Assembly: GCA_030596605.1 (NCBI GenBank)
Contig: JAUVJI010000001.1
Span: 1-64,000 of the forward strand
From: Bacteroidales bacterium
GTDB taxonomy: Bacteria; Bacteroidota; Bacteroidia; Bacteroidales; JAADJA01
Direction of reading: 5' to 3'
DNA length: 64,000 bases
The translations under genes were made by a program, and so were the position numbers. Shown here one piece after another: positions 1 to 64,000 of this stretch (its first letter is position 1; each line of letters opens with the position of its first letter). The notes beneath the pieces were generated by a model. That model searched no databases. It was given only the letters and a program-made list of their open reading frames with translations, and was not told where the DNA came from.

Positions 1-117
1 AAATCAATAAAAAAAGCAGTTTGGATGTATAATAATGATAAACCACATAGTGCTTTAAATGGATACACACCAGTAAACTATATAAAAAGATTAGTAAAAA
101 AGGTCAACGCTATTTAG
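1..117 (+). pseudogene. C-terminal end of an IS3-family transposase (OrfB), cut by the window edge
   Basis: The first 38 codons stay open to the TAG at 115-117 and read through WMYNNDKPHSALNGYTPVNY. This is the classic C-terminal signature of the DDE integrase core in IS3/IS150-type transposases (YNxxRPHSALxxxTPxxY). Only the tail lies in the window, so I cannot tell whether the element is intact. It marks a mobile-element boundary 50 bp from the 3' end of the biosynthetic cluster. Just after it, a short degenerate direct repeat (GAACCCTGAACGCAGAACCC, about 133-166) fills the gap to the next gene. Confidence 0.8.
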
Positions 118-164
118 GCATGGACAGTTTTTGAACCCTGAACGCAGAACCCTAAACTCAGAAC

Positions 165-1379
165 CTAGTATTTCCGGAATACAAGAGTTACATTATGCCC
201 CCCAAAAGCAAATGAGTTGGAAAGAGCGATTAAAATTTCTTTTTCCCTGTAAACATTTGGAACATAATCGAGATCCAGCTCAGGATCTTTTTCATCAAGG
301 TTGATGGTAGGAGGGATTTTGTTATTTAAAACACTTAAAACCGTAAAGGCTCCTTCAATACCTCCAGCAGCGCCTACGGTATGACCGATCATAGATTTGT
401 TGGAGGAGATTGGTATTTTGTATGCGTGATCTCCAAAAACTTTTTTAATGGCCAGGGTTTCATACTTGTCATTCAGCGTGGTGGAGGTGCCGTGAGCGTT
501 AATATAGTGAACATCGTTTTTATCGATGCCTGCGTTTTTCAAAGCCAGCTCTATTGTATATGCCATGCCCTCTCCGTCTTTCTCCGGGGCCATGATGTTA
601 TATCCTTCGCTGGACATTCCGTATCCGGCCAATTCAGCATAGATTTTTGCATTTCGGGTTTTAGCAGATTTTTCCGATTCAAGGATGATGATCCCTGCTC
701 CTTCACCAATCACAAAACCATCACGATTTTTTGAAAATGGCCTGCTGGCTTTTTCCGGTGGGTCATTTTCAACGGATAATGCATACAATTCATTAAATCC
801 GGCAATCTCTTCAGGATTGATAATGGAATCGGCCCCGCCTGTGATCACAACATCTGCCTGCCCGCTTTTGATCAGGTCGAATCCCAGTCCCATGGCATAT
901 CCCGAAGATGAGCAAGCAGTTGCAACTGTATAGTTCGGGCCTTTTAATCCATACTCCAAAGAGATCCATGCCGACATGGCATTGTTCATATTTTTGAGGA
1001 TCACATTTTTCAGATCGGTTCCTTTCTCTACGCTAGAGTTACCTGTATTCACGACGCCAAGTATAACAGCGCATCTTGTTTTATCGAGATCTTCAAAGTT
1101 GAGATTACTTTGTTCAACAGCATCTTTGGCACACACATAACACATCCGGGTTACCCTGGTCATTTGCCGGGCAAGCCTTTTCTTTATCCTTTCTGTGGAA
1201 TATTGCTCAAATCCATCAGGTACCTGCGCAGCAATTTGCGTTTGAAGATCGGAAGGATCGAATAAGGTAATTTTCTTCACCCCACTCTGACCATTGAGCA
1301 GATTTTCCCAGTTGGTCTGCAAGTCAAGCCCCAGAGAAGAAATAACATTTACACCTGTTATCAGAACCTTATTACTCAT
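165..1379 (-). CDS. Beta-ketoacyl-ACP synthase II (FabF-like KS)
   Basis: A 404-residue condensing enzyme of the FabF/KASII family. It joins an acyl thioester to malonyl-ACP by decarboxylative Claisen condensation in the cytoplasm. The full Cys-His-His triad is visible: Cys156 in TACSSS, His296 in HGTST and His333 in NKSMIGHT. The length is normal for a stand-alone KS. Because the Cys is intact, it is a true elongating KS and not the Ser-type decarboxylase of beta-branching cassettes. It is the last gene of the leftmost minus-strand block, 91 bp after the 3-hydroxyacyl-CoA dehydrogenase gene. Its setting among radical SAM genes rather than fab genes suggests specialised metabolism. Chain length and substrate cannot be read from sequence. 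Confidence 0.93.
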   Translation of the reverse strand: MSNKVLITGVNVISSLGLDLQTNWENLLNGQSGVKKITLFDPSDLQTQIAAQVPDGFEQYSTERIKKRLARQMTRVTRMCYVCAKDAVEQSNLNFEDLDKTRCAVILGVVNTGNSSVEKGTDLKNVILKNMNNAMSAWISLEYGLKGPNYTVATACSSSGYAMGLGFDLIKSGQADVVITGGADSIINPEEIAGFNELYALSVENDPPEKASRPFSKNRDGFVIGEGAGIIILESEKSAKTRNAKIYAELAGYGMSSEGYNIMAPEKDGEGMAYTIELALKNAGIDKNDVHYINAHGTSTTLNDKYETLAIKKVFGDHAYKIPISSNKSMIGHTVGAAGGIEGAFTVLSVLNNKIPPTINLDEKDPELDLDYVPNVYREKEILIALSNSFAFGGHNVTLVFRKY

Positions 1380-1470
1380 TGTGTTGATTCAAACAAAAAT
1401 GTGATCAATTCTTATGTAACAAATTATTGAAAATTAGGTTACAATTCAATCGGCAATATTAAGAATAATT

Positions 1471-2535
1471 TTAGAATTTTTGATACCCGATTTCTTTTGC
1501 CAGCATAAATGGGCTCTTGTCACAATCCATGTATTCTTTTACAATGTGTTCAATCTGTTCTTTGGTGCATAGACCAGAATTAATTGCTTCAAAAACAGGT
1601 TCCAGGTAGTATTCATAAAGTTTATTGGAGATGTTGTTTTTTTGCAGACCCTGGAGTGATATCTCTTTCTTATCAAGATGTGGTAATGTATAATCATAAA
1701 AACCCTTTCCCGATTTTACCCCGAGGTTGCCATTATTTAGAAGATTTTTCATTCCGGAAAGCCAGGGATGGTAAAAGCTTTTATCAGGCATCTTTTGGGT
1801 ATAGTTTAAAACGGATGTATAAATTACATCAATTCCCACCTGGTCAAATAACTCGAAAATCCCGATTGGAAACAGGATTTCTTTTACCAGTTCATCCAAA
1901 TCTTCTATCGGAATATTTTCTTCAATATGAAGATTGAAAGCCCCCGCCTGGACCTTCATGAAAAGTTTATTGATGAGATAATTATTATCTTCACCAAGTA
2001 CGATATAGAACTTATTGATTTTATCCAGAAATTCTGTGATAGCTTCAATTGTTTCCTGACTGGTATTATGAGTAATGTTTAATTCTACAAGGTTTTTAAG
2101 CGAAACAGGGTAAAAAAAGTGTAAACCGAAAAATTTATCTGAACGTTGTTGTGACGGGACAATTTTAGCAAGTGGAATGGAGGATGTATTGGATACAAAA
2201 AGAGTTTGTTTTGAAATAATACCACCCAGCTCTTTAAATAATTCTGATTTGAGACCCATATCTTCCGTAATGCTTTCTATCAGGAGATCAACGTTGAAAA
2301 GGTCTTTTATTTCGGTGCTGAAACTAATTCGGGATAAGTTGTTATTATAAGAGTTTTGATTCTGTAATCCGTGCTTTAATGATCTCTTCTGCTTTTTGAG
2401 CCATGTACTATTAAGTTTATCAGCCTTTTCAGATGATTTGCAAACCAAGGTGATTTGAAATGGAAAACCACTTAAATAATTAAAAATATCAATTCCCAGT
2501 TTACCGCAACCTATGATACCAATATTATTGATCAT
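1471..2535 (-). CDS. 3-hydroxyacyl-CoA dehydrogenase family protein
   Basis: 354 residues with an N-terminal Rossmann NAD-binding motif (GIIGCGKLG, residues 7-15) and the family's catalytic region: NTSS, then GLHFFYPV carrying the catalytic His, then VELN carrying the Glu partner. The C-terminal helical domain contains KSGKGFYDY, typical of 3-hydroxybutyryl-CoA dehydrogenases. It should interconvert 3-hydroxyacyl and 3-ketoacyl thioesters with NAD(H), and here could replace the absent FabG-type ketoreductase. The start ATG overlaps the stop of the upstream radical SAM gene (TGATG), implying translational coupling. The region after the active site (DNNYLINKLF) departs from the usual PGFxxNR motif, so substrate use may differ. 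Confidence 0.88.
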   Translation of the reverse strand: MINNIGIIGCGKLGIDIFNYLSGFPFQITLVCKSSEKADKLNSTWLKKQKRSLKHGLQNQNSYNNNLSRISFSTEIKDLFNVDLLIESITEDMGLKSELFKELGGIISKQTLFVSNTSSIPLAKIVPSQQRSDKFFGLHFFYPVSLKNLVELNITHNTSQETIEAITEFLDKINKFYIVLGEDNNYLINKLFMKVQAGAFNLHIEENIPIEDLDELVKEILFPIGIFELFDQVGIDVIYTSVLNYTQKMPDKSFYHPWLSGMKNLLNNGNLGVKSGKGFYDYTLPHLDKKEISLQGLQKNNISNKLYEYYLEPVFEAINSGLCTKEQIEHIVKEYMDCDKSPFMLAKEIGYQKF

Positions 2536-4109
2536 CAGGCTACATTTTGAGTGTCAGATTTTTTATGATCTTTCCAGGGGCCTTTATCTACTTTTGCAAT
2601 TAAAGATAAGTATTCATCCTTATTGGCTTTTAATTTCTCAATATGCTTATGCATGCCAAGCATTGATAAAAGTAAGGGTGCAGCAGTATTTATCGAAAGT
2701 TTCTTTTGCTTGATCAACTTCCAAATCGCAAAAAAGAATTTTTTCTTACAGGCATCTTTGGAGAATACATATTCCCTTAATATGAGGATGGTCGTTTTTA
2801 TTTTTAAACCAAGCGATGGCGGATCACTTTTGTTTTCCCGCGTAAAATATCCTTTCCTCAGAAGATTGATTGATCTTTCGTAGTTGGCTTTAAATGAATA
2901 TAACTTTTCCATTGTTTCTAAATACCTTACGAATATCTCTTTTTGGGACATATTATAGTAATGGAGTACCGGGAACATGCCGCCACTGTATTTCCTGTTA
3001 GCATCAACCCATCGCCCTTCTTTCGACATCCTGGCGAAAAGTTCGGTGCCCGGAGTTACACCAAGCAGGCTGACCATGACATAAGGCAATTCTGCTTCGA
3101 TAGAGAAATTGTAAATATTGTCAAACTCATCAAGCGTATCGTTATCGAATCCGACAATAAAAGACCCATATGTCATCATCCCCAATTTGTGAATGCGATT
3201 GATGCCTTCTTTGTATTCTGTGATCGTATTTTGTAGCTTTTTGGTCTCTTTCAGACTTTCCGGGTTTACCGATTCGAATCCTAAGACAACATATATACAT
3301 CCGGCATCAGCCATGGCTTTCAGGAGTAATTCATCGTGAATAACATCAAGGCTGGCCTGGCAAATCCATGAAAGTCCCAGCGGTTTCATCCTGTTCAGAA
3401 GTTCAAACGTATATTTTTTATTGGTAATAAAATTATCATCTACAAAAATGACTTTTTTAATGGGCAATGATTCCAGTTCCTCAATAACATTATCGATGTT
3501 CCTGTATCTTACCTTTCTGCCGAACATTTGTGATACAAGGCAGAATTCACATTTATACGGACAACCACGACGGGTTTGAACACTTACTGACATTATTTTG
3601 GAGGTGTCAATAAGATCCCAACGGGGGATTACATTTGATTTAAAATCAATTTTGGTATCAGATGAATATACTTTTTTCAACTTCCCTTCTTCAAAGTCTT
3701 TGAGACATTGCTCCCATAAACCTTCCGCTTCACCAACCACAATGCTGGTGGCATGTTTTTTCCCCTCCTCCTGCTTGTAAGTAACATACGGCCCGCCAAA
3801 AACAACGGGTATGTTTTGATCCATGTATTTTTTGGCCACTTTGTAAGCCCTTTCAGAAGATGCAAGATAAGTACTGATACCTACCAGATCAGGTTTGAAC
3901 GACTCGGGAATATCACTGATCAACTCATCCACAATGCGGACATTGTAGTACTTTGGTGTAAGAGCAGCAATAATGGGAAGAGCAAGTGACGTATAAGCTG
4001 TTTTTTTACCCAGTAATTTTGTCATTTCGATCTGGGTTCCGAAATGCATAAAATTTTGCTTGGGATTGATCAGGAGAAGATTGTATTTATAATTATTATT
4101 CTGGCTCAC
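2535..4109 (-). CDS. B12-binding-type radical SAM protein (1)
   Basis: 524 residues. The N-terminal ~150 residues look like a cobalamin-binding Rossmann domain (LLLINPKQNF start, then VDELISDIP, VFGGPYVT and VVGEAEGLW). A radical SAM core follows with CPYKCEFC (Cys183, Cys187, Cys190) binding the 4Fe-4S cluster. A long C-terminal extension of roughly 150 residues resembles the DUF4070-type tail of this superfamily. Such enzymes methylate, cyclise or rearrange unactivated carbons. The start is GTG: no ATG is usable, and the B12 fold begins at once. The gene is first in a short block with the dehydrogenase and KS genes. The substrate is unknown, but the operon suggests an acyl chain. Confidence 0.88.
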   Translation of the reverse strand: MSQNNNYKYNLLLINPKQNFMHFGTQIEMTKLLGKKTAYTSLALPIIAALTPKYYNVRIVDELISDIPESFKPDLVGISTYLASSERAYKVAKKYMDQNIPVVFGGPYVTYKQEEGKKHATSIVVGEAEGLWEQCLKDFEEGKLKKVYSSDTKIDFKSNVIPRWDLIDTSKIMSVSVQTRRGCPYKCEFCLVSQMFGRKVRYRNIDNVIEELESLPIKKVIFVDDNFITNKKYTFELLNRMKPLGLSWICQASLDVIHDELLLKAMADAGCIYVVLGFESVNPESLKETKKLQNTITEYKEGINRIHKLGMMTYGSFIVGFDNDTLDEFDNIYNFSIEAELPYVMVSLLGVTPGTELFARMSKEGRWVDANRKYSGGMFPVLHYYNMSQKEIFVRYLETMEKLYSFKANYERSINLLRKGYFTRENKSDPPSLGLKIKTTILILREYVFSKDACKKKFFFAIWKLIKQKKLSINTAAPLLLSMLGMHKHIEKLKANKDEYLSLIAKVDKGPWKDHKKSDTQNVA

Positions 4110-4142
4110 AAACCGAACATTTAATTTGTTAGAAATTTATTG

Positions 4143-4283
4143 TTTTACATATGTAAAATTTCTCCGTGTCTCTTTGTGTCTCCTTTGTGGCACTTTTGCC
4201 AAGGGCATTCCTTTGGAAGTGAAATACCCGCCTGACCGGACGGGCAAGGCTGTTACACAGAGTTGCACAAAGAAGACACAGAG
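4143..4283. repeat. Non-coding palindromic repeat unit in the gap between two cluster operons
   Basis: The 300-bp gap between the radical SAM and KASIII-like genes holds no gene. It starts with a perfect 16-bp palindrome (TTTTACATATGTAAAA, 4143-4158). An imperfect inverted repeat follows: CTCCGTGTCTCTTTGTGTC at 4162-4180 pairs with the complement at 4263-4283. Inside it is a GC-rich hairpin (CCCG...CGGG, about 4228-4243). This has the look of a dispersed REP-like element. The 16-bp palindrome lies about 35-50 bp upstream of the radical SAM start and could be an operator. Confidence 0.5.
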
Positions 4284-4409
4284 TTTCTCAAAGAAAAAAT
4301 CAAAAGGATATGGATGGTTCAAAATGTTGACATTTAGTAACATATTAATTTTTTACTCTTTATTAATACACACAATAACTGTAAATTACGCGTTAGTGCG
4401 AAACTTCAG

Positions 4410-5534
4410 TTAATAATATTTCATTGTAAATCCAGCCTGCATAAATTTGCTCACTTCCGTAACAAAACTAAGTATTAAATCATTCTTTTGCAGTTTTTCC
4501 TCCCGCATGATCTTGTCGAGGCACACAAAAACCATAGGAGGCCCGATGTAACCCATTGTACTCATTTTGGTGTAAAGCTTATCTCTATTTATTCCGAGTT
4601 TTTCACATTCATCCATCACCAGTTCCGAAATATGCTTTGAGGGGAAATTAACCTGAAAAAAACGAACTTTTTCAATATCGATCTTGTAATTGTCTATCAT
4701 CCGCTTCAATCCTTTATAAAACACCGATCCTCCGTCCTCATTAAAATGTATGCGTAATTGTTCATTGAACATCTGTGCCAGATGATGGTATCCCTTTTCG
4801 TATTCTTCTTTTGGGTTCATCCAGTATGCCGGTCGTTTGTTCAGCATGGCTGCAGGTTTATTGCCACCCACTGATTCCATTATTACATTTTCGATGAATA
4901 GTCCGCTTTTATTTTCCGGATTGGCTTGTAAGAGTAATGCACCTGCACCATCACTCAAGAAGTACCTGAGGAAAACTTCTTCCTTTGTTACCAATGGCTG
5001 ATTGTAATACTCTGCCCTTAATTCTGAAGATGATATTCCGGAAGAAAGTACAAGTGCATTTTTGTACCTGCCAAGTCTTAACATGTCATAAGCAACCAAA
5101 AGAGCCTTATAAGCAGAGGTACAATTGGCATGGACAGAAATTTCCCCGCATTTTTCAATTCCTAAAGCCTCCTGAATTCTGACTGATGCTGTGGGCATCT
5201 GATCCTGGTGTGCGCTGCCATAAACAATCAGGTCGATATCACCGGTTTTCAATCCTGCAAAATCAAGTGCATTTTTTGCCGCTTTTACTGACATTGTAAT
5301 GTTATCCTCAGTAAATTGATGTGTAATAGGATCAATGGCAAAATAGTAATTCTCAACTTCGAGCATTTCCTTCATCAATCCTTTCATTCTCTTCAGCCAT
5401 TTCTGGATTTTAACCGGTGCATTATCGAGCATTCCCAGAAAATCATCCACTTCCTCAATGGATATCGGCTTTCCCGGTAAAAATGAGCCTGTTCCGATCA
5501 TCTTGATTTTTATGCCTGTATCAACCTCTGCCAT
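4410..5534 (-). CDS. KASIII-like (FabH/thiolase-fold) condensing enzyme or acyltransferase
   Basis: 374 residues of the FabH-type thiolase fold. SAHQDQMPTASVRIQEALGI matches the FabH region before the active site, and HANCTSAYKAL carries the nucleophile Cys138. The rest of the triad is unusual. The HQAN motif reads FQVN, leaving His301 (SKHIS) as a possible substitute, and the GNTSAAS-type Asn loop reads MGYIGPPM (327-334), with Tyr in place of Asn. It may therefore condense by an altered mechanism or only transfer acyl groups, as known KASIII-fold acyltransferases do. HMG-CoA-synthase signatures are not visible. The gene overlaps the upstream crotonase gene by 14 bp, so the two are probably co-translated. 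Confidence 0.85.
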   Translation of the reverse strand: MAEVDTGIKIKMIGTGSFLPGKPISIEEVDDFLGMLDNAPVKIQKWLKRMKGLMKEMLEVENYYFAIDPITHQFTEDNITMSVKAAKNALDFAGLKTGDIDLIVYGSAHQDQMPTASVRIQEALGIEKCGEISVHANCTSAYKALLVAYDMLRLGRYKNALVLSSGISSSELRAEYYNQPLVTKEEVFLRYFLSDGAGALLLQANPENKSGLFIENVIMESVGGNKPAAMLNKRPAYWMNPKEEYEKGYHHLAQMFNEQLRIHFNEDGGSVFYKGLKRMIDNYKIDIEKVRFFQVNFPSKHISELVMDECEKLGINRDKLYTKMSTMGYIGPPMVFVCLDKIMREEKLQKNDLILSFVTEVSKFMQAGFTMKYY

Positions 5535-6240
5535 TTAACTGATTTTTTTCTTCGACAAATTTATCCATTTCAATTAAGTATTCCTTTTTATTGAATCTTC
5601 TGTAATCGGTGCCGGCTATTTCGGCAAGCTTTTTAGCAGCACTCAAAAGTTTCTTTCTATGGATGATCCTGTCAATTATTCCATAGTCTAATCCATCGGC
5701 TGCACTGAAATTATTGCCTTTGATAACCAGTTCCAATGATTTTGCATTAGGAGTCAATTTTATAATTTTTTGCACTCCTCCAATTCCGGGCATCAGGTTA
5801 TATGATGATTCCGGTAAGCCGAGAACAGCATTTTCAGCACACAGCCTGAAATGACAAAATAAAGTCAGTTCAAAAGCCGCTCCAATGCATACTCCCTGAA
5901 TAGCTGCAATTACCGGGATTTTCCATTTGTCAAAAGTCAGGAAACTGTCGAGGTTATTTTGAATGGAATCGGGGTAATCTGAAATATTCCCATTTTTATC
6001 AACTGATACATTATCGTTAATTACGGAAATCAATTCGTCAAGTTCAGCGCCAGAAGAAAAATGACGGCCATTCCCATAAACTATAACAGCTTTCACATTT
6101 GAGTTAGGTATAATATTGGTTGAAAGATCATTTAATTCCAAAAAGAATTCAGTGGTCATGGCATTGGCTGGAGGCCGGTTGAGTACCAAATGCCCAATCT
6201 TTTTCTGTTCTTGCCATAATAGGGTTTTATACTTAGCCAT
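5521..6240 (-). CDS. Enoyl-CoA hydratase/isomerase (crotonase) family protein A
   Basis: 239-residue crotonase. The oxyanion-hole segments are GRHFSSGAEL and GVCIGAAFEL, and both acid/base glutamates are present: Glu124 in GAAFE and Glu144 in LPESSYNLMPGIGG. This fits hydration, dehydration or isomerisation of enoyl thioesters. The protein is slightly short, with a ~15-residue insert (DNVSVDKNGNISDYPDS) in the variable region after the first oxyanion segment. It lies in a run of five close genes: radical SAM, thioesterase, two crotonases and the KASIII-like gene. With no FabZ in the cluster, it is a good candidate for the dehydratase step. Confidence 0.88.
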   Translation of the reverse strand: MAKYKTLLWQEQKKIGHLVLNRPPANAMTTEFFLELNDLSTNIIPNSNVKAVIVYGNGRHFSSGAELDELISVINDNVSVDKNGNISDYPDSIQNNLDSFLTFDKWKIPVIAAIQGVCIGAAFELTLFCHFRLCAENAVLGLPESSYNLMPGIGGVQKIIKLTPNAKSLELVIKGNNFSAADGLDYGIIDRIIHRKKLLSAAKKLAEIAGTDYRRFNKKEYLIEMDKFVEEKNQLNGRG

Positions 6241-6270
6241 ACTTAAATTATTGTCCCGACTTCAACAATT

Positions 6271-7017
6271 CTATTCGTTTTTTAGCTTTTTGGCTTCATC
6301 AACAGCCAACTCGCAAAACATTTTAACGTCTCTTTTTACAGCTTCAGTGAATTCCAATTCTCTTGAATTTTTTAAAGAGCGCATCAGCATATTGATAACC
6401 TTGATTGGGCGGTTCTCTACCAATTTATTTAAATAGTTTTTGCTGAATTCCAAAAAACCATATTTGGGAATTACATAATCTACAATATTTAATTCCAATG
6501 CTTTCCTTGCATTAATTATATCTCCTGAAAACAACATATCCATGGCTATCTTTTGCCCTGATAATTTCTCTAATCTTGCTACACCACCCATTCCGGGAAT
6601 GAGATTATGATTTATTTCCGGAAAAGCAAACATACTTCTTTCAGTACATATCCTGATATCGCATGATAAAACTATTTCCAATCCACCTCCAAAACATACT
6701 CCAGATATTGCTGCAACAACCGGGATTTCAAGATCATCTATATAATTCAGCAGATCATTCCCTTTACTTAGATTGGTAAATAGTTCATTTTCATTTTTTG
6801 CCAATTCCATCAGATTGTATAAATCTGCTCCACCTGAAAAATGCCTTCCCGCACCTGTTATAATTAATCCCTTAATATTTTCTTTTAACCAGGATTTGAG
6901 TTGATCTATTGATACAAATTCGGGATTGATCAGGTAATTCTCGGGGGGATTGTTTAAGGTCAGTATACCCAATGAACCATCTACTTCCCATGTAATATTT
7001 TTCTTGTCACTCATCAA
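6271..7017 (-). CDS. Enoyl-CoA hydratase/isomerase (crotonase) family protein B
   Basis: 248-residue crotonase, paralogous to the next gene in the operon. It has GRHFSGGADL and GVCFGGGLEI oxyanion-hole segments, with Glu114 (GGGLE) and Glu134 (FPEINHNLIPGMGG) as the two catalytic acids, so it should be active as a hydratase. It begins 2 bp before the thioesterase stop region and is clearly part of the same transcript. Two crotonases side by side may catalyse successive steps, such as dehydration and double-bond migration, or may form a heteromer. Sequence alone does not decide this. Confidence 0.88.
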   Translation of the reverse strand: MMSDKKNITWEVDGSLGILTLNNPPENYLINPEFVSIDQLKSWLKENIKGLIITGAGRHFSGGADLYNLMELAKNENELFTNLSKGNDLLNYIDDLEIPVVAAISGVCFGGGLEIVLSCDIRICTERSMFAFPEINHNLIPGMGGVARLEKLSGQKIAMDMLFSGDIINARKALELNIVDYVIPKYGFLEFSKNYLNKLVENRPIKVINMLMRSLKNSRELEFTEAVKRDVKMFCELAVDEAKKLKNE

Positions 7018-7019
7018 TT

Positions 7020-7409
7020 CTATTTCCTTTTGGTCAGATCAACTAAATCATCAGGTATATCTTCAGGCATATTATCACTGTCAAGCAAAATTGTTTTAAC
7101 AGTTGCCCTGGCAGCTAACAAACCACTTGTATTATTTTTTATTTTATGTTGAAAAACGAGATATGGTGCTTCTTTTTTTATTGTTGTTAATACCGCTATT
7201 TCATCAAAAAGCCTGATCTCTCTTATATATTTTACATGTACTTCAGTTACCACCAGTTTTTTACCTGAACTCAGTAATTTATCCAGCAATTTTTGATCAC
7301 GCATTATCTCCCACCGAGCCTGCTCCATATAGTTTAAGTAAACAGCATTATTCACATGGTTATACGAATCCAGCTCATATCCTTTTGCTTTAAGGTGGTA
7401 TTCAAACAT
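7020..7409 (-). CDS. Hotdog-fold acyl thioesterase (4HBT, YbgC/FadM type)
   Basis: 129 residues with the family's opening motif: LDSYNHVNNAVYLNYMEQAR aligns with the D-x-x-GHVNN-x-x-Y core, Asp14 being the presumed catalytic residue. The rest follows the single hotdog domain, with EVHVKYIREIRLFDEI and a final strand around ARATVKTILLD. Such proteins hydrolyse acyl-CoA or acyl-ACP. Here it may release the finished chain or edit stalled intermediates. It sits 8 bp after the radical SAM gene and 2 bp before the crotonase gene in the same operon. Confidence 0.88.
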   Translation of the reverse strand: MFEYHLKAKGYELDSYNHVNNAVYLNYMEQARWEIMRDQKLLDKLLSSGKKLVVTEVHVKYIREIRLFDEIAVLTTIKKEAPYLVFQHKIKNNTSGLLAARATVKTILLDSDNMPEDIPDDLVDLTKRK

Positions 7410-7417
7410 AATATGGA

Positions 7418-8833
7418 TTATTTGATTTTGTTTTTTAACTTCTCAGTTTCCATCCTTGTGATCTTGCCTATTCTAATTTGCGTGATAAATGCAAAAATAG
7501 TTTTATGAATAACATCACCAATTGAATTTTTTTTATTTCCGGCAATTTTTTTTGCATAAAATAATGTCCGTTTCAATATTTGAAGCAAGCTATAGCCTTT
7601 TGTTACAACGTAGTCCAAAGCCTCAACAACCTGTTCATTTGTTATCTCAGGATGTGTAATATTGGATACATTAGTGTTGTTGTTTTGCATTTTATTTTCT
7701 TGTAGCACCCTGTTATAAAGTTTTGTCCCCTGTAATGCACGAACAGGTGTGAATACAGGCATAAGGTTCAATTCTTTGCAAAATTCATAGGTTCGGTAGT
7801 AAGTGTCAATATCGTCATCTTCATAACCGATGGCAAACCAGGCTGAGATCAGGATTCCTTGTTCCTGAATAAACTGAATGTTCTTTTTCATTTGAAGAAT
7901 CACATCATCATCCTTTTTCAATCCCATTTTTGAAAAACAACCGCTTTTTTTCAGAACAACGGGATTGATGGATTCCATACCAATGGCTGCATAAAGAAAT
8001 CCTGCATCAACCGCCTTTATTATAACTTTTTGTCCTTTTTCATTTGCAGCAGCATCCAGGTTTGCCTGTCCGGTCCAAAATTTTATTTTCTTTAATTGTG
8101 AGATTTTTTCATACAATTCGAGATAATAAGAATAGGTATTCGGTCTGCCAAATACTGTATCATCAATCAGGTAATAATACCCTTTAAATGTTTTTATCTC
8201 ATTGATAACTTCTTCAACAGGCCGTAAGCGGTACTTACTTCCAAACAGCGTTGTAACCGAACAGAAATCGCAATTAATAGGGCATCCACGGGAAGCAAAG
8301 ACCATGTCAAATGTGTATTTTCGCTTGAAAAGATTCCTTTTTGGAACAGGCAATCCTTTCAGATCAGGCAACCGTTTTAGTTGAAATACCGAATGCCCAT
8401 TACTTTCAAATTTTCCCGGTGAACAAACATAGAATTCTTTCAACTGATTATTGTAAAAATCTTCAAGGATTACAGGCCATAATTTCTCACCTTCACCGAT
8501 GGCAACAGCATCGGCATGTGCTAGGGATTCATAAGGATTTGCAGATGCTTGAGGTCCACCAATTATAACTTTAATACCTCTTTTTTTAAACTCATCAGCA
8601 ATTTGAAAAGCTGTAGTTTCAGCCGACATCCTGAAACTTATTCCAACTAGGTCAGCAGGTTTGGTATAAATTGAACCAGGATGATCCCATAGCATATCGA
8701 TAAATTCATAATTATGTTCAGGGGCAACTGAAGCAAGAATTGCCAGTGAAAGCGGCATAAAGGGGTCTTTCTTTCGGAGCGGATCTTGCTCGTCAGCTGA
8801 AAGTATCAGTTTGATGTTAAATTTCCTGTTCAT
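7418..8833 (-). CDS. B12-binding-type radical SAM protein (2)
   Basis: 471 residues. The N-terminal B12-like domain shows DLVGISFRMS, VIIGGPQASANP and AIGEGEKLWP. The radical SAM core carries SRGCPINCDFC (Cys184, Cys188, Cys191). A C-terminal extension of about 120 residues begins after the LQGTKLYNRVLQE segment. It leads the minus-strand operon of thioesterase, two crotonases and the KASIII-like gene, and is divergent from the ACP gene with an 89-bp shared promoter region. It resembles protein 1 in layout but is too different to be a recent duplicate, so it probably does a different reaction. Likely roles are C-methylation or C-C bond formation on an acyl substrate. Confidence 0.88.
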   Translation of the reverse strand: MNRKFNIKLILSADEQDPLRKKDPFMPLSLAILASVAPEHNYEFIDMLWDHPGSIYTKPADLVGISFRMSAETTAFQIADEFKKRGIKVIIGGPQASANPYESLAHADAVAIGEGEKLWPVILEDFYNNQLKEFYVCSPGKFESNGHSVFQLKRLPDLKGLPVPKRNLFKRKYTFDMVFASRGCPINCDFCSVTTLFGSKYRLRPVEEVINEIKTFKGYYYLIDDTVFGRPNTYSYYLELYEKISQLKKIKFWTGQANLDAAANEKGQKVIIKAVDAGFLYAAIGMESINPVVLKKSGCFSKMGLKKDDDVILQMKKNIQFIQEQGILISAWFAIGYEDDDIDTYYRTYEFCKELNLMPVFTPVRALQGTKLYNRVLQENKMQNNNTNVSNITHPEITNEQVVEALDYVVTKGYSLLQILKRTLFYAKKIAGNKKNSIGDVIHKTIFAFITQIRIGKITRMETEKLKNKIK

Positions 8834-8875
8834 AAAGTCAGTAAAAATACATTATTTCCGGTATTTTAAATTATA

Positions 8876-8883
8876 TATATTTG
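8876..8883 (+). promoter_or_regulatory. Bacteroidota-type -7 box (TATATTTG) before the ACP gene
   Basis: TATATTTG matches the TAnnTTTG -7 consensus of the Bacteroidota primary sigma factor and lies 39 bp before the ACP start, in the divergent intergenic region. The -33 element is weak (TTTC at 8855-8858). I could not find an equally clear box for the divergent radical SAM operon. Confidence 0.5.
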
Positions 8884-8922
8884 CAAAAAAATTTGGATCA
8901 ATAATCGTATTGCTTAATAATT

Positions 8923-9228
8923 ATGGGACAAGTAACGGATCAGATAAGAAAGGAAGTGAAAGAAATTGTTTACGAATACTTTGCTGATGAATGTGAGGTT
9001 GATATTTCTGAAATAAGCGACCAGACCAGTATAATTAAGGATTTAGATGGTGATTCGCTGATGTTTTTAGAGTTGATTGAGATTTTTAAGGAAAAATATG
9101 ATTTGGATATAGAATTAAAAACCATCGGAAAATATAGCGTTAAGAATCCTGTAGCAACAATTGGTGAACTTGTCCAAATGCAATTGCTTATCATTGAGCA
9201 TGAAAATAATATTGCAAATCTTGATTAA
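8923..9228 (+). CDS. Acyl carrier protein (1)
   Basis: 101 residues, acidic, with a helical ACP pattern and the phosphopantetheine site LDGDSLMFLEL (Ser45). It would carry the growing or finished acyl chain for the KS and tailoring enzymes. It is a little longer than fatty-acid ACPs (~78 residues) and has a C-terminal tail after the last helix (LLIIEHENNIANLD). It stands apart from any fab genes and is transcribed divergently from the radical SAM/crotonase operon. It is clearly different from ACP 2 (13532), so the two probably serve different steps. Confidence 0.9.
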   Translation: MGQVTDQIRKEVKEIVYEYFADECEVDISEISDQTSIIKDLDGDSLMFLELIEIFKEKYDLDIELKTIGKYSVKNPVATIGELVQMQLLIIEHENNIANLD

Positions 9229-9284
9229 GCTTTATTGATTGAAATTTGTGTTATCCCCTTATTTTTTTAACCGGAATATAAGTT

Positions 9285-9321
9285 TATTTTTGCAGCAAAT
9301 TTGAAACAATTTTTTTCAAAT
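9285..9321 (+). promoter_or_regulatory. Promoter box (TATTTTTG) followed by a palindrome, before the acyltransferase gene
   Basis: TATTTTTG at 9285-9292 fits the TAnnTTTG -7 box, with no strong -33. Immediately downstream, ATTTGAAA (9299-9306) and TTTCAAAT (9314-9321) form an 8-bp perfect inverted repeat around a 7-bp spacer, near the expected transcription start. This could be an operator, but AT-rich DNA makes chance palindromes likely. Confidence 0.4.
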
Positions 9322-9365
9322 CAAATATGCTCGATATTAATAATTTGAGAAGTAATAATTAGTTT

Positions 9366-10286
9366 ATGTCAACAGGTTTTATCTTTCCAGCTTTTATTTC
9401 TGAATATTTGGGCAATGAACCTGAAATTTTAAGTGCCTTTTCTAATGATTTTAAACAATTCCTGAATGAAGCATCATCATATTTGAAAATTGACCTGAAA
9501 TCTTTCACTGTTAATGATCATGCTTTTATCGATAGCGAATTGAAAGCCCAGTACATCAGTTATATTTTTGGGTGCTCGGTGGTTAATATTTTAGAAAATG
9601 GTAAAATACAACCTGATCTTATTTCCGGATATAGTATGGGACTGTATGCCTGTCTGTATTGTGGACATTCTATAACCTTTAGCCAGGGCCTTGACTTAAT
9701 TGGCAAGGCTTATGATCTGATAAAAGAAAATACCACCCATTTGGATACCGGTATGGGATCAATAGTTGGCCTTTCGAAGGAAGATATCAGTGAATTGTTA
9801 AAGGACAATAGTGATAGCGTAGAAATTGTAAATACCAATGGTGAACATTCATTCCTGTTGTCGGGATTAAAACCTGCTATATTAAAAGTTCTGGAAGCTG
9901 CTAAAAATGAGGGAGCCTTAAATACATCTTTACTTAATGTTAGAAGTCCTTATCATATCAGCTTTTTAGATGGTGCTGCGCAAAAATTTGATGACTATAT
10001 TTCAGATAAAATTCAAATTAAAGATTCTTCTTTTAAAATCGTATCAGGGCTTGATCAGAGGGTTTTTAATTCCAGTTCGGATATACATGCTGAACTTGTC
10101 AGTAATTTGAATTCAAAAATAGACTGGCTGAAGACCATGGAAAAAATGATTGGGTTTAATATCGATCAATTCATTGAATGCGGAGCCGGAAACAGTCTTT
10201 TCAGAATTGGGAAATTTATAAAAGGCGATTTTAAAATATATACAATGAACAAGTTGGATAAAATCCTGGATCCCGTAAAAAGTTAA
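9366..10286 (+). CDS. FabD-like ACP acyltransferase lacking the malonyl-binding arginine
   Basis: 306 residues of the malonyl-CoA:ACP transacylase fold. The nucleophile elbow is SGYSMG (Ser90) and the catalytic His is in RSPYHISFL (His197). A gap-free alignment from the elbow to the next helix places Ala115 (LIGKAYDLI) where E. coli FabD has Arg117 (MRG), the residue that binds the malonyl carboxylate; the Glu after the elbow is Leu92. The enzyme may therefore use a non-dicarboxylic acyl group, or act as an acyl hydrolase that cleans ACPs. It follows ACP 1 by 137 bp and has its own putative promoter. Confidence 0.87.
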   Translation: MSTGFIFPAFISEYLGNEPEILSAFSNDFKQFLNEASSYLKIDLKSFTVNDHAFIDSELKAQYISYIFGCSVVNILENGKIQPDLISGYSMGLYACLYCGHSITFSQGLDLIGKAYDLIKENTTHLDTGMGSIVGLSKEDISELLKDNSDSVEIVNTNGEHSFLLSGLKPAILKVLEAAKNEGALNTSLLNVRSPYHISFLDGAAQKFDDYISDKIQIKDSSFKIVSGLDQRVFNSSSDIHAELVSNLNSKIDWLKTMEKMIGFNIDQFIECGAGNSLFRIGKFIKGDFKIYTMNKLDKILDPVKS

Positions 10287-10292
10287 CAGTCT

Positions 10293-11630
10293 CTAAATTA
10301 TATCCGATCCTTTTTTGATCAACCAAAGGTTCCCCACACTTTCATAAAACTTTTCAAGCGGCAAGTCAGTTTTCATCACACTATTAAAAAAGTTATACTT
10401 TGACAGGTCGTGGTCAATGATCTGATCCTTTGTTTGTTCATAAAGGGTAGTTCCGGGCATAGGAGTAAGAATTGTATAACCGGCATATGTTACCCGATGG
10501 GAATTGGCATACTCCGACATTGCCTGAAAATCTTCTTCATTGTAATCATTTGGGATAACATAATTACCCCTCAATAAAATATCGTTGTTATGGAAAATGT
10601 CAATGGCCTCATGAATTTTATTAGCCTCTGACTTTTTGTTATATTTTTTAAGTTCCTCGTTCCGGAACGACTCAAATCCACAGATAACAACTTTCAATCC
10701 TTCTTTCGCAAGCTTTTCGATTAATTCGGGATGGTCAACAGCTGTATCGGCCCGTATGTCCATGATATAGTCCTTTTTTATGCCTTCTTCAGCAATCCGG
10801 TCAAAAAGTCTATTGATGAAATTAATATTAACGATGGTATTGGCATCGGCAAACCTCACAATTTTGTAGTCAATAAGCTTAAGTTCCTCAATAACGCTTT
10901 CAACTTGTCGCTGAAAATACAAACCCCGGTGTTCTTTCCAGATAGAGCAGAAGGTGCATCTATACGGGCAACCAAGGGAAGTGAACAAATAGGTAGATGG
11001 GTAAGGAGCTTTTCCGACTGTATAAGTAGATCTCCACCTTTCCAGGTGATTTCGGTCAGGCATTAAAAAGTTTTCATCTGCAGCATTCCACTTTTGCTGT
11101 AAAGGTTTTGTAGCTTTCAATCCATTGGGTGTATTGATAAATATTCCCTCAACTGATTCAAATGGAAGGTTTTTCTCGTGATTTACAACTACTTCCCTGA
11201 AAATATGGGCTGACTGGCCAGGACAAATTATATCAATGGATGGATCGGTGAAATCGTGGGGACACAAAGTGGTATGCAATCCACCGGCCACTGTTAATAT
11301 TTTCTGATTGAAATTTTTAACGGTTTGAAAAATATCAATTCCAAAATAGAACTCAGAAGTAATCACGGTTACACCAACAATATCCGGGTTATGTTGTTCC
11401 AGTAGTTTTTGAACCATTACCGATAAAGGCGGGGCATTGAGATCTAAATCATATTCTCCTTTAGTATCAAAAACAGTAACATCAAAATCTTTAACGGCTG
11501 CAGCTATTGTCAATAATCCAAGCGGAGGGCCTATCAATTTTTTATGTATAAAATGTTTGGCCTCATCCGGAGCCGACTCAAGAATTTTATTCTCGGGTGA
11601 CCTTGGAGGATTGATCAATAATATCTTCAT
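10293..11630 (-). CDS. B12-binding-type radical SAM protein (3)
   Basis: 445 residues from the ATG at 11630. An in-frame ATG at 11714 would add 28 basic residues, but MKILLINPPRSPENK is the usual start of the B12 fold, so I prefer the shorter form. The B12-like domain contains the PPLGLLTIAAAV, VTVFDTKGEYD and VAGGLHTTL segments. The cluster motif is SLGCPYRCTFC (Cys221, Cys225, Cys228 of the short form). The C-terminal part holds NYVIPNDYNEED and TPMPGTTLYEQ, common in this superfamily. It is a single-gene minus-strand unit, convergent with the acyltransferase gene (6 bp apart) and divergent from the BtrH-like operon. The substrate is unknown. Confidence 0.87.
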   Translation of the reverse strand: MKILLINPPRSPENKILESAPDEAKHFIHKKLIGPPLGLLTIAAAVKDFDVTVFDTKGEYDLDLNAPPLSVMVQKLLEQHNPDIVGVTVITSEFYFGIDIFQTVKNFNQKILTVAGGLHTTLCPHDFTDPSIDIICPGQSAHIFREVVVNHEKNLPFESVEGIFINTPNGLKATKPLQQKWNAADENFLMPDRNHLERWRSTYTVGKAPYPSTYLFTSLGCPYRCTFCSIWKEHRGLYFQRQVESVIEELKLIDYKIVRFADANTIVNINFINRLFDRIAEEGIKKDYIMDIRADTAVDHPELIEKLAKEGLKVVICGFESFRNEELKKYNKKSEANKIHEAIDIFHNNDILLRGNYVIPNDYNEEDFQAMSEYANSHRVTYAGYTILTPMPGTTLYEQTKDQIIDHDLSKYNFFNSVMKTDLPLEKFYESVGNLWLIKKGSDII

Positions 11631-11946
11631 TCTTTGTTTAAGATTATTATAAGAGACTGTTTTGAATTTATCCATTAATTTTATTATGCGTCTTCTTCCG
11701 CCATATTTTAGCATTTTATCGTTAAATACAATGTTGTATTCGCCTCAAAAATGCTTCATCTGACAAAAAAATGCGCTATAATAATTCTTAAAAACAAAAT
11801 CAAAACAATCTCTAATAATGATTTGAATATCGCTGTAAAAATATAAAGGATTATTAATATAGAATATTTTGAATATTTTACATAACTAAAATATTGATTT
11901 TAAGTAGTTTTATGTTTTAATTGTTACTAATTTTCCTGATAAGCTA

Positions 11947-11977
11947 TTGAATATAAAAAAAAACTCCTTTATTTTTG
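11947..11977 (+). promoter_or_regulatory. Promoter of the BtrH-like/ACP/sulfotransferase operon
   Basis: TTG at 11947-11949 and TATTTTTG at 11970-11977 are 20 bp apart. This matches the Bacteroidota promoter layout (TTTG, 19-21 bp, TAnnTTTG). It predicts a ~55-nt leader before the ATG at 12039. The rest of the 324-bp gap upstream (from 11715) is AT-rich, with no gene that I can see. Confidence 0.6.
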
Positions 11978-12038
11978 CGACTTATTAGAGCCGGGGGAGT
12001 ATAATTTTAAGGATCGGCAATTTAGTTATCCTGATACT

Positions 12039-12515
12039 ATGAAGGAAAAAGATTTGTATGTTGATTTTGAGCCACAGCAATTAATTTATTATGTTGAGAA
12101 AGATGATGCGTCGTATGGCCCGGTCGTAAGTGGTTCTTATTTATCAAAGCACTATCTCGATGATTTTATCGGAAAACGGAATAAACAAGAGCTGGCATTA
12201 AGAGAACAACTCAAGAAAGGCGACATCAGCCCGGTTTATTATTACCTTGTAATGCAAGAATATGGTGAAAAAGATCTTGCACTCCGGGTTAAGATAAGTG
12301 TTAGGAAATTGAAGCAACATTACAAAATGAAAAATTTTGTAAAAATGCCTTTGAAAGTTTTAAAAAGATATGCGGACGCATTTGATATACCGTTGGTTAA
12401 TTTTTTTCACCTTTTAATCACAAAGCAGGATAGCGCCGGTAAATTTTCAATCCAACATTTAGAAACTCAAAATCCGTATTTTGTAGTTACCAAAATTGAT
12501 GAAGCAAAGAAATGA
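12039..12515 (+). CDS. Small protein with a degenerate Cro/XRE-like helix-turn-helix
   Basis: 158 residues, no signal peptide. The middle (about 78-128) is helical and resembles a Cro/CI-type HTH: YGEKDLALRVKISVRKLKQH, then VLKRYADAFDIPLVNFFHLL, where the last part matches the usual 'A-x-x-L-x-V-x-x-x-x-L' final helix. It could regulate the cluster or be a partner of the acyltransferase. The next gene starts inside its stop (ATGA, 4-bp overlap), so the two are translated together, which favours a physical or regulatory pair. I know of no characterised homologue. Confidence 0.65.
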   Translation: MKEKDLYVDFEPQQLIYYVEKDDASYGPVVSGSYLSKHYLDDFIGKRNKQELALREQLKKGDISPVYYYLVMQEYGEKDLALRVKISVRKLKQHYKMKNFVKMPLKVLKRYADAFDIPLVNFFHLLITKQDSAGKFSIQHLETQNPYFVVTKIDEAKK

Positions 12516-13516
12516 AAGAGATAGACTTCAAACATAAAATGGCAGCGCATTGTGAAACGGGGACTGTAACTTCGCTTCTTAATCATAAAGGGCTTGATAT
12601 TACCGAACCGATGGTTTTTGGTTTATCCAGTGGTATATTTTTTGGATATTTTGAGTCTTCAAATTTCCCTTTTCCAACATTTATAGTAAGGAACAGGCCG
12701 GGCTCGATAAGAACCAATATTTCCAAAAGACTTGGTGTTAAATTTTATACAAAAAAGTTTAGGTCAGCTAAAGAAGGTGAAGATGCACTGCATGAATTAA
12801 TCTTGATAGATATTCCGACCGCTGTTCAGGTGGACTTTTATTATATGGATTATATGCCCGATTACCAAAGGGTGCATATCAATGTCCATTTTGTGAATAT
12901 TATCGGGATGAATGATAGCAGTTATCTGATCAGTGACAGTTATTACCCGAAAAAATCAGAACTTAAAAAAGCCACCATGCAAAAAGCAAGGTTTGCAGGA
13001 GGGTATATGGAACCCAAAGGATTTTTATTTTATCCTGAATATATTCCGGAGGACATTGATTTTGAAAAGGCAATCATAAAAGCGATTAAAAAAGCTGCAT
13101 TTTACATGCTTAAACTGCCCGTCCCTATTGTTGGAATAAAAGGTATGCGCAAATTTGCAAGAAAGGTTACTGATTGGCCCAATATCGCCAGGGATGTTGA
13201 TCATCTTTCTCATGAAATAATGAGGATCAATATACTTCTTGAAGACCAGGGAACAGGTGGTGCAGGTTTCAGGTATTTATATGCTACCTTCCTTCAACAA
13301 GCAGCTGATATTGTAAAAGATGAAGGATTAAAGGATATGTCGAAACGAATGATGGAGATTGGTGATAATTGGAGAAATATATCTTACTTTGCAGCTAAAA
13401 TTGGAAAAAACCGGGATCTTGGGCCTGAAAGATTGAAGGAACTGAGTGAGATGATCAATGCCCGGGCAGATGAAGAATACAAATTCTTCAATGATCTCAA
13501 TAAGTTGGTTAAATGA
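12512..13516 (+). CDS. BtrH-like acyl-ACP acyltransferase (BtrH_N domain)
   Basis: 334 residues. The N-terminal half matches the BtrH_N family, founded on butirosin protein BtrH, which moves an aminoacyl chain from an ACP to an aminoglycoside amine. It starts with AHCETGTVTSLLNHKGLD, where Cys14 is the presumed nucleophile, followed by VFGLSSGIFFGYF. A later segment, INVHFVNIIGMNDSSYLISD, supplies a likely catalytic His (papain-like logic). The C-terminal ~140 residues are helical and fit the domain usually following BtrH_N. ACP 2 lies 15 bp downstream and is the obvious acyl donor. The acceptor is unknown; an amine is the parsimonious guess. Confidence 0.8.
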   Translation: MKEIDFKHKMAAHCETGTVTSLLNHKGLDITEPMVFGLSSGIFFGYFESSNFPFPTFIVRNRPGSIRTNISKRLGVKFYTKKFRSAKEGEDALHELILIDIPTAVQVDFYYMDYMPDYQRVHINVHFVNIIGMNDSSYLISDSYYPKKSELKKATMQKARFAGGYMEPKGFLFYPEYIPEDIDFEKAIIKAIKKAAFYMLKLPVPIVGIKGMRKFARKVTDWPNIARDVDHLSHEIMRINILLEDQGTGGAGFRYLYATFLQQAADIVKDEGLKDMSKRMMEIGDNWRNISYFAAKIGKNRDLGPERLKELSEMINARADEEYKFFNDLNKLVK

Positions 13517-13531
13517 TAAATTGAAAGAATA

Positions 13532-13810
13532 ATGCAAGATATACAGACTGCAGAACTTAAGACTGAAATAAAAGAACTGATACTGGATACCCTTAAAATT
13601 AAAAATATTAAACCGGAAGATATTGACGATTCAGTACCTTTATTTTCAAATGATAATATTTTAGGTTTGGATTCCATTGATGGTATTGAACTGATCATGG
13701 CTATTCAGAAAAAATTTAATGTCAGGATCGGCGATCAAAACCTGTCGCGTAGTGTTTTGGAATCCATTGATACAATAGCCGATTTTGTAATTAAGGAAAT
13801 AGATAATTGA
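13532..13810 (+). CDS. Acyl carrier protein (2)
   Basis: 92 residues with a standard ACP layout and phosphopantetheine site GLDSIDGIELIM (Ser48). The loop before it (PLFSNDNILGLDS) resembles ACPs of type II secondary-metabolite systems. It lies between the BtrH-like acyltransferase and the sulfotransferase in one plus-strand operon, so it is likely the carrier on which sulfation or transfer happens. Confidence 0.9.
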   Translation: MQDIQTAELKTEIKELILDTLKIKNIKPEDIDDSVPLFSNDNILGLDSIDGIELIMAIQKKFNVRIGDQNLSRSVLESIDTIADFVIKEIDN

Positions 13811-13881
13811 TCCTGAAACAGATATTTGCCTTGCGGAGCAATTCGTTTCTTTCTTCCCTGGGTTTTTACTAAGTAATACTT

Positions 13882-14964
13882 ATGAAGCATTCTTATATAT
13901 TAGCAGGTACAAGTTTTGGTAAATTATCCGGGCTATTTATCAGGAATGGTATTTCACTACATCCTAAATTACTGCTGCGTACGCTTTTTCTTTTACAAAA
14001 TACTTTGTGGGCTTCCATTTTCAAACGTAGGGAAATTGCTAAATACAGAAAGGTATTAAAAGATCATCCCGTACCGGATGACCCTATTATAATTATCGGA
14101 CATTGGCGAACCGGCAGTACTTACCTTCACCAACTTTTAAATCTTGATGATAACCTAATAACACCGTCTGTCTTTCAGGTATCAGTACCAGATAGTTTTT
14201 TGGTTTCCAGAAAGTATTATAAGCCTGTTATGACTGCCATGTTGGAGCAAAACAGGCCCATGGATAATGTTAAACTCGGATTTGATGAACCACAAGAGGA
14301 TGAGTACGCACTTTTTAAGTTAACAATTGATTCGCCGCTTCAGCATGTTATCTTTCCAAAGTCGAAAGATTATTTTTTAAAGAGATATGATAATTACGAA
14401 CCCAATGATATAGGTTCATGGACAAATACTATAAAACAATTTTGCAAAAAGCTGACTTTTGAATCAGGTAAACGAATAGTTTTAAAAAATCCTTTTCACT
14501 CGCTAAGAATAGAACTATTACATGAAATATTTCCCAAGGCCCGGTTTATTCATATCCACAGACATCCATTTGATGTCGTACCCTCCACCATTAATATGTG
14601 GAATATAGTTGCGAAGCAAAACAGGTTAAAAGGAAAGTGGCATGAACCAAAAATAGAAGATGTTGCCGGCGTATTGAATAATATGCTTGATAAAATCAGG
14701 GAGGACCTGACCAAACTACCCAAAGGGAGTTTTTGTGAGGTTTTGTTTGAAAGCTTTGAAAAAGATCCGGTAAATTCATTGAAAAAAATTTATTCAGAAA
14801 TCGGAATGGATTTTAAGAATGATATAGAAGATAAGGTGATAGCTTATGTTTCACAACTAAAAACCTATAAAAAGAATAAATATTCGATCAGTGAGGATGA
14901 AAAAGAATTGATACGAAAAATGCTGACCAATCAATTTAATTACTATAATTACAAACTAAAATAG
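13882..14964 (+). CDS. PAPS-dependent sulfotransferase
   Basis: 360 residues. The 5'-phosphosulfate-binding loop is GHWRTGSTYLHQLL (from residue 73), and the 3'-phosphate-binding segment is FIHIHRHPFDVVPSTINMW. Both are hallmarks of the Sulfotransfer_3 family of PAPS-dependent carbohydrate/small-molecule sulfotransferases. No signal peptide is evident, so it acts in the cytoplasm on a hydroxyl or amine acceptor. It lies 71 bp after ACP 2. A precedent for ACP-linked sulfation exists in CurM-type modules, where sulfating a 3-hydroxyacyl chain precedes decarboxylative release as a terminal alkene. Final sulfation of a lipid or amide is the simpler alternative. Confidence 0.9.
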   Translation: MKHSYILAGTSFGKLSGLFIRNGISLHPKLLLRTLFLLQNTLWASIFKRREIAKYRKVLKDHPVPDDPIIIIGHWRTGSTYLHQLLNLDDNLITPSVFQVSVPDSFLVSRKYYKPVMTAMLEQNRPMDNVKLGFDEPQEDEYALFKLTIDSPLQHVIFPKSKDYFLKRYDNYEPNDIGSWTNTIKQFCKKLTFESGKRIVLKNPFHSLRIELLHEIFPKARFIHIHRHPFDVVPSTINMWNIVAKQNRLKGKWHEPKIEDVAGVLNNMLDKIREDLTKLPKGSFCEVLFESFEKDPVNSLKKIYSEIGMDFKNDIEDKVIAYVSQLKTYKKNKYSISEDEKELIRKMLTNQFNYYNYKLK

Positions 14965-14982
14965 ATTTATTACTTGTACTAT

Positions 14983-16248
14983 ATGAAATTTCGATTAATA
15001 TATCCAAAATGGAAAAAGCTTGAGAGACAAACGCAATTTAACTTGCCTCCACATGGTCCGGTTGTTTTTGCTGCTGCCTTGCCCGAATATGTTGATGTAG
15101 AATTTATAGATGAAAATGTTCAGTCATTTGATTATAATGATCCGGTTGATTTTGTTGGAATTTCTATGATGCTGACTACCCAGATCAAAAGGGGATGGGA
15201 GATAGCCGAGGAGTACAGGAGGAGAGGTATTAAAGTTATTTTTGGTGGTATCTCCACGATGCTTCATGCCGAAGAAACTATGGAACATGCCGACAGTGTT
15301 TTTCTTGGTGAAGTTGAAGGCCGGATGGATGAGGTTTTTGAAGATTTTAAGAATGACAAATTAAAAAAGCTATACAATTTTATGCCCTATCCGCCGGATA
15401 CGGCATTGATAAATCCTGCTAAAAGAGAAATCCTTAACCGTGATTTATACTATCACAAAGGGGTTCAAATGGTGGATCTTTTTCATGCTTCACGTGGGTG
15501 TAGATTCAGTTGTTATCCCTGTGCTGTTTCTTACCTTGGCGGGAGAAAATTCAGGCCGAGGCCAATGGATAAAGTCGCTGAAGAATTAGACTCAATTGAA
15601 AACAACAGGTTATTTATCGTTGATAATTCACTTGCGCAGGATACTGAGTGGGAAAAGGAATTGTTCCGTACGTTGATCCCTTTTAAAAAGAATTGGTGCA
15701 GTCATACCATTAAAGATGATCCTGAAGTTCTTGACCTGGCGGCGCAGGCAGGAGCGTGGTATGTTTACCAGGCTGTTTTCGATACTTCGGATTATATTAA
15801 AGACAGGATCAAAAGATACCATGATCATGGAATAGCTGTGGAAGGAACCATTTTGCTTGGAATGGATAACCAGACAGAGGACGACATAAAAAGATTGATT
15901 GATTTTTTATTGGAAATTGAGTTGGATTTGGCTGAATTTACCATACTAACACCCTTCCCAAAAACCAAAGCATATGATGACCTGTTAAAAGAAAACAGGA
16001 TATTTAACCACAACTGGGATGACTATAATGCAGGTGAGGTGGTTTTTAAACCAAAGCACATGTCGCCCGACAGGTTACAGGAGTTGTTTTATAATGCATG
16101 GGAGACTTTTTATAAAGATGAAAGCCAGGAACAGAAAATGTTTAGGCTCTTAATGAAAGTGATTGAAAGGGAAATGACCGATGGAACTTACAGATCACCA
16201 AGAAAGGACCTGGTGAAAAAAAGTTTTGGCAGGAAGGTAGTGAGGTAA
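14983..16248 (+). CDS. B12-binding-type radical SAM protein (4)
   Basis: 421 residues from the ATG at 14983. An upstream in-frame TTG is less likely, since MKFRLIYPKW is the family start. The B12-like domain holds PVDFVGISMM, VIFGGISTML and LGEVEGRMDEV. The 4Fe-4S motif is SRGCRFSCYPC (Cys173, Cys177, Cys180). The core is smaller than in the other three, and YVYQAVFDTS replaces the usual GxES segment, so it is diverged. It follows the sulfotransferase by 18 bp and closes the plus-strand operon with the small hypothetical gene. It probably acts on an ACP-bound or sulfated intermediate. Confidence 0.87.
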   Translation: MKFRLIYPKWKKLERQTQFNLPPHGPVVFAAALPEYVDVEFIDENVQSFDYNDPVDFVGISMMLTTQIKRGWEIAEEYRRRGIKVIFGGISTMLHAEETMEHADSVFLGEVEGRMDEVFEDFKNDKLKKLYNFMPYPPDTALINPAKREILNRDLYYHKGVQMVDLFHASRGCRFSCYPCAVSYLGGRKFRPRPMDKVAEELDSIENNRLFIVDNSLAQDTEWEKELFRTLIPFKKNWCSHTIKDDPEVLDLAAQAGAWYVYQAVFDTSDYIKDRIKRYHDHGIAVEGTILLGMDNQTEDDIKRLIDFLLEIELDLAEFTILTPFPKTKAYDDLLKENRIFNHNWDDYNAGEVVFKPKHMSPDRLQELFYNAWETFYKDESQEQKMFRLLMKVIEREMTDGTYRSPRKDLVKKSFGRKVVR

Positions 16249-16280
16249 CTGAATCATCGTTTTATTGATTGCAATTTGCT

Positions 16281-16652
16281 ATGAATACTGATTCGAAATA
16301 CATAGATGAAGTCTACGAGTTTAAGGGATTATGGGATGTCCCATCCTTTTGTGGGTTGAAGATCGTAACTTCAAACAATAATACGGTGATCATAGCCGCT
16401 GAATTATACAACTCCAATCCCGGAAGTTCAGTAACGAGCTGGGTTGATAAATTAGCCACCGAACTTATTAAAAAATACAATTTAGACCAAAAAAAACTCA
16501 TTTTTATTGAACATAATCCCGACCGCAAATCCAAGCTTGTATTTTATAAAGAAACATTTGATAAAGTATCGTTTGAGTGGGATGGCGAAAAGTTTATTAA
16601 GCCTTCCTGGAAAAGAATAACGAAAGAAGAGGTAGACAAGCTAATCATGTAG
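16281..16652 (+). CDS. Small conserved hypothetical protein
   Basis: 123 residues from the ATG at 16281 (an earlier TTG is possible but less likely). It is soluble, mixed alpha/beta and has no signal peptide. VIIAAELYNSNPGSSVTSWV and LIFIEHNPDRKSKLVFYKE are its most distinctive stretches. I do not recognise the family. It lies 32 bp after radical SAM protein 4 and may be cotranscribed with it, or may be an unrelated passenger at the cluster edge. Confidence 0.65.
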   Translation: MNTDSKYIDEVYEFKGLWDVPSFCGLKIVTSNNNTVIIAAELYNSNPGSSVTSWVDKLATELIKKYNLDQKKLIFIEHNPDRKSKLVFYKETFDKVSFEWDGEKFIKPSWKRITKEEVDKLIM

Positions 16653-16654
16653 TT

Positions 16655-17038
16655 ACCACAAAACATAATCAGATTCTTTTACAAGACATTCTACCACTTG
16701 ATGAACTTAGAAAACAAGGCAAAGTTTTGCTTGTAAGACGCTCCCATGATAATATACGAGAAATGTATTTGAAAAATATAATTGAAGAATACCAGAGTTT
16801 TCAGGACAAACCAGCATTTCTTAACTTTAAGTTTATCATCTGTTTTCTCGGATCTGAAAGAAATAGTGCCATTTTTTATGGTATTTATGAACTAATTGAA
16901 ATATTAAAAGGGAAAAAAGTTCCTGAATATTCAAAAGAACTTGAATTATACCATACAAAAGCAAGCAAAGACTTTTACTTGAATCTCAAAAGAATCCAAT
17001 TGGAAAGAAAAACTTGGTTCACGCGCATTTGGACTTAA
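16655..17038 (+). pseudogene. Probable 5'-truncated gene remnant
   Basis: The frame ending at 17038 stays open upstream to about 16646 with coding-like content (LLQDILPLDELRKQGKVLLV, later FIICFLGSERNSAIFYGIYE) but has no ATG. The nearest start is TTG at 16727. The 'FLG...ERNSAIFYGIYE' pattern resembles the N-terminal part of GIY-YIG-type nuclease proteins, but I am unsure. The end (KTWFTRIWT) looks abrupt. It marks the right edge of the biosynthetic cluster. The following 17039-17253 contains no gene except the helicase promoter. Confidence 0.4.
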
Positions 17039-17172
17039 TAAGAATTAAATAGTTACGTGTGCTAACAGCAGTAACCGTCACACACAATCACCTCATCAAA
17101 ATTATTCAAATAAGTTCTGACAAGAATTATGAAGATCCGGATTAGGCCTATTTTGTATATGATAGGAATGCT

Positions 17173-17180
17173 TACCTTTG
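17173..17180 (+). promoter_or_regulatory. -7 box (TACCTTTG) of the helicase gene
   Basis: TACCTTTG fits TAnnTTTG. A TTTG at 17152-17155 lies 17 bp upstream as a possible -33, slightly short of the usual spacing. The predicted leader is about 65 nt. Confidence 0.5.
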
Positions 17181-17253
17181 CCGCAGTTTTAAAATCTTTC
17201 CCACTTTGACTCTCCCTTTTGAAATTTAATTTGGGTAAAATAACAGTAGCATT

Positions 17254-18522
17254 ATGCGATTTGAAGAATTAAAAATTATTGAGCCCATACAAAAAGCCAT
17301 CAAGACTGAAGGTTACGTGCTTCCAACTCCAATCCAGGTAAAATCTATCCCGATTTTATTGAACGGAAAAGACCTGCTTGGAAGCGCTCAAACCGGAACA
17401 GGTAAAACTGCAGCATTTGCCATTCCTATCCTGCAACACCTTTTTCTTGATGAAGAAAAGAATTATCAATCAACTAAAATAAAAGCACTCATTGTAACCC
17501 CTACACGTGAACTGGCAATTCAGATTGCTGAAAGCTTTACAGCGTACGGAAGATTTACAGGAGTAAAAAATACGGTTGTTTTTGGAGGGGTAAAGCAAGG
17601 TTCACAAACAGATGCACTCCGTAAAGGTGTAGATGTGCTGGTAGCTACACCAGGCCGGCTTCTGGACCTGATGGATCAAGGATACATAAACCTCATGGAT
17701 ATTCAATACTTTGTATTGGATGAAGCTGACCGCATGCTCGACATGGGTTTTATTAATGACATCAGAAAAATAATTGCCAAATTACCCCGGAAACGGCAAT
17801 CAATATTTTTTTCGGCTACCATGCCCGATAACATTGTGGGACTATCGAAAAAGATACTGACAAATCCTGAAAAAGTGGATGTTAGCCCCATTTCTTCAAC
17901 CGCTGAAACCATTAAGCAATATTTGTATTATACCAATAGATCGAACAAGAAAGACTTACTTTTTCATATCCTTAAAGATCAGGAAATTGACCAGATTTTG
18001 CTTTTTTCCAGGACAAAACACGGAGCCGACAGGATAGCTCGCAACCTTAAAAAAAAGAAGATCAAGTCTGATTCCATACATGGCGACAGGGCTCAGAATC
18101 AACGACAAAAAGCATTGTTGCAATTCAAAGCAGGCATTATCAGGGTGTTGGTTGCCACCGATATTGCTGCCAGGGGTATCGATATTGACAAACTTAAGTA
18201 TGTCATCAATTACGATATCCCGAATATTGCAGAAACCTATGTTCACCGCATTGGCCGGTCGGGTAGGGCAGGGGAAGATGGTATTGCTATATCCCTTTGC
18301 GAACCCGAAGAAAATGTTTATGTTAAGGACATTGAGAAATTAATAAATCTTAGAATAGAAGTTGTTAAAGAAAATCCATTTCCGCAGACCGAAAAGCCTA
18401 TGAATGAAAAAGAGAAAAAGGAATGGGAAAAGGAAAAACAAAGAAGAAAACAAGAATTCTTTGCCGCCAGAAATAAAAACCAAAGCAGACCAAATTCATC
18501 AAGATTTTCCAGGAATAGATAG
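17254..18522 (+). CDS. rhlE: DEAD-box RNA helicase, RhlE-like
   Basis: 422 residues with all core motifs in order: Q motif (PTPIQVKSIPILL), motif I AQTGTGKT, Ia PTRELAIQI, II DEAD, III SAT, V ARGIDI and VI HRIGRSGR. A short, basic, Arg/Asn-rich C-terminal tail (RNKNQSRPNSSRFSRNR) is typical of RhlE-group helicases and helps bind RNA. It probably acts in ribosome assembly or cold-stress RNA remodelling. It is monocistronic, with its own promoter. Confidence 0.93.
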   Translation: MRFEELKIIEPIQKAIKTEGYVLPTPIQVKSIPILLNGKDLLGSAQTGTGKTAAFAIPILQHLFLDEEKNYQSTKIKALIVTPTRELAIQIAESFTAYGRFTGVKNTVVFGGVKQGSQTDALRKGVDVLVATPGRLLDLMDQGYINLMDIQYFVLDEADRMLDMGFINDIRKIIAKLPRKRQSIFFSATMPDNIVGLSKKILTNPEKVDVSPISSTAETIKQYLYYTNRSNKKDLLFHILKDQEIDQILLFSRTKHGADRIARNLKKKKIKSDSIHGDRAQNQRQKALLQFKAGIIRVLVATDIAARGIDIDKLKYVINYDIPNIAETYVHRIGRSGRAGEDGIAISLCEPEENVYVKDIEKLINLRIEVVKENPFPQTEKPMNEKEKKEWEKEKQRRKQEFFAARNKNQSRPNSSRFSRNR

Positions 18523-18669
18523 AAATGAAGTAAATAGGCTCCAGATTTCTCCATGAGAAGTGTCTGCTGGATCATATGGTATTCATTCCTTCATTTGGAA
18601 GTTGGAAGGATCACAAATCTGGAAGAGCACTGGGGATCTAATTTATATTGCTAAATCCAATAAATAATT

Positions 18670-18709
18670 ACTGTTATCCCGCAAATATTACAGGATAACA
18701 GTATATTTG
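18670..18709 (+). promoter_or_regulatory. Inverted repeat overlapping a -7 box upstream of the secreted protease
   Basis: ACTGTTATCC (18670-18679) and GGATAACAGT (18693-18702) form a perfect 10-bp inverted repeat with a 13-bp spacer. The right arm touches TATATTTG (18702-18709), a TAnnTTTG -7 box, and a further GGATAA half-site follows at 18713. The position fits a repressor operator for the protease gene. An alternative is a terminator for the helicase, but no T-run follows. Confidence 0.5.
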
Positions 18710-18776
18710 TATGGGATAAAACGGGTTGTGCAACATTAAAAAACGAGTAATTGAATCAATTATTAATATAGAAAAT

Positions 18777-19889
18777 ATGAAAAGTTTAATCTTATTATTC
18801 TTTTGTTTAACTGTTAGCCTAAGCTATGGCCAATACAATATTACTAAAACTGAATATACTGAATCAAAAATCAGAGAATATCTCGATACAACTAATGTTG
18901 ATCCCGTTGAAGGAATTTACAAGTATGTTGGTGATAACAACGAATACAGACTAGGAATCGTTAAATCTGAATATTTATATTTAGTCATTCTACTTGAATC
19001 AAATCAAGCCAAATGGAAAACAGGTGACGTTAAAGCTTATATAGAGCCTTCAGCAATAGAAAATGTTTATTCATTGCGTTGGATAATGGGTGACAAGACA
19101 ACTAAAAAGGAAACAGTTGCCTTTACGAAAACTCCTGGTCTAATCGAATTTAATTTATCGGGAAGTTCTTTTCTATTAAAACTTTATCCAAAATTAGACC
19201 CCGCCAAGAATGAGAATTCAAAAGAAAATTCACTTGTGTCAAGTGGAAGTGGTTTTTTTATCTCAAAAGACGGTTACATAGCTACCAATGCTCACGTTGT
19301 AAAAGATGGGGTTGTTTATGAAATCACAGTTAATAACGATTCCGATATATCAATTAAATATAATGCGAAGGCGATTCTTATTGATGAAGTTAACGATGTA
19401 GCGATACTTAAAATCGAAGATGAAAACTATATTGATTTTAATCAAATTCCGTATTCAATTGAAACATCGACAAAAATAGGAGAAGAAGTATTTACAATAG
19501 GATATCCATTAAGTTCATTGATGGGCAATAATTTCAAAGTCTCAAATGGAATTATAAATGCCAATACAGGAATACAGGATGATGTTAGATTTATACAAAT
19601 ATCCACACCTATACAAGCTGGAAATTCTGGTGGGCCTTTATTTAATAAAGACGGTAATATAGTGGGACTTACAACGTCGAAATTAAACGAAGATGCTATT
19701 GGACAAACAGTTGAAAATGTCAATTATGCAATTAAAGCGAACTATTTAGTAACCTTATCTAATATGCTTCCTAATTTAAATTTGAATGTAAATAAACAAT
19801 TATCTATTAGCAATGCGCAACAAGTTGGTTTGGAGGAACAAGTGAGAACTCTAAAAAACTATGTTTGCCTTATAAGAGTATTTAAGTAA
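18777..19889 (+). CDS. Secreted trypsin-like (DegP/HtrA-type) serine protease
   Basis: About 370 residues from the ATG at 18777, which gives a clean signal peptide (MKSLILLFFCLTVSLSYGQ). An upstream TTG would spoil it. The chymotrypsin-fold triad is visible: His in ATNAHVVKDG, Asp in NDVAILKIED, Ser in AGNSGGPLFN. There is no PDZ domain, so it is not a classical DegP. A ~125-residue N-terminal region before the protease domain is unassigned. The predicted location is the periplasm or surface. It is single and followed by inverted repeat A. Confidence 0.85.
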   Translation: MKSLILLFFCLTVSLSYGQYNITKTEYTESKIREYLDTTNVDPVEGIYKYVGDNNEYRLGIVKSEYLYLVILLESNQAKWKTGDVKAYIEPSAIENVYSLRWIMGDKTTKKETVAFTKTPGLIEFNLSGSSFLLKLYPKLDPAKNENSKENSLVSSGSGFFISKDGYIATNAHVVKDGVVYEITVNNDSDISIKYNAKAILIDEVNDVAILKIEDENYIDFNQIPYSIETSTKIGEEVFTIGYPLSSLMGNNFKVSNGIINANTGIQDDVRFIQISTPIQAGNSGGPLFNKDGNIVGLTTSKLNEDAIGQTVENVNYAIKANYLVTLSNMLPNLNLNVNKQLSISNAQQVGLEEQVRTLKNYVCLIRVFK

Positions 19890-19918
19890 GTATCGTTAAA
19901 AACGTTGCACAGCAAAAA

Positions 19919-20019
19919 ATATAGTGCATTTGGCAAATAGTGCTAAAAATTAAAATGACAGAAATAAATATGGTAGTAAATTGAAAGTTTGGAGCTTTAA
20001 AATGCCAAACGTACCATAT
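19919..20019. repeat. Long imperfect inverted repeat A (attC-like)
   Basis: Left arm ATATAGTGCATTTGGCA (19919-19935) pairs with TGCCAAACGTACCATAT (20003-20019) at 14 of 17 positions, with about 67 nt between. Its flanks (ATAGTGCAT, then TAGTGCTA, and TTTAAAATGC before the right arm) recur at 27.9 kb, where the arms differ but still pair. A CCGTTA follows at 20025. It sits between the protease and lipoprotein genes. Confidence 0.6.
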
Positions 20020-20055
20020 TCAAACCGTTATAAATAATCGCAAAAAGACAACGGC

Positions 20056-20466
20056 ATGAAAACAAAGACAATTTTGAAACAGACAGTTAAAACAGTAACA
20101 ATCATATTGATTATATTTTCATTAAATGGTTGCGTATCTGTCAACAAAGTAATGGACTCATGGACGAATCATCATTACAGTGAATTAATTGGTTCTTGGG
20201 GACCTCCCACCCAGGTATATGATGACGGTAATGGAGGTAGAATTTTAATTTATGCATATAATAGGACTTATACAACACCAGGCACATCTACGACCACGAC
20301 TAATGGTTATGGGTATGGGACAGCAACTGCATATGACAACTATATTTGGGGAAATGTGAATACAACTACACAATCCACGACGACGTATAATCCACCTCAA
20401 ACATATCAATATAGTGCTTATAGAATGTTTTATATAAATAAAAATGGTTACGTTTATAAATGGTAA
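20056..20466 (+). CDS. Small lipoprotein with Thr/Tyr/Gly-rich region
   Basis: 136 residues. Basic N-terminus, hydrophobic stretch (TVTIILIIFSL) and lipobox LNGC give a lipoprotein. The next part (SWTNHHYSELIGSWGPPTQV) is a conserved pattern in small bacterial lipoproteins that check 'W-G-x-P' sites. A low-complexity TTTTNGYGYGTATAYDNYIW stretch follows. The function is unknown. It overlaps no other gene, and its stop is 17 bp before the next start, suggesting a two-gene cassette between repeats A and C. Confidence 0.75.
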   Translation: MKTKTILKQTVKTVTIILIIFSLNGCVSVNKVMDSWTNHHYSELIGSWGPPTQVYDDGNGGRILIYAYNRTYTTPGTSTTTTNGYGYGTATAYDNYIWGNVNTTTQSTTTYNPPQTYQYSAYRMFYINKNGYVYKW

Positions 20467-20482
20467 TGGAAAGGATTATAAT

Positions 20483-21250
20483 ATGATATGCAAACTTTGT
20501 CTTAAAGAAAAGCCTTTGATAAAGGCTCATATAATACCTGATTTTCTCTATAAAAATTTAGGATTGTATGAGGCTGATTCAAAAGGACAGGGTCGAATTC
20601 ATGTGGCAAGAATTCAAAATAATAGATTTTATTACAATCCGAAAGGAATTTCAGATGGTGAATATGACCAAAATATTTTATGTTCCAATTGCGATAATGT
20701 GGTTTTACAGGCATATGAAGATTATGCAAAAAAGGTATTGTTTGACGGTAATTATAAATTGCCTGAGTTTCAACACGAGTATATTAAAGATTCCTCATTA
20801 GGCTGTGAATACGGACTTTTCAAGAATGTTGATTATACAAAATTTAAACTTTTTTTATTATCTATTTTTTGGAGGGCAAGCATTTCCGCCAGAGTTTTCT
20901 CTGGAGAAGTAAAATTTGGTGAAAAGATAAATGAAGGTATAAGGAAAATGCTTTTTGATAAAGACCCTAAAGACCCAGAAGATTTCTGCACTATTCTTTA
21001 TTTTCTGAATGAACCAGATATTACTTTAAAACTCATGACAAATTTCAAGAAAATTGAAAATAATAATTCAACGAGATATGCATTTATCGCAGGTGGCATG
21101 ATATTTAAGTTTTTCCTAAATAAAAATGATATTCCCGAAAATCATAAACCTTTCATTTTTTCAAAATCAGGTGAATTAAAAATATTCAATATGCCAAAAG
21201 ATAAAATCAGGCTAACATTAAATGACTTTTTTGAAGAAAAATTATTTTAA
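20483..21250 (+). CDS. Hypothetical protein with HNH-like Cys4 zinc motif
   Basis: 255 residues from the ATG at 20483, where MICKLCLKEKPLIKAHIIP begins. The extended frame would overlap the lipoprotein gene. CKLC near the start and CSNC about 70 residues later form a likely zinc knuckle; AHIIPDF resembles the start of HNH-type folds, but the nuclease His/Asn set is not clear. The rest is helical with a hydrophobic FKLFLLSIFWRASIS helix. It could be a nuclease or a DNA-binding protein of a mobile cassette. It is followed directly by inverted repeat C. Confidence 0.65.
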   Translation: MICKLCLKEKPLIKAHIIPDFLYKNLGLYEADSKGQGRIHVARIQNNRFYYNPKGISDGEYDQNILCSNCDNVVLQAYEDYAKKVLFDGNYKLPEFQHEYIKDSSLGCEYGLFKNVDYTKFKLFLLSIFWRASISARVFSGEVKFGEKINEGIRKMLFDKDPKDPEDFCTILYFLNEPDITLKLMTNFKKIENNNSTRYAFIAGGMIFKFFLNKNDIPENHKPFIFSKSGELKIFNMPKDKIRLTLNDFFEEKLF

Positions 21251-21270
21251 GATGCGACTATTTATAACAG

Positions 21271-21381
21271 CGTGTAGCTTCAATTGCCGAGACAGTGCGA
21301 TTTTTAGCGTTTCTGCATTTAATAAACATTTGTACCGCTTGACAGGAAAGTGCCTTGTAATCGGCAACTGAAAGCTACACG
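21271..21381. repeat. Long imperfect inverted repeat C (attC-like)
   Basis: CGTGTAGCTTCAATTGCCGA (21271-21290) pairs with TCGGCAACTGAAAGCTACACG (21361-21381): two uninterrupted stems split by a small asymmetric bulge. The flanks are TATAACA on the left and CAACACGGTAG on the right. Bulged arms with short core-like flanks are typical of integron attC sites. It lies between the HNH-like gene and the beta-propeller gene. The rest of the 290-bp gap shows no gene. Confidence 0.6.
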
Positions 21382-21540
21382 CAACACGGTAGCTGTCATT
21401 CTCCTCACCGAGATACTCTGTTAAACTCGTAAACAATCGGCAAAAAAATGCATTTAGTATGAGAGAACAGTACATTAGGGACAAATTAGCAACATCACTT
21501 TTTGCTTTAAATCAAGATTTTTAAAATTAAAAGAAGCTTT

Positions 21541-23316
21541 ATGACAAAATTGATTTCCATATTGTCTCTTTTGTGCATCCTGTCTATAAAGGTGCCTGCA
21601 ATTTTTGCCCAGGACAGTAATAAGTATTTTACTTTCAGGATCATTGATCAGAAAACAGGTCGGGGCGTGCCTTTAGTGGAACTTAAAACAAACAATAAGA
21701 TTAGTTATTACACAGATAATAATGGTATCATCGCTTTTTACGAACCGGACCTGATGAATCAGGAAGTTTACTTCCATATCAAGAGTCATGGTTATGAATA
21801 CCCGGCTGATGGTTTAGGATACCGGGGAATAGCGTTGAAGGTAAAACCTGGAGATAGCGCCTTAATAAAAATCAGGCGAATAAATGTTGCTGAACGTCTT
21901 TACCGGATTACAGGGGAGGGTCAATATCATCACAGCCTGCTGGTTGGTTACCCGACTCCTGTTAAACAACCCCGGCTGAGAGGGAAAGTGATGGGCCAGG
22001 ATACATTCGTTGAAACATTATTCAAAGGAAAAATTTACTGGCTCTGGGGCGATACGGATAATCCTTTCTATCCACTTGGTAATTTTGCTACTTCGGGTGC
22101 CACTTCACTACCTCCCTGGGAAGGTGGGATTGATCCTGAAATCGGGGTGGAACTGAACTATTTTGTAAATGACAAGGGATTCAGTAAGAAAATGTGCTCG
22201 TTGGAGGGGCCCGGTCTTGTATGGATGCACTGGCTAACAACTTTAAAAGACAAATCAGGTAATGATAGACTAATTGGTTCCTATACCAGGGTTAAAAATC
22301 TGGAAGAATACTTTGAGCAGGGATTGGTAATGTTCAATGAAACCACCGAACTTTTTGAACCTCTTGTACGATTCGAACTGAATTCCCCACTTTTCCCGGA
22401 CGGTCATTCATTCAGGGCAATGGTAAACGGACAGGAATACCTCTATTTCTCTTTTTCAACCCCATATTCGATTCGTGTTATTGCGGATCTGGAACATGTT
22501 ACAGACCTGTCAGCATACGAAGCCTATACCTGCCTGACTGAAGGAAGCCGGTATGATACCACACACATCAAAATTGACCGTGGTCCTGATGGCCACCCTG
22601 TTTATGGCTGGAAAACCAACACTGAACCCCTGAGGGCAGGGAAAGAACAATTCCTCCTGAAAAAAGGTGAGTTAAAAGTAGGTGAAACATGGTTAAACCT
22701 GCATGATATCCTGACCGGAGATCCGATCATCTCACATTCCGGTTCTGTATTCTGGAATGATTTCCGTAAGAAATGGATCATGATAATGCAACAGGTAAAT
22801 GGAACTTCCTATTTGGGAGAGGTATGGTACGCAGAAGGGGATACGCCTACCGGTCCCTGGATTTATGCACGGAAAATTGTTACCCACGACAATTATACCT
22901 TTTACAATGTCGGGCAACATCCGCTTTTCGATCAGCAAAACGGCAGGCTGATTTATTTTGAAGGGACCTATACCAATAGTTTTTCTGGGAATCCTGAACA
23001 AACACCACGTTACGATTACAATCAGATCATGTACCGTCTTGATCTGAGTGATTCCCTGCTTTTTTTACCTGCACCTGTTTATCGGATTAAAAATAATAAG
23101 ACAAATTACCTTTACCTGCAACGTGAAATGGTTGATTCCATGGATGCATGGGAGCTGATTGAAGATATCCCATTTTTTGCTGTTCCACCTTTCAGGGAAG
23201 TAAAAGGAATGATCCCTGTTTTTGCAGAAAAGGAGAAAGGTAAAATCAGGCTTCAGGTGAAAACATCAGGAGATCAAAGAAAAGCAGAGTATCCGCTTTT
23301 TTTTTGGATTGCCTGA
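21541..23316 (+). CDS. Secreted beta-propeller (glycosidase-like) protein, N-terminal part before a frameshift
   Basis: 591 residues with a signal peptide (LISILSLLCILSIKVPAIFAQ). A carboxypeptidase-regulatory-like domain (about 28-125: FRIIDQKTGRGVPLVEL, SYYTDNNGIIAFYEP) is followed by a propeller-like region with repeated 'fWndfrkkWimi'-type blades (GKIYWLWGDTD, SGSVFWNDFRKKWIMI, NGRLIYFEGTY). This recalls five-bladed GH43/DUF4185 propellers. The predicted role is binding or cleaving carbohydrate outside the cell. The frame ends at 23316 just after a run of nine T. Removing one T joins it to the next 165-residue frame, so the intact protein is probably about 755 residues. Confidence 0.75.
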   Translation: MTKLISILSLLCILSIKVPAIFAQDSNKYFTFRIIDQKTGRGVPLVELKTNNKISYYTDNNGIIAFYEPDLMNQEVYFHIKSHGYEYPADGLGYRGIALKVKPGDSALIKIRRINVAERLYRITGEGQYHHSLLVGYPTPVKQPRLRGKVMGQDTFVETLFKGKIYWLWGDTDNPFYPLGNFATSGATSLPPWEGGIDPEIGVELNYFVNDKGFSKKMCSLEGPGLVWMHWLTTLKDKSGNDRLIGSYTRVKNLEEYFEQGLVMFNETTELFEPLVRFELNSPLFPDGHSFRAMVNGQEYLYFSFSTPYSIRVIADLEHVTDLSAYEAYTCLTEGSRYDTTHIKIDRGPDGHPVYGWKTNTEPLRAGKEQFLLKKGELKVGETWLNLHDILTGDPIISHSGSVFWNDFRKKWIMIMQQVNGTSYLGEVWYAEGDTPTGPWIYARKIVTHDNYTFYNVGQHPLFDQQNGRLIYFEGTYTNSFSGNPEQTPRYDYNQIMYRLDLSDSLLFLPAPVYRIKNNKTNYLYLQREMVDSMDAWELIEDIPFFAVPPFREVKGMIPVFAEKEKGKIRLQVKTSGDQRKAEYPLFFWIA

Positions 23317-23806
23317 ATTGGATAAAAACACACTGGACGGAACATGGGAATGCCTGGTTGATGATTATCCTTTTACTTTGGAACTCGAAACTGATGGCAA
23401 CCTGGTAAAAGGAAAAGTAATCAATGATCATCTGAAAATTGAAAAAGGATTCTTGCAGAATAATCAATTAGAGCTATTCATAAAAGATACAACCAACCAG
23501 GAAACCTTTACGATAAAAGCCTTTTTAAAATCTGGAAACCTGAATGGAGAATACCATGAAATTAAAGACGGGAATACCGGGGTATTTACAGGAAAGCGTT
23601 CGGATGAATTATGGAATCAGTATTTATCGCCAATGGTTGTACCGCTTTATGAATTTCAGGATAAGGATGGGACTTATATCTATTCGGTTGATAGTGAAAA
23701 GGAAGGAATGAAACGATCAGAAAAACCGGTTTGCCGGGTATGGAAAAATCCATCATCCGTGCTTACACTGGATTACAAAGCAAAGCCTGTCCAATTGAAA
23801 AGATAG
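23310..23806 (+). pseudogene. C-terminal part of the same protein, out of frame
   Basis: About 165 codons with coding character but no ATG (only TTG at 23309). With eight rather than nine T in the run ending at 23305, the sequence would read on as AEYPLFFGLPELDKNTLDGT. The segment forms a lipocalin-like beta domain (TWECLVDDYPFTLELETDGN, then KVINDHLKIEKG). The break may be a real mutation, a sequencing or assembly slip, or phase variation by slippage. Confidence 0.7.
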
Positions 23807-23871
23807 GTGATTTAAAATACAAATGCCAGCTAATAATTAAGCAAATTTATAAAACTTGACAAAATGAAAAT

Positions 23872-25422
23872 ATGAAAAGAGTATATCTATTATCAATACT
23901 TATTACATTAATATCAATTGTTAACAGTAATTCGCAGACAACACAAGACTCAACAATTATTGAAACCACTAAAAACAACTATTTCAACGAGGAACTAAAA
24001 GGATTAGTTCTTGATATAGATAAGCAAACAGCACTTCCTTACGCCAATATTTATGTTTTGCACAAAAATAAAGGTGTAATTAGTAATGAGAAGGGCCATT
24101 TCTCGATAAATATTTCGGATTTGGATAAAACCGACACTTTACGTTTTCAATACATTGGCTATAAAACCAGAAACATAACTATTGGTCAATTAGAGACTTC
24201 TTCAGTCGTTTACTTAAAAGAAGAGATCATTAATTTGAGCGAAATATTGATTTTTGGAAGTCCTCCCGACCCGGTAACCATTGTTAAAAAGGTTTTGGAG
24301 AATAAGGATTCGAACTATAAAAGAACAACCAGTAAAAAGCAGACATTTATTCGTGAAAGATACATTTCGGATATTGATGAAATTAGCCTCAATTACAAAA
24401 AAAGTTCAATTACCGAATTGAATAGGGAAATGATAGAATTGGTTGAACAAAAAATACCAAAATATTCTACGTCTTATACAGATTTCTTAGGATATCTTTA
24501 TTTTACTAAAAATCAAGACGATTCTATTACACTAAAAGTTGACCCCATCAGAACCGTATCACTTAAAGATAAAGATATTGCCGAACTTGAACAATTAGTA
24601 TCTGTTTTTGAGAATATTATTGCCGACATTGAAGATAAAGAGTATTGGAAAATAAAAAGTGGGGTTTTCAGTCAAAAACTTGATATGGATGATGAAAATG
24701 ATAAACCTGAAAAAGATTCCCTAAATGAAAAAACAAAAAAACTTTCTTTCTTTAGCAGAAGAGTAGAACATCAACTCGATTATAGTTTATTGGATAATAA
24801 AAATCAATGGGAATTCCTACACAATACCGGTAAATACAAATACACTCTTGCAGGAGGAACCCGCGTTAATGGAGAAGAGGTATATATAATTGATTTTACA
24901 CCTGATAACAACGGGAAATATTTTGGCAGAATGTATATTTCTATAAATACATTTGCATTAATTAGAGCTGATTACGAATATGCTCCGGATAAAACCGGCA
25001 GAGATATTCATCTTTTAGGTGTTGGATATACTGAAAATCAATTTAGTGGTTCAATATATTTTGAGAAAAAAGACAGTAACTATAGGTTAAAGTATTTCTC
25101 TTATAAAACAGGCGCCAATGCCAGTATCGACAGAAACTTGTCTCTAATAAAGAAAAGAAAAAGATTGCTTTTCGATAAAAAATTAAATGAGTTAAAAGTG
25201 GGAATCAATCTCTCAGTTAGATCAGAAGAATCGATTGAATATTTAGTTCTTAATGAAATTGAGATTTCAGAAAAACAATTTTCAGGCTTTAAGCAACAGG
25301 AATATATGGAAATAATATATGTTGATCAATTTGACGACAAATTATGGAGAGGTTTCTCAATAATAGAACCTACCAAACAAATGAAAGAATATAAAAAACA
25401 GGAAGTGAATTATATTGAATGA
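23872..25422 (+). CDS. Secreted carboxypeptidase-regulatory-like domain protein (DUF5686-like)
   Basis: 516 residues with a signal peptide (RVYLLSILITLISIVNSNSQ). A CarboxypepD_reg-like domain follows (about 43-125: KGLVLDIDKQTALPYANIYV, NEKGHFSINI, LRFQYIGYKT). The remaining 380 residues are beta-rich with charged helices and fit proteins found with TonB systems in this phylum (KKTVKKVLENKDSNY-like segment, TRVNGEEVYIIDFTPDNN). The function is unknown; an outer-membrane or surface role is likely. It is 65 bp downstream of the frameshifted propeller gene. Confidence 0.75.
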   Translation: MKRVYLLSILITLISIVNSNSQTTQDSTIIETTKNNYFNEELKGLVLDIDKQTALPYANIYVLHKNKGVISNEKGHFSINISDLDKTDTLRFQYIGYKTRNITIGQLETSSVVYLKEEIINLSEILIFGSPPDPVTIVKKVLENKDSNYKRTTSKKQTFIRERYISDIDEISLNYKKSSITELNREMIELVEQKIPKYSTSYTDFLGYLYFTKNQDDSITLKVDPIRTVSLKDKDIAELEQLVSVFENIIADIEDKEYWKIKSGVFSQKLDMDDENDKPEKDSLNEKTKKLSFFSRRVEHQLDYSLLDNKNQWEFLHNTGKYKYTLAGGTRVNGEEVYIIDFTPDNNGKYFGRMYISINTFALIRADYEYAPDKTGRDIHLLGVGYTENQFSGSIYFEKKDSNYRLKYFSYKTGANASIDRNLSLIKKRKRLLFDKKLNELKVGINLSVRSEESIEYLVLNEIEISEKQFSGFKQQEYMEIIYVDQFDDKLWRGFSIIEPTKQMKEYKKQEVNYIE

Positions 25423-25425
25423 GCC

Positions 25426-25590
25426 CAGTTTCCCTATTTCAACAATTTTCCCGTCCTCAAGCTGGAAGATGGTTTCCTCCACCAGCGATTCCACCACGTT
25501 CTTTATTTCACCCTTGCTCAGAGTTGAATTGTGCGAAATGCGGTCGCACAGTTTTTCAAGATCTACTTTGTCTGAGCTGAATATTAATTT
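25426..25590 (-). pseudogene. Fragment of an HU-family DNA-binding protein
   Basis: Minus-strand reading gives about 55 codons, including KVDLEKLCDRISHNSTLSKG and VEETIFQLEDGKIVEIGKLG, then SF. This is the middle of the Bacteroidota HU-HIG/HU-like family ('...LAKRISEISTVSxxDVxAVLEAL...L..G.IVRLGdFGSF'). There is no start codon, and both ends are lost: the 3' side at the end of the plus-strand gene, the 5' side at the 26-bp repeat at 25591. It is therefore a broken relic beside the transposase unit. Confidence 0.7.
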
Positions 25591-26445
25591 GGCTAAATTT
25601 TATTTTGATGTGCTGGCCATTAAATTGTTTCAAATATCCATAGTATTTTTGATTATTATTTTAAAAGATAATCCTGAAAGGATTTAACATAAAAAGCCCT
25701 GTACGAAGTGCAGGGAAGAATAGCAAAAAGTGAATAAGAAACCCTGCAAGGGTTCAATAAAAAAAATTGACCAATGAGTACTTACACACAAATTCTTTAT
25801 CAGATAGTTTTCGGCACAAAAAATAAAGAGCGGACCATGATAGAATCCGGTCAGGAAAGTCTCTATAAATATATCTGGGGAATCTTGAAAAATAAAAAAT
25901 GTCATTTATATCGCATTGGCGGAATAGAAGATCATATACATATTGTCACACACATACATCCTACTGTTGCGGTTGCATATTTAATAAAAGATATAAAGAT
26001 TGCTTCATCCGATTATATTAAAGCTGAAAATATTTTCCCCAAATTCAATGGTTGGCAAGATGGATATGGAGCATTTACTTACTCAATTTCGGCAAAAGAC
26101 AATTTGATTGAATATGTAGAAAATCAAAAAGAACACCATCAAAAAGTAAGTTTCAGGGACGAATATATCAGTTTGCTAAAAGAACATGGGATTGAATTTG
26201 AGGAGAAATATTTGTTATGATTTTGAACCCCGCAAGGGTTCTATGGCACCCTTTTGCCTATGCTCCCGTATTACTTGGAGCTATTCACATTAAACCACTT
26301 CATGGTTTTACATTGAAAATGAAGTGTTATTGAAAACAAAAAAATAGGTCCATCAATAAAATCCTTCAACCTATTATTGGCTATGGTGTGCACGACTTTT
26401 CTATAGTATAAATCTTTAACCAGCACATCAAAATAAAATTTAGCC
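25591..26445. repeat. 26-bp perfect inverted repeat flanking the Y1 transposase unit
   Basis: GGCTAAATTTTATTTTGATG plus TGCTGG at 25591-25616 recurs as its exact reverse complement at 26420-26445. The ~800-bp interior holds the transposase gene, two hairpins on its left (CCCTG...CAGGG around 25697-25715; AACCCTGCAAGGGTT around 25743-25757) and a matching AACCCCGCAAGGGTT on its right (about 26226-26240). IS200-type elements have hairpin ends and no terminal inverted repeats, so the 26-bp arms probably come from a separate inversion or duplication. Confidence 0.7.
25774..26220 (+). mobile_element. tnpA: Y1 (IS200/REP-associated) transposase gene
   Basis: 148 residues of the IS200/IS605 TnpA fold. 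The HUH metal-binding pair reads EDHIHIVTHIHP (HIH), and the catalytic Tyr lies in a helix near the C-terminus, probably within NLIEYVENQKEHHQ. TYTQILYQIVFGTKNKE at the start is the family's first strand. The gene is flanked closely by near-identical palindromes around AACCCYGCAAGGGTT, which fits single-strand transposition or a REP-associated (RAYT) domesticated system. The length is normal (about 150), so it is probably intact. Confidence 0.85.
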
Positions 26446-26447
26446 AT
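26271..26447 (-). other. Short open frame on the right of the transposase unit, of uncertain reality
   Basis: An ATG at 26447 opens 58 codons (MAKFYFDVLVKDLYYRKVVH...) with plausible amino-acid content; its first nine codons are made from the 26-bp inverted repeat. It ends without a recognisable domain and is probably the start of a gene cut by rearrangement. The rest of 26221-26777 shows only AT-rich DNA and the right hairpin of the transposase unit. Confidence 0.3.
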
Positions 26448-26777
26448 TAATTTATTTTTCCAGAATAATTGAATCCATTTTGTTATTTTTGCTCATATAG
26501 TTAACGAAATACAATCGAACTTTTATAAAGGCAGTAAAATAATTATGATGGAAGTAGTTTCAATAAAGCGACAACAAATGTTTATTTGTCGTTTGTAAAC
26601 GGGTATAAATGGGTTTTTAGCTGGACTATATATGGTTAGCGGATTTGATTAAAAAATAATTAATAGAAGGTATAGTAAAAATAAGAGGAATAGGGGTGCT
26701 AGTAGTAACAAGTTGGCAGCAAGCAGCATGACAGAAAATTCAACTATATAATTAAATTGGAATTATAAATTTAACTA

Positions 26778-27332
26778 ATGACAAATATTCAAATAGATTT
26801 TCCAGATGAAAATGATACACTAATTAAAACTAAAGCCGACTTTTATAGCTCTGCTTTAGGTGCAAACTGGCAAGACTTAAGTTGGTACTCACATTCGTTT
26901 GAATTGTCTTTAGAAATATTAATAAAGCATATTAAGAAAAACGTAAAACATGGGCAGTTACTGACCTTGCCAATTCTCTTTTTATCAAGACATTTCATTG
27001 AATTAAAGTTAAAAGAAATTATAAATTATTTTGACAAAAGTAAATTATATACAAATCATGGTTTAAAAGACCTTTGGGAAACTATTGTTAGTAATATGAA
27101 ATCTGAATACGCTTTTGAGAAAACAGAGATTAATGAATTAAATAATACTGGTAAATTGATTTTTGAATTAGATGAAATTGATAAAGGCTCCTTTAATTTC
27201 AGGTATCCAACCAACAAAAAAGGAAAAAAATCATTGGAATTTGCTCAATTTGATTTAAACAATTTCGTAACAGTGATTGAAAAGGTTAATAATTACCTGG
27301 GAAGTTTACGAGATTTTTGTCAAAATAATTAA
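26778..27332 (+). CDS. Hypothetical protein with a HEPN-like RHxxELxLK helix
   Basis: 184 residues, soluble and helical. LPILFLSRHFIELKLKEIIN followed by NHGLKDLWETI resembles the 'RHxxEL.LK...HdL..LW' core of small HEPN-like proteins common in mobile and defence islands; the R-H pair could be an RNase site, but this is a guess. AFEKTEINELNNTGKLIFEL and the NFRYP segment also fit that group. It stands alone between the transposase unit and the PH-domain gene, in the same orientation as the latter. Confidence 0.55.
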   Translation: MTNIQIDFPDENDTLIKTKADFYSSALGANWQDLSWYSHSFELSLEILIKHIKKNVKHGQLLTLPILFLSRHFIELKLKEIINYFDKSKLYTNHGLKDLWETIVSNMKSEYAFEKTEINELNNTGKLIFELDEIDKGSFNFRYPTNKKGKKSLEFAQFDLNNFVTVIEKVNNYLGSLRDFCQNN

Positions 27333-27351
27333 ACCAAAAAAACAAACGACT

Positions 27352-27897
27352 ATGTGGACAATTGATAGCATTAAAAAATTTTATAAAGATTTTGGATTTA
27401 AACCAAGCTCAACAAAATCGGAAATAAAAGAATTGTCAAAGTTGCTACATGCTGACGAACAACTGCATGGACTGCTTGAAGGATTTCTAAAAAACATACA
27501 TGGTCGCAGTATAAATGGATTAGGTCTAGTAATTGCCACAAATAAAAGAGTAATATTTTTCAGGAAAAGTATAATTGGAACAGTAACGAAAGAAGAAATC
27601 CCGCTAAACAAAGTGACTTCAGCATCGTACAGAAAAGGATTAATGTTTAGTTCAATCTCAATTACATCCGCCAGTAATGATTCAATTGTTGAACAATGTG
27701 ATAAAAAGATATCAAAAAAATTCATTGACAACCTTCTAGGCTTGATTAATAATCAGCCTAATATTTCAAACAATCAAGATAATAACTTTCAAAATGACCC
27801 TTTGTTGAAACTTGAAAAACTATATGAACTAAAACAAAAGGGAATATTAACTGAAGATGAATATAATCAACAGAAATCAAAAATCCTTAATTCATAG
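27352..27897 (+). CDS. PH-domain (YokE-like) protein with C-terminal SHOCT domain
   Basis: 181 residues from the ATG at 27352, where MWTIDSIKKFYKDFG begins; a longer frame would overlap the previous gene. The middle shows a bacterial PH-like fold (GLVIATNKRVIFFRKSIIG, EIPLNKVTSASYRKG, FSSISITSASND). After a polar linker rich in Asn, the end is a SHOCT motif (LLKLEKLYELKQKGILTEDE). Such proteins are thought to be membrane-proximal or oligomer scaffolds; no enzymatic role is visible. It is followed directly by inverted repeat B. Confidence 0.8.
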   Translation: MWTIDSIKKFYKDFGFKPSSTKSEIKELSKLLHADEQLHGLLEGFLKNIHGRSINGLGLVIATNKRVIFFRKSIIGTVTKEEIPLNKVTSASYRKGLMFSSISITSASNDSIVEQCDKKISKKFIDNLLGLINNQPNISNNQDNNFQNDPLLKLEKLYELKQKGILTEDEYNQQKSKILNS

Positions 27898-27916
27898 AAT
27901 GCCAGCTGCCAACAAA

Positions 27917-28024
27917 GGCTCATAGTGCATGCCGCAATTAGTGCTATCAAGAGAAATAATTACAAATTTGAATATGGTGCAAATCAAGGAAAACAGTAGT
28001 TAAAATGCGGCACGCACCATAGCC
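27917..28024. repeat. Long imperfect inverted repeat B (attC-like)
   Basis: GGCTCATAGTGCATGCCGCA (27917-27936) pairs with TGCGGCACGCACCATAGCC (28006-28024) with one bulged base and two mismatches. GCCAACAAA precedes the left arm and CATACGTTAAAT follows the right. GTTAAAT fits the attC core GTTRRRY, and the left side offers an AAC core. It shares flanking blocks with repeat A while the paired arm segments covary (TTTGGCA/TGCCAAA there, TGCCGCA/TGCGGCA here). Confidence 0.65.
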
Positions 28025-28082
28025 TCATACGTTAAATTTCCCCCAACTTTCCCAAATCAAAATCTAATTGTATCTTCGCTTC

Positions 28083-30461
28083 ATGCATCTGGCCAAAAAT
28101 AAAATCCTTTGTTACCAATTCCTTTTCTTTTTTTTAGTTTCAGTTTTCTCTGTATCAGGACAAGACGATTTTATGCAAACCATAAAAGGAATAGTTGTAG
28201 ACAAAAACTCACAATCGTCTTTACCCGGAGCGAATATTATTCTTTTAAATTCGGATCCCCTGGTTGGAACTGTTACTGACTTAAATGGTGAATTTCTTAT
28301 TAATAATGTACCCATCGGAAGACAAGGATTAAAAGTGAGTTTTGTTGGATTTCAAACTTTGGAGTTAACAAATCTTATAATTTCAAGTGCGAAAGAGTTT
28401 TTTATTAAAGTTGAATTAGAGGAAAATATCATTTCTGCCAAAGAAGTCACTATTATCGCTAAAAACCAAAAAGATCAGCCTTTAAATCCAATGGCATTGG
28501 TGAGCGCCAGGTCATTTACAGTAGAAGAAACCAACAAATATGCCGGTAGTTATGGCGACCCTGCACGAATGGTTGCCAATTATGCCGGTGTGGTATCAAC
28601 CCGCGATAATAGAAACGATATTGTAATTCGCGGTAATTCATCCATGGGATTACAATACCGCCTTGATGGAATTGAAATTGCAAATCCAAATCATTTCAGT
28701 GCTTTGGCAACAACCGGAGGACCGGTAACAGTATTAAATACGAACCTTCTGGCAAATTCTGATTTTCTTACCGGAGCTTTTCCTGCTGAGTATGGAAATG
28801 CGTTGGCCGGTGTATTTGATCTCAAATTACGAAATGGCAATACAGATAAAAGGGAATATTGGGCACAACTGGGATTTAATGGTTTGGAAGTGGGTACTGA
28901 AGGGCCTATCTCGAAAAAATCGGGATCTTCTTACCTCGCGGCCTACAGGTATTCTTTTATCGATATACTGGAACGATTAGGAGTTAATTTTAAAGAAACT
29001 GCCCAGTACCAGGACCTGACTTTTAAGGTAAATTTCCCAACGAAAAAAATGGGTAGCTTTAGTATATTTGGTATTGGTGGTATCAGTGAGATTAAAATCC
29101 TGGACTCCAAACTTGATCAAAGCGAATGGACTTTCCCTACACATGGTGAAGATGTAAATACGGGTTCTTCTATCGGAACATTTGGAGTATCAAACCATTA
29201 TTTTATAAATGAAACTACCAGGTTGAAAACATCTATTTCTATTGTTGGATCTATAGTCGATACAAGAATCGATACTTTCAGTGTCAGCGATCCGGATCAT
29301 TTTTTATGGGCAGGGGAAAGATCATCGGAAATCAAGTATGCTATATCCACCTCGCTGAACAAAAAGATAGATATTAAGAACAGCATGAGTGTTGGTTTTT
29401 TTTATGATCTATATGATATAAATTATGCCGACAGCAGTTTTCACCATGGCGACTACAGAATTGATACCGATACCAGGAAAATGTTCAGTCTTTTGAGGGG
29501 TTATGCGCAGTGGCAGCATAAATTCAGTAATTTATTTGAGACTTATCTTGGATTCCATTATCAGTATCTTTTCCTGAATTCAACAAGTTCACTCGAACCA
29601 CGGGCCGGCTTGAAATGGAATATTAATACCGACCAAACCATAAATTTTGGAATCGGGCTGCATAGCCAGATGCAACCCCGGATGATGTATTTTGTGCAGT
29701 CAGTCAATCCTGAAGGAGAATATGAATTGAATAATTTGAATATGGGATTATCAAAGAGTTTGCACGTGATACTCGGCTACAACTGTTTGATTTCCGAATA
29801 CCTGAGGTTTAAAGCGGAAGCCTACTACCAGTATCTCTACAATATTCCTGTTAGCAAGGATATTCCACAATATTCTATTCTGAATGAGGGAACTGAGTAT
29901 TATGTTGACCGGCAAACCAATTTAGTGAACAAGGGAACCGGGAACAATTACGGTATTGAGTTGACTTTTGAAAAGTTCATCCATAAAAATTACTTTTTCC
30001 TGTTTACGACTTCATTATTTGAATCTGACTATAAAGGCTATGATGGTATTAACAGAAGCACATCTTTCAACGGGAATTATGTTTTGAATGCTGTTGGAGG
30101 TTATGAACTTCCGCTTGGTAAGAAAAAATCCAGGGTGTTAATTTTTGGTTTAAGGTTTACGTGGGCAGGGGGCAGGCCTTATGTTCCGTATGACCAAAAA
30201 GCAACCGGCGAACAGCATGAAGTTGTCTACAATTGGGATGATGCCTATAATCAAAGGTACGATGATTACACCAGGGCCAGTTTCAGGCTTGGAATGCGGC
30301 GAAATGAAAGAAAGTTCGGTATCGAATTTGCCATTGACTTGCAATATCGTGCTAATTATACCTATGTTTATCTTTATAGAATAGATGTTGTAACAGGAGA
30401 GATTTATAAAACCTATAAGATGGGATTTTATCCAACAGGCAATTGGAGGATTAATTTTTAA
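28083..30461 (+). CDS. TonB-dependent outer-membrane receptor
   Basis: About 792 residues from the ATG at 28083. It has a signal peptide (FLFFFLVSVFSVSGQ) and a CarboxypepD_reg-like domain (about 38-130: KGIVVDKNSQSSLPGANIIL, VTDLNGEFLINNVP). The plug domain contains VSTRDNRNDIVIRGNSSMGL and the barrel ends in NYTYVYLYRIDVVTGE...NWRINF. It imports a ligand across the outer membrane using TonB energy. No SusD partner is adjacent, so it is probably not a polysaccharide-utilisation receptor; iron chelate or small-molecule uptake is equally possible. Its last ~75 codons are repeated 2 kb downstream. Confidence 0.88.
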   Translation: MHLAKNKILCYQFLFFFLVSVFSVSGQDDFMQTIKGIVVDKNSQSSLPGANIILLNSDPLVGTVTDLNGEFLINNVPIGRQGLKVSFVGFQTLELTNLIISSAKEFFIKVELEENIISAKEVTIIAKNQKDQPLNPMALVSARSFTVEETNKYAGSYGDPARMVANYAGVVSTRDNRNDIVIRGNSSMGLQYRLDGIEIANPNHFSALATTGGPVTVLNTNLLANSDFLTGAFPAEYGNALAGVFDLKLRNGNTDKREYWAQLGFNGLEVGTEGPISKKSGSSYLAAYRYSFIDILERLGVNFKETAQYQDLTFKVNFPTKKMGSFSIFGIGGISEIKILDSKLDQSEWTFPTHGEDVNTGSSIGTFGVSNHYFINETTRLKTSISIVGSIVDTRIDTFSVSDPDHFLWAGERSSEIKYAISTSLNKKIDIKNSMSVGFFYDLYDINYADSSFHHGDYRIDTDTRKMFSLLRGYAQWQHKFSNLFETYLGFHYQYLFLNSTSSLEPRAGLKWNINTDQTINFGIGLHSQMQPRMMYFVQSVNPEGEYELNNLNMGLSKSLHVILGYNCLISEYLRFKAEAYYQYLYNIPVSKDIPQYSILNEGTEYYVDRQTNLVNKGTGNNYGIELTFEKFIHKNYFFLFTTSLFESDYKGYDGINRSTSFNGNYVLNAVGGYELPLGKKKSRVLIFGLRFTWAGGRPYVPYDQKATGEQHEVVYNWDDAYNQRYDDYTRASFRLGMRRNERKFGIEFAIDLQYRANYTYVYLYRIDVVTGEIYKTYKMGFYPTGNWRINF

Positions 30462-30557
30462 TGGAATAAGCGTAGCATAATTTGAAAAGTTGATTTATTT
30501 GTTTTAGTTTTACCATCAACTTAAATTTGGCCTTAATGTTTAATTAAAAACAAAAAA

Positions 30558-30593
30558 ATGAAAAGAGTAAAATTTATTCTTGTTGGATTATAG
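30558..30593 (+). pseudogene. Dead 5' remnant of the downstream secreted-protein gene
   Basis: ATG at 30558 reads MKRVKFILVGL then stops at 30591. It parallels the start of the 32570 gene (MKKVNFILIGFL), and its leader DNA is nearly the same. It is the left copy of a duplicated gene start. Confidence 0.65.
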
Positions 30594-30683
30594 TACTATA
30601 TATTAAAGAATTAATTGAATTTGTTAAAATAAATTGCTAGTTGCTTTTTTACAGTAGTTATAAACAACAAACACAAAAAGACT

Positions 30684-31262
30684 ATGAAAAGATTAATCTT
30701 AATATCGCTTGCTTTATTCTTATTATTTGAAATTGGGAATGGCCAGTGTAAACTCAATAAAGGGAAATATAGTTCTAAACGGTTTACAAAATCAGACTCA
30801 AAACCATTCCAAATTGTACTCCATTCTATACCTTCTAGATTATTTCTCCAAGGAAATGGTTATTCTTATTATTTTTGTAAATCATCAGAGGATAGCATTT
30901 ATTTAGGTTTAGGAATAGGAACTAATTGGGAGAAATTCGAAATACATAAAACAAATCCAGTTATTTTTAAGTTCGATGATGAAGCAATAATGACGATATA
31001 CCCTAATGGTAATTATACTGGTAAAATGCGTCCTACTAGTTTTTCAATTTTGGCTTACTACAATATAAATATTGAGCAACTTAATGAATTTGCAAATAAG
31101 TTAATTACTAATGTGCAAATATATATTTTTGATGATGATAAGAAAAATACTAAGATCTCATGGAATGATGATGGAACAGTTTATTATAATTTAGATAAAT
31201 TAAAAACTAAAAAGACAGCAAAGTTTAAAAAAGTTGCTAGATGCATGCTGAATCAAAAATAA
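30684..31262 (+). CDS. Small secreted hypothetical protein
   Basis: 192 residues with a signal peptide (KRLILISLALFLLFEIGNGQ). The mature protein is beta-rich with no family I recognise (LQGNGYSYYFCKSSEDSIYL, SWNDDGTVYYNL). The two Cys are far apart. It lies in the 1.65-kb segment between the two copies of the direct repeat, so it may have arrived with that insertion. Localisation is probably periplasmic or surface. Confidence 0.65.
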   Translation: MKRLILISLALFLLFEIGNGQCKLNKGKYSSKRFTKSDSKPFQIVLHSIPSRLFLQGNGYSYYFCKSSEDSIYLGLGIGTNWEKFEIHKTNPVIFKFDDEAIMTIYPNGNYTGKMRPTSFSILAYYNINIEQLNEFANKLITNVQIYIFDDDKKNTKISWNDDGTVYYNLDKLKTKKTAKFKKVARCMLNQK

Positions 31263-31364
31263 TAAGTACCACAGACCCATGAATATCCAGAATGCTTTAT
31301 GAGTCATTGTCTTGGAAAGTTAATAAATGTAATATCTTTGTCTAATATTTTAAATTTACAAGTC

Positions 31365-31841
31365 TCATTTTACATTCAAAGCTTCTTTAATATCAGGGTC
31401 GTCTAATAATAAATCAATCTTCTCTTTAAATTTCTCATTTACAATCTTTTGTACTTTTTTGATTGAGCCTGCCAGACTTTTCTTTAAATTAGGGTCTATT
31501 CCTTCAGTACTATTTGATGCAAGTAATTCTCCAATATTGTTAAATACCTCAATTGAAAGAACCCAGATTACCTCTGTCCCATAAAGCGCTCCATTTGGTT
31601 TTGAGTCACTTCTTCACTTTGTTACTGTAAATAAAAGCAAACGATCACTTTGCGAATCAATAAGGTTATTAAGTATTTTTTGCTTTGAATCAGAGTATGT
31701 AGTTTGTATAATTTTAGCTCGATTACTTGATTCGTTTAAAGAATTTTTAATGACAACTGAAAAGTCATCAGAAAAGTTATTACCACTTTTAGTTCCAATG
31801 GGATATTTTACAATTTGCTCTACTTTAATTGAACAATTCAA
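31365..31841 (-). pseudogene. Hypothetical gene interrupted by one in-frame TGA
   Basis: A minus-strand frame runs from the ATG at 31841 to a stop at 31365 with a single internal TGA at 31614-31616. Both halves are coding-like: the first ends RLLLFTVTK, the second starts RSDSKPNGALYGTEVIWVLS and continues IEVFNNIGELLASNSTEG. Without the TGA it would be about 158 residues, soluble and helical at the C-terminus. The family is unknown. The simplest view is a recent nonsense mutation; a sequencing error is possible. The rest of 31263-32239 shows no other gene. Confidence 0.6.
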
Positions 31842-32239
31842 ACTTACTAATTTTTTACAAACGAATTTTAATGTTTTTTATAATTGGTTAAATACCAATT
31901 TGAAAACTGTAACCAAGAGATTTTAAAATTACAAACTACCTTATTTATTTGCTGTAGGTCATCAAGCTAAAGCGAAATAATTTAGGATAAAGTTAAGTAA
32001 AATTAATTTGTTGCACTTACTAATTGAATTTTCATAGTTCTTATTATAAAATCTTCTATAGCATAACTATACCTACCTTTGAAACATTATTCTTTAGCTT
32101 ATTAATAATTTAACGCCTTACTGCCCCGAATTAAACATTACTGAGAAAATTTGATAATATTTATGCACTTATTATTCTAGTTTAGTAGATTGTCCAAGTC
32201 ATGTTAACCCACATATCTGCTCTTGAAAACTTGAACCAT

Positions 32240-32473
32240 TGGGGATTGGGAAAATGCCTACAATGTAAGATACGATGATTATACAAGGGCAAGCTTTCGG
32301 TTTGAATGCGTCGAAATTTTAAAAAAATCAGTATTGAAACTACTATTGATATTCAATACCGTGCTAATTACACCTATGTTTATCTTTACAGGATAGATGT
32401 TGTAACAGGAGATATTTATAAAACCTATAAGATGGGATTTTATCCAACAGGCAATTGGAGGATCAATTTTTAA
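32240..32473 (+). pseudogene. Tail of a TonB-receptor gene (partial duplicate)
   Basis: The segment reads YDDYTRASFR like the intact receptor, shifts frame after it, then returns to frame at YRANYTYVYLYRIDVVTGDI and ends with the same PTGNWRINF stop. It has no start, and the frameshift makes it non-functional. Confidence 0.75.
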
Positions 32474-32569
32474 TGGAATAAGCATAATATAATTTGAAAA
32501 GTTGATTTATTTGTTTTAGTTTTACCATCAGCTTAGAGATAACCTTATTGTTTAATTAAATAAAAAAAA

Positions 32570-33190
32570 ATGAAAAAAGTAAATTTTATCTTAATCGGAT
32601 TTCTGTTAATCGGTTTATCCGCAATGACATCAGCACAGAAAATTAAATTGATATCTGGCTCATGTGACTTTATGAAAGGAATAAGTGAACTTAACTTGGA
32701 GTATGATTACAGTGATTTTGGAGTTGGGAAATTTGTGGATGAGGATGATTATGTTGCAAAAAAGAAGAAAGAGTATAATGAAGATGAGCCGGGTATGGGT
32801 GATACATGGGAAAAATCCTGGATTGCTGACAGAGAAGAAAGATATGAAGTACGATTTGAAGAAGAAATGAATAACCAGTTCAAGAAAAGAAAAGTAGCTA
32901 TTAAGGCCGGCAAAAATTTAGATGCCCAATACACTTTAATATTTAAAACAACTTTTACAGAACCTGGATATAATATATATATATCAAGACAAAATGCATA
33001 CATTGATGCAGATGTGATTATTGTTGAATCATCCAATCCGGATAATGTTTTAGCCAAAATAACCATTGATAATTCCCCGGGCCGCGCTGCTAGCGGCTAT
33101 GATTTTGATACAGGTCTTAGAATTCAGGAAGCATATGCCAAAGCAGGAAAAGAGTTGGTTTATTTTATTTGGAAAAAATTTCTTAAGTAA
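32570..33190 (+). CDS. Secreted hypothetical protein
   Basis: 206 residues with a signal peptide (VNFILIGFLLIGLSAMTSAQ). The mature part has an acidic, charged N-terminal half (EDDYVAKKKKEYNEDEPGMG) and a beta domain (DAQYTLIFKTTFTEPGYNIY, YIDADVIIVESSNPD). It fits small Bacteroidota periplasmic proteins of unknown role that often accompany lipoproteins. It followed the receptor gene before the duplication, so they may share a function. A strong terminator follows. Confidence 0.75.
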   Translation: MKKVNFILIGFLLIGLSAMTSAQKIKLISGSCDFMKGISELNLEYDYSDFGVGKFVDEDDYVAKKKKEYNEDEPGMGDTWEKSWIADREERYEVRFEEEMNNQFKKRKVAIKAGKNLDAQYTLIFKTTFTEPGYNIYISRQNAYIDADVIIVESSNPDNVLAKITIDNSPGRAASGYDFDTGLRIQEAYAKAGKELVYFIWKKFLK

Positions 33191-33210
33191 GATTATAGCC
33201 TAATAACATA

Positions 33211-33248
33211 TTAAAACGGTTGTTTATATTATTAAACAACCGTTTTAA
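33211..33248. terminator. Perfect hairpin terminator, bidirectional
   Basis: TTAAAACGGTTGTTTA (33211-33226) and TAAACAACCGTTTTAA (33233-33248) form a 16-bp perfect stem with a 6-nt loop. The A and T runs within the stem serve as T-tract in either direction. It closes the secreted-protein gene. Confidence 0.8.
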
Positions 33249-33328
33249 TATAACTCAAACCCTATCTATTACAGCTTTAGAAACACTATAGATTTATTTT
33301 ATTTACTTTTATGTAAAATTCAAAAAAG

Positions 33329-33931
33329 ATGATAATAAATAATTTAGTATTGGGATTAATTTTTATTAATTCCTTAACACTTTTTGGACAAAACCAGGTA
33401 ACAACTAACCAGGAAAATATTGAGATATTAAATTGTGATAAATTTAAATATGGCTTGTATTATTCTTATAGTGAGTTTAAAAATAATGATCCTTCTGATA
33501 CAAATTATATTGTAAAACTTGAAAAGATGTTACCGGTAGAACAACGATATAGACATGAGAAGGATCAAAAAACCTATATTTATGATGAAAATGGAAAAGA
33601 AATAAAAATGGAAATACCATTATGGGGATTTTGTGATGGAGAAGATATTTATATTCACTATAAAGAAAGATATTGTGTGATAAATACAGTTGGTAGGTTT
33701 TGTGTATTTACAATTGAAAAGTATAAAAGAGGTAGAGATCGTTATAAAAGTATTGATTATTTTTTTGACATTAATACAGTTGAGATATTTGAGTTGAACT
33801 CAGAAAATATAACAACAAAGGTTTTATTTAATGATCCAATACTATTGCAGGAATTTAATAATGACCGAATGAAAGAGTCAATGCTCCATTGGTATGTTAA
33901 TGAGGTAAATTCGAAATATAAGAACCAGTAA
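33329..33931 (+). CDS. Secreted hypothetical protein
   Basis: 200 residues with a probable signal peptide (NLVLGLIFINSLTLFGQ). The mature region is polar with many Tyr, Lys and Glu residues (FKYGLYYSYSEFKNN, PLWGFCDGEDIYIHYKERYC). I do not recognise a family. It lies between two terminators and so is monocistronic. No partner is evident. Confidence 0.7.
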   Translation: MIINNLVLGLIFINSLTLFGQNQVTTNQENIEILNCDKFKYGLYYSYSEFKNNDPSDTNYIVKLEKMLPVEQRYRHEKDQKTYIYDENGKEIKMEIPLWGFCDGEDIYIHYKERYCVINTVGRFCVFTIEKYKRGRDRYKSIDYFFDINTVEIFELNSENITTKVLFNDPILLQEFNNDRMKESMLHWYVNEVNSKYKNQ

Positions 33932-33986
33932 GTCCTAAATATTAGTGATATAAAATTTAATTTTTCTGGACAAGCTTTCGACTATG

Positions 33987-34024
33987 AAAAAAAGCTCTGG
34001 GTTCTTGAACTCAGAGCTTTTTCT
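33987..34024. terminator. Convergent-gene terminator hairpin
   Basis: AAAGCTCTGGGTTCTTGAAC leads into TCAGAGCTTT with a long stem, an A-run on the left and TTTTTCTC on the right. It serves both the plus-strand secreted-protein gene and the minus-strand lipoprotein gene. Confidence 0.8.
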
Positions 34025-34048
34025 CTTTATTGGCTTATAGTTTAATTC

Positions 34049-34897
34049 TTATGGACAAATAATATCCTGCAGGTTTTCATCCCAGCATCTCCAGTCAGGA
34101 TCACCGAAATGAAGCTCATCACTAACCCTTCCGTTTTTAGTAGTCCTGTGCCATTCAATGTCAGTTAGATTGTCGTTATTGGCACTGTAAATATTGTAAT
34201 AGGTATCGAATGGAAGGTTATTATTGACGCCATAAAATATATACCCGCCATTTTCAGGAGCACCGGGTTTTACATTGGTGTATTTAATATCAGCCTCACC
34301 AGTGGTTATATTCCTGTTCCATTCAATCTGTAGAAACTCATTCGGGTTATTTGGATTTTCATTCAAGTGCCATTCACCTGCTGTATTGGTTGAATTGGAG
34401 GTTCCATGAAACCACAGGAAGTCATTATACACATTTGTTTTCGAAATATACATTTCCCATTTTAATCCATCTGCATCAAGGGAACCTCTCAATTCGGCCA
34501 GATGAATTGCTCCACCGGCAACGAAATTATATGACCACACCCAGGCGTTGAGACCAGGATCCCATACTCCCTGGTGATTGAATGATTCATAGAATGCAGC
34601 TACAGGTACTACCAGGGTTATAGTAAGTACGGCATTCCAAACAGCTACATTAGTTGCAGCCCACCACCAATTTTGGTAGGTATATGCATACCCGCCTTTA
34701 AGTTTAGTTGTATCATTGTCCGGGAAATCCGAAAAATCCATTACAAATGAAGATGTCGGTGGCAATTCGGGCGCAGGCGCCGGATCTACATTGTTTTCGT
34801 CATCCTTATTACATCCTGTTGGGATAATTGCAATAATTAGGAGAATTACAAGAGAATAACGCTTTAGCTGACTGAATAAAAGATTTTTTGTTTTCAT
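34049..34897 (-). CDS. Lipoprotein downstream of the surface-fibre operon
   Basis: 282 residues from the second ATG (34897); an upstream Met at 34918 is possible. Signal peptide and lipobox (IIAIIPTGC, then NKDDENN) give a surface or periplasmic lipoprotein. A Pro/Asp linker follows, then a beta-rich domain with many Trp (TYQNWWWAATNVAVWN, NHQGVWDPGLNAWVWSYNF). The function is unknown. It lies 300 bp after the usher-like gene on the same strand. The gap (34919-35219) shows no gene, so it may or may not be in the same transcript. A role as tip adhesin or anchor is a guess. Confidence 0.7.
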   Translation of the reverse strand: MKTKNLLFSQLKRYSLVILLIIAIIPTGCNKDDENNVDPAPAPELPPTSSFVMDFSDFPDNDTTKLKGGYAYTYQNWWWAATNVAVWNAVLTITLVVPVAAFYESFNHQGVWDPGLNAWVWSYNFVAGGAIHLAELRGSLDADGLKWEMYISKTNVYNDFLWFHGTSNSTNTAGEWHLNENPNNPNEFLQIEWNRNITTGEADIKYTNVKPGAPENGGYIFYGVNNNLPFDTYYNIYSANNDNLTDIEWHRTTKNGRVSDELHFGDPDWRCWDENLQDIICP

Positions 34898-35219
34898 AAC
34901 ATGTTTATTTAATTTCAAATTTGAATTATTTATGGATAATCTTAAGTTTATGTTTCTGTTTTACGGTCATCTTGTTTGCAGTGTTTGATATAAATACACT
35001 TATTAAGCAAAATACCCCTATGAATTATTTTAAAAAATTGAAAAAACCGGATACATGAACTTGGATGCTTTGGATATCAATAGAAAAGGTAAGTTGGATT
35101 TATCGAAACAAGAATTTTCCCATTATTCCAGCTTTCCACTATTCCTAATTATTTTTCTAAATATAGCTTTTTAAGGGTACAATTCATATCCATCATAGAG
35201 GATAGGTTTTTAACGGAAG

Positions 35220-38216
35220 TTATTCTTCTATTTCTTCCCCGTTTTCATCGAAACGTTTAATTTTTACCTTTCTTTTCTTCTCTAGTATATGGAAGGTGAT
35301 AAACAGGTTATCTACCTGTCCGGTAAGATCAACTTTGTAATTATTTTGTACTAAATAATACCTGCCGTTCAGGATGTTTTCATCTAACGAAATGGTATAT
35401 TCACCAAAGGGGAGGTAAAACTCAAATCCACCATCCGAACCGGTGAGTGTATTGAAAGTATGTCCGTTAGTTGCAGAGATTTTTATTCCTGAAATATCTA
35501 ATTTTTTATCCTCCATTGGTTTTAAATCCTCCTGATCGATATATACACTTCCATATATCTTAACACCTTTTACAAAAGGAATGTTAATTAGTTCGTCCTT
35601 AAATATTTTTAATGAATCCGTGGTAATAGGAAACCATCCTTTTAAGTTCTCAAGCGAAAGAACCGAATATTCAAAGTTTCCCGGATTAGCATTATTTAAA
35701 GAAGCCCTTCCGTTACTTTTCGTAATGATGCTCCAGTCACCTACACGGATCACAATATTTCCTAATCCCGGTTCATCTTCATCCTGCACATTATTTCCAT
35801 TCAGATCATAAAATGCCACAAATCCCATATTTGCATACTCATTATAAGTAGTTGGAATAGGAATGCCAAAATCTTTTTTTACACCCACACTTACAAGGAA
35901 GTTGTCGTGTGAATAACGCTGGAATTCCCAATCCTGGTCAGCTATATATGAGGGCATGTCATTATAATTGGTCGAAAACTTGGATGTATAGAAAGTATAA
36001 GCCGGGTTTATACTTATCCTCCAACCCGAATTCGTGAAATAATACAGTTCCGGACTTATGTTGATAGAGTGATGGTTATACATATTGGTGTACCCATAAC
36101 TCACCATCGACTGCAAAACCAGGTGCCTGTTCTTAAATAAATATTGATGGATAATGGAGACTCTTATATTTTGCGGTATGATGTTATTTTGCTCCTTAAA
36201 GTGCACCATGGCCGGTGAATATGGGCCATAGTTGTAAAATCCTGTGAAACTGAAATTATGATACCTGATCATGGTATTTAGCTTGCAAACAAATTGATCT
36301 TTACTTCCTGGCTCATTTACAATTTTACTCATCCCCAGGGTTGAAGTAAACGACATTTGTAAGTTTCGTGTTATATCATAATTACTGTAGGCTAAATTAA
36401 TTCCCCTAACATGAAAATTATAACCGTAATTACTTCTGATATCATAAAAAATTCCCGGTTTCAGGTTAGGTAGGTACCTGGCCGAATGAAGATTTAATGA
36501 ATTGAAGAAATAGTAGTTTTTATCAAATCCGGGAATATAATTATAATGATCCGGATCATATTGGTAGTGATTGTAATTATTGATCATTGAAAGCTCAAAA
36601 TCTTTTGTTATACTAACCCGCGACCGGTGATTGACAAACCATCTTTCAAATCCATACGACCCAAAACCTTTGGATGTATATGATCCCCTGAGATTCAATT
36701 TCCATCTTCTTTCGAAAAAATTGCTGGTATAACCGGCTCCAACAAGATAACCTTGCTTATTGAACCTATTATTTGGATCAGCATAATGCTGCCGATTGCT
36801 TAAAGCGCCCATAAATGTAATAGTATGCTTTTGCTGGAGTCTTAGCTTGGGCGCTACAGAAATCACATCCGTAATAATATCAGCGGCATAATGATGACTA
36901 TGCGAGTATTGCGTTAGATTCGTGAAATTATCTAATTCCAACCTGTGATGAAGCCCCCAGGATTCAAGTCTTGGTTTTTCAAAAATATAAGGTGACCTGA
37001 CATAATATCCTCCTCCCCATTGGTTCGGAAGGAACTTTATCTCACCCTTTACCCCTTTACCGCTACTTTGAACTCCAATAGCTCCACCATTAACATTACC
37101 TATTTGAAAGCTTTTATTATCATCAAAATAACCTATATACCATGGGATATTTTTAATGTAATTATCACCATAGAAATTTGATTGTGATGAAAAATACATG
37201 CTTGTATTGTAGAATAGATTTCCGCCATTGTTAAAATTCTTTTGACCACGCAGGTGCAAGCTTGAAAATACAACGTCATCCAGCAGGTTTGTTACCCGAA
37301 GGTAGGCCGACAATGGAAGTACATCACTACCATAAGGATTGACCTTTTTATCGCTCTGGAGTTTGATGAAATCAACTTTTGTATTTCGGCTTGTATTGCT
37401 GTGATTAAATCTTCGGGGTTCTTCCGAGTGAAAGAATAAACTGAAATGTTTTTCTTCGTTGAGGGATTCGGGATTGTAATTTTCAATGTCAATGTTTTTA
37501 AAATTTCTCTGGCCTTCTGTATATTTAACTTTGTAAGAGAGTGTTGTGTCTTCTTGCGGTTCTAACGAAAAATCCCATTTATTCATTTTTGTTGCTTTCT
37601 CATTTGAGTCCATAACAATGAGACTGCTCTTGATGTTGGACATGGTCATCAACAGGTCTTGTTTCTCATTGCCGGTGTTGATAAGGCTTAGGTCGAATCC
37701 AGCTGTATTTTCGTCATTTTTAAAATAAATCCTTTGATCAGGGTTGGCTATCATTTCCCATTGACTTATTCGTTCAGTTGAGGCAAAAAAGTATGCACCT
37801 GCAATTTGTTCCCTGTTTTCGTTTTCGATAAATGCATTGATGTAATATTTGGTATCTCCTTTCATCATTGCTTCCGGAATAATTCTAACAGGAATAAATA
37901 TCGAGTCATTATCAGGAATTACATACATTCGGTCAGAAATGAATAGAGTTTTCCAAAGAGGCGGATAATTCAAACTTACAAATACTTTCAGGGAATCACT
38001 GCTGATATTTATTATTCTTAAAACGTTTGAAATGATTTCCCCTTTATTTATTTCAGTTTCTTCATTTACAAAGGATATCTCGATGGAATGGGTTGTTGCA
38101 CCTTTAATAAAGAATGTATTTACTTGTGTATATGAAGAATGGCTGAATGAAAGCAGACACATTAGGCTTATAAAGGCTGGAAATATCTTATTAATATGTA
38201 GTTTGCAAATATTCAT
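35220..38216 (-). CDS. Large outer-membrane barrel protein, usher-like
   Basis: 998 residues with a signal peptide (ISLMCLLSFSHSSYTQ). Residues ~40-270 look like Ig/NEW3-type domains (NVLRIINISSDSLKVFVSLN). About 280-800 is rich in alternating Tyr/aromatic beta strands (GQKNFNNGGNLFYNTSMYFS, SPYIFEKPRLESWGLHHRLE), typical of a large barrel. The C-terminal ~200 residues hold an SdrD B-like/plug-type domain (VAFYDLNGNNVQDEDEPGLG) and a carboxypeptidase-regulatory-like domain (GSDGGFEFYLPFGEYTISLD). The order resembles chaperone-usher ushers, which also have a barrel plus small Ig-like C-terminal domains. It is 8 bp after the subunit gene in the same operon. The usher role is inferred from architecture and neighbours. 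Confidence 0.65.
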   Translation of the reverse strand: MNICKLHINKIFPAFISLMCLLSFSHSSYTQVNTFFIKGATTHSIEISFVNEETEINKGEIISNVLRIINISSDSLKVFVSLNYPPLWKTLFISDRMYVIPDNDSIFIPVRIIPEAMMKGDTKYYINAFIENENREQIAGAYFFASTERISQWEMIANPDQRIYFKNDENTAGFDLSLINTGNEKQDLLMTMSNIKSSLIVMDSNEKATKMNKWDFSLEPQEDTTLSYKVKYTEGQRNFKNIDIENYNPESLNEEKHFSLFFHSEEPRRFNHSNTSRNTKVDFIKLQSDKKVNPYGSDVLPLSAYLRVTNLLDDVVFSSLHLRGQKNFNNGGNLFYNTSMYFSSQSNFYGDNYIKNIPWYIGYFDDNKSFQIGNVNGGAIGVQSSGKGVKGEIKFLPNQWGGGYYVRSPYIFEKPRLESWGLHHRLELDNFTNLTQYSHSHHYAADIITDVISVAPKLRLQQKHTITFMGALSNRQHYADPNNRFNKQGYLVGAGYTSNFFERRWKLNLRGSYTSKGFGSYGFERWFVNHRSRVSITKDFELSMINNYNHYQYDPDHYNYIPGFDKNYYFFNSLNLHSARYLPNLKPGIFYDIRSNYGYNFHVRGINLAYSNYDITRNLQMSFTSTLGMSKIVNEPGSKDQFVCKLNTMIRYHNFSFTGFYNYGPYSPAMVHFKEQNNIIPQNIRVSIIHQYLFKNRHLVLQSMVSYGYTNMYNHHSINISPELYYFTNSGWRISINPAYTFYTSKFSTNYNDMPSYIADQDWEFQRYSHDNFLVSVGVKKDFGIPIPTTYNEYANMGFVAFYDLNGNNVQDEDEPGLGNIVIRVGDWSIITKSNGRASLNNANPGNFEYSVLSLENLKGWFPITTDSLKIFKDELINIPFVKGVKIYGSVYIDQEDLKPMEDKKLDISGIKISATNGHTFNTLTGSDGGFEFYLPFGEYTISLDENILNGRYYLVQNNYKVDLTGQVDNLFITFHILEKKRKVKIKRFDENGEEIEE

Positions 38217-38224
38217 TCGAAATT

Positions 38225-38854
38225 TTATGGTACTTCAACCAATGCAAATTTTACCTGTAACTGATAAATCCCGGGATCAAAACCGAAGCTTGGTACAATC
38301 CTGAAGTCAATCTGAAAATGGAATTCATCATAATTCATCATATAATTACCGGGGCCATTCACATTTTTTTGGCATGATCCGGCATTAACACGAATACCCG
38401 TGTTTTCAATAATTTCAATAAAATCGCCTGTTTCTGTGAAAGTTTGGTATATTCCGTCGATGGGTGAAGTATTACAAATATTGGTCACCCTTACTTCCAG
38501 AATATCAATTTTAGCCGGGCTGGAACTTCCGGCTCCATAGGTTGATAATGTTTCCCAGTGTGTAGCCCCCGTCCCTGATGAAGGATGATTTTCTACCGTC
38601 ATGGTGAGCATCCATTTACATCCAGGATTTGGCGGCGCCTGGTCATCAACTTTTACATTTACTTTAGCCGTTCCGTGATAGGTAATACCGGCGATGTATT
38701 TACTGAATGAATCAAATACATAATCAACCTGTTCGCTGGTATTTGGAACAATCTCAACATCAGCACAAACAATTTGTGCCTTTACTTCAAGTATCCAGAT
38801 CATAAAAATTATGACCAGAAGTCCGTTACCTATTTTTATGTTTTTGTAATTCAC
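38225..38854 (-). CDS. Secreted surface-structure subunit (minor, putative)
   Basis: 209 residues with a signal peptide (GNGLLVIIFMIWILEVKAQ). It shares two features with the next gene's product: an N-terminal EQVDYVFDSFSKYIAGITYHG block and a C-terminal DPGIYQLQVKFALVEVP strand. Three or more Cys suggest disulfides. The fold is probably a single beta-sandwich. The shared C-terminal strand (PGxYxxxVxxxLVE) may be an export or donor-strand signal. It lies between the other subunit and the usher-like gene. Confidence 0.7.
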   Translation of the reverse strand: MNYKNIKIGNGLLVIIFMIWILEVKAQIVCADVEIVPNTSEQVDYVFDSFSKYIAGITYHGTAKVNVKVDDQAPPNPGCKWMLTMTVENHPSSGTGATHWETLSTYGAGSSSPAKIDILEVRVTNICNTSPIDGIYQTFTETGDFIEIIENTGIRVNAGSCQKNVNGPGNYMMNYDEFHFQIDFRIVPSFGFDPGIYQLQVKFALVEVP

Positions 38855-38914
38855 TTATCTGTTAATTTTTTTAAAAACAGGGACGATGAAAAGACACCGT
38901 CCCCGTTTATAATT

Positions 38915-39706
38915 TTACTGGTCTTCGACCAATACATACTGTACATACATAGTATATACTCCAGGTTCAGCATAGCTGTTAGGTCCGTTAACTGTTACCA
39001 GGTCCTCAGCTGTTGTTGCATCAGCATCAAAAGCATTCGGAAAAATAGCTGGTAATCCGGGTAATAACCTGTAATCAACTACATAGTAGAAATCACTGGT
39101 ATAACCACCGGCAGTCAGGTATGAACCACCTGGCATAGCATCATCACCAAGAGCTGAAGTACCGGAATGGCCGGCAATATATTTATCAGCTACAGTTGGC
39201 GGTGTTAAAGTACCATTGTTTACATAAAGGCTGTTAGCCCCGTTGTGAACATGTGAAGCAGGATACGGAGTGGAATAATCGATATAAGTAGCGGTAATTC
39301 CGGCTCCACCTGCACCACTGTTAGGTTGCGACTGGTGTAATTCAACACAGCTCAATGGGAGTTGATTGATGGCATTGGTACCAGAACCTGATCCGTAATC
39401 AATTACTTGATCCCAGAATTCGGGTCCTATTGTACCGTTTGAACGGCCAACAGCATACAAGTCCCAACTTACAGTTGAACTCACCTTTAAGATAGTTGCT
39501 CCGTATTTTGTGATACCGGCATAATAATCCTTGATATCGTCAAATACGAATTCAATTTGATCTGCAGTTTCCATATCCAACTGAAGGATAGGTTGCAAAT
39601 CCATTGTGATCGTTACCGACTTCTCATCCTGTAACTGGGCGAAAAGTCCATTCTGTAATCCCATTACCAATGCGAGTACAGCAATAATTAATAGTCTGCT
39701 TTTCAT
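38915..39706 (-). CDS. Secreted surface-structure subunit (major, putative)
   Basis: 263 residues with a signal peptide (IIAVLALVMGLQNGLFAQ). The N-terminal block DQIEFVFDDIKDYYAGITKY matches the smaller subunit, and the C-terminus ends EPGVYTMYVQYVLVEDQ in the same way. In between lies a Gly/Ser/Ala-rich region (YGSGSGTNAINQLP, GGAGITATYIDYS) usual for secreted fibre or adhesin proteins. It is probably the main building block of a surface filament exported by the usher-like protein. It begins 238 bp after the chaperone-like gene; that gap has no gene and no clear promoter box. Confidence 0.7.
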   Translation of the reverse strand: MKSRLLIIAVLALVMGLQNGLFAQLQDEKSVTITMDLQPILQLDMETADQIEFVFDDIKDYYAGITKYGATILKVSSTVSWDLYAVGRSNGTIGPEFWDQVIDYGSGSGTNAINQLPLSCVELHQSQPNSGAGGAGITATYIDYSTPYPASHVHNGANSLYVNNGTLTPPTVADKYIAGHSGTSALGDDAMPGGSYLTAGGYTSDFYYVVDYRLLPGLPAIFPNAFDADATTAEDLVTVNGPNSYAEPGVYTMYVQYVLVEDQ

Positions 39707-39944
39707 AAGCTTAATTTAATTTAGTTAATAAAAAAAAGATTGAATAGGACATCTTGGTTGGTCTATATATTATTTTCAGATAAAATTCTTTTAAGGCTAT
39801 AGTTGCCATTAATACCTCCTTTCTTAAATTTTTTTGTTAATGCTTAATTGGTTTTAAAACTTTAATTTATTTTCCTTTCGTAATAATTTTCATTTTAAGT
39901 TTCATTATTAAAATTTTCAAAAAATTTGGTATGTAAGATTTGGT

Positions 39945-40835
39945 TTATTCAATTGTTAGTTCCAGTTCAGCAGCTACTATTTCCTCATCACTATTGTAGT
40001 CCATCACACCCACTGCAGAATAGTTGCCTTTTGGTAGATCATCGGGTAGGTCAAAAATAAAAACCCGTTTATATCCCGGTAAAATTGTATAGCTTTTACC
40101 TCCCAATGATACTTGATCACCGGTATTTAAATTTGTCATCTCTACATAAGCTTTGGCGAATGAAATACCATCGCCTTCATTTTCGACACTTAGCATTAAT
40201 AATTTTTTACCGTCATCTTTTATTTCATAAGAGAAGGATTTGATATCCACACTCATATTATCTACATTGGGTGGGTTTTGATATACCCATATTCCAAATG
40301 CAAAAGTTGGAGTAATACCAAATGCAATGGTTTCTCCGGTTGCATTACCCGGATCCAATACCTTTTTTTCTTCAACTTGTTCTATCAGCACAACTCCCCA
40401 GGCTGCTTTCCTGGCATTTGGGCCGGCAGATACCTTTACGGTTACTGAAACCACTTCAGATGTTCCTGGCGGGAGTTCTATGAAAGTAGGGGAGAGGTTG
40501 ATCATTTTTGACATGCTGAATTCACTGGTTCCTGGTTCCATGAAAGAACTTTTTCCGTATTTACCAATATCAAAATCATTGTATTTGACCCTGAATTTTT
40601 GGACTGATCCTGTGTAATTTGTCACCTTAATGGTTTTAGTTTTAATTTCTCCAACGTCTACATTAAAGTTCAGGTGTGATGGTGACACTGTTACACCTTT
40701 ATTATATTTGTCATCATCATCACTGCCAGGATTTTCAGAGGTAGTTGCCCTCAAAAAGTGACTAAAAACAAGGATGAACAAAGCATTTAACAGGAGAATC
40801 AGCATGGATTCCAGCGAGAGATAATTCTTTTTCAT
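39945..40835 (-). CDS. Periplasmic PapD-like/WxL-interacting-type chaperone-like protein
   Basis: 296 residues with a hydrophobic N-terminus (SMLILLLNALFILVFSHF) for export. VTVSPSHLNFNVDVGEIKTK, then TIKVTN, is the opening strand of PapD-like or COG1470-like Ig folds ('v.P..l.f.l..Ge..t..i.v.N'). A second domain (VENEGDGISFAKAYVEMTNL) ends in LPKGNYSAVGVMDY. The two-Ig-domain layout is that of fimbrial chaperones, and it heads a block of two secreted subunits and an usher-like barrel. No classical Arg/Lys pair can be assigned without alignment. It may bind subunits by strand complementation. Confidence 0.65.
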   Translation of the reverse strand: MKKNYLSLESMLILLLNALFILVFSHFLRATTSENPGSDDDDKYNKGVTVSPSHLNFNVDVGEIKTKTIKVTNYTGSVQKFRVKYNDFDIGKYGKSSFMEPGTSEFSMSKMINLSPTFIELPPGTSEVVSVTVKVSAGPNARKAAWGVVLIEQVEEKKVLDPGNATGETIAFGITPTFAFGIWVYQNPPNVDNMSVDIKSFSYEIKDDGKKLLMLSVENEGDGISFAKAYVEMTNLNTGDQVSLGGKSYTILPGYKRVFIFDLPDDLPKGNYSAVGVMDYNSDEEIVAAELELTIE

Positions 40836-41103
40836 ATTCCTATCAATTTTTAAATTCTCTTAACTAATGTTTTTCAAAACTTTTAATTTATACTAACATG
40901 CCGTGGTTATGGTTTCAGATTTGGCCTTTAAATTCAATATATATGAAGTAATTTTACATATTATCATTAAAATTTCGATTGTTATTTGGGTAATTAGGAT
41001 GTTAGAATTTGAAGATGTAATATATGTGCATTGTGTTGTATAATCCGAATTTTTATACCTTAGCTGAAAAATAAGATCATTGTTAAATTTTAAATTCCTT
41101 CCA

Positions 41104-43206
41104 ATGAAAAAAGCGTTATTAATTTTTACAGTAATTTGTTTAGGACTTTTTATTTTTTCTTGCACAACTACTATTGATCAGCATGAATCTTCGCAAGATG
41201 AAAATATTATTGGTAAACCTCAAATCACACTTGAAGCCGACAGGATGACTCCTGAAGCTCTTTGGGCTTTTGGACGAGTAGGCGGCCATGAAGTATCGCC
41301 TGATGGTAAAACCGTTTTGTATGGTGTATCCTATTATTCAGTGGAGCAGAACAAAGGCAATCGTGAACTGTATTCTGTTGATGTGAATGGTGAGAATTAT
41401 AAACAATTGACCCACTCAGTTAAAAGTGAATTTAATGAAGTATGGCGGCCTGATGGGGAAAAGATCGGATTCCTTTGCTCGGAGAGTGGTTCTGTGCAAC
41501 TCTGGGAAATGAATCCTGATGGATCGGGCAGGACACAGGTTTCAGATATCGAGGGAGGGATCACTGGGTTTAAGTATGCTTCGGATCAATCGAAGATATT
41601 GTATACCAAAGAAGTTCCAATCGAAAATAAGTTTGAAGATTTGTATAAAGGCCTTCCCGATGCCACCGGTAAATTAATGGACGACCTCATGTATCGCCAT
41701 TGGGATCATTGGGTTGAAAGTTACAGCCATGTATTTTGTGCTGATTATGACGGTTCAAAAGTTTGGAATGATAAGGATATATTGGAAGGCGAACCATACC
41801 AGGCGCCTCTAAAACCCTTTGGTGGCATTGAACAGGTTGACTGGAGTTCGGATGGAAAAGCTATTGCCTATACCTGTAAAAAACTTACTGGCAAGGCTGC
41901 AACACTTTCTACCAACTCGGATATTTTTATTTATGATATTGAATCAGGCGAAACAAAAAACCTGACTGAAGGCATGATTGGATTTGATGTAGCGCCTCTT
42001 TTCTCACCTGATGGAAAATTTATGGCATGGGAAAGCATGGAGCGTGAAGGTTATGAGTCAGATCAGAACAGGCTTTTTCTCTTGAATCTTGAAACAGGAG
42101 AGAAGGTTTACGGTTCAGAAGGATTTGACCAGAACGTTGGAAGTTTGGCCTGGTCGGATGATAGCAAATCAATCTTTTTTACCAGTGACTGGCATGGAAC
42201 TTTCCAGATTTATAGATATAATGTAGAAGGTAATACCATTGATAAATTAACAGAAGGGATGCATGATTATAGAAGTGCATCACTTGCCGGTGATCTAATG
42301 ATTGCCTCACGCAAATCAATGTCAATGCCGACAGAATTGTATGCAGTGAATATTTCGGATGGAGAAGCGGAGCAACTGACTTTCACCAATAAAGACTTAC
42401 TTGATCAAATTACAATGGGCGAAGTGGAAGAACGGTGGATGAAAACACACGATGGCGAAGATATGCTGACAATGATCATTTATCCTCCCCATTTTGATCC
42501 CGCTAAGAAGTATCCGGCTATTTTATATTGTAAAGGAGGCCCCCAGGGACCACTTAGTCAAAATTTCCATTATCGCTGGAACTACCAGATCATGGCGGCC
42601 AACGATTATATTATTGTTGCTCCTAATAGAAGGGGCGTTTCAGGATTTGGCCAGGCATGGCAGGAGCAGATCAGTGGTGATTATCATGGTAAAAGTATGC
42701 AGGATTACCTGACCGCCATTGATGAGATGGTAAAAGAACCTTATATAGATGAAAACAGATTGGGAGCTGTTGGAGCCAGTGCAGGAGGTTATGCTGTTTT
42801 CTATTTGGCCGGAAACCACGATGGCAGGTTTAAAGCCTTTATAGCTCATGACGGAATTTTTAACGAGGAAGCTCAATACCTTGAGACTGAAGAGATATGG
42901 TTTGAAAACTGGGACAAAGGTGGCCCATTCTGGGAAGAGAATAATGCTGTTGCCCAGGAAGCTTATAAGCATTCACCACATAAGTATGTTCAAAACTGGG
43001 ATACACCGATTCTTATCATTCACGGCGAGTTGGATTACCGCGTAGTGTTTACTCAGGGTATGACTGCATTTAATGGAGCCATATTAAATGACGTACCTGC
43101 TCAATATCTCCACTTCCCTGATGAAAACCATTGGGTTCTAAGACCACAAAATGGAATCCTTTGGCAACGGACGTTTTTTGCATGGCTTGATAAATGGTTA
43201 AAGTAA
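41104..43206 (+). CDS. S9-family prolyl oligopeptidase/dipeptidyl peptidase, lipoprotein
   Basis: About 700 residues from the ATG at 41104 with a signal sequence and lipobox (GLFIFSC, then TTTIDQ). Residues ~60-420 form a TolB/WD-like beta-propeller (GGHEVSPDGKTVLYG, SWSPDGK-like blades). The C-terminal ~270 residues are an alpha/beta hydrolase: Ser in GASAGGYAVFY, Asp in GELDYRV, His in DENHWV. This is the prolyl oligopeptidase/DPP layout. It should cleave short peptides outside the inner membrane. It is monocistronic, divergent from the chaperone-like gene. Confidence 0.9.
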   Translation: MKKALLIFTVICLGLFIFSCTTTIDQHESSQDENIIGKPQITLEADRMTPEALWAFGRVGGHEVSPDGKTVLYGVSYYSVEQNKGNRELYSVDVNGENYKQLTHSVKSEFNEVWRPDGEKIGFLCSESGSVQLWEMNPDGSGRTQVSDIEGGITGFKYASDQSKILYTKEVPIENKFEDLYKGLPDATGKLMDDLMYRHWDHWVESYSHVFCADYDGSKVWNDKDILEGEPYQAPLKPFGGIEQVDWSSDGKAIAYTCKKLTGKAATLSTNSDIFIYDIESGETKNLTEGMIGFDVAPLFSPDGKFMAWESMEREGYESDQNRLFLLNLETGEKVYGSEGFDQNVGSLAWSDDSKSIFFTSDWHGTFQIYRYNVEGNTIDKLTEGMHDYRSASLAGDLMIASRKSMSMPTELYAVNISDGEAEQLTFTNKDLLDQITMGEVEERWMKTHDGEDMLTMIIYPPHFDPAKKYPAILYCKGGPQGPLSQNFHYRWNYQIMAANDYIIVAPNRRGVSGFGQAWQEQISGDYHGKSMQDYLTAIDEMVKEPYIDENRLGAVGASAGGYAVFYLAGNHDGRFKAFIAHDGIFNEEAQYLETEEIWFENWDKGGPFWEENNAVAQEAYKHSPHKYVQNWDTPILIIHGELDYRVVFTQGMTAFNGAILNDVPAQYLHFPDENHWVLRPQNGILWQRTFFAWLDKWLK

Positions 43207-43212
43207 ACCACC

Positions 43213-43340
43213 CTGTCATTCCGAATCCCAGGGGGAGGCAAGTGCGACAGAATGAGGAATCCCCCTACTGCAACCACTGACAATAGCAAATTGCAGCACT
43301 TGGTAGCCGATGGATTCCTCACTTCGCTTCGGAATGACAG
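43213..43340. repeat. Palindromic intergenic repeat
   Basis: CTGTCATTCCGAA (43213-43225) and TTCGGAATGACAG (43328-43340) are perfect inverse copies, and inner GAGGAATCCCCC/GGATTCCTC segments also pair. This is a familiar interspersed element type in this phylum and fills the gap between the peptidase and the small membrane protein gene. Confidence 0.7.
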
Positions 43341-43352
43341 TGTAATAAAAAG

Positions 43353-43703
43353 ATGATGGAGAAGATAGTAAAAGTTATTAAATGGATCGCCCTCATCATC
43401 GGAGGCATTGCATTACTATTTTTCGGAATGTTCATTTTTGCAGAAGGGATACCGGATATCTGGAATATTGAGGATGGCCGGCTAAAGGCCATGCTGTTAT
43501 TGATGGCATTTGCAGCTTTCGGATATTTCTTTAGTTTTTTCAAACCCAAAGAGGGTGGTATGGTATTGACTTTTTCCGGATTGCTGCTCGGACTTAATAT
43601 GTTTTATTTTGGTGGAACAGATGATACTATCCCAGCGCTAATATATGCGCTCCCTTTTTTAATCCCCGGAATAATGTTGTGGTGGGTTGGGAGTAATAAA
43701 TAG
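43353..43703 (+). CDS. Small four-helix membrane protein
   Basis: 116 residues with four hydrophobic segments (VIKWIALIIGGIALLFFGM; AMLLLMAFAAFGYFFSFF; GMVLTFSGLLLGLNMFYFG; LIYALPFLIPGIMLWWVG). It is an inner-membrane protein of unknown role. It follows the S9 peptidase after a palindromic repeat and is probably independent. Confidence 0.7.
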   Translation: MMEKIVKVIKWIALIIGGIALLFFGMFIFAEGIPDIWNIEDGRLKAMLLLMAFAAFGYFFSFFKPKEGGMVLTFSGLLLGLNMFYFGGTDDTIPALIYALPFLIPGIMLWWVGSNK

Positions 43704-43741
43704 GTGTTGGAATTTTCAATGCTGGGATAAGAAAGTTATTA

Positions 43742-45034
43742 CTATTTCAATTTCACTATCCTTTCAGTTTGAATGAAATCATTATTACTTATTATTAAAA
43801 TGTATATTCCCGAATTCAGATGCGATAAATCAATCTCTCCTGGATTTCGGCTATAAAAATTTATCTCAAAAAGTTTTTCTCCGGTAATATTATAAATTTC
43901 AGCCGAAACCAGTTCAACAATCTGAACCGGTTTAATCTTAAGTTTATTAATGAAAGGATTAGGAAATATGTCAATATGATTTAATTCAACTGGATTATTT
44001 ATAATATTTGATAATCCTCCATTTTCTGTCTTCAAGATTATTTCATGCAAACCCGAGCCCCAGGTAACTCCATGTATATAACCTGTTTGATCATCAATCA
44101 TTTTGATTTTTCTCAATTCGTAAGCCTCATGAGGTAGTATTTGGGATGACCATGATAGTCCCCCATCGTTTGTTCTGTAAACCATATTATTATGCGATAT
44201 AACCCAGCCAGTTAAAGGATCAGTAAAACTCATTGAAATAACTGGTGAGCTGATATTTGTATTAATTATTGTCCATGAATTACCTATATCTATGGTTTTA
44301 TAAATTTTCCCAGATGCACCAGAAACAAAGCACACAGAATCGGATGGGGCACATAAATCCAAAAATGATTCGGTGCTGTCAGATAAAACCAGGTCCCAAT
44401 TATTACCGTCATCCAGCGTTCTAAGTAACTTTCTTCGATGTTGACTAAAAGGTTCGGCGAAAATAATGTAACCGATTTGATTGTCAGTAAAATACAATTT
44501 TGAATTGTATGCATTTACATCATATGGTAATGTATCGGTAACATAAAAATAATCATTTACATATCGCATGGTCTGTTTTCCATTTATACCATATCCTTTT
44601 ATGCCATGGATAAAAAACATGTTTACCGGACCATTATTTTGTATTATTTCCCAGGTTACACCACCATTAAAACTCCTAACTACAGTATTAGTAGAATTAA
44701 AATTGTAGCAAAAAAAACCTGTATCCACATTTGGGAATTCAAGGTCATAGGCCAGATAAGAATAGTCTAAATAATTTATTAATATGGACCAGGATACTCC
44801 ATCATTTATTGTTTTTCTGACGACCATATGAGCCATAGAACTTGGTGTACCAGGATCGTGAGTGTAGTAATGAAAAATAGTACCATTGTCAATAAACTTA
44901 GCATAATGGTAAACAAAACCAGAATTCTCGTCGTGAGTAAACATGGTGTCTATAATAACCCACTGACCTGAAGCAAGATTTGCTATTGCGAGAAAAATAA
45001 TTAGATATTTGAAAACTTTTGATTTCATGACCAC
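43742..45034 (-). CDS. Secreted YCF48/BNR-repeat protein with type IX sorting domain
   Basis: 430 residues with a signal peptide (FKYLIIFLAIANLASGQ). Repeated 'dGGxtW' blades (NDGVSWSILIN, FNGGVTWEIIQ, NDGGLSWSSQI) mark a YCF48/BNR propeller. The last ~75 residues are a type A T9SS sorting domain (IDIFPNPFINKLKI...NLSGIYILII-type strand, ending ERIVKLK). It is exported to the surface by the type IX machinery, which is not in this window. It confirms the phylum. The exact activity is unclear: a sugar-binding or housekeeping propeller. Confidence 0.85.
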   Translation of the reverse strand: MVMKSKVFKYLIIFLAIANLASGQWVIIDTMFTHDENSGFVYHYAKFIDNGTIFHYYTHDPGTPSSMAHMVVRKTINDGVSWSILINYLDYSYLAYDLEFPNVDTGFFCYNFNSTNTVVRSFNGGVTWEIIQNNGPVNMFFIHGIKGYGINGKQTMRYVNDYFYVTDTLPYDVNAYNSKLYFTDNQIGYIIFAEPFSQHRRKLLRTLDDGNNWDLVLSDSTESFLDLCAPSDSVCFVSGASGKIYKTIDIGNSWTIINTNISSPVISMSFTDPLTGWVISHNNMVYRTNDGGLSWSSQILPHEAYELRKIKMIDDQTGYIHGVTWGSGLHEIILKTENGGLSNIINNPVELNHIDIFPNPFINKLKIKPVQIVELVSAEIYNITGEKLFEINFYSRNPGEIDLSHLNSGIYILIISNNDFIQTERIVKLK

Positions 45035-45120
45035 CTATTTTAAATGTTATTTCTGTTTATTCTATTCTTCAAAGCAAATATAACCATTTTACTGATGAAA
45101 AGAAGTCAATGGATCTTCTT

Positions 45121-45849
45121 TTACCTGCACTCAAACACACCTTCCTCAACTTCTATCGGAATTGAGCACCATTCATCTAAGTTGGCAATATAAGCGCTAT
45201 TCCTGAATTGTCGTTTCAGTTTTGGTAATTCCTGTTCTGCTGTCGATCTGCTTTGGAATGGAATAAGTGTACGGTACCAATCTTCCTTTTTCCAAAGCTG
45301 CACCCTTTCATATCCCATCTCTTTCAGCCTGTTAAGTTCGTACATGGCAGCTTCCTTTTCGCGGTCGGCGCCGGCCACTATAGCCCAGCGGCCAGATTTC
45401 GGGACAGGTTCCTGCCTGATCTCATCCAGCATTATTGCCTGCTGTTTTATATTGACCTCAATATTATCCCGAACATGCATAGAAGCATCATACGATTTGT
45501 CAAGGCGTTCATTGATGTTTTCTATTTCACGCCTTGATTCATCTGTCAGGTTAGGGTTTTCGCTGAGAATTTGAATACTATTTCTTATTTCTTCCAGTTC
45601 TGCCTGGTTTTGTTCAATTACCTGGTTGGCATTTTCAAGGTTAGCTTTGGAAGCTTCTATCTGGCTTTCCCATGTTCCGAACGGGAAGTTAAATTTTGTA
45701 AATCCTGCATCTTCCATTACTTTTTTAAAATCAGCCGGCCAGAATAAAAGAAAAGCAATTACTAATACTATGATGGCTTCACGGCTGAGGGTAAAAAATG
45801 ATTTAAGATTATCTACAAAAACTGTAAATCTGGATTTTTGTTCGCTCAT
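45121..45849 (-). CDS. Membrane-anchored coiled-coil protein with SPOR-like C-terminus
   Basis: 242 residues from the ATG at 45849 (MSEQKSRFT); earlier codons look non-coding. One transmembrane helix (AIIVLVIAFLLFWP, about residues 25-40), then a long coiled coil (SQIEASKANLENANQVIEQN...INERLDKSYD), then a domain resembling SPOR (WAIVAGADREKEAAMYELNR, SAYIANLDEWCS). SPOR domains bind denuded peptidoglycan at division sites. It is probably a cell-envelope protein of unknown specific role. Confidence 0.75.
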   Translation of the reverse strand: MSEQKSRFTVFVDNLKSFFTLSREAIIVLVIAFLLFWPADFKKVMEDAGFTKFNFPFGTWESQIEASKANLENANQVIEQNQAELEEIRNSIQILSENPNLTDESRREIENINERLDKSYDASMHVRDNIEVNIKQQAIMLDEIRQEPVPKSGRWAIVAGADREKEAAMYELNRLKEMGYERVQLWKKEDWYRTLIPFQSRSTAEQELPKLKRQFRNSAYIANLDEWCSIPIEVEEGVFECR

Positions 45850-45981
45850 GACCTTAATATTTGGTAAATAAATGTTGTTCAGTAAATAACCGGATTTGAA
45901 TTTATAAAAGTACAAAAGATTGATAGCTAAAGCAAATCAATTTTGATTTATAAAACAAAATAAATTCAAAACCAAGAAATT

Positions 45982-46057
45982 CTTATAGCTGATTTCTGCC
46001 ATTTTTATTTTTAGCGGAATTCTGCTATGGATTTTGGGTACTATTACAATATTTTTG
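45982..46057 (+). promoter_or_regulatory. 49-bp upstream element plus -7 box, copy 1 (peptidase pair)
   Basis: Bases 45982-46030 match 48904-48952 at 48 of 49 positions. The element contains the near-palindrome AGCGGAATTCTGCT (46013-46026). TATTTTTG (46050-46057), a TAnnTTTG -7 box, follows 19 bp after it. The leader would be about 150 nt. The layout suggests an activator site replacing or overlapping the -33 region. Confidence 0.7.
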
Positions 46058-46217
46058 ATGTATAAATTATTAACGACTATTGATTAATATTTAGTAAAAA
46101 AGCATCAATCCTAAATTCGGGATTTATTTTTATTTCTGAGTTGGTAATGTATTATATGGACTTAATAACACACCTTTATATTAACTCACTTTATTGTTTA
46201 ACTAAAATCAAAACAAA

Positions 46218-47081
46218 ATGAAAAATTTAAAAATGGGTTGGATCCCTGATTACCCTGACTTCAGGGATTACGATGAAACAACCAAAGACATTAAGCAGGA
46301 ATTAAACAAAATCAGATTAACCCCTCCCCAGAGTTATAAAATGAAACCTTCCGTTGACCTTAAGCAATGGTTTTCGGATGTTGAAGACCAGGGAAATATC
46401 GGTTCGTGTACAGCCAATGCAGCCGTTGGTGTATTTGAATATTTTCAGCGCAGGGCTTTTGGTCAGCACATGGAAGGATCAAGGCTCTTTTTGTATAAAG
46501 CTACCCGAAACTTAATGGGACTTACAGGAGATACCGGAGCTTACCTGCGTTCAAGTATGGGAGCTATGGTTTTGTTCGGTATTCCGGATGAAAAGTACTG
46601 GCCTTACATTGAAAATGATTATGACATTGAACCACCGGCATTTTGTTATGGCTTTGCAGAAAATTTTAAAGCCACCAAGTATTACAGGCTGGATCAGCAG
46701 GGTATTTCAAAGCAAGGTTTACTGAACAGAATCAAACTGTTCCTGGCTGCCGGCCTGCCAAGCATGTTCGGATTTACAGTTTTCGGTTCAATTAGCCAGG
46801 CGAGCCAATCAGGTGAAATACCATTTCCTTCACAAAAAGAAAATTATCTTGGAGGCCATGCTGTTACTACTGCTGGATATGATGATAGCAAGAAAATAAA
46901 GAATCAGATTGACGGGAAAGAAACAACCGGAGCCTTTTTAATCCGAAATTCCTGGGGAACATCATGGGGCGATAATGGCTATGGATGGCTTCCCTATGAG
47001 TACATTTTACAAGGAATAGCTATCGATTGGTGGTCTGTGATTAAAACTGATTGGGTAGATACCGGTAAGTTCGGGATATAA
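46218..47081 (+). CDS. Papain-like (C1) cysteine peptidase, cytoplasmic
   Basis: 287 residues without a signal peptide. The catalytic Cys is in DQGNIGSCTANAAVG, His in GGHAVTTAGYDD, and Asn in RNSWGTSWGDNGYGW. The start GWIPDYPDFRDYDE matches the 'G..PD..D.RDY' prelude of bacterial C1A peptidases. The length fits the catalytic domain with a short pro-like leader. It is the first gene after the 49-bp element and is followed 89 bp later by the clostripain-like gene. It may process host or stress-signalling proteins. Confidence 0.88.
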   Translation: MKNLKMGWIPDYPDFRDYDETTKDIKQELNKIRLTPPQSYKMKPSVDLKQWFSDVEDQGNIGSCTANAAVGVFEYFQRRAFGQHMEGSRLFLYKATRNLMGLTGDTGAYLRSSMGAMVLFGIPDEKYWPYIENDYDIEPPAFCYGFAENFKATKYYRLDQQGISKQGLLNRIKLFLAAGLPSMFGFTVFGSISQASQSGEIPFPSQKENYLGGHAVTTAGYDDSKKIKNQIDGKETTGAFLIRNSWGTSWGDNGYGWLPYEYILQGIAIDWWSVIKTDWVDTGKFGI

Positions 47082-47170
47082 AATAATATTGATAAGTATC
47101 TTCCCCAATTTCTGAGACAATTATTTTTTTATTACCTAATTTTTAAACAAAAAACAAGGAGGAACAAAAA

Positions 47171-48712
47171 ATGAAAAGTACAAAATTATTAAATACTATT
47201 GAAGCAGGTTGTATTTATCTGCTTATGTTCGGTCTGTTTTCAGGATGTGCACCATACATCAAATCGTTTAATCCAGAAAGCGGAACTTCAGGGACATTAG
47301 TAAATATTAACGGTGGCAGATTTAGTTCAACTGCTGCAGGAAATACTGTAAAATTTGCCAATGCTGTGGTCCCAACATCTGATATTACAGTTACATCAAC
47401 AAGTAAATTAAAAGTAAAAGTTCCAACTGGAGCAACGACTGGTCTCATCTCAGTTTCAACCAGTAAAGGGATAGGTAAAAGTAATAAGAACTTTATCATT
47501 AATAATCAATCACCTAAATGGACTTTTATGGTGTATTTAGATGCGGATAATAATCTGGAATACGCTGGTATTGATGATTTTCTTGAAATGTCTTCAGTTG
47601 GATCTAACAGTAATATTAATATTGTTATTCAGATGGATCGCATAACTGGACATAGTGATGAATATGGAAACTGGACTGGTACAAGACGATTTTTAATTCA
47701 AAGCGGTGATACTCCATCAATCACCCCTGTTATGGATCTTGGTGAACAAAATATGGGAGATCCTAATACCTTAAGTGATTTTGTAGAATGGGCCATTACC
47801 AATTATCCGGCTGATCATTATGCACTATCGATTTGGAATCATGGAGATGGCTGGCGATTAAATCGTAACATCATGGATTCATTAGTTACTCTGAATAGAA
47901 GTGGTTATAATGAAACTCTTGTAAAGGCTGTAGCCAGCGATGATACAGATGGCGATATTTTGTATATGCGCGAGGTTCAAGATGCATTATCCTTAGCAAA
48001 AACTAATCTCGACAATCGAAATAATACCAATGTAAAACTTGATGTTGTTGGATTTGATGCATGTTTAATGGGAATGATAGAAGTAGCATATGCTATTAGA
48101 AGTGTAGCTAATTATATGGTTGGCTCTGAAGAGCTTGAACCAGGTGATGGCTGGCCTTATAACACCATATTGGCAGATTTAAATTCAAATCCGAATATGA
48201 CTGCCGAAGAATTTGCAAAAACCATTGTTGTAAAGTATGAAGATTCATATTCAAGTGGTGTAACCCAATCGACATATGATTTAAGCGAATTAAATAATCT
48301 GACGTCGAGTATCAATAACTTTACAGGTAAAGCAACTACTGATTGGACGGTATTAAAATCTGCCAGAAATAATTCAAGGGATTACCATATTAGTTACTAC
48401 ACTCAATTCTGGGGTACTGATTTATGGGATTTCGCAGATGAAGTATACAACTCGACAAGCAATGTTGATATCAAAAATGCTTCTGCCGATTTAAAAAACG
48501 CTATCGATGCTTTTGTTGTGGAAGAAAAACATAGTTCTGATATGTCAGGTTCACATGGTGTCGCCATATATTTTCCACCTGACCAAAGCAGTTTCAACAA
48601 TGATCCGCAACATACAGGCTATCTTGAGACCAACACGTTTATGGTTGTTGATTTTGTTGCTCACCATACCTGGGATAATTGGCTGCAGGATTATTATATC
48701 AACATACCATAG
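47171..48712 (+). CDS. TIG-domain/clostripain-like (C11) cysteine peptidase, lipoprotein
   Basis: 513 residues with a lipobox (LMFGLFSGC, then APYIKS). An IPT/TIG domain (about 33-113: FNPESGTSGTLVNINGGRFS) precedes a C11 peptidase domain that starts WTFMVYLDADNNLEYAGIDD, with His in WNHGDGW and Cys in GFDACLMGM. C11 enzymes cleave after basic residues and belong to the caspase-like fold. Together with the C1 peptidase it makes a surface/cytoplasm pair under one element. A strong terminator follows. Confidence 0.88.
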   Translation: MKSTKLLNTIEAGCIYLLMFGLFSGCAPYIKSFNPESGTSGTLVNINGGRFSSTAAGNTVKFANAVVPTSDITVTSTSKLKVKVPTGATTGLISVSTSKGIGKSNKNFIINNQSPKWTFMVYLDADNNLEYAGIDDFLEMSSVGSNSNINIVIQMDRITGHSDEYGNWTGTRRFLIQSGDTPSITPVMDLGEQNMGDPNTLSDFVEWAITNYPADHYALSIWNHGDGWRLNRNIMDSLVTLNRSGYNETLVKAVASDDTDGDILYMREVQDALSLAKTNLDNRNNTNVKLDVVGFDACLMGMIEVAYAIRSVANYMVGSEELEPGDGWPYNTILADLNSNPNMTAEEFAKTIVVKYEDSYSSGVTQSTYDLSELNNLTSSINNFTGKATTDWTVLKSARNNSRDYHISYYTQFWGTDLWDFADEVYNSTSNVDIKNASADLKNAIDAFVVEEKHSSDMSGSHGVAIYFPPDQSSFNNDPQHTGYLETNTFMVVDFVAHHTWDNWLQDYYINIP

Positions 48713-48765
48713 AGATTATCAAGAAATATTAATATAACTTTTTGATAATTTTTGGTAAAAGTTTT

Positions 48766-48807
48766 AAGCAAAGTCCTTACAATTTGAATGGGACTTTGCT
48801 TCTTTTA
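48766..48807 (+). terminator. Terminator after the C11 peptidase gene
   Basis: AAGCAAAGTCC (48766-48776) and GGACTTTGCTT (48791-48801) form an 11-bp stem with a 14-nt loop, followed by CTTTTA. The following 48808-48903 holds no gene. Confidence 0.8.
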
Positions 48808-48903
48808 ATAGTATTATCATATAAGACTTAACTTAAACACAACATCTAACATTGGAACTGAATCATGTAATCCTAAATCATAATTTCTATTGTAATTATT
48901 AAA

Positions 48904-48979
48904 CTTATAGCTGTTTTCTGCCATTTTTATTTTTAGCGGAATTCTGCTATGGTTTTTTATTGCAATAATCTTTACTTTG
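48904..48979 (+). promoter_or_regulatory. 49-bp upstream element plus -7 box, copy 2 (pYEATS operon)
   Basis: Bases 48904-48952 repeat the element at 45982 with one substitution. A -7-like TACTTTG (48973-48979) lies 20 bp after it, close to the 19 bp seen in copy 1. The leader would be about 70 nt to the ATG at 49058. Co-regulation of the two operons is the obvious reading. Confidence 0.65.
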
Positions 48980-49057
48980 GAAAATCAATGATGTTCAATG
49001 AGTTGAGCACTATAATTATCTGTGAATGACGATATCAATTATTTAAAATTCAATAAA

Positions 49058-49555
49058 ATGAAAAAGGAAAACTATTTATTAATATTAATTAGTATTTTAA
49101 CAACACTAACGGTTATTGCTGTGCTTATTGCCAACCTTTTTCCTGATAAATATGGGAGTCCAGAATTTAATAAGTTTGGCATGACAGCAGTTCTGGCAGA
49201 AATCATCGGATTATTTGTTCTTATCAGCAAGAAAGTATTTCAGCTTAATGATGTAAATGTATTTTTAACCTTACCGGAAAACACAGAGCCGCAGATTGAT
49301 TGGGACAATGAACATTGTTGGGTGATCGGGGACACAATGAAAGAAAAAATCAAGCTGATACAGACCGATGTGGGACCTGCATACAAAGTTCATTTTAATG
49401 AGGTTGCCAAGAAGAAACTGACAAAAGAAAAGGTGATTGAATTTGAATTAAAGGAAAAGAATGGAAATCCATGGCGCGTAGGTCCATTTAATCTTTTTGA
49501 TAAAACAAGAAATTTACAACCATTAGGAAATATAAATATGTTAAATTATGACTAG
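49058..49555 (+). CDS. Two-helix membrane protein, pYEATS partner
   Basis: 165 residues from the ATG at 49058 (MKKENYLLILISIL); an earlier GTG at 49022 is possible. Two transmembrane helices (LLILISILTTLTVIAVLIAN; MTAVLAEIIGLFVLIS) precede a cytoplasmic beta domain (CWVIGDTMKEKIKLIQTDVG). Its stop overlaps the start of the pYEATS gene by 8 bp, so the two are translationally linked. The likely role is a membrane sensor or anchor for the pYEATS protein. I know of no characterised member. Confidence 0.75.
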   Translation: MKKENYLLILISILTTLTVIAVLIANLFPDKYGSPEFNKFGMTAVLAEIIGLFVLISKKVFQLNDVNVFLTLPENTEPQIDWDNEHCWVIGDTMKEKIKLIQTDVGPAYKVHFNEVAKKKLTKEKVIEFELKEKNGNPWRVGPFNLFDKTRNLQPLGNINMLNYD

Positions 49556-50099
49556 TATAAAAATTAGCAATTACAGTAAGTTATCTTCAAAGAAAGATAA
49601 TACTACCTGGTATGACTGGTGTGTTTTTGTTGATGAACCACTCGCAAGATTAAACCAGATTTCCAAAGTGAAATATATTTTACATCCAACATTTCCAAAT
49701 CCTGAAAGACTTATAAGTGATAAAGATTCAAAGTTTGCACTATATTCAAATGGATGGGGCGTGTTTTTAATTAGAATTGAGATTTATCTGGTGAATGGTG
49801 AGATAATAAAAACAAAGCATCAGCTAAAATTACAGGAGAATGATTGGCCGGTAAAAGAGGTGAACTTGGAAACTCTTGACTCTGAAGAGAGAAAGGTTTA
49901 TGAAACGATTAAAGGTTCATCCTTTAAATGGCGAAAATATCAAACCATTGCAAAGAAAACTGGGATACCCAATCAAGATCTTATAACTTCGCTTGAGAAC
50001 CTCGAAAAGCTCAATTTTATCCGTAAATCACCATTTAAGTCAGTAGACAATGATGAACTTTACGGGGTAACACCCACTGTTGGGATAAAACCTGAATAA
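49548..50099 (+). CDS. pYEATS-domain protein with C-terminal winged-helix
   Basis: 183 residues. The N-terminal ~105 fit the prokaryotic YEATS family: WYDWCVFVDEPLARLNQISK, then VKYILHPTFPNPERL, FALYSNGWGVFLIRIEIYL. The C-terminal ~65 residues read as a winged helix (SSFKWRKYQTIAKKTGIPNQ, then DLITSLENLEKLNFI). pYEATS domains are found beside membrane proteins and peptidases in predicted signalling or conflict systems; the ligand is unknown. Its setting beside a 2TM protein and a phospholipase-like enzyme, sharing a promoter element with two peptidases, supports a stress-response role. Confidence 0.8.
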   Translation: MTSIKISNYSKLSSKKDNTTWYDWCVFVDEPLARLNQISKVKYILHPTFPNPERLISDKDSKFALYSNGWGVFLIRIEIYLVNGEIIKTKHQLKLQENDWPVKEVNLETLDSEERKVYETIKGSSFKWRKYQTIAKKTGIPNQDLITSLENLEKLNFIRKSPFKSVDNDELYGVTPTVGIKPE

Positions 50100-50220
50100 A
50101 TCCTTGTATTAAAAGAATAATAACCAAATATATTAATTTAATAATTCATTTAAATAACTACTTATTCTTGTTACTTTGCTCAGTTGAATACTGTAGCAGG
50201 ATAAGATAAAAAATTAACCT

Positions 50221-51165
50221 ATGAAAAAGTACACACATGCCTGGTTATCCTTAATGGCTATTAAAAGACTTGAACAAAGTTATATCAGCCAAAGTAATCA
50301 GAAATATGCAAGTAGTTTGATAGAATGGTTTAAAAACCATAATGATGATGTAATTCAGGGTGCCTGGTATCCTGATGCAATTATTAAAGATATGTCGACC
50401 AGCCATATTTATAAATTTACAACTTCAAATAGTGGTAATAATTATTATGGCTGTCTTCCTACCTCATATAATATTTATAGGGAAGGGAAGAATTCTGCTC
50501 TTTACAATACATATTATAAACTTGACAGCGGTAATTTACCCTACCGATGTGAAGCCATAGCCCATAGTATTATTGATAATCTCAAAATGAAAGAAAGTGA
50601 AGATAAGGGTTCACCAATCTGTCCAACCAATAATCATATAGCTAATTTGTTTTTTATGTTGAGTCATTATATTGCTGATGCTCATGTTCCATTTCATTGT
50701 GATTCCAGGAAGTTTTCAAGTGGTGTTGATATTCATGCTAAGGTAGAAGGAATTTGGGAGGATTATGTTAAAGATCATTACTTAATAGATCGAAATAATA
50801 AAGATAGATTTGAATATGATGGTATTTATCCAAAACTTGATTCTATCCAACAGACTTCTTATAATAATACAATTCTACCATGGATAGATTTAGAGATTCA
50901 AAATAGAAATTTTTATATTACATGGGGTTCAGGAAATGATAATGTCTTGGAATTTATGCAGGATATTTGTCATTATTCCTATTTGTGTTCCCATTTATTT
51001 ATTCCATCAGCATATGATCATACAACAGTTACAAATGCTAACTGGGATCAATTACAAAACAACATTTCCTTTGATGACCTGAGTAAGTATGTTCTTATTG
51101 ATGCAATTGATTCAATTGCCAGAGTATGGTTGAGGGTATGGAGGAAATATCAGCAGTGGTTATAA
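50221..51165 (+). CDS. Zinc-dependent phospholipase C-like protein
   Basis: 314 residues. The N-terminal KKYTHAWLSLMAIKRL and the central LSHYIADAHVPFHCD carry the His/Asp zinc ligands of the bacterial zinc-dependent phospholipase C/S1-P1 nuclease fold; W-x-P at GAWYPDAI and HxxVEGIWED fit the rest of the site. There is no signal peptide, although the enzymes of this family are usually secreted, so a cytoplasmic or released-on-lysis role is possible. It follows the pYEATS gene by 121 bp. A lipid- or nucleic-acid-degrading effector is plausible. Confidence 0.8.
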   Translation: MKKYTHAWLSLMAIKRLEQSYISQSNQKYASSLIEWFKNHNDDVIQGAWYPDAIIKDMSTSHIYKFTTSNSGNNYYGCLPTSYNIYREGKNSALYNTYYKLDSGNLPYRCEAIAHSIIDNLKMKESEDKGSPICPTNNHIANLFFMLSHYIADAHVPFHCDSRKFSSGVDIHAKVEGIWEDYVKDHYLIDRNNKDRFEYDGIYPKLDSIQQTSYNNTILPWIDLEIQNRNFYITWGSGNDNVLEFMQDICHYSYLCSHLFIPSAYDHTTVTNANWDQLQNNISFDDLSKYVLIDAIDSIARVWLRVWRKYQQWL

Positions 51166-51307
51166 AGTGTACACACAGGTCCAAGTCTTCTTAGCTGAAA
51201 AATTTATTGAATTTTAATAAATTTGTTTTTTCTATGAAAATTTTGAATTGGAGTAATCCTCTTCTGTAAGCTATTTCATTTCTTCCCGACTAATTATCAA
51301 AAAAGAA

Positions 51308-51473
51308 ATGAAGAAGCTACTCATAATAAATATCGTTTTACTTGCAAAAACATGATGAATCAAAATGGCGTGAAACAACCTGGGGTAAAGTTATAGAAAA
51401 TCACCAGAATGCAGTTGTGTTGAACTCAGGGCAAACAATGGGTCCCGGTAAATTGGCCTCGTTATAGTGATTC
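51308..51473 (+). pseudogene. Gene fragment with an early frameshift
   Basis: ATG at 51308 reads MKKLLIINIVLLAKT then stops. A second frame picks up at once with LQKHDESKWRETTWGKVIEN and ends at a TAG after GPGKLASL. A broken start of a secreted-protein gene is likely. I cannot name the family. Confidence 0.4.
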
Positions 51474-51620
51474 GGAATGTGATCAATGATACTGTTTCCC
51501 ATTTCTCAGCGTAGAATATTATCTTTGACTTATAGGTGTTGTTTTAGCAAACAATAATTGCAACTTTCTACTTCCTCTTAGTGTCTGATTATAGATGTTT
51601 ACAGACAAAAAAATCTTTAA

Positions 51621-51800
51621 CCACATAAAATTTATGGTGAAGAAATTGTTAATAATCCCGAAAAAGGAGCTACTGTTGAAAAAGAATATGAAATAGTCTT
51701 AAATCCTGATTGGAATCAAAATGTTTACGCTGTTGCCATTCTCTGGGAAGTGGACCTGTTTGGCAGCCCCAATTATAAGTTTGTAAATGCGATAAAATAA
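51621..51800 (+). pseudogene. C-terminal fragment of an Omp28-like protein
   Basis: An open frame from about 51621 to the TAA at 51798-51800 reads YGEEIVNNPEKGATVEKEYE, then IVLNPDWNQNVYAVAILWEV. The 'NPxKGxTxxKxYxfxLxxxWN..n..vvAf' pattern is that of Omp28-type outer-membrane proteins. No start is present, so only the tail of the gene survives. The remaining 51166-51877 shows no intact gene. Confidence 0.55.
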
Positions 51801-51877
51801 GATATGATTACTATTATGTATCGCAAAGTTTTCAAATCATATACATCTTTTATCAAACGCATGATCGCAACCGGTGA

Positions 51878-52339
51878 TTAAATCTCCTTCATTAAATTCG
51901 CCATCTCAATAGCTGCCATCGCAGCATCAAAGCCTTTGTTACCTGATTTTGTGCCGGCACGTTCAATGGCCTGCTCGATACTATCTGTAGTGAGAACACC
52001 AAAAGAAATGGGCACTTCGGTATCAAGCATGGCATTGGCAATACCTTTGGATACTTCGGCTGCTACATAATCAAAGTGGGGGGTGGCTCCTCTAATAACT
52101 GCACCGAGACAAATGATCGCATCATACTTCCCTGATTTAGCCATTTTTTTAGCGATAAGCGGAATTTCAAAAGAACCCGGAGACCATGCAACTTCAATGT
52201 TGTTTTCTTCAGCGCCATGCCTTTTCAATGCATCTATAGCGCCACCCAATAATTTACTGCTGATAAACTCATTAAACCTTCCTGTAACGATGCCGAATTT
52301 GAAATCTTTGGCATTTAATTTTCCTTCTAAAACTTTCAT
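51878..52339 (-). CDS. ribH: 6,7-dimethyl-8-ribityllumazine synthase
   Basis: 153 residues of lumazine synthase, the penultimate enzyme of riboflavin synthesis. Substrate-binding segments [30 protein letters not shown] and [17 protein letters not shown] (catalytic His in HFDYV) are all present, as is [17 protein letters not shown]. The length is typical, and the enzyme assembles into pentamers or 60-mers. It is last in the rib operon, 224 bp after ribBA, with palindromes in the gap. Confidence 0.96.
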
Positions 52340-52447
52340 GATATCTATTTTTTTTATTTCATTTAGAAAACCACCTTCTTTGATGGTTGTTATGTTCCTT
52401 GTTTGTTATACATGATAGTAATACCTGGAATAATGGAATATTGGGGT

Positions 52448-52551
52448 AATGGAATCATTCCATTCTTTCACCATTCCACCATTCCAATTCTTTCGTTTAA
52501 TAATAAAAGCGCCCACTGGGTGCAATTCAAAGCCACCTTCTTAGAGGGTGG
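52448..52551. repeat. Palindrome and hairpin in the ribBA-ribH gap
   Basis: AATGGAATCATTCCATT (52448-52464) is a perfect palindrome within a GGAAT-rich repeat. CCACCTTC (52533-52540) and GAGGGTGG (52544-52551) form a short hairpin just after the ribBA stop on the minus strand. The T-run is weak, so it may attenuate rather than end transcription into ribH. Confidence 0.45.
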
Positions 52552-52563
52552 ATATTTATTTCA

Positions 52564-53787
52564 TTAACCTACTTCTTGTTTTAATGTATTGGCATTGAGC
52601 ATATGTCCGAGCTTTACCTTTTTTGTTTCCAGGTAGAACCGGTTGTTATCGTTATGATTTATTTCTATGGGAATTCGCTCTATTACTTTTAATCCAAAGC
52701 CATAAATGCCGGATATTTTTTTAGGATTATTGGTCATTAACCTAAGTTCTTTTACGCCAAGGTCAGCGAGAATCTCTGCACCGATCCCATAATCCCGCAA
52801 GTCTGCCGGGAAACCCAGGGCTTCATTGGCTTCAACGGTATCCATTCCATTGTCCTGCAAATGGTAGGCTTTCAGTTTATTCAGCAAACCGATCCCCCTT
52901 CCTTCCTGGCGCATGTATAGCAGAATTCCCCGACCTTCCATTGCAATTCTTTGCATAGCCATCTCCAATTGATCTCCGCAATCACAACGGCTTGAACCAA
53001 AAACATCACCGGTCAGGCATTCGGAATGAACCCTGGTTAGAACAGGCAAGCCATCTTTAATATCACCCATTATCAATGCAATATGCTCTTCCATTGTAAT
53101 TTTATCCTGGTAGCCTACAGCTTTAAATATGCCGTATTTTGTTGGGAGTTTAACTTGCGAAACCCTTTCAACCAGCTTTTCATGTCTCCGCCGATAATTA
53201 ATTAAGTCGGCAATAGTGACCAATTTAAGATTATGTTTTTTGACATATTCTTTTAGTTCGGGTACGCGTGCCATTGTACCATCTTCATTCATTATTTCGC
53301 AAATAACACCTGCCGGGAATAATCCTGCGAGCCTGGCAATATCAATTGCTGCCTCAGTGTGTCCCGCCCTAACCAGAACACCGCCCTTTTTATATTCAAG
53401 TGGAAATACATGCCCGGGTTTATTAAAATCTTCCGGTTTGGAATTGGAGTCAATTATTTTCTTTATGGTGAATGCGCGTTCGTGCGCTGATATTCCTGTT
53501 GTAGTTTCTGTTGCATCAACTGAAACAGTAAATGCAGTTTTATGTGTATCGGTATTGTCGACCACCATCATGCCAATATTTAGCTCATTCAGCCGCTCTT
53601 TGATGATGGGCATACAGATCAATCCCCCACCGAATTTAGCCATAAAATTTATGGCTTGCGGAGTGACTTTTTCTGCCGCCATAACCAGGTCCCCTTCGTT
53701 TTCCCTTCGTTTGTCATCCACTACAACGATCATTTTGCCGTTCAGGATGTCTTCAATTGCCTCTTCAATAGTATTAAAATCACTCAT
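52564..53787 (-). CDS. ribBA: Bifunctional DHBP synthase / GTP cyclohydrolase II
   Basis: 407 residues. The N-terminal ~200 are DHBP synthase (acidic loop [36 protein letters not shown]). The C-terminal half is GTP cyclohydrolase II with zinc Cys residues in [18 protein letters not shown] and [14 protein letters not shown]. It makes both riboflavin precursors, from ribulose 5-phosphate and GTP. It is 3 bp after ribE in the operon. Confidence 0.97.
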
Positions 53788-53790
53788 GAG

Positions 53791-54444
53791 TTATTCGGTA
53801 AATCCGTGTTTCGTTAAAAACTCTAAATCAATATTGTTATCTCTTTTGGTCTGATCTTTATCACTTAAAAATTTCTCAACATATTTCCCAATCATATCAC
53901 ATTCAATGTTTACCCGGTCACCAATATTTTTACCTAGTAGAACAGTAGCCATTGCAGTGTGGGGTATTATTGAAACGGTAAAAATTTGATCAATTGCATC
54001 TGCAACAGTTAAGCTGATTCCATCAATGGCAACAGAACCTTTTTTAATGATATATCTTGAAATGGATTCGTCACATTTAATGTAAAACCAAATAGCATTA
54101 TCATCTGATTTAATATCCTTGATGACTCCAGTTCCATCAATATGTCCACTAACAAGATGACCACCCAGCCTGTCCGAAATTCGTAATGCACGTTCCAGGT
54201 TTACTTTTGATCCTGGCTTTAAATCATTCAAGTTTGTCCTGTTGATTGTTTCCGACATGGCATCAACAGAAAATACCTTTGAATCAAATTTAGTTACAGT
54301 GAAGCATATACCATTCGTATTTATACTGTCGCCGATCTTCAAATCTTCGAGCACTTTATTCGCCTGAATATTTAATACAACAGATTTGGCGCCCCGTTGA
54401 ATTGAGTCAATTATTCCTATTTCCTCTATTATACCTGTAAACAT
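53791..54444 (-). CDS. ribE: Riboflavin synthase, alpha chain
   Basis: 217 residues from the ATG at 54444, since MFTGIIEEIGIID is the universal start (an upstream Met would overlap ribD). Two lumazine-binding barrel repeats are visible: SINTNGICFTVTKFD with LGGHLVSGHIDGTG, and VAIDGISLTVADA with IECDMIGKYVEKFL. It dismutates two lumazines to riboflavin. ribD ends 1 bp upstream. Confidence 0.95.
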   Translation of the reverse strand: MFTGIIEEIGIIDSIQRGAKSVVLNIQANKVLEDLKIGDSINTNGICFTVTKFDSKVFSVDAMSETINRTNLNDLKPGSKVNLERALRISDRLGGHLVSGHIDGTGVIKDIKSDDNAIWFYIKCDESISRYIIKKGSVAIDGISLTVADAIDQIFTVSIIPHTAMATVLLGKNIGDRVNIECDMIGKYVEKFLSDKDQTKRDNNIDLEFLTKHGFTE

Positions 54445-54445
54445 G

Positions 54446-55552
54446 CTACTTTTTAATAATATAAGCTTCAATCATCAAATCATCTCCAAATCTTTTAATA
54501 TCTTTTATATTGAGCGTTATTGCTTCATCCACTTTTTTAAAGCCGGTTCCACCAACCGGTGAAATTGCATTATCACCTCCAAGTATTTTGGGCGAAATGA
54601 ACGAATAAACTTTATCAACAATACCATCCTGAATGGCAGAGAAATTTAATGTGCTGCCACCTTCGAGCAAGATGCTGTCAATCCCTCTTTTGCCTAATTC
54701 CTTAATCAGATAAGTTACATCAACCTTTTTATTCTTCTCAGGACAAACAATGATTTGTGCACCTTTCTTTTTAACTCCATTTACAAAATCTGAATCGGCC
54801 TGACTGGTAATTGCAATGATTGTTTTTGCATCTTTCGTATTTAATACCTTCGCTGATAAAGGTGTCCTCCCAGTTGAATCAACCACAACTCGCAAAGGAT
54901 GGCTTTTCTTTTTAAAACCGGACCGATCTGTAAGCATAGGATCATCTTTAATGATAGTATTCACACCAACCATAATGGCTGCAAGCCGGTGTCGTAACTC
55001 ATGCACATATTTGCGGGAATTTTCATTCGAAATCCATTTTGAATCACCGGTAAAGGTTGATATTTTACCATCCAGTGTCATGGCAGTTTTTAAGGTACAG
55101 AAAGGTAATTGCCTGGTGATATATTTGATGTATGCTTCGTTCAATGTTTTTATTTCATCTTCCAAAATACCATTATCAACCTTAATTCCTGCATTTATTA
55201 ATGTTTCAATCCCCTTTCCATTAACCAATACATTCGGGTCTATCATACCGACAACAACCCTTTTGAATTGCTCTTTGATGAGCCGTTCGGTACATGGTGG
55301 TGTTTTTCCATGATGATTGCAGGGTTCCATTGTAACGTATATTGTAGAGCCCTTAAGACTTTCTTTTGAATTACGAATAGCATTTATTTCAGCATGAGGC
55401 CCTCCAAAACCGGCATGATACCCTTTACCGATTATTTTGCCATTTTTAACTATTACTGCGCCTACCAACGGATTGGGATTGACAAACCCAAAACCTTTTT
55501 TTGACAATTTAATTGCCTGTTTCATGAACTTTATATCGCCGGATGTTGCCAT
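54446..55552 (-). CDS. ribD: Bifunctional riboflavin deaminase/reductase
   Basis: 368 residues. The N-terminal deaminase domain has zinc ligands in HAEINAIRNS and PCNHHGKTPPCTE. The C-terminal reductase domain starts around TLKTAMTLDGKISTFTGDSK and holds LLEGGSTLNFSAI. It converts the GTP-derived pyrimidine to the ribityl form. It is first in the operon, directly after an FMN riboswitch and terminator. Confidence 0.97.
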   Translation of the reverse strand: MATSGDIKFMKQAIKLSKKGFGFVNPNPLVGAVIVKNGKIIGKGYHAGFGGPHAEINAIRNSKESLKGSTIYVTMEPCNHHGKTPPCTERLIKEQFKRVVVGMIDPNVLVNGKGIETLINAGIKVDNGILEDEIKTLNEAYIKYITRQLPFCTLKTAMTLDGKISTFTGDSKWISNENSRKYVHELRHRLAAIMVGVNTIIKDDPMLTDRSGFKKKSHPLRVVVDSTGRTPLSAKVLNTKDAKTIIAITSQADSDFVNGVKKKGAQIIVCPEKNKKVDVTYLIKELGKRGIDSILLEGGSTLNFSAIQDGIVDKVYSFISPKILGGDNAISPVGGTGFKKVDEAITLNIKDIKRFGDDLMIEAYIIKK

Positions 55553-55590
55553 AAAAAAACCCCAAAGATTTATAATCTTCAGGGCAAAAA
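55553..55590 (-). terminator. Riboswitch-controlled terminator abutting ribD
   Basis: On the minus strand CCCTGAAGATT-ATA-AATCTTTGGGG forms a stem with small mismatches, followed by TTTTTT that touches the ribD ATG. Located just after the FMN riboswitch, it is the likely expression platform. Confidence 0.75.
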
Positions 55591-55630
55591 AAAATATACT
55601 TTAGATACTATTTATCAAGTACAAAACCTC

Positions 55631-55745
55631 TTCTATCATCCAGACTTTAACTGTCGGTTCCGGAATTTCACCAGATCAGTCACTCATCAGCGTGAGTCGC
55701 GGACTATTACCGCCGGTCGGGAATTACACCCTGCCCCGAAGAAAT
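55631..55745 (-). promoter_or_regulatory. FMN riboswitch (RFN element)
   Basis: The minus strand shows the conserved RFN blocks: TTCGGGGCAGGGTGTAATTC, CCGACCGGCGGTAATAGTCC, CTGATCTGGTGAAATTCCGG, and AACCGACAGTTAAAGTCTGG, ending in ATG. It binds FMN and lowers expression of the rib genes downstream. The distance to ribD is about 80 nt and includes a terminator. Confidence 0.95.
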
Positions 55746-55835
55746 TTAATTTACGTCAGCAAAGATAAATGAATTTTTCAATTCCCAAATTAATAAAGCT
55801 GAATTTTGATAAATTAAATAATTGATGTGAATTGG

Positions 55836-58037
55836 TTATGAAACGGGCAATGAAAAATAGAATTGACTGCCTTTTCCCTCTTTACTTTTGATCCAAATTT
55901 TGCCACTATTCTTCTCCACAAATTCTTTGCATAAAATTAATCCCAGGCCGGTTCCTTTTTCTTTGTCTGTCCCTACTGTTTGGAATTTATGGTCAAGTCG
56001 GAAAATTTTCTTAAGATTATCGGATGAAATGCCAATACCAGAATCTGCGACTTCAATTTCAAGGTGCTGATTCTTTTCAATCGAATGAACTTCTACTGTG
56101 CCATTTTGTGGCGTGAATTTTATTGCGTTCGAGACCAGGTTTAATAGTACCGTTGATACCATATTTTTATCTGCATAAGCAAATGTATTTGGATTTATAT
56201 CAGAGGCCAATTTGATTTTTTTATTTTTTGCAATGGGCGATAGCAGTGCAACGGTTTCTTTTGAGATTTTAGACAAGTCAATTTTTTCTTTTACCACTAT
56301 TGTTTTTCCTGTTTGGGTACCGGCCCAATCAAGTAAATTTTGAAGTAAAGTAAATGTATTCTCGGAGGAATCCTTTATCTGCAAAATAAATCGCTTTCTT
56401 TCTTCTTCTGAAAAGGTGTCATAATCTTCGGTTAATAAACTTGTTAGCACTAAAAGTGAATTAAACGGACTTTTCAAGTCATGGGCTACGATAGAGAAAA
56501 ATTTGTCTTTGGTTTTATTGGCCTCCTTAAGCTCCTTATTAAGATTTTCAACTTTTGATTGTTGATCTTCAATCTGTTTATTTTTAAGTGATAATTGAAT
56601 ATTTAGCTTTTGATTTTGCTGGTACCTTGTGTGAAAAATTACCATTACACTGAATAAGCCTAAAAGGACAAATAATACAAAACCAATAATTAACTGCTGA
56701 TTTCTGATTCGCACCTTATTTAATTGCTCGCTATGACGAAGCCGTTCATTATCCTTATCCTTTTTTTCAACCTGGTATTTAGCCTGCAATTCTGCAATTG
56801 TTCTTTTGCTTTCTTTAGAGTATATTACTTCTTTTCCTTCGACATATAATTTATGGTAATTGTATGCCTTTTTGTAATTTTTAATGTTAAAGTAAACTTC
56901 TGAAAGACTTTTATAGCATTTGATCATTTGGTATTTGAAATTTATTTCTTCGGCAATTGTAAGTCCTTTATTCAAATAATCGAGCGCCTTTGTATAGTCC
57001 TCAACGTTTGTGTAGATTATACCAAGCTCTGTATATGTTATTGAAAGCCGTTTTTTATCTCCAATATCTTCTTTAAGCTTTAGCGCTTTTTTTTGATAAT
57101 CAAGCGCTATAATGTAATTTCCTTTAAGGTTATAAGCTTCGCCGATATTGCTTAAAGTAATTGACTTTAACTTTTTATTATTAATTTGTTTCCCAATTAA
57201 ATCTGCTTTGAAATAGTACTCAAGCGCTTTATCGTATAACTCTTTTTGTAAATATACATCCCCAATGTGTAGAGTCATATTCACTATATCTGCTGTCTGG
57301 CCAAGCTTTTGAAACAACACAAGACTTTTTTTGTAATATTCATGTGCCCTGTCGTAATTACCAAGATCCTGATAAATAACACCTAAACTGTTATATGAGT
57401 TTGCAATTCCATTATCATCACCGGTTTCTTCCCAAAATTTCAAAGCTTCCTGGCTGTAAAGTAATGCATCATCATATTCTCCCCAATGCCTGAGTATGGA
57501 GGCCAGACCACGAAGTGTTCTGGCAATACCATCAAAATATTGATTATTCTTAAATATATCAAGAGCCCGTTCATAATATTCTTTTGCTTCGATGTATTTA
57601 CTCCAGCTGTAATAACAAAGTCCAATAGTTCTAAGTATTCTGGCAGCTTCCAGTTCATTGTTTTTTGTATTATGAATACTGTAGAGTCTTGTATTATACT
57701 CGATGGCTTTTTCATAATTATCGAGTTTAAGATAGGCTCCGCCCAAAATTTCCAGAGATTGCATTATCAATTCCTCATTTCCAAGTTCTTCTGCCAGAAT
57801 TAAAGACCGGGCGGCATATTCAACTTGCTTTTCATAGGATATGTCTGTATACAGTACAGCAAGTTTATTGCAGATACTTATTTTTTCATCAACGGATAAA
57901 TTGAATCCAAGAGAATTGTATAGTACATTTTCCAGGCTGTCGATTCTTGCATTTACCTTTAAAGTATCAACGCCAGGATCAGCAATTGTTAACAGGCTTA
58001 TAGTAAGACTGATATATAGAATAAATATTTTCCGCAT
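55836..58037 (-). CDS. TPR-repeat sensor histidine kinase
   Basis: 733 residues from the ATG at 58037, which gives a good signal sequence (MRKIFILYISLTISLLTI); ATGs at 58070 and 58145 would only add residues before it. About 8-9 tetratricopeptide repeats (YEKAIEYNTRLYSIH, YDRAHEYYKKSLVLFQ) form an exported sensor. One transmembrane helix (LIIGFVLFVLLGLFSVMVIF) and a coiled coil follow, then HisKA (IVAHDLKSPFNSLL) and HATPase (NAIKFTPQNG, DSGIGIS, GTGLGLILCKEF). No response regulator is adjacent. The ligand is unknown. Confidence 0.88.
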   Translation of the reverse strand: MRKIFILYISLTISLLTIADPGVDTLKVNARIDSLENVLYNSLGFNLSVDEKISICNKLAVLYTDISYEKQVEYAARSLILAEELGNEELIMQSLEILGGAYLKLDNYEKAIEYNTRLYSIHNTKNNELEAARILRTIGLCYYSWSKYIEAKEYYERALDIFKNNQYFDGIARTLRGLASILRHWGEYDDALLYSQEALKFWEETGDDNGIANSYNSLGVIYQDLGNYDRAHEYYKKSLVLFQKLGQTADIVNMTLHIGDVYLQKELYDKALEYYFKADLIGKQINNKKLKSITLSNIGEAYNLKGNYIIALDYQKKALKLKEDIGDKKRLSITYTELGIIYTNVEDYTKALDYLNKGLTIAEEINFKYQMIKCYKSLSEVYFNIKNYKKAYNYHKLYVEGKEVIYSKESKRTIAELQAKYQVEKKDKDNERLRHSEQLNKVRIRNQQLIIGFVLFVLLGLFSVMVIFHTRYQQNQKLNIQLSLKNKQIEDQQSKVENLNKELKEANKTKDKFFSIVAHDLKSPFNSLLVLTSLLTEDYDTFSEEERKRFILQIKDSSENTFTLLQNLLDWAGTQTGKTIVVKEKIDLSKISKETVALLSPIAKNKKIKLASDINPNTFAYADKNMVSTVLLNLVSNAIKFTPQNGTVEVHSIEKNQHLEIEVADSGIGISSDNLKKIFRLDHKFQTVGTDKEKGTGLGLILCKEFVEKNSGKIWIKSKEGKGSQFYFSLPVS

Positions 58038-58197
58038 ATGAAATTTCGACCTGAAGATAGAGATATTCATTATTACAACGAAAAAACGTGGGAATGGTTG
58101 TATAAATCTGTGAAAATTACGGTAAATTAGGTTGACCGAAGTCAACCGGGCTTTAAAACCGGAATTTGTATAAAATTATTATAGCTTTTCTGAAGGA

Positions 58198-59412
58198 TTA
58201 TTGCAATCCCAATTTTTTACGAATGTCCTTAGGAATCGCATCTTTATGAACCATGATATCTATGGTCTTTAATCTGACAAAAGCATCTGATGCATAAAAG
58301 TATCCGTCATAAATGTGATCAGTGGTTCCCCATGAGTTTTTGACTTTATAAAATTTGTTGCCATCCTGGTCTTCAGCAATACCGGTAATTTGCATACCAT
58401 GATCATCCGTTGTGGAATAATTGTCGAATTCTTGCTGACGCATTTCCTGCGTAATATTTTTTTCTTTTACAGGGCCATCAAAACAGTACAGCGCTTTCTT
58501 TTTCTCATCCTTTGTCAGCTTCTCCCATTTTTCTTTTTCTGATCCACTTAAATCGGTGAGTTCTTCATCAGGTACGATGGCTACTCCATTTTTCCAGGAG
58601 AATCCTTTTTCACTAATGTCACTTCCCCATCCGATAGTAAATCCATTTTCTAATGCATAATCCATGATCTCCATCATTTCATCCAATGGAACATTGTAGA
58701 CTTTGTCAAGCATCCAATTATCAGGAATCTCCAGGATGAATTTTTCATAAAAAGGGTGGTGTGTGTAAGATCCGATCTCAATGTAATCCTCCGTATTTAT
58801 TTCGAGTTCATCAGCAAAGGAACGAGGTGTATATTCTTTGCCATTATAAGTAAAACTTTCAGGACATTCACCTAAATAGGCATCCAGTATTCCTTCAAAT
58901 CCCTGATACCATACAGGTGTTAATTTTTTGTTTTTATTTTTAATTACCGCATCAATATAGCCTCGTGTTACAGCATCCAATTCACCATGAATATGATTGT
59001 CTTCTCCTATCACCTTTCCATTATACACTTCTTCCGGTACAATTCCATATTCGTTTATCACATGTAAAACATCATGGAATGCACCTCCGCCTGAAAAGTT
59101 AAATTCTCCATGAAAACGAACATATTTCTGAGCCTTTTCAGAATAAGTTTGCCTTACAATAAACATCTCTGACAGATCGTATTCTTCTTTTCCCATTCTT
59201 AATAGTTCTGATTCAATAAATGCAAGGGATGAAAAACTCCAGCATGTGCTTGACTTGTATTGATTTTTTATGGGAGTTTCGTCGTTTTCAGTAATAATGG
59301 TAAATTCATATCCCTTTGGTTCTTTGGTTTCTTCTTCCTGGGCAAGTATGATATCAGTTGTTAATACGAAAGTAAAAACTATTAGGAAAAAGTGTAAAGT
59401 TATTTTTTTCAT
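58198..59412 (-). CDS. Exported PepC/bleomycin-hydrolase-like C1 aminopeptidase
   Basis: 404 residues with a signal peptide (LHFFLIVFTFVLTTDIILAQ). The catalytic Cys is in YKSSTCWSFSSLAFIE, His in TTDDHGMQITGIAED, and Asn in VKNSWGTTDHIYDGY. The long insert between Cys and His fits the PepC/BLH family. Most such enzymes are cytoplasmic; the export signal is usual for this phylum's versions. It probably trims peptides in the periplasm. Confidence 0.88.
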   Translation of the reverse strand: MKKITLHFFLIVFTFVLTTDIILAQEEETKEPKGYEFTIITENDETPIKNQYKSSTCWSFSSLAFIESELLRMGKEEYDLSEMFIVRQTYSEKAQKYVRFHGEFNFSGGGAFHDVLHVINEYGIVPEEVYNGKVIGEDNHIHGELDAVTRGYIDAVIKNKNKKLTPVWYQGFEGILDAYLGECPESFTYNGKEYTPRSFADELEINTEDYIEIGSYTHHPFYEKFILEIPDNWMLDKVYNVPLDEMMEIMDYALENGFTIGWGSDISEKGFSWKNGVAIVPDEELTDLSGSEKEKWEKLTKDEKKKALYCFDGPVKEKNITQEMRQQEFDNYSTTDDHGMQITGIAEDQDGNKFYKVKNSWGTTDHIYDGYFYASDAFVRLKTIDIMVHKDAIPKDIRKKLGLQ

Positions 59413-59504
59413 TTTTCTAATTTTTATGATGAATTTTTAGAAGGATGCAAATGTAAAAACATTAAAGAATTCGACCAAAGGTGTATTTTTATGAATAATG
59501 CAGG

Positions 59505-60224
59505 CTAATACTTTCGTCCATCTTCATCTATCATGGGAACAAACCTGACAGGTATAATATCTTTCTTTTTTATTTTACCATTTCGTTTTTCAAGAAGGAC
59601 TAACTCCTGCGCATAAGATTCTCCAACCGGGATTATCATTTTACCTCCTTCTTTAAGTTGGTCTTTTAATGCTTGCGGAATATGAGTTGGGGCACAAGTT
59701 ACTATTATGGCATCAAAAGGGCTGTATTCAGTCCATCCTTCATATCCATCACCAACTTTTACTTTAACATTGTTAAATCCAATGTCCTTCATTAGTTTTT
59801 GAGCTTTTAAACCCAAAGATTCAAAAATCTCGATGGTATAAACACTGTCGCATATTTGTGAAAGTACAGCTGCCTGGTAACCTGAACCTGTGCCGACCTC
59901 TAATACTATTGAGGATTTATCCAGATCCAAAACTTCAGTCATGATTGCTACAATATAGGGCTGGGAAATTGTCTGTCCCTCACCAATTGGAAGCGGGTGA
60001 TCAGCATAAGCTTGTTTTGCATATTCAACCGGGACAAATAAATGCCTTTCAACAGTCCTCATTGCATCCAGTACATTTTGGTCTTTGATACCACGTGAAA
60101 TAATTTGGTATTTGACCATGTCCTCTCTAAGAGAAACATGATCATTACTGGGTTTTTCCTGAGAATTACAATTACCAAACATAACAGATGTAATTAGGAA
60201 TAGAATCAGTTTGTTGTAATTCAT
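59505..60224 (-). CDS. pcm: Protein-L-isoaspartate O-methyltransferase, lipoprotein form
   Basis: 239 residues from the ATG at 60224, which gives a lipobox (FLITSVMFGNC, then NSQEK). The PIMT core is complete: HPLPIGEGQTISQPYIVAIM, LEVGTGSGYQAAVLSQ, VGDGYEGWTEYSPFDAI, IIPVGE. It methylates isoaspartyl residues for repair. An outer location is odd for an enzyme needing SAM, although exported PIMTs are known in this phylum. Confidence 0.9.
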   Translation of the reverse strand: MNYNKLILFLITSVMFGNCNSQEKPSNDHVSLREDMVKYQIISRGIKDQNVLDAMRTVERHLFVPVEYAKQAYADHPLPIGEGQTISQPYIVAIMTEVLDLDKSSIVLEVGTGSGYQAAVLSQICDSVYTIEIFESLGLKAQKLMKDIGFNNVKVKVGDGYEGWTEYSPFDAIIVTCAPTHIPQALKDQLKEGGKMIIPVGESYAQELVLLEKRNGKIKKKDIIPVRFVPMIDEDGRKY

Positions 60225-60322
60225 ATGATAACATTGTCGCTTTTTTTTAATCATGTTACACAAATGTTATATGAAATAAACTGATTCACAAAATACTAAA
60301 AATTAATGAGATTGGATAAACT

Positions 60323-60922
60323 TTAGCCGAAATTAATTTTAAACTGTTCGTTTAAATTAAAACTTTTCCTGTGGTAAGGTGTGATGCCATATTGAGTTAT
60401 GGCTCGAATATGTTGTTTTGTTGGGTAACCTTTATTTTTCTCCCAAAAGTAATCAGGAAATTTACGATGGATTTTTATCATGTATTCATCCCGGTGGGTT
60501 TTTGCAAGAACGGATGCTGCCGCAATGGGTGCATATTTTCCATCACCTTTTATAATACACTGATGAGGAATTTTTTTATAGGGCTTAAACCTGTTTCCGT
60601 CTATAAGAAGAAACTCAGGCTGAATTGTTAATTTCTTTATTGCCTTATGCATGGCTAGCAGAGATGCATTTAAAATATTGATTTCATCTATTTTATCATG
60701 GCTGACACTTGCAACAGCCCAACTTACGGCTTGCTCTTCAATTATTATGCGTAATTCATTTCTTTGTTTTTCATTAAGCTTTTTGGAATCATTCAGTATA
60801 TCATTGTGAAAATCTCCGGGTAAAATTACCGCCCCTGCAAAAACCGGTCCTGCAAGGCAACCTCGACCGGCTTCGTCACATCCTGCCTCAATCAGGCCAG
60901 TATCAAATGATAATTTTAGCAT
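60323..60922 (-). CDS. rnhB: Ribonuclease HII
   Basis: 199 residues. GCDEAGRGCLAGPVFAGAVIL carries the first two catalytic acids, LLIDGNRF the third, and AAASVLAKTHRDEYM the last. It removes RNA from DNA hybrids and single ribonucleotides. It lies 11 bp after the polytopic membrane protein gene. The length and motifs are normal. Confidence 0.95.
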   Translation of the reverse strand: MLKLSFDTGLIEAGCDEAGRGCLAGPVFAGAVILPGDFHNDILNDSKKLNEKQRNELRIIIEEQAVSWAVASVSHDKIDEINILNASLLAMHKAIKKLTIQPEFLLIDGNRFKPYKKIPHQCIIKGDGKYAPIAAASVLAKTHRDEYMIKIHRKFPDYFWEKNKGYPTKQHIRAITQYGITPYHRKSFNLNEQFKINFG

Positions 60923-60933
60923 TAACTAATAAT

Positions 60934-61941
60934 TTATAAAATCTGAAATGCTGTCAATAAATTATTTACAATGATCAGTAAAGTCATCAATCCGAAAATA
61001 ATTTCTATCCAAAATAACTTCGTGATATATGAAAATGCATATGAAATAAAAATGGAGGCGGGTATTAGAATAAATATTTGGTGTGTCTTATAAAATGACT
61101 GTGAAAAAGCATAGGTTATTGAAGCAATGGCAAACAGCCAGAAAACAGTCCAATACCGTTTTCTGATGCTGATTATTTTCTCCTGAATTTCTGTTGAAAG
61201 TAAAAACAAAGACCAGAGTATTAGAAAAATGATAAGGGTTATTGTGATATAGTTAATTACCGGGTAATCAAAATTAAAATCAAAAATGGCAAGGTGTGTG
61301 AAATAGTCAGAATAAGCCAACAACGCTTCATTCAATTTATCAAACCAAAAATAATATGTGAAGAGCAATATATAAGGAGTGATAAATCCAAGAAATGTTA
61401 TGAACCATTCCCTCCATTTGAAAAGCCGGTACAAGATAAATGTTATCCATATAAATAAAATGAAATAAAGTGAAGGGAAATAAAATAAGGAGGCTATGCC
61501 AAGCATAAATCCAGCATTGAAAATTTGAGGGAAAGCCTCTTCTTCAGTATATACCTGGAAAATGTAGTAAAGTACGATGAGAACTAATAGCCCGGAAACC
61601 AAAACAGGATGAAAATACAAGAGGTTTGGTGAATGACTCATTAAAACCAGGTACACCATTGATGGAATGAGCGTGTTTCTTGGAACCAGGTCATTCTTTG
61701 CAAGGGTATAATTAAATAGCAATGCACTGGTAATTATTATAATAAACGCAATAATATTAGCCAATAAATCGGAATTACCAATCAATGATATAGTCCAAAA
61801 ATATCCCGGACTCAGGAACTCATTTATATTGGGTTCAAAAGAAATTGGTTTTATAAATGCACCCAACCATAAAAGAATACCCAATAATAGAAGAAAGAAA
61901 TATTGTAGTAGATAGCTTTTTCTAAAAATTTGTATTAGCAT
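60934..61941 (-). CDS. Polytopic membrane protein (DUF6427-like)
   Basis: 335 residues with about ten hydrophobic helices (YFFLLLLGILLWLGAFI, LVLLVLLSGLLVLIVLYYIF-type segments, IIFGLMTLLIIVNNLL). It is an inner-membrane protein with no enzymatic motif. The family is found across Bacteroidota near cell-envelope genes; the function is unknown. It is 22 bp after purD. Confidence 0.75.
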   Translation of the reverse strand: MLIQIFRKSYLLQYFFLLLLGILLWLGAFIKPISFEPNINEFLSPGYFWTISLIGNSDLLANIIAFIIIITSALLFNYTLAKNDLVPRNTLIPSMVYLVLMSHSPNLLYFHPVLVSGLLVLIVLYYIFQVYTEEEAFPQIFNAGFMLGIASLFYFPSLYFILFIWITFILYRLFKWREWFITFLGFITPYILLFTYYFWFDKLNEALLAYSDYFTHLAIFDFNFDYPVINYITITLIIFLILWSLFLLSTEIQEKIISIRKRYWTVFWLFAIASITYAFSQSFYKTHQIFILIPASIFISYAFSYITKLFWIEIIFGLMTLLIIVNNLLTAFQIL

Positions 61942-61962
61942 AATCAGAATTTCATGCCTTCA

Positions 61963-63240
61963 TTATTGTAAATCTTTTCCCAGGTCTTTCCTGTAATATT
62001 TGCCTTCAAAATCAATCAGCTTTGCATTTTTATAGGATAATCCAAGTGCCTCCTCCATAGTATCTCCAAATGAGCTAATTGCAATTACCCTTCCTCCATT
62101 TGTAACAATATCGGAATCTTCATTTGTTTTGGTCCCGGCATGAAACAGAATACTCTCTTTTGTATTTTCTAAGCCAGTAATTATTTTACCCTTTTCATAG
62201 CTACCGGGATAGCCTCCTGAAACGAGAAAAACAGCAGCTGAAAACCTTTCGTCCATCTCCAGACTTTTCTTTTGCAGGTTTTGTTCACCAACACTAATGA
62301 ATAAATCAAGAAGGTCAGTTTTAATTCGTGGTATTACCGACTCTGCTTCGGGATCACCCATTCGTACATTGTATTCAATCACATATGGGTCTCCATTCAT
62401 ATTCATCAATCCAAAAAAGATGAATCCCTTGTAAACTAATTTCTCCTTTTTTAATCCCTCAATTGTTGGAATAATAATCCGTTGTTCAACTTTATTCATG
62501 AAAGTTTTATCAGCGAAGGGAACAGGTGAAATAGATCCCATGCCACCGGTGTTCAATCCTGTATCACCTTCTCCAATTCGTTTATAATCCTTAGCTGAAG
62601 GCAAAATTTTATACGAATCACCATCTGTTAAAACAAAAACTGAAAGTTCTATTCCCTGTAAAAATTCTTCAATCACCACTTTCCTGGAAGCTTTACCAAA
62701 TTTGAATTTTTTTATCATTTCATCCAATTGATGAATAGCTTCTTCAAATGAATCAATAATGAGAACTCCTTTTCCGGCAGCAAGGCCATCCGCTTTCAGT
62801 ACATAAGGAGGGTTCATTGTTTTTAAGAATTCAGGAGCCTGGCTGAGGTTTGTATTATCAAACGTTTTATATCTGGCGGTGGGAATATTAAACTTCTCCA
62901 TGAACTCCTTTGCAAAGTCTTTACTACCTTCCAACAATGCAGCTTTTTTGGATGGCCCGATAACAGGGATATTTTTCAATTTTTCATCCTGTTGGAAATA
63001 ATCATAGATGCCATCAATCAACGGAATTTCAGGACCAACAATGACCATATTGATATTTGAAGTTATGACAAAATCTTTTATTGCATTAAAATCGTCTGAA
63101 CCAATTTTTATGTTTTCACCTAAATCGTGTGTCCCGGCATTTCCAGGCGCTGTATAGAGTTTTGTTAATAATGGGCTTTTCGATAATTTCCAGGCGATGG
63201 CATGCTCTCTGCCTCCTGATCCTAAAATGAGTACGTTCAT
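61963..63240 (-). CDS. purD: Phosphoribosylamine--glycine ligase
   Basis: 425 residues of GAR synthetase. The N-domain has [17 protein letters not shown]-grasp motifs are [15 protein letters not shown] and [17 protein letters not shown], and the C-domain is [14 protein letters not shown] and [10 protein letters not shown]. It makes glycinamide ribonucleotide in purine synthesis. It stands alone from other pur genes, 16 bp after murA. Confidence 0.96.
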
Positions 63241-63256
63241 GTTATTGTTTATAAAA

Positions 63257-64000
63257 TCAAATTCTTTTAATATGTGCTCCGAGTTTTCTCAAACGTTCAT
63301 CAATATTTTGATAGCCCCTGTCAATCTGTTCAATATTATCTATTATGCTTGTGCCATCGGCTGATAAAGCGGCTATTAATAATGCAACACCTGCTCGAAT
63401 ATCAGGTGAAGTCATTCGGACACCTCGCAAATTGTAGTTCCTGTTTAATCCAATAACAGTGGCCCGGTGAGGGTCGCACAGTATAATTTGAGCACCCATG
63501 TCAATAAGCTTATCAACAAAGAACAACCGGCTTTCAAACATTTTTTGGTGGATCAAAACACTTCCGTTAGCTTGAGTTGCAGTAACCAGCGCTATACTGA
63601 TCAAATCAGGTGTAAAACCAGGCCAGGGTGCATCTGCGATTGTCATGATGGAGCCATCCATAAAGGTTTCAACTTCATATGATGTATGTTCCGGTATATG
63701 TAAGTCTGCTCCCTTTTGTATGATTTTAATCCCCAGCCTTTTGAATACTTCCGGAATCATTCCCAAAGCATCTAAATTCACATTTTTAATTGTGATCTCA
63801 GATTGCGTCATTGCTGCCATCCCAATGAAACTACCCACCTCAATCATGTCAGGCATCATGGTATGCTCAGTTCCGGAAAGTTTATCCACACCTTCAATGA
63901 TCAGCATGTTTGAACCAACACCAGATATTTTTGCACCCATCCTGTTTAGCATATTACATAATTGAAATAAGTAAGGTTCACAGGCAGCATTATAAATTGT
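63257..64000 (-). CDS. murA: UDP-N-acetylglucosamine 1-carboxyvinyltransferase, C-terminal part
   Basis: The frame runs off the window edge ([20 protein letters not shown] at 64000-63940), so only about 247 of ~430 residues are seen. [20 protein letters not shown] carries the substrate-binding Asp, and [20 protein letters not shown] and [20 protein letters not shown] match the family. The catalytic Cys lies in the missing N-terminal half. It makes the first committed precursor of peptidoglycan. Confidence 0.93.

Follow-up and report, generated by a model that had tools for sequence, protein, structure and literature searches.

Known fimbriae of Bacteroidota are mainly of type V (FimA/Mfa1). 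Type V pilins are lipoproteins that are proteolytically activated, without a known chaperone or usher, and neither chaperones nor ushers have been described for P. gingivalis (PMC5789003). Chaperone-usher systems (Fim, Pap and the archaic Csu/CupE) are those of Proteobacteria, and our literature search for such systems in Bacteroidota found no description of one. In Gram-positive bacteria, WxL/WxL-interacting protein (DUF916-DUF3324) clusters encode two tandem Ig domains. Finally, TLP-1 is known solely as a pond-water filament: TLP-1a and TLP-1b (PDB 9ikj, 9ikk) are helical filaments resolved by cryo-EM, and according to a 2026 review TLP-1 was found structure first and has not been matched to sequences or genes (PMC12967142).

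Here we describe a Bacteroidota operon that probably specifies a divergent pilus assembly pathway of the chaperone-usher type; there is as yet no proof of strand exchange, of secretion or of the fibre. Such a system would link the TLP-1 filament to genes, to assembly machinery and to a phylum, and would place a chaperone-usher-type route beside the type V fimbriae. The operon occupies positions 40835-35220, on the minus strand, of the window (the whole 64,000-nt stretch of Bacteroidales DNA analysed). All four ORFs described in the sequence-only reading were found in the order given there: a two-Ig chaperone-like protein (39945..40835, 296 aa), two secreted subunits, A (38915..39706, 263 aa) and B (38225..38854, 209 aa, GTG start), and a 998-aa barrel protein (35220..38216). 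The lipoprotein placed after the barrel gene also exists as an ORF (34049..34918). However, among the loci searched only L086 and L088 contain relatives of it, so that it is not a conserved part of the module, and we rejected it as a component of the system. None of the five proteins matched a Pfam or NCBIfam family above cut-off. No match to the Bacteroidota -7/-33 promoter pattern was found at the operon.

The four-gene arrangement was found again in dozens of genomes. Among 247 genomes of the order, 41 carry relatives of the barrel protein; the chaperone is present in 39 and subunit A in 36 of these 41. The co-occurrence of barrel, chaperone and A is near-perfect (Fisher p 1e-36 to 1e-40). 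The A, B and barrel genes are adjacent at 38 loci, and in distant Bacteroidota the chaperone gene also adjoins them. Its adjacency to the other module genes is not universal, a point against the chaperone-usher-type interpretation. A contig scan with the single barrel protein retrieved six loci only, every one from uncultured genomes. These four genes are conserved as a module, yet no curated family describes them.

Subunit A exhibits high scoring matches to the TLP-1 chains in the PDB (phmmer; 9ikk_A, E 1.2e-43; 9ikj_A, E 4.5e-42), with 39-43% identity to TLP-1a/TLP-1b. The alignment of its residues 26-261 with TLP-1 residues 3-236 covers the whole mature chain, including the N-terminal segment. 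Judged by sequence, A is a clear homologue of TLP-1a/TLP-1b. From their names, their release date and the citing review, we take 9ikj and 9ikk to come from the CryoSeek study (Wang et al. PNAS 2024, doi 10.1073/pnas.2417046121). When 393 genomes were searched with TLP-1b, all strong matches (8/8) were subunit A of such operons, the best at 43% identity; no sequence identical to TLP-1 was present in the genomes searched. A donor-strand-like segment follows the signal peptide of A at about residues 26-40 (DEKSVTITMDLQPIL). The TLP-1 chains begin at the processed N-terminus of A, which implies that this segment is ordered in the filament. A Foldseek search with the model of A also retrieved 9ikj_A (E 3.3e-16), followed with weak E-values by TasA, PapA, archaeal thread 0406, SafA, CS20 and PapG pilin, all of which are donor-strand pilins. 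The low confidence of the subunit model (pLDDT 64) weakens the preferred interpretation. A looks like a rod subunit, and we predict that it is the major one. To the TLP-1 filament the operon adds genes for a chaperone, a second subunit and a barrel.

Subunit B is paralogous to A and has the shorter N-terminus of the two. The sequence blocks that the sequence-only reading had proposed to be shared by the two subunits are indeed present (VFDDIKDYYAGITKYG / VFDSFSKYIAGITYHG and PGVYTMYVQYVLVE / PGIYQLQVKFALVE). The sharing is above chance, since a profile-profile comparison aligns the A and B families over their full length (hhalign, probability 99.5%, E 3e-23). The B family profile also matches the TLP-1 chains (E 1e-7). 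In most of 38 operons the conserved Gly is preceded by 41-42 residues in A versus 25-31 in B, and the N-terminus of A is at least 8 residues longer than that of B in 27/38 (Wilcoxon p 1e-6). The donor-strand-like N-terminal segment is thus conserved in A and mostly missing from B. However, in 6/38 operons the N-terminus of B is equal to or longer than that of A, contrary to our expectation of the best explanation. B looks like a tip, and its role as a tip or terminal subunit is a prediction.

Both subunits have ordinary signal peptides, and neither A nor B has a lipobox. No fimbrillin Pfam match was obtained for A, B or their homologues. In these respects they differ from type V pilins, although both systems would represent a Bacteroidota surface fibre. 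T9SS sorting domains on the subunits would have refuted the sequence-only reading. None was identified in A or B with Pfam and NCBIfam, while one was detected in the neighbour protein at 43742-45034, indicating that the test works; A and B were accordingly rejected as T9SS cargo. No WxL domain was matched by Pfam in 59 A and B homologues, and comparison with K-12 pilins revealed no similarity except a signal-peptide match.

The putative periplasmic chaperone (39945..40835, minus strand) exhibits a signal peptide, two PapD/WxLIP-type Ig-like domains and a conserved C-terminal DY(G/N) motif. It is not membrane-anchored, as the sequence stops directly after domain 2. Its 22 homologues match the Pfam families fn3_5 (19/22), WxLIP_PGBD (14/22, best 6e-7) and PapD_N (6/22, best 7e-4), all of which remain under cut-off in the window chaperone. 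PF00345 was not found over cut-off in any window protein, nor in the relatives bar one marginal PapD_N match. The chaperone profile matches EfmWxLIP1 in the PDB with both domains covered (E 3e-4). It also aligns end-to-end with eight K-12 chaperones (hhalign, P 1.2e-4, probability 55%), FimC being aligned across both domains and having the DYG motif in common. By these profile scores PapD is no closer to the chaperone than is the Gram-positive WxL-interacting protein. The operon may offer a link between PapD-type chaperones and the Gram-positive WxL partners, although it differs from the WxL clusters in its Gram-negative setting. The counterparts of the basic cleft residues of PapD (R8 and K112) are not invariant, which counts against the chaperone-usher-type interpretation.

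The barrel protein (35220..38216, minus strand) is a predicted usher-like outer-membrane protein. Its AlphaFold2 model (pLDDT 81.5, pTM 0.53) exhibits, after a signal peptide, two N-terminal Ig domains (about residues 45-232), a barrel of approximately 24-26 strands (about 302-783) and two C-terminal beta-sandwich domains (about 795-979). This is the usher architecture of an N-terminal domain, a ~24-strand barrel and two C-terminal beta domains. The four best PDB matches found by Foldseek are all FimD (3rfz_E, E 5.3e-13; 9bog; 9fy9; 9fw9) and PapC ranks tenth (7lhg, E 5.7e-10), while the E-value of the nearest TonB receptor is poorer by some six orders of magnitude. With FimD leading, a barrel of the OmpA, TonB or PorV type, which would have contradicted the sequence-only reading, was rejected. 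TM-scores against FimD/PapC are low (0.26-0.38) and unrelated Ig-rich proteins also match the model, so part of the FimD/PapC signal may come from shared Ig domains. Of the Ig-like/plug-type C-terminal domains anticipated from the sequence, the beta-sandwich part is retained: SdrD_B-like and CarboxypepD_reg-like domains are weak in the window protein and occur in 29/33 and 30/33 relatives, respectively. The plug is not, there being no sufficiently large insertion among the modelled strands of residues 302-783. PF00577 has no match in the window barrel and none over cut-off in its relatives (0/60, E. coli control positive), and hhalign against seven K-12 ushers gives a probability <1%. The N-terminal Ig domains are closer to the chaperone than to the usher N-domain (hhalign). 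Some homologues carry additional domains, an OmpA-type peptidoglycan-binding domain in 13/33 and SPOR domains in some. On its model the protein looks like an usher. Lacking a plug insertion and PF00577 similarity, it is better called usher-like, and its membership in the usher family is not shown.

The chaperone-usher-like reading is thus supported by the FimD/PapC fold match, the FimC alignment and the homology of A to a filament protein. Like the Proteobacterial systems, the operon combines a putative chaperone, Ig-like subunits with an N-terminal donor-like segment, a second subunit with a short N-terminus and a large barrel flanked by N-terminal and by two C-terminal domains, for which FimD/PapC are the best Foldseek matches. 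It differs in that no sequence relationship of the barrel to ushers could be detected, that a plug insertion is missing and that two Ig domains replace the usher N-domain, with OmpA or SPOR domains on some relatives. That this is an ordinary family member overlooked by the family models is hardly tenable. The end-to-end FimC alignment and the Ig-barrel-Ig architecture would fit, but no window protein matches PF00577 or PF00345 over cut-off, no similarity to K-12 ushers or pilins was detected, and the Ig domains preceding the barrel are more similar to the chaperone than to the usher N-domain. We only tentatively suggest that the barrel turned usher independently of known ushers, that the chaperone derives from a PapD/WxL-interacting common stock, and that the chaperone gave rise to the Ig domains at the N-terminus of the barrel protein.

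The chaperone's relation to EfmWxLIP1 (E 3e-4) and the WxLIP_PGBD matches (14/22) also allow a surface complex without any polymer, in which a WxLIP-type two-Ig protein stays bound to A/B and the barrel is a mere anchor. Strand insertion by WxLIP into WxL domains has been proposed (PMC10599100), and the OmpA-type domains on 13/33 barrel homologues also speak for this reading. We give this little credence: A and B have no WxL domain, the chaperone has no membrane helix or anchor, the relatives of A (TLP-1a/b) are helical filaments, and the extra N-terminal segment of A is left without a role. It is also possible, though unlikely, that A and B form TLP-1-type filaments with the aid of the chaperone and exit by T9SS or, like type V pili, by assembling spontaneously, while the barrel is an anchor and not a pore. 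The missing usher sequence link and plug, the OmpA or SPOR domains and the T9SS cargo gene nearby speak for this; against it are the lack in A and B of both a T9SS sorting domain and a lipoprotein signal, the near-perfect linkage of the barrel with chaperone and A, and its fold match to ushers.

Under the preferred chaperone-usher-type interpretation, A and B would cross the inner membrane by Sec export, and the two-Ig chaperone would lend a strand to each incomplete Ig-like subunit in the periplasm. The barrel, as secretion pore, would receive the chaperone-subunit complexes. There the N-terminal segment of an incoming A would displace the chaperone strand in the preceding subunit, and the chain of A would thereby extend outward behind a B tip. 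Evidence for donor-strand complementation and exchange is indirect only, and the assembly order and secretion through the barrel are likewise inferred. The product would be a thin, helical, TLP-1-like fibre, presumably serving adhesion.

A terminator/attenuator-like hairpin followed by a T run (38875..38908, minus strand) lies between the genes of A and B. The RNA fold of the 60-nt gap has -23.3 kcal/mol (z -7.8). By reducing the expression of B and usher, the hairpin may leave A in excess. A hairpin (z < -1.5) is found at the equivalent place in 33/35 operons, with a median z of -5.2 and unrelated sequences.

Four consecutive minus-strand genes, running from position 40835 down to 35220 of the window, encode a two-Ig chaperone-like protein (39945-40835), subunit A (38915-39706), subunit B (38225-38854) and a 998-residue outer-membrane barrel protein (35220-38216). 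This is the order on which the sequence-only reading had proposed a chaperone-usher-like fibre operon. Subunit B and the barrel gene are 8 bases apart (usually within 30 bases in related operons). None of the four proteins has a match above the cut-off in curated libraries. The nearest named records for the barrel are uncultured Bacteroidales genomes (92% identity), and chaperone and barrel each occur once in the source genome, the assembly of which is incomplete (88% complete, 218 contigs).

A subunit A profile exhibits exactly two matches among all solved chains, PDB 9ikk (E-value = 2e-26) and 9ikj (8e-26); the window sequence alone matches both across the whole mature chain (1.2e-43 and 4.5e-42, respectively). 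These entries, "Cryo-EM structure of TLP-1b" and "TLP-1a" (16 chains each, released 2024-11-13), describe filament proteins from pond water; we take TLP to mean Tsinghua Lotus Pond, and the structures to be CryoSeek work. A TLP-1b query against 393 genomes returned eight strong matches (3e-42 to 8e-48, 39-43% identity), all of them subunit A of this operon type. On this homology, we class subunit A as a filament protein. The TLP-1 chain starts where the subunit A signal peptide ends, and its N-terminal segment is therefore ordered in the filament. Behind TLP-1, most fold neighbours of subunit A are pilins of the donor-strand type (TasA, PapA, archaeal thread, SafA, CS20, PapG pilin) with weak E-values. 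Subunit B is a paralogue of A by profile comparison. Neither carries the T9SS sorting domain that would have refuted the proposal; a secreted neighbour that contains a YCF48-like repeat domain (43742-45034, minus strand) does carry one at its C-terminus (Por_Secre_tail, E-value = 7e-10), which shows T9SS to be in use in this organism.

After its signal peptide, subunit A exhibits a segment of alternating hydrophobic residues (SVTITMDLQPILQL in the window, VIPVSVTLNSILRL elsewhere), lying outside the sheet in a monomer model of moderate quality (pLDDT 64). An invariant glycine lies 41-42 residues from the processed N-terminus in almost every A; most B have 25-31. Of 38 operons, 27 have an A N-terminus that outruns that of B by 8 residues or more (p = 1e-6), and in six B is as long as A or longer; cleavage sites were assigned by a simple pattern (a hydrophobic core followed by a small residue and Gln), without a trained predictor. 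In chaperone-usher pili, the shaft subunit bears the donor strand and the tip subunit lacks it. By this analogy, A would be the rod and B likely the tip, strand exchange and the fibre itself being unproven. At three related loci (L054, L057, L065), the N-terminus of subunit B is about as long as that of a typical A and the motif is another one (VKKVNENLYxI), so which subunit is tip and which is rod may not be the same there. Some operons (L057, L059, L065) encode three or four paralogous subunits, which suggests composite fibres.

The A-B interval contains a hairpin followed by T residues, kept in position in 33/35 operons with differing sequences (median z = -5.2). Its use is inferred: a terminator with partial read-through would yield much of the rod subunit and little of the tip and usher.

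Homologues of the chaperone give weak matches to a number of PapD-like or Ig families; the most consistent are fn3_5, Cep192/ASH and WxLIP_PGBD, and PapD_N is matched by 6 of 22. Against the PDB, the chaperone profile matches EfmWxLIP1 over both domains (E-value = 3e-4). Hhalign against eight K-12 chaperones gives an alignment that spans both domains in full (P = 1.2e-4, probability 55%), common stretches being a proline-hydrophobic one before the E strand region and a C-terminal "DYG". WxLIP has been proposed to donate a strand to WxL domains (PMC10599100), which fits, as an inference, a common strand-lending ancestry.

The barrel model (pLDDT 81.5, pTM 0.53) exhibits two N-terminal Ig domains, about 24-26 long strands within residues 302-783 and two C-terminal beta domains. 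Among PDB matches to this model, Foldseek ranks FimD first to fourth (5e-13 to 3e-12) and PapC tenth (6e-10); no TonB receptor does better than 4.5e-7, which argues against a TonB-type barrel. Since TM-scores stay low and axonemal proteins rich in Ig domains also score, these matches support a predicted usher-like architecture, not a precise superposition. The N-terminal Ig domain is similar to domain 1 of the chaperone (probability 56%). Two tests for usher family membership failed: the barrel has no PF00577 match, and the model lacks a plug insertion. Hhalign found no sequence similarity to K-12 ushers. Membership of the known usher family is not shown. That the operon works like a chaperone-usher system has good support, secretion through the barrel remaining unproven. 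An OmpA-type domain is added in 13/33 barrel homologues and a SPOR domain in 4/33; either would attach the pore to peptidoglycan, and we know of no usher with them.

Chaperone, A, B and barrel form a conserved module. With the barrel as sole query, 41 of the 247 genomes searched from the order contain relatives; in larger regions around them A, B and barrel are contiguous, the chaperone lying before, after or a few genes off. Within the same 247, chaperone (E-value<1e-25) and barrel, in 41 genomes each, have 39 in common, and of the 37 genomes with subunit A, 36 hold the chaperone and likewise 36 the barrel (Fisher p = 1e-36 to 1e-40, inflated by kinship of genomes). The gene set is spread over dozens of families, patchy inside one genus (an A-like gene is missing from three other congeners), and present in more distant Bacteroidota. 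The lipoprotein after the barrel (34049-34918, minus strand), also noted by the sequence-only reading, is present and was rejected as an operon part, with relatives in only two searched loci (L086, L088).

In the distant Bacteroidota loci L111-L114, some from single-contig genomes, barrel homologues are smaller (931-948 aa), the chaperone sits between or adjoins the subunits, and in some of them one subunit reaches about 340 aa and may be a tip adhesin carrying an additional domain. Elsewhere the window encodes an IS200-like (Y1) transposase (25774-26220, plus strand) and several cysteine peptidases of papain, clostripain and Peptidase_C1_2 families (46218-48712, plus; 58198-59412, minus).

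Follow-up and report, generated by a model that had tools for sequence, protein, structure and literature searches.

A repeated tandem palindrome in a Bacteroidales genome as a predicted activator site for a NarL/FixJ-type response regulator

We find that a 49-bp element present in two copies in the window (the whole stretch analysed, positions 1-64000 of contig C152, which has 74,096 bases, in a 4.34-Mb assembly of 218 contigs, here G000) is probably a tandem class II activator site for a NarL/FixJ-type regulator encoded on contig C194, whose regulon would include both operons that follow the copies in the window. In the mechanism that we propose, the phosphorylated NarL/FixJ (LuxR-type) response regulator would occupy, as two dimers, a pair of 7-2-7 palindromes that are centred near -42 and -68 at a distance of 26 bp, and once bound it would bring the housekeeping RNA polymerase to a -7 box of the TANNTTTG type that lacks a conserved -33 box. 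What the sequence gives is the motif with its geometry, the sites as a set and their autoregulatory placement, together with the co-occurrence and the co-variation described below; from these we infer binding, activation rather than repression, and a signal.

Results

Structure of the repeat

The two copies form a direct repeat of 54 nt with 96% identity (45982-46035 and 48904-48957), and over the 49-bp span 48 of 49 positions agree (45982-46030 and 48904-48952), as an earlier note on this DNA had claimed. The spacing given in that note was also right, as 19 nt separate the 49-mer from the -7 box in both copies. The single near-palindrome that it described, AGCGGAATTCTGCT, is present in both copies, and at up to two mismatches it has five matches in the window against 0.22 expected from shuffles, but a second palindrome in each copy had been overlooked. 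Each 49-mer thus consists of two palindromes, 26 bp apart from start to start (45986 and 46012; 48908 and 48934), with TAGCTGWTTTCTGCCA at 45986 and 48908 and TAGCGGAATTCTGCTA at 46012 and 48934. Their consensus, TAGCAGA-AT-TCTGCTA, is a 7-2-7 dyad of 16 bp. The 10-bp spacer between the palindromes has 8-10 A/T bases, mostly 10, in all 26 sites checked. The features of the window are as follows.

45982..46030, + strand: element copy 1, predicted tandem operator (repeat comparison; profile E=1.2e-12)
45986..46001, + strand: copy 1 upstream palindrome TAGCTGATTTCTGCCA, at about -68 (motif search)
46012..46027, + strand: copy 1 downstream palindrome TAGCGGAATTCTGCTA, at about -42 (motif search)
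46050..46057, + strand: copy 1 -7 box TATTTTTG, TANNTTTG-like, 22 nt past the palindrome
46218..47081, + strand: papain-like (C1) peptidase gene (Pfam PF00112, 6e-14)
47171..48712, + strand: clostripain-like (C11) peptidase with a TIG domain (PF03415, 6e-55; PF01833, 2e-6)
48904..48952, + strand: element copy 2 (profile E=1.2e-11; 48/49 identical in congener G001)
48908..48923, + strand: copy 2 upstream palindrome TAGCTGTTTTCTGCCA (motif search)
48934..48949, + strand: copy 2 downstream palindrome TAGCGGAATTCTGCTA (motif search)
48972..48979, + strand: copy 2 -7 box TTACTTTG, one mismatch (TAATTTTG in G001)
49058..49555, + strand: two-TM protein without a Pfam match (TM segments judged by eye)
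49548..50099, + strand: pYEATS-domain protein (Pfam PF20305, 1e-18)
50221..51165, + strand: S1/P1 nuclease/phospholipase C-like protein, a weak match below the cut-off (PF02265, E=0.0014)

The N-terminus of the C11 peptidase, judged by eye, is lipoprotein-like. The window also holds a 300-nt direct repeat of 86% identity (30289-30588 and 32301-32600).

Genome-wide set of sites

Genome-wide, the pattern TAGCNGAWTTCTGCNAT at up to one mismatch gave 22 matches (both strands counted) against 0 for the reversed control. The search by which the earlier note had proposed to define a regulon was run with a profile, R1, made from sequence only (12 pairs, 47 nt, without the -7 box) and trained on G000 alone; it returned 16 distinct places in its own genome at E<1e-4, with the next match only at E=0.08. 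Both operons that the note had linked belong to this set, but the set amounts to about 16 promoters rather than two. Besides the C1-C11 and 2TM-pYEATS-nuclease operons of the window, the targets include, at five loci, genes for a small secreted family named "MKATK" after its first residues (C40, C111, C172, C188 and C59). One more site, with which C188 ends, probably belongs to the MKATK gene that opens C194. Further targets are the two-component operon on C194, the operon of a 126-aa protein (C28), genes for secreted proteins (C32, C42 and C195) and that for a thioredoxin-like protein (C120). The remaining two sites, on C193 and the first on C59, have no clear target. The C59 sites use CCACYA, so that half-sites are mixed within one genome, and the MKATK genes at C108 and at C84 of G005 have no clear element; both points count against the proposed regulon. 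AlphaFold predicts a confident core for the MKATK protein (residues 31-90, block means 87-91 pLDDT), for which no PDB fold match was found at E<0.001.

That the copies have no regulatory role and simply stem from the recent duplication of a fragment, or are a short mobile repeat of the REP/MITE kind, is very improbable. The spacer is included in the 48/49 identity, the C1-C11 block between the copies is absent in G001, and the C195 and C147 loci described below suggest the loss of a 26-bp unit, all of which such a repeat would account for. A search with 45 bp of the full element at up to three mismatches, however, recovered the window copies only, and the other sites share the palindromes, the spacing and the -7 box while their spacers and flanks differ; moreover, they stand in front of genes, and sites are found again at orthologous positions in other families. 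The earlier note had named random copies without relation to promoters as evidence against its reading; what we see instead is the exact 26-bp/22-nt geometry before -7 boxes. This fixed promoter geometry largely refutes the mobile-repeat account, which remains as a reason for the spacer identity of the window copies. Against plasmids, blastn with the element gave chance matches only. At G000:C195:690-734 there are two palindromes and at C147:2988 a single remnant between homologous flanks, one 26-bp unit having apparently been lost.

Promoter geometry

Exact TANNTTTG is found in 9 of the 16 sites, only at an offset of 22 nt after the second palindrome; with up to one mismatch, 14 of 16 have it at offset 22 and at most two at any other offset. 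The background for the box was taken from the whole window and is too low for AT-rich intergenic DNA, but the contrast between offsets is independent of it. With the start site at the usual place, the palindrome centres fall near -42 and -68, and no conserved TTTG at -33 was found among the sites. This anatomy is that expected of class II activation, the activating sign being suggested by the layout of the sites.

Alternatively, the same regulator could control the same regulon as a repressor that occludes the promoter near -42 until a signal relieves it. NarL-family proteins can repress, and the downstream palindrome is so close to the -7 box that it would reach into the -35 region. Repressor sites, however, usually tolerate variable positions, and the fixed 22-nt spacing, the -42/-68 pair and the lack of a conserved -33 box fit activation better, so that we regard repression as unlikely. 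On the other side of the balance, the 26-bp spacing places the palindromes about 2.5 turns apart, which differs from classical same-face stacking and counts against a tandem activator.

Candidate regulator and its operon

The candidate is a 212-aa protein with a receiver and a GerE (LuxR-type HTH) domain, encoded at C194:500-1138 (PF00072, 1e-27; PF00196, 7e-16), in an operon that also codes for two TPR/HisKA_3/HATPase sensor kinases and small accessory proteins (Pfam). Among named GTDB genomes, the regulator has relatives of at most 47% identity. The first gene codes for a 105-aa accessory protein (MNKVRF...) with a poor AlphaFold fold, and the -7 box lies close to its start. The element is directly 5' of the two-component operon in G000, G001, G002, G003, G005, G282, G300 and G216. 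Since the C194 operon carries its own element, it is predicted to regulate itself. In G300 and G216 a single tandem site is flanked on either side, at 22 nt, by a -7-like box and may serve both the two-component operon and a divergent MKATK gene.

Among 393 genomes of the order, 7 have MKATK proteins (E<1e-10) and 8 have the accessory protein, with both in six genomes of four families (hypergeometric P=4e-11, before allowing for phylogeny). A second model, R2 (75 nt, including the -7 box), found strong sites in all tested genomes with the accessory gene, among them G003, G011, G216 and G300, which are in neither the R1 nor the R2 training set; in 16 control genomes of the order it gave no match below E=2.5e-3. 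Sites in these four genomes are also found with R1, which lacks the -7 box. At held-out loci the -7 box stands at the offset with up to one mismatch in 11 of 14, several of these having been fetched via R2 and so not being fully independent. The two-component system and the element occur together, and the control genomes have neither. Counting against the proposal, MKATK is missing from the congeners G003 and G011, which do have the element.

The half-sites also vary with the regulator. Regulators of G000, G002, G012, G062, G216 and G300 have the recognition helix SFHTVESHRANL in common, and that of G006 has SFHTVEGHRANL; apart from the G000 regulator itself, these proteins are 72-81% identical to it, although three of the genomes are from other families. 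The helix SFHTVE[SG]HRANL pairs with CTGCYA half-sites in three families. In the congeners G004, G009 and G015 the regulators are only 60-64% identical to that of G000, and the helix is (H/P)YTVEGHRT(S/G)L. At the orthologous place G004 and G009 have CCCCCCTGAAAACCACCG-T10-CGGTGGTTTTCAGGGGGG, and G015 nearly so, with CAGGGG/CCACCG half-sites at the same spacing and a TA.TTTTA box at the matching distance in all three. In G005 the helix YNTVENHRASL goes with TAGTGG....CCACTA pairs. Half-sites therefore change where the helix changes, which, for few lineages, fits the encoded regulator reading the element; the pattern would also fit horizontal spread of the two-component system. The CAGGGG/CCACCG half-sites of G004, G009 and G015 belong to a long palindrome at this orthologous position (L106 3940-4071, L107 6600-6760 and L110 6890-7020).

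A regulator may be encoded far from its sites, and the genome has other LuxR-type regulators on C156, C4, C58 and C201, so another DNA-binding protein could bind the same operator. We find this improbable: the element stands before the C194-type operon in several families, the two co-occur and the helix co-varies with the half-sites, and the C156 protein shares only 39% identity with the C194 regulator. Most likely, it is the C194 regulator that binds the element.

The C1-C11 block

At the corresponding locus the congener G001 carries only one element, without a C1-C11 block between the shared flanks: to the left its sequence agrees with that preceding copy 1 in the window, and to the right with that following copy 2. 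G001 is 76% complete, but it is contiguous at this locus. C11 is absent from the other congeners, except for a distant match in G012. The block and one element thus appear to be one unit, and we propose that recombination within the element either brought it in here or removed it from the congener; the direction of the change can only be surmised from these comparisons. Between copy 2 and G001 the element is identical at 48/49 positions, the next 27 nt at 16/27 and the leader at 73/105, which argues that the element is under constraint whatever the history of the block. The earlier note had read the identity of the two copies as that of a shared activator site. The site geometry throughout the genome supports such a site, but the identity of the copies, spacer included, needs a second cause: it would reflect recent common descent or recombination, and not site selection alone.

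Direct repeats that bound a block present in one genome and absent in another, with junctions inside the element, are also what a specific recombination site would leave, for integration or for inversion as in the invertible promoters of Bacteroidales. This reading leaves unexplained why the distance to the -7 box is fixed and why the element is conserved before one operon across families, and no recombinase gene is seen between 45982 and 51165 (ORFs and Pfam). We give it very little credence.

Discussion

NarL/FixJ regulators bind 7-2-7 sites, in which inverted heptamers flank 2 bp (PMC4549865). A tandem class II site of this kind would share with them the receiver and GerE regulator, the HisKA_3 kinases and the heptamers around 2 bp. 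It differs in that the palindromes come, almost without exception, as a pair 26 bp apart and a fixed 22 nt from a Bacteroidota -7 box, and in that the kinases have N-terminal TPRs and the operon includes uncharacterised accessory proteins. To our knowledge, TAGCAGA is not among the known NarL-type heptamers. Compared with the Bacteroidota housekeeping promoter (-33 TTTG/-7 TANNTTTG), nearly all sites have the TANNTTTG-like -7 box, but they lack a conserved TTTG at -33 and have the operator just upstream.

In P. gingivalis, PorXY-SigP controls type IX secretion, PorX being a receiver-PglZ protein that works with an ECF sigma factor (PMC4800418, PMC8265659). There, as predicted here, a two-component system controls exported proteins in Bacteroidota. 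The C194 regulator, however, has a GerE (LuxR-type) HTH and its promoters look housekeeping (TANNTTTG), so we do not assign the sites to a PorXY-SigP regulon. On contig C92 of G003 a receiver-PglZ (PorX-like) gene is preceded, at a distance of about 300 nt, by a site (L284 1825-1896), which may connect the element to the control of type IX secretion. The invertible promoters of Bacteroidales are flanked by short repeats before genes for exported proteins (PMC4747536). Short repeats 5' of such genes are also present here, but as direct repeats with a fixed promoter spacing; no inversion was seen, and with no recombinase in the interval we do not class the element among these promoters.

Across genomes the targets are mostly exported: MKATK proteins, C1, C10 and C11 peptidases, and type IX tail proteins; AhpC/TSA-like thioredoxins are targets in G000, G002, G006 and G282. 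A type IX sorting tail is present on 7 of 25 chosen targets, and we claim no enrichment of type IX cargo because such tails number at least 150 in each of three genomes. Together with the TANNTTTG promoters, the abundance of these tails assigns the organism to Bacteroidota. With low confidence, we suggest control related to secretion or the envelope. In G006 a C10 (streptopain-like) peptidase with a Spi inhibitor, a CUB domain and a type IX tail lies behind the element (L292 2932-5049). A single-TM micropeptide of 51-72 aa is encoded next to rplI (L029 6461-6649, - strand; L108 6768-6986, + strand; L105 near 1416, - strand) and appears to use the element too, once bidirectionally with an MKATK gene.

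We know of little description of operator specificities for TPR-kinase/LuxR-type systems in Bacteroidota; a search of the open literature gave none, and one on pYEATS and TPR-kinase/LuxR-type regulons gave no useful match. We would propose only tentatively that TPR kinases, LuxR-type regulator, accessory proteins, single-TM micropeptide and MKATK proteins make up an undescribed, horizontally spreading Bacteroidota module, in which operator and helix co-evolve and the operator serves as homology for capturing promoter-gene blocks such as C1-C11. As for the proposed tandem activator site itself, one repeat has led to a defined and testable regulon of uncultured Bacteroidota, for which we name a candidate regulator and predict an operator code, and for which related species supply natural variants of specificity. 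A single predicted signal would then govern the C1 and C11 peptidases, the pYEATS operon and an uncharacterised small secreted family.
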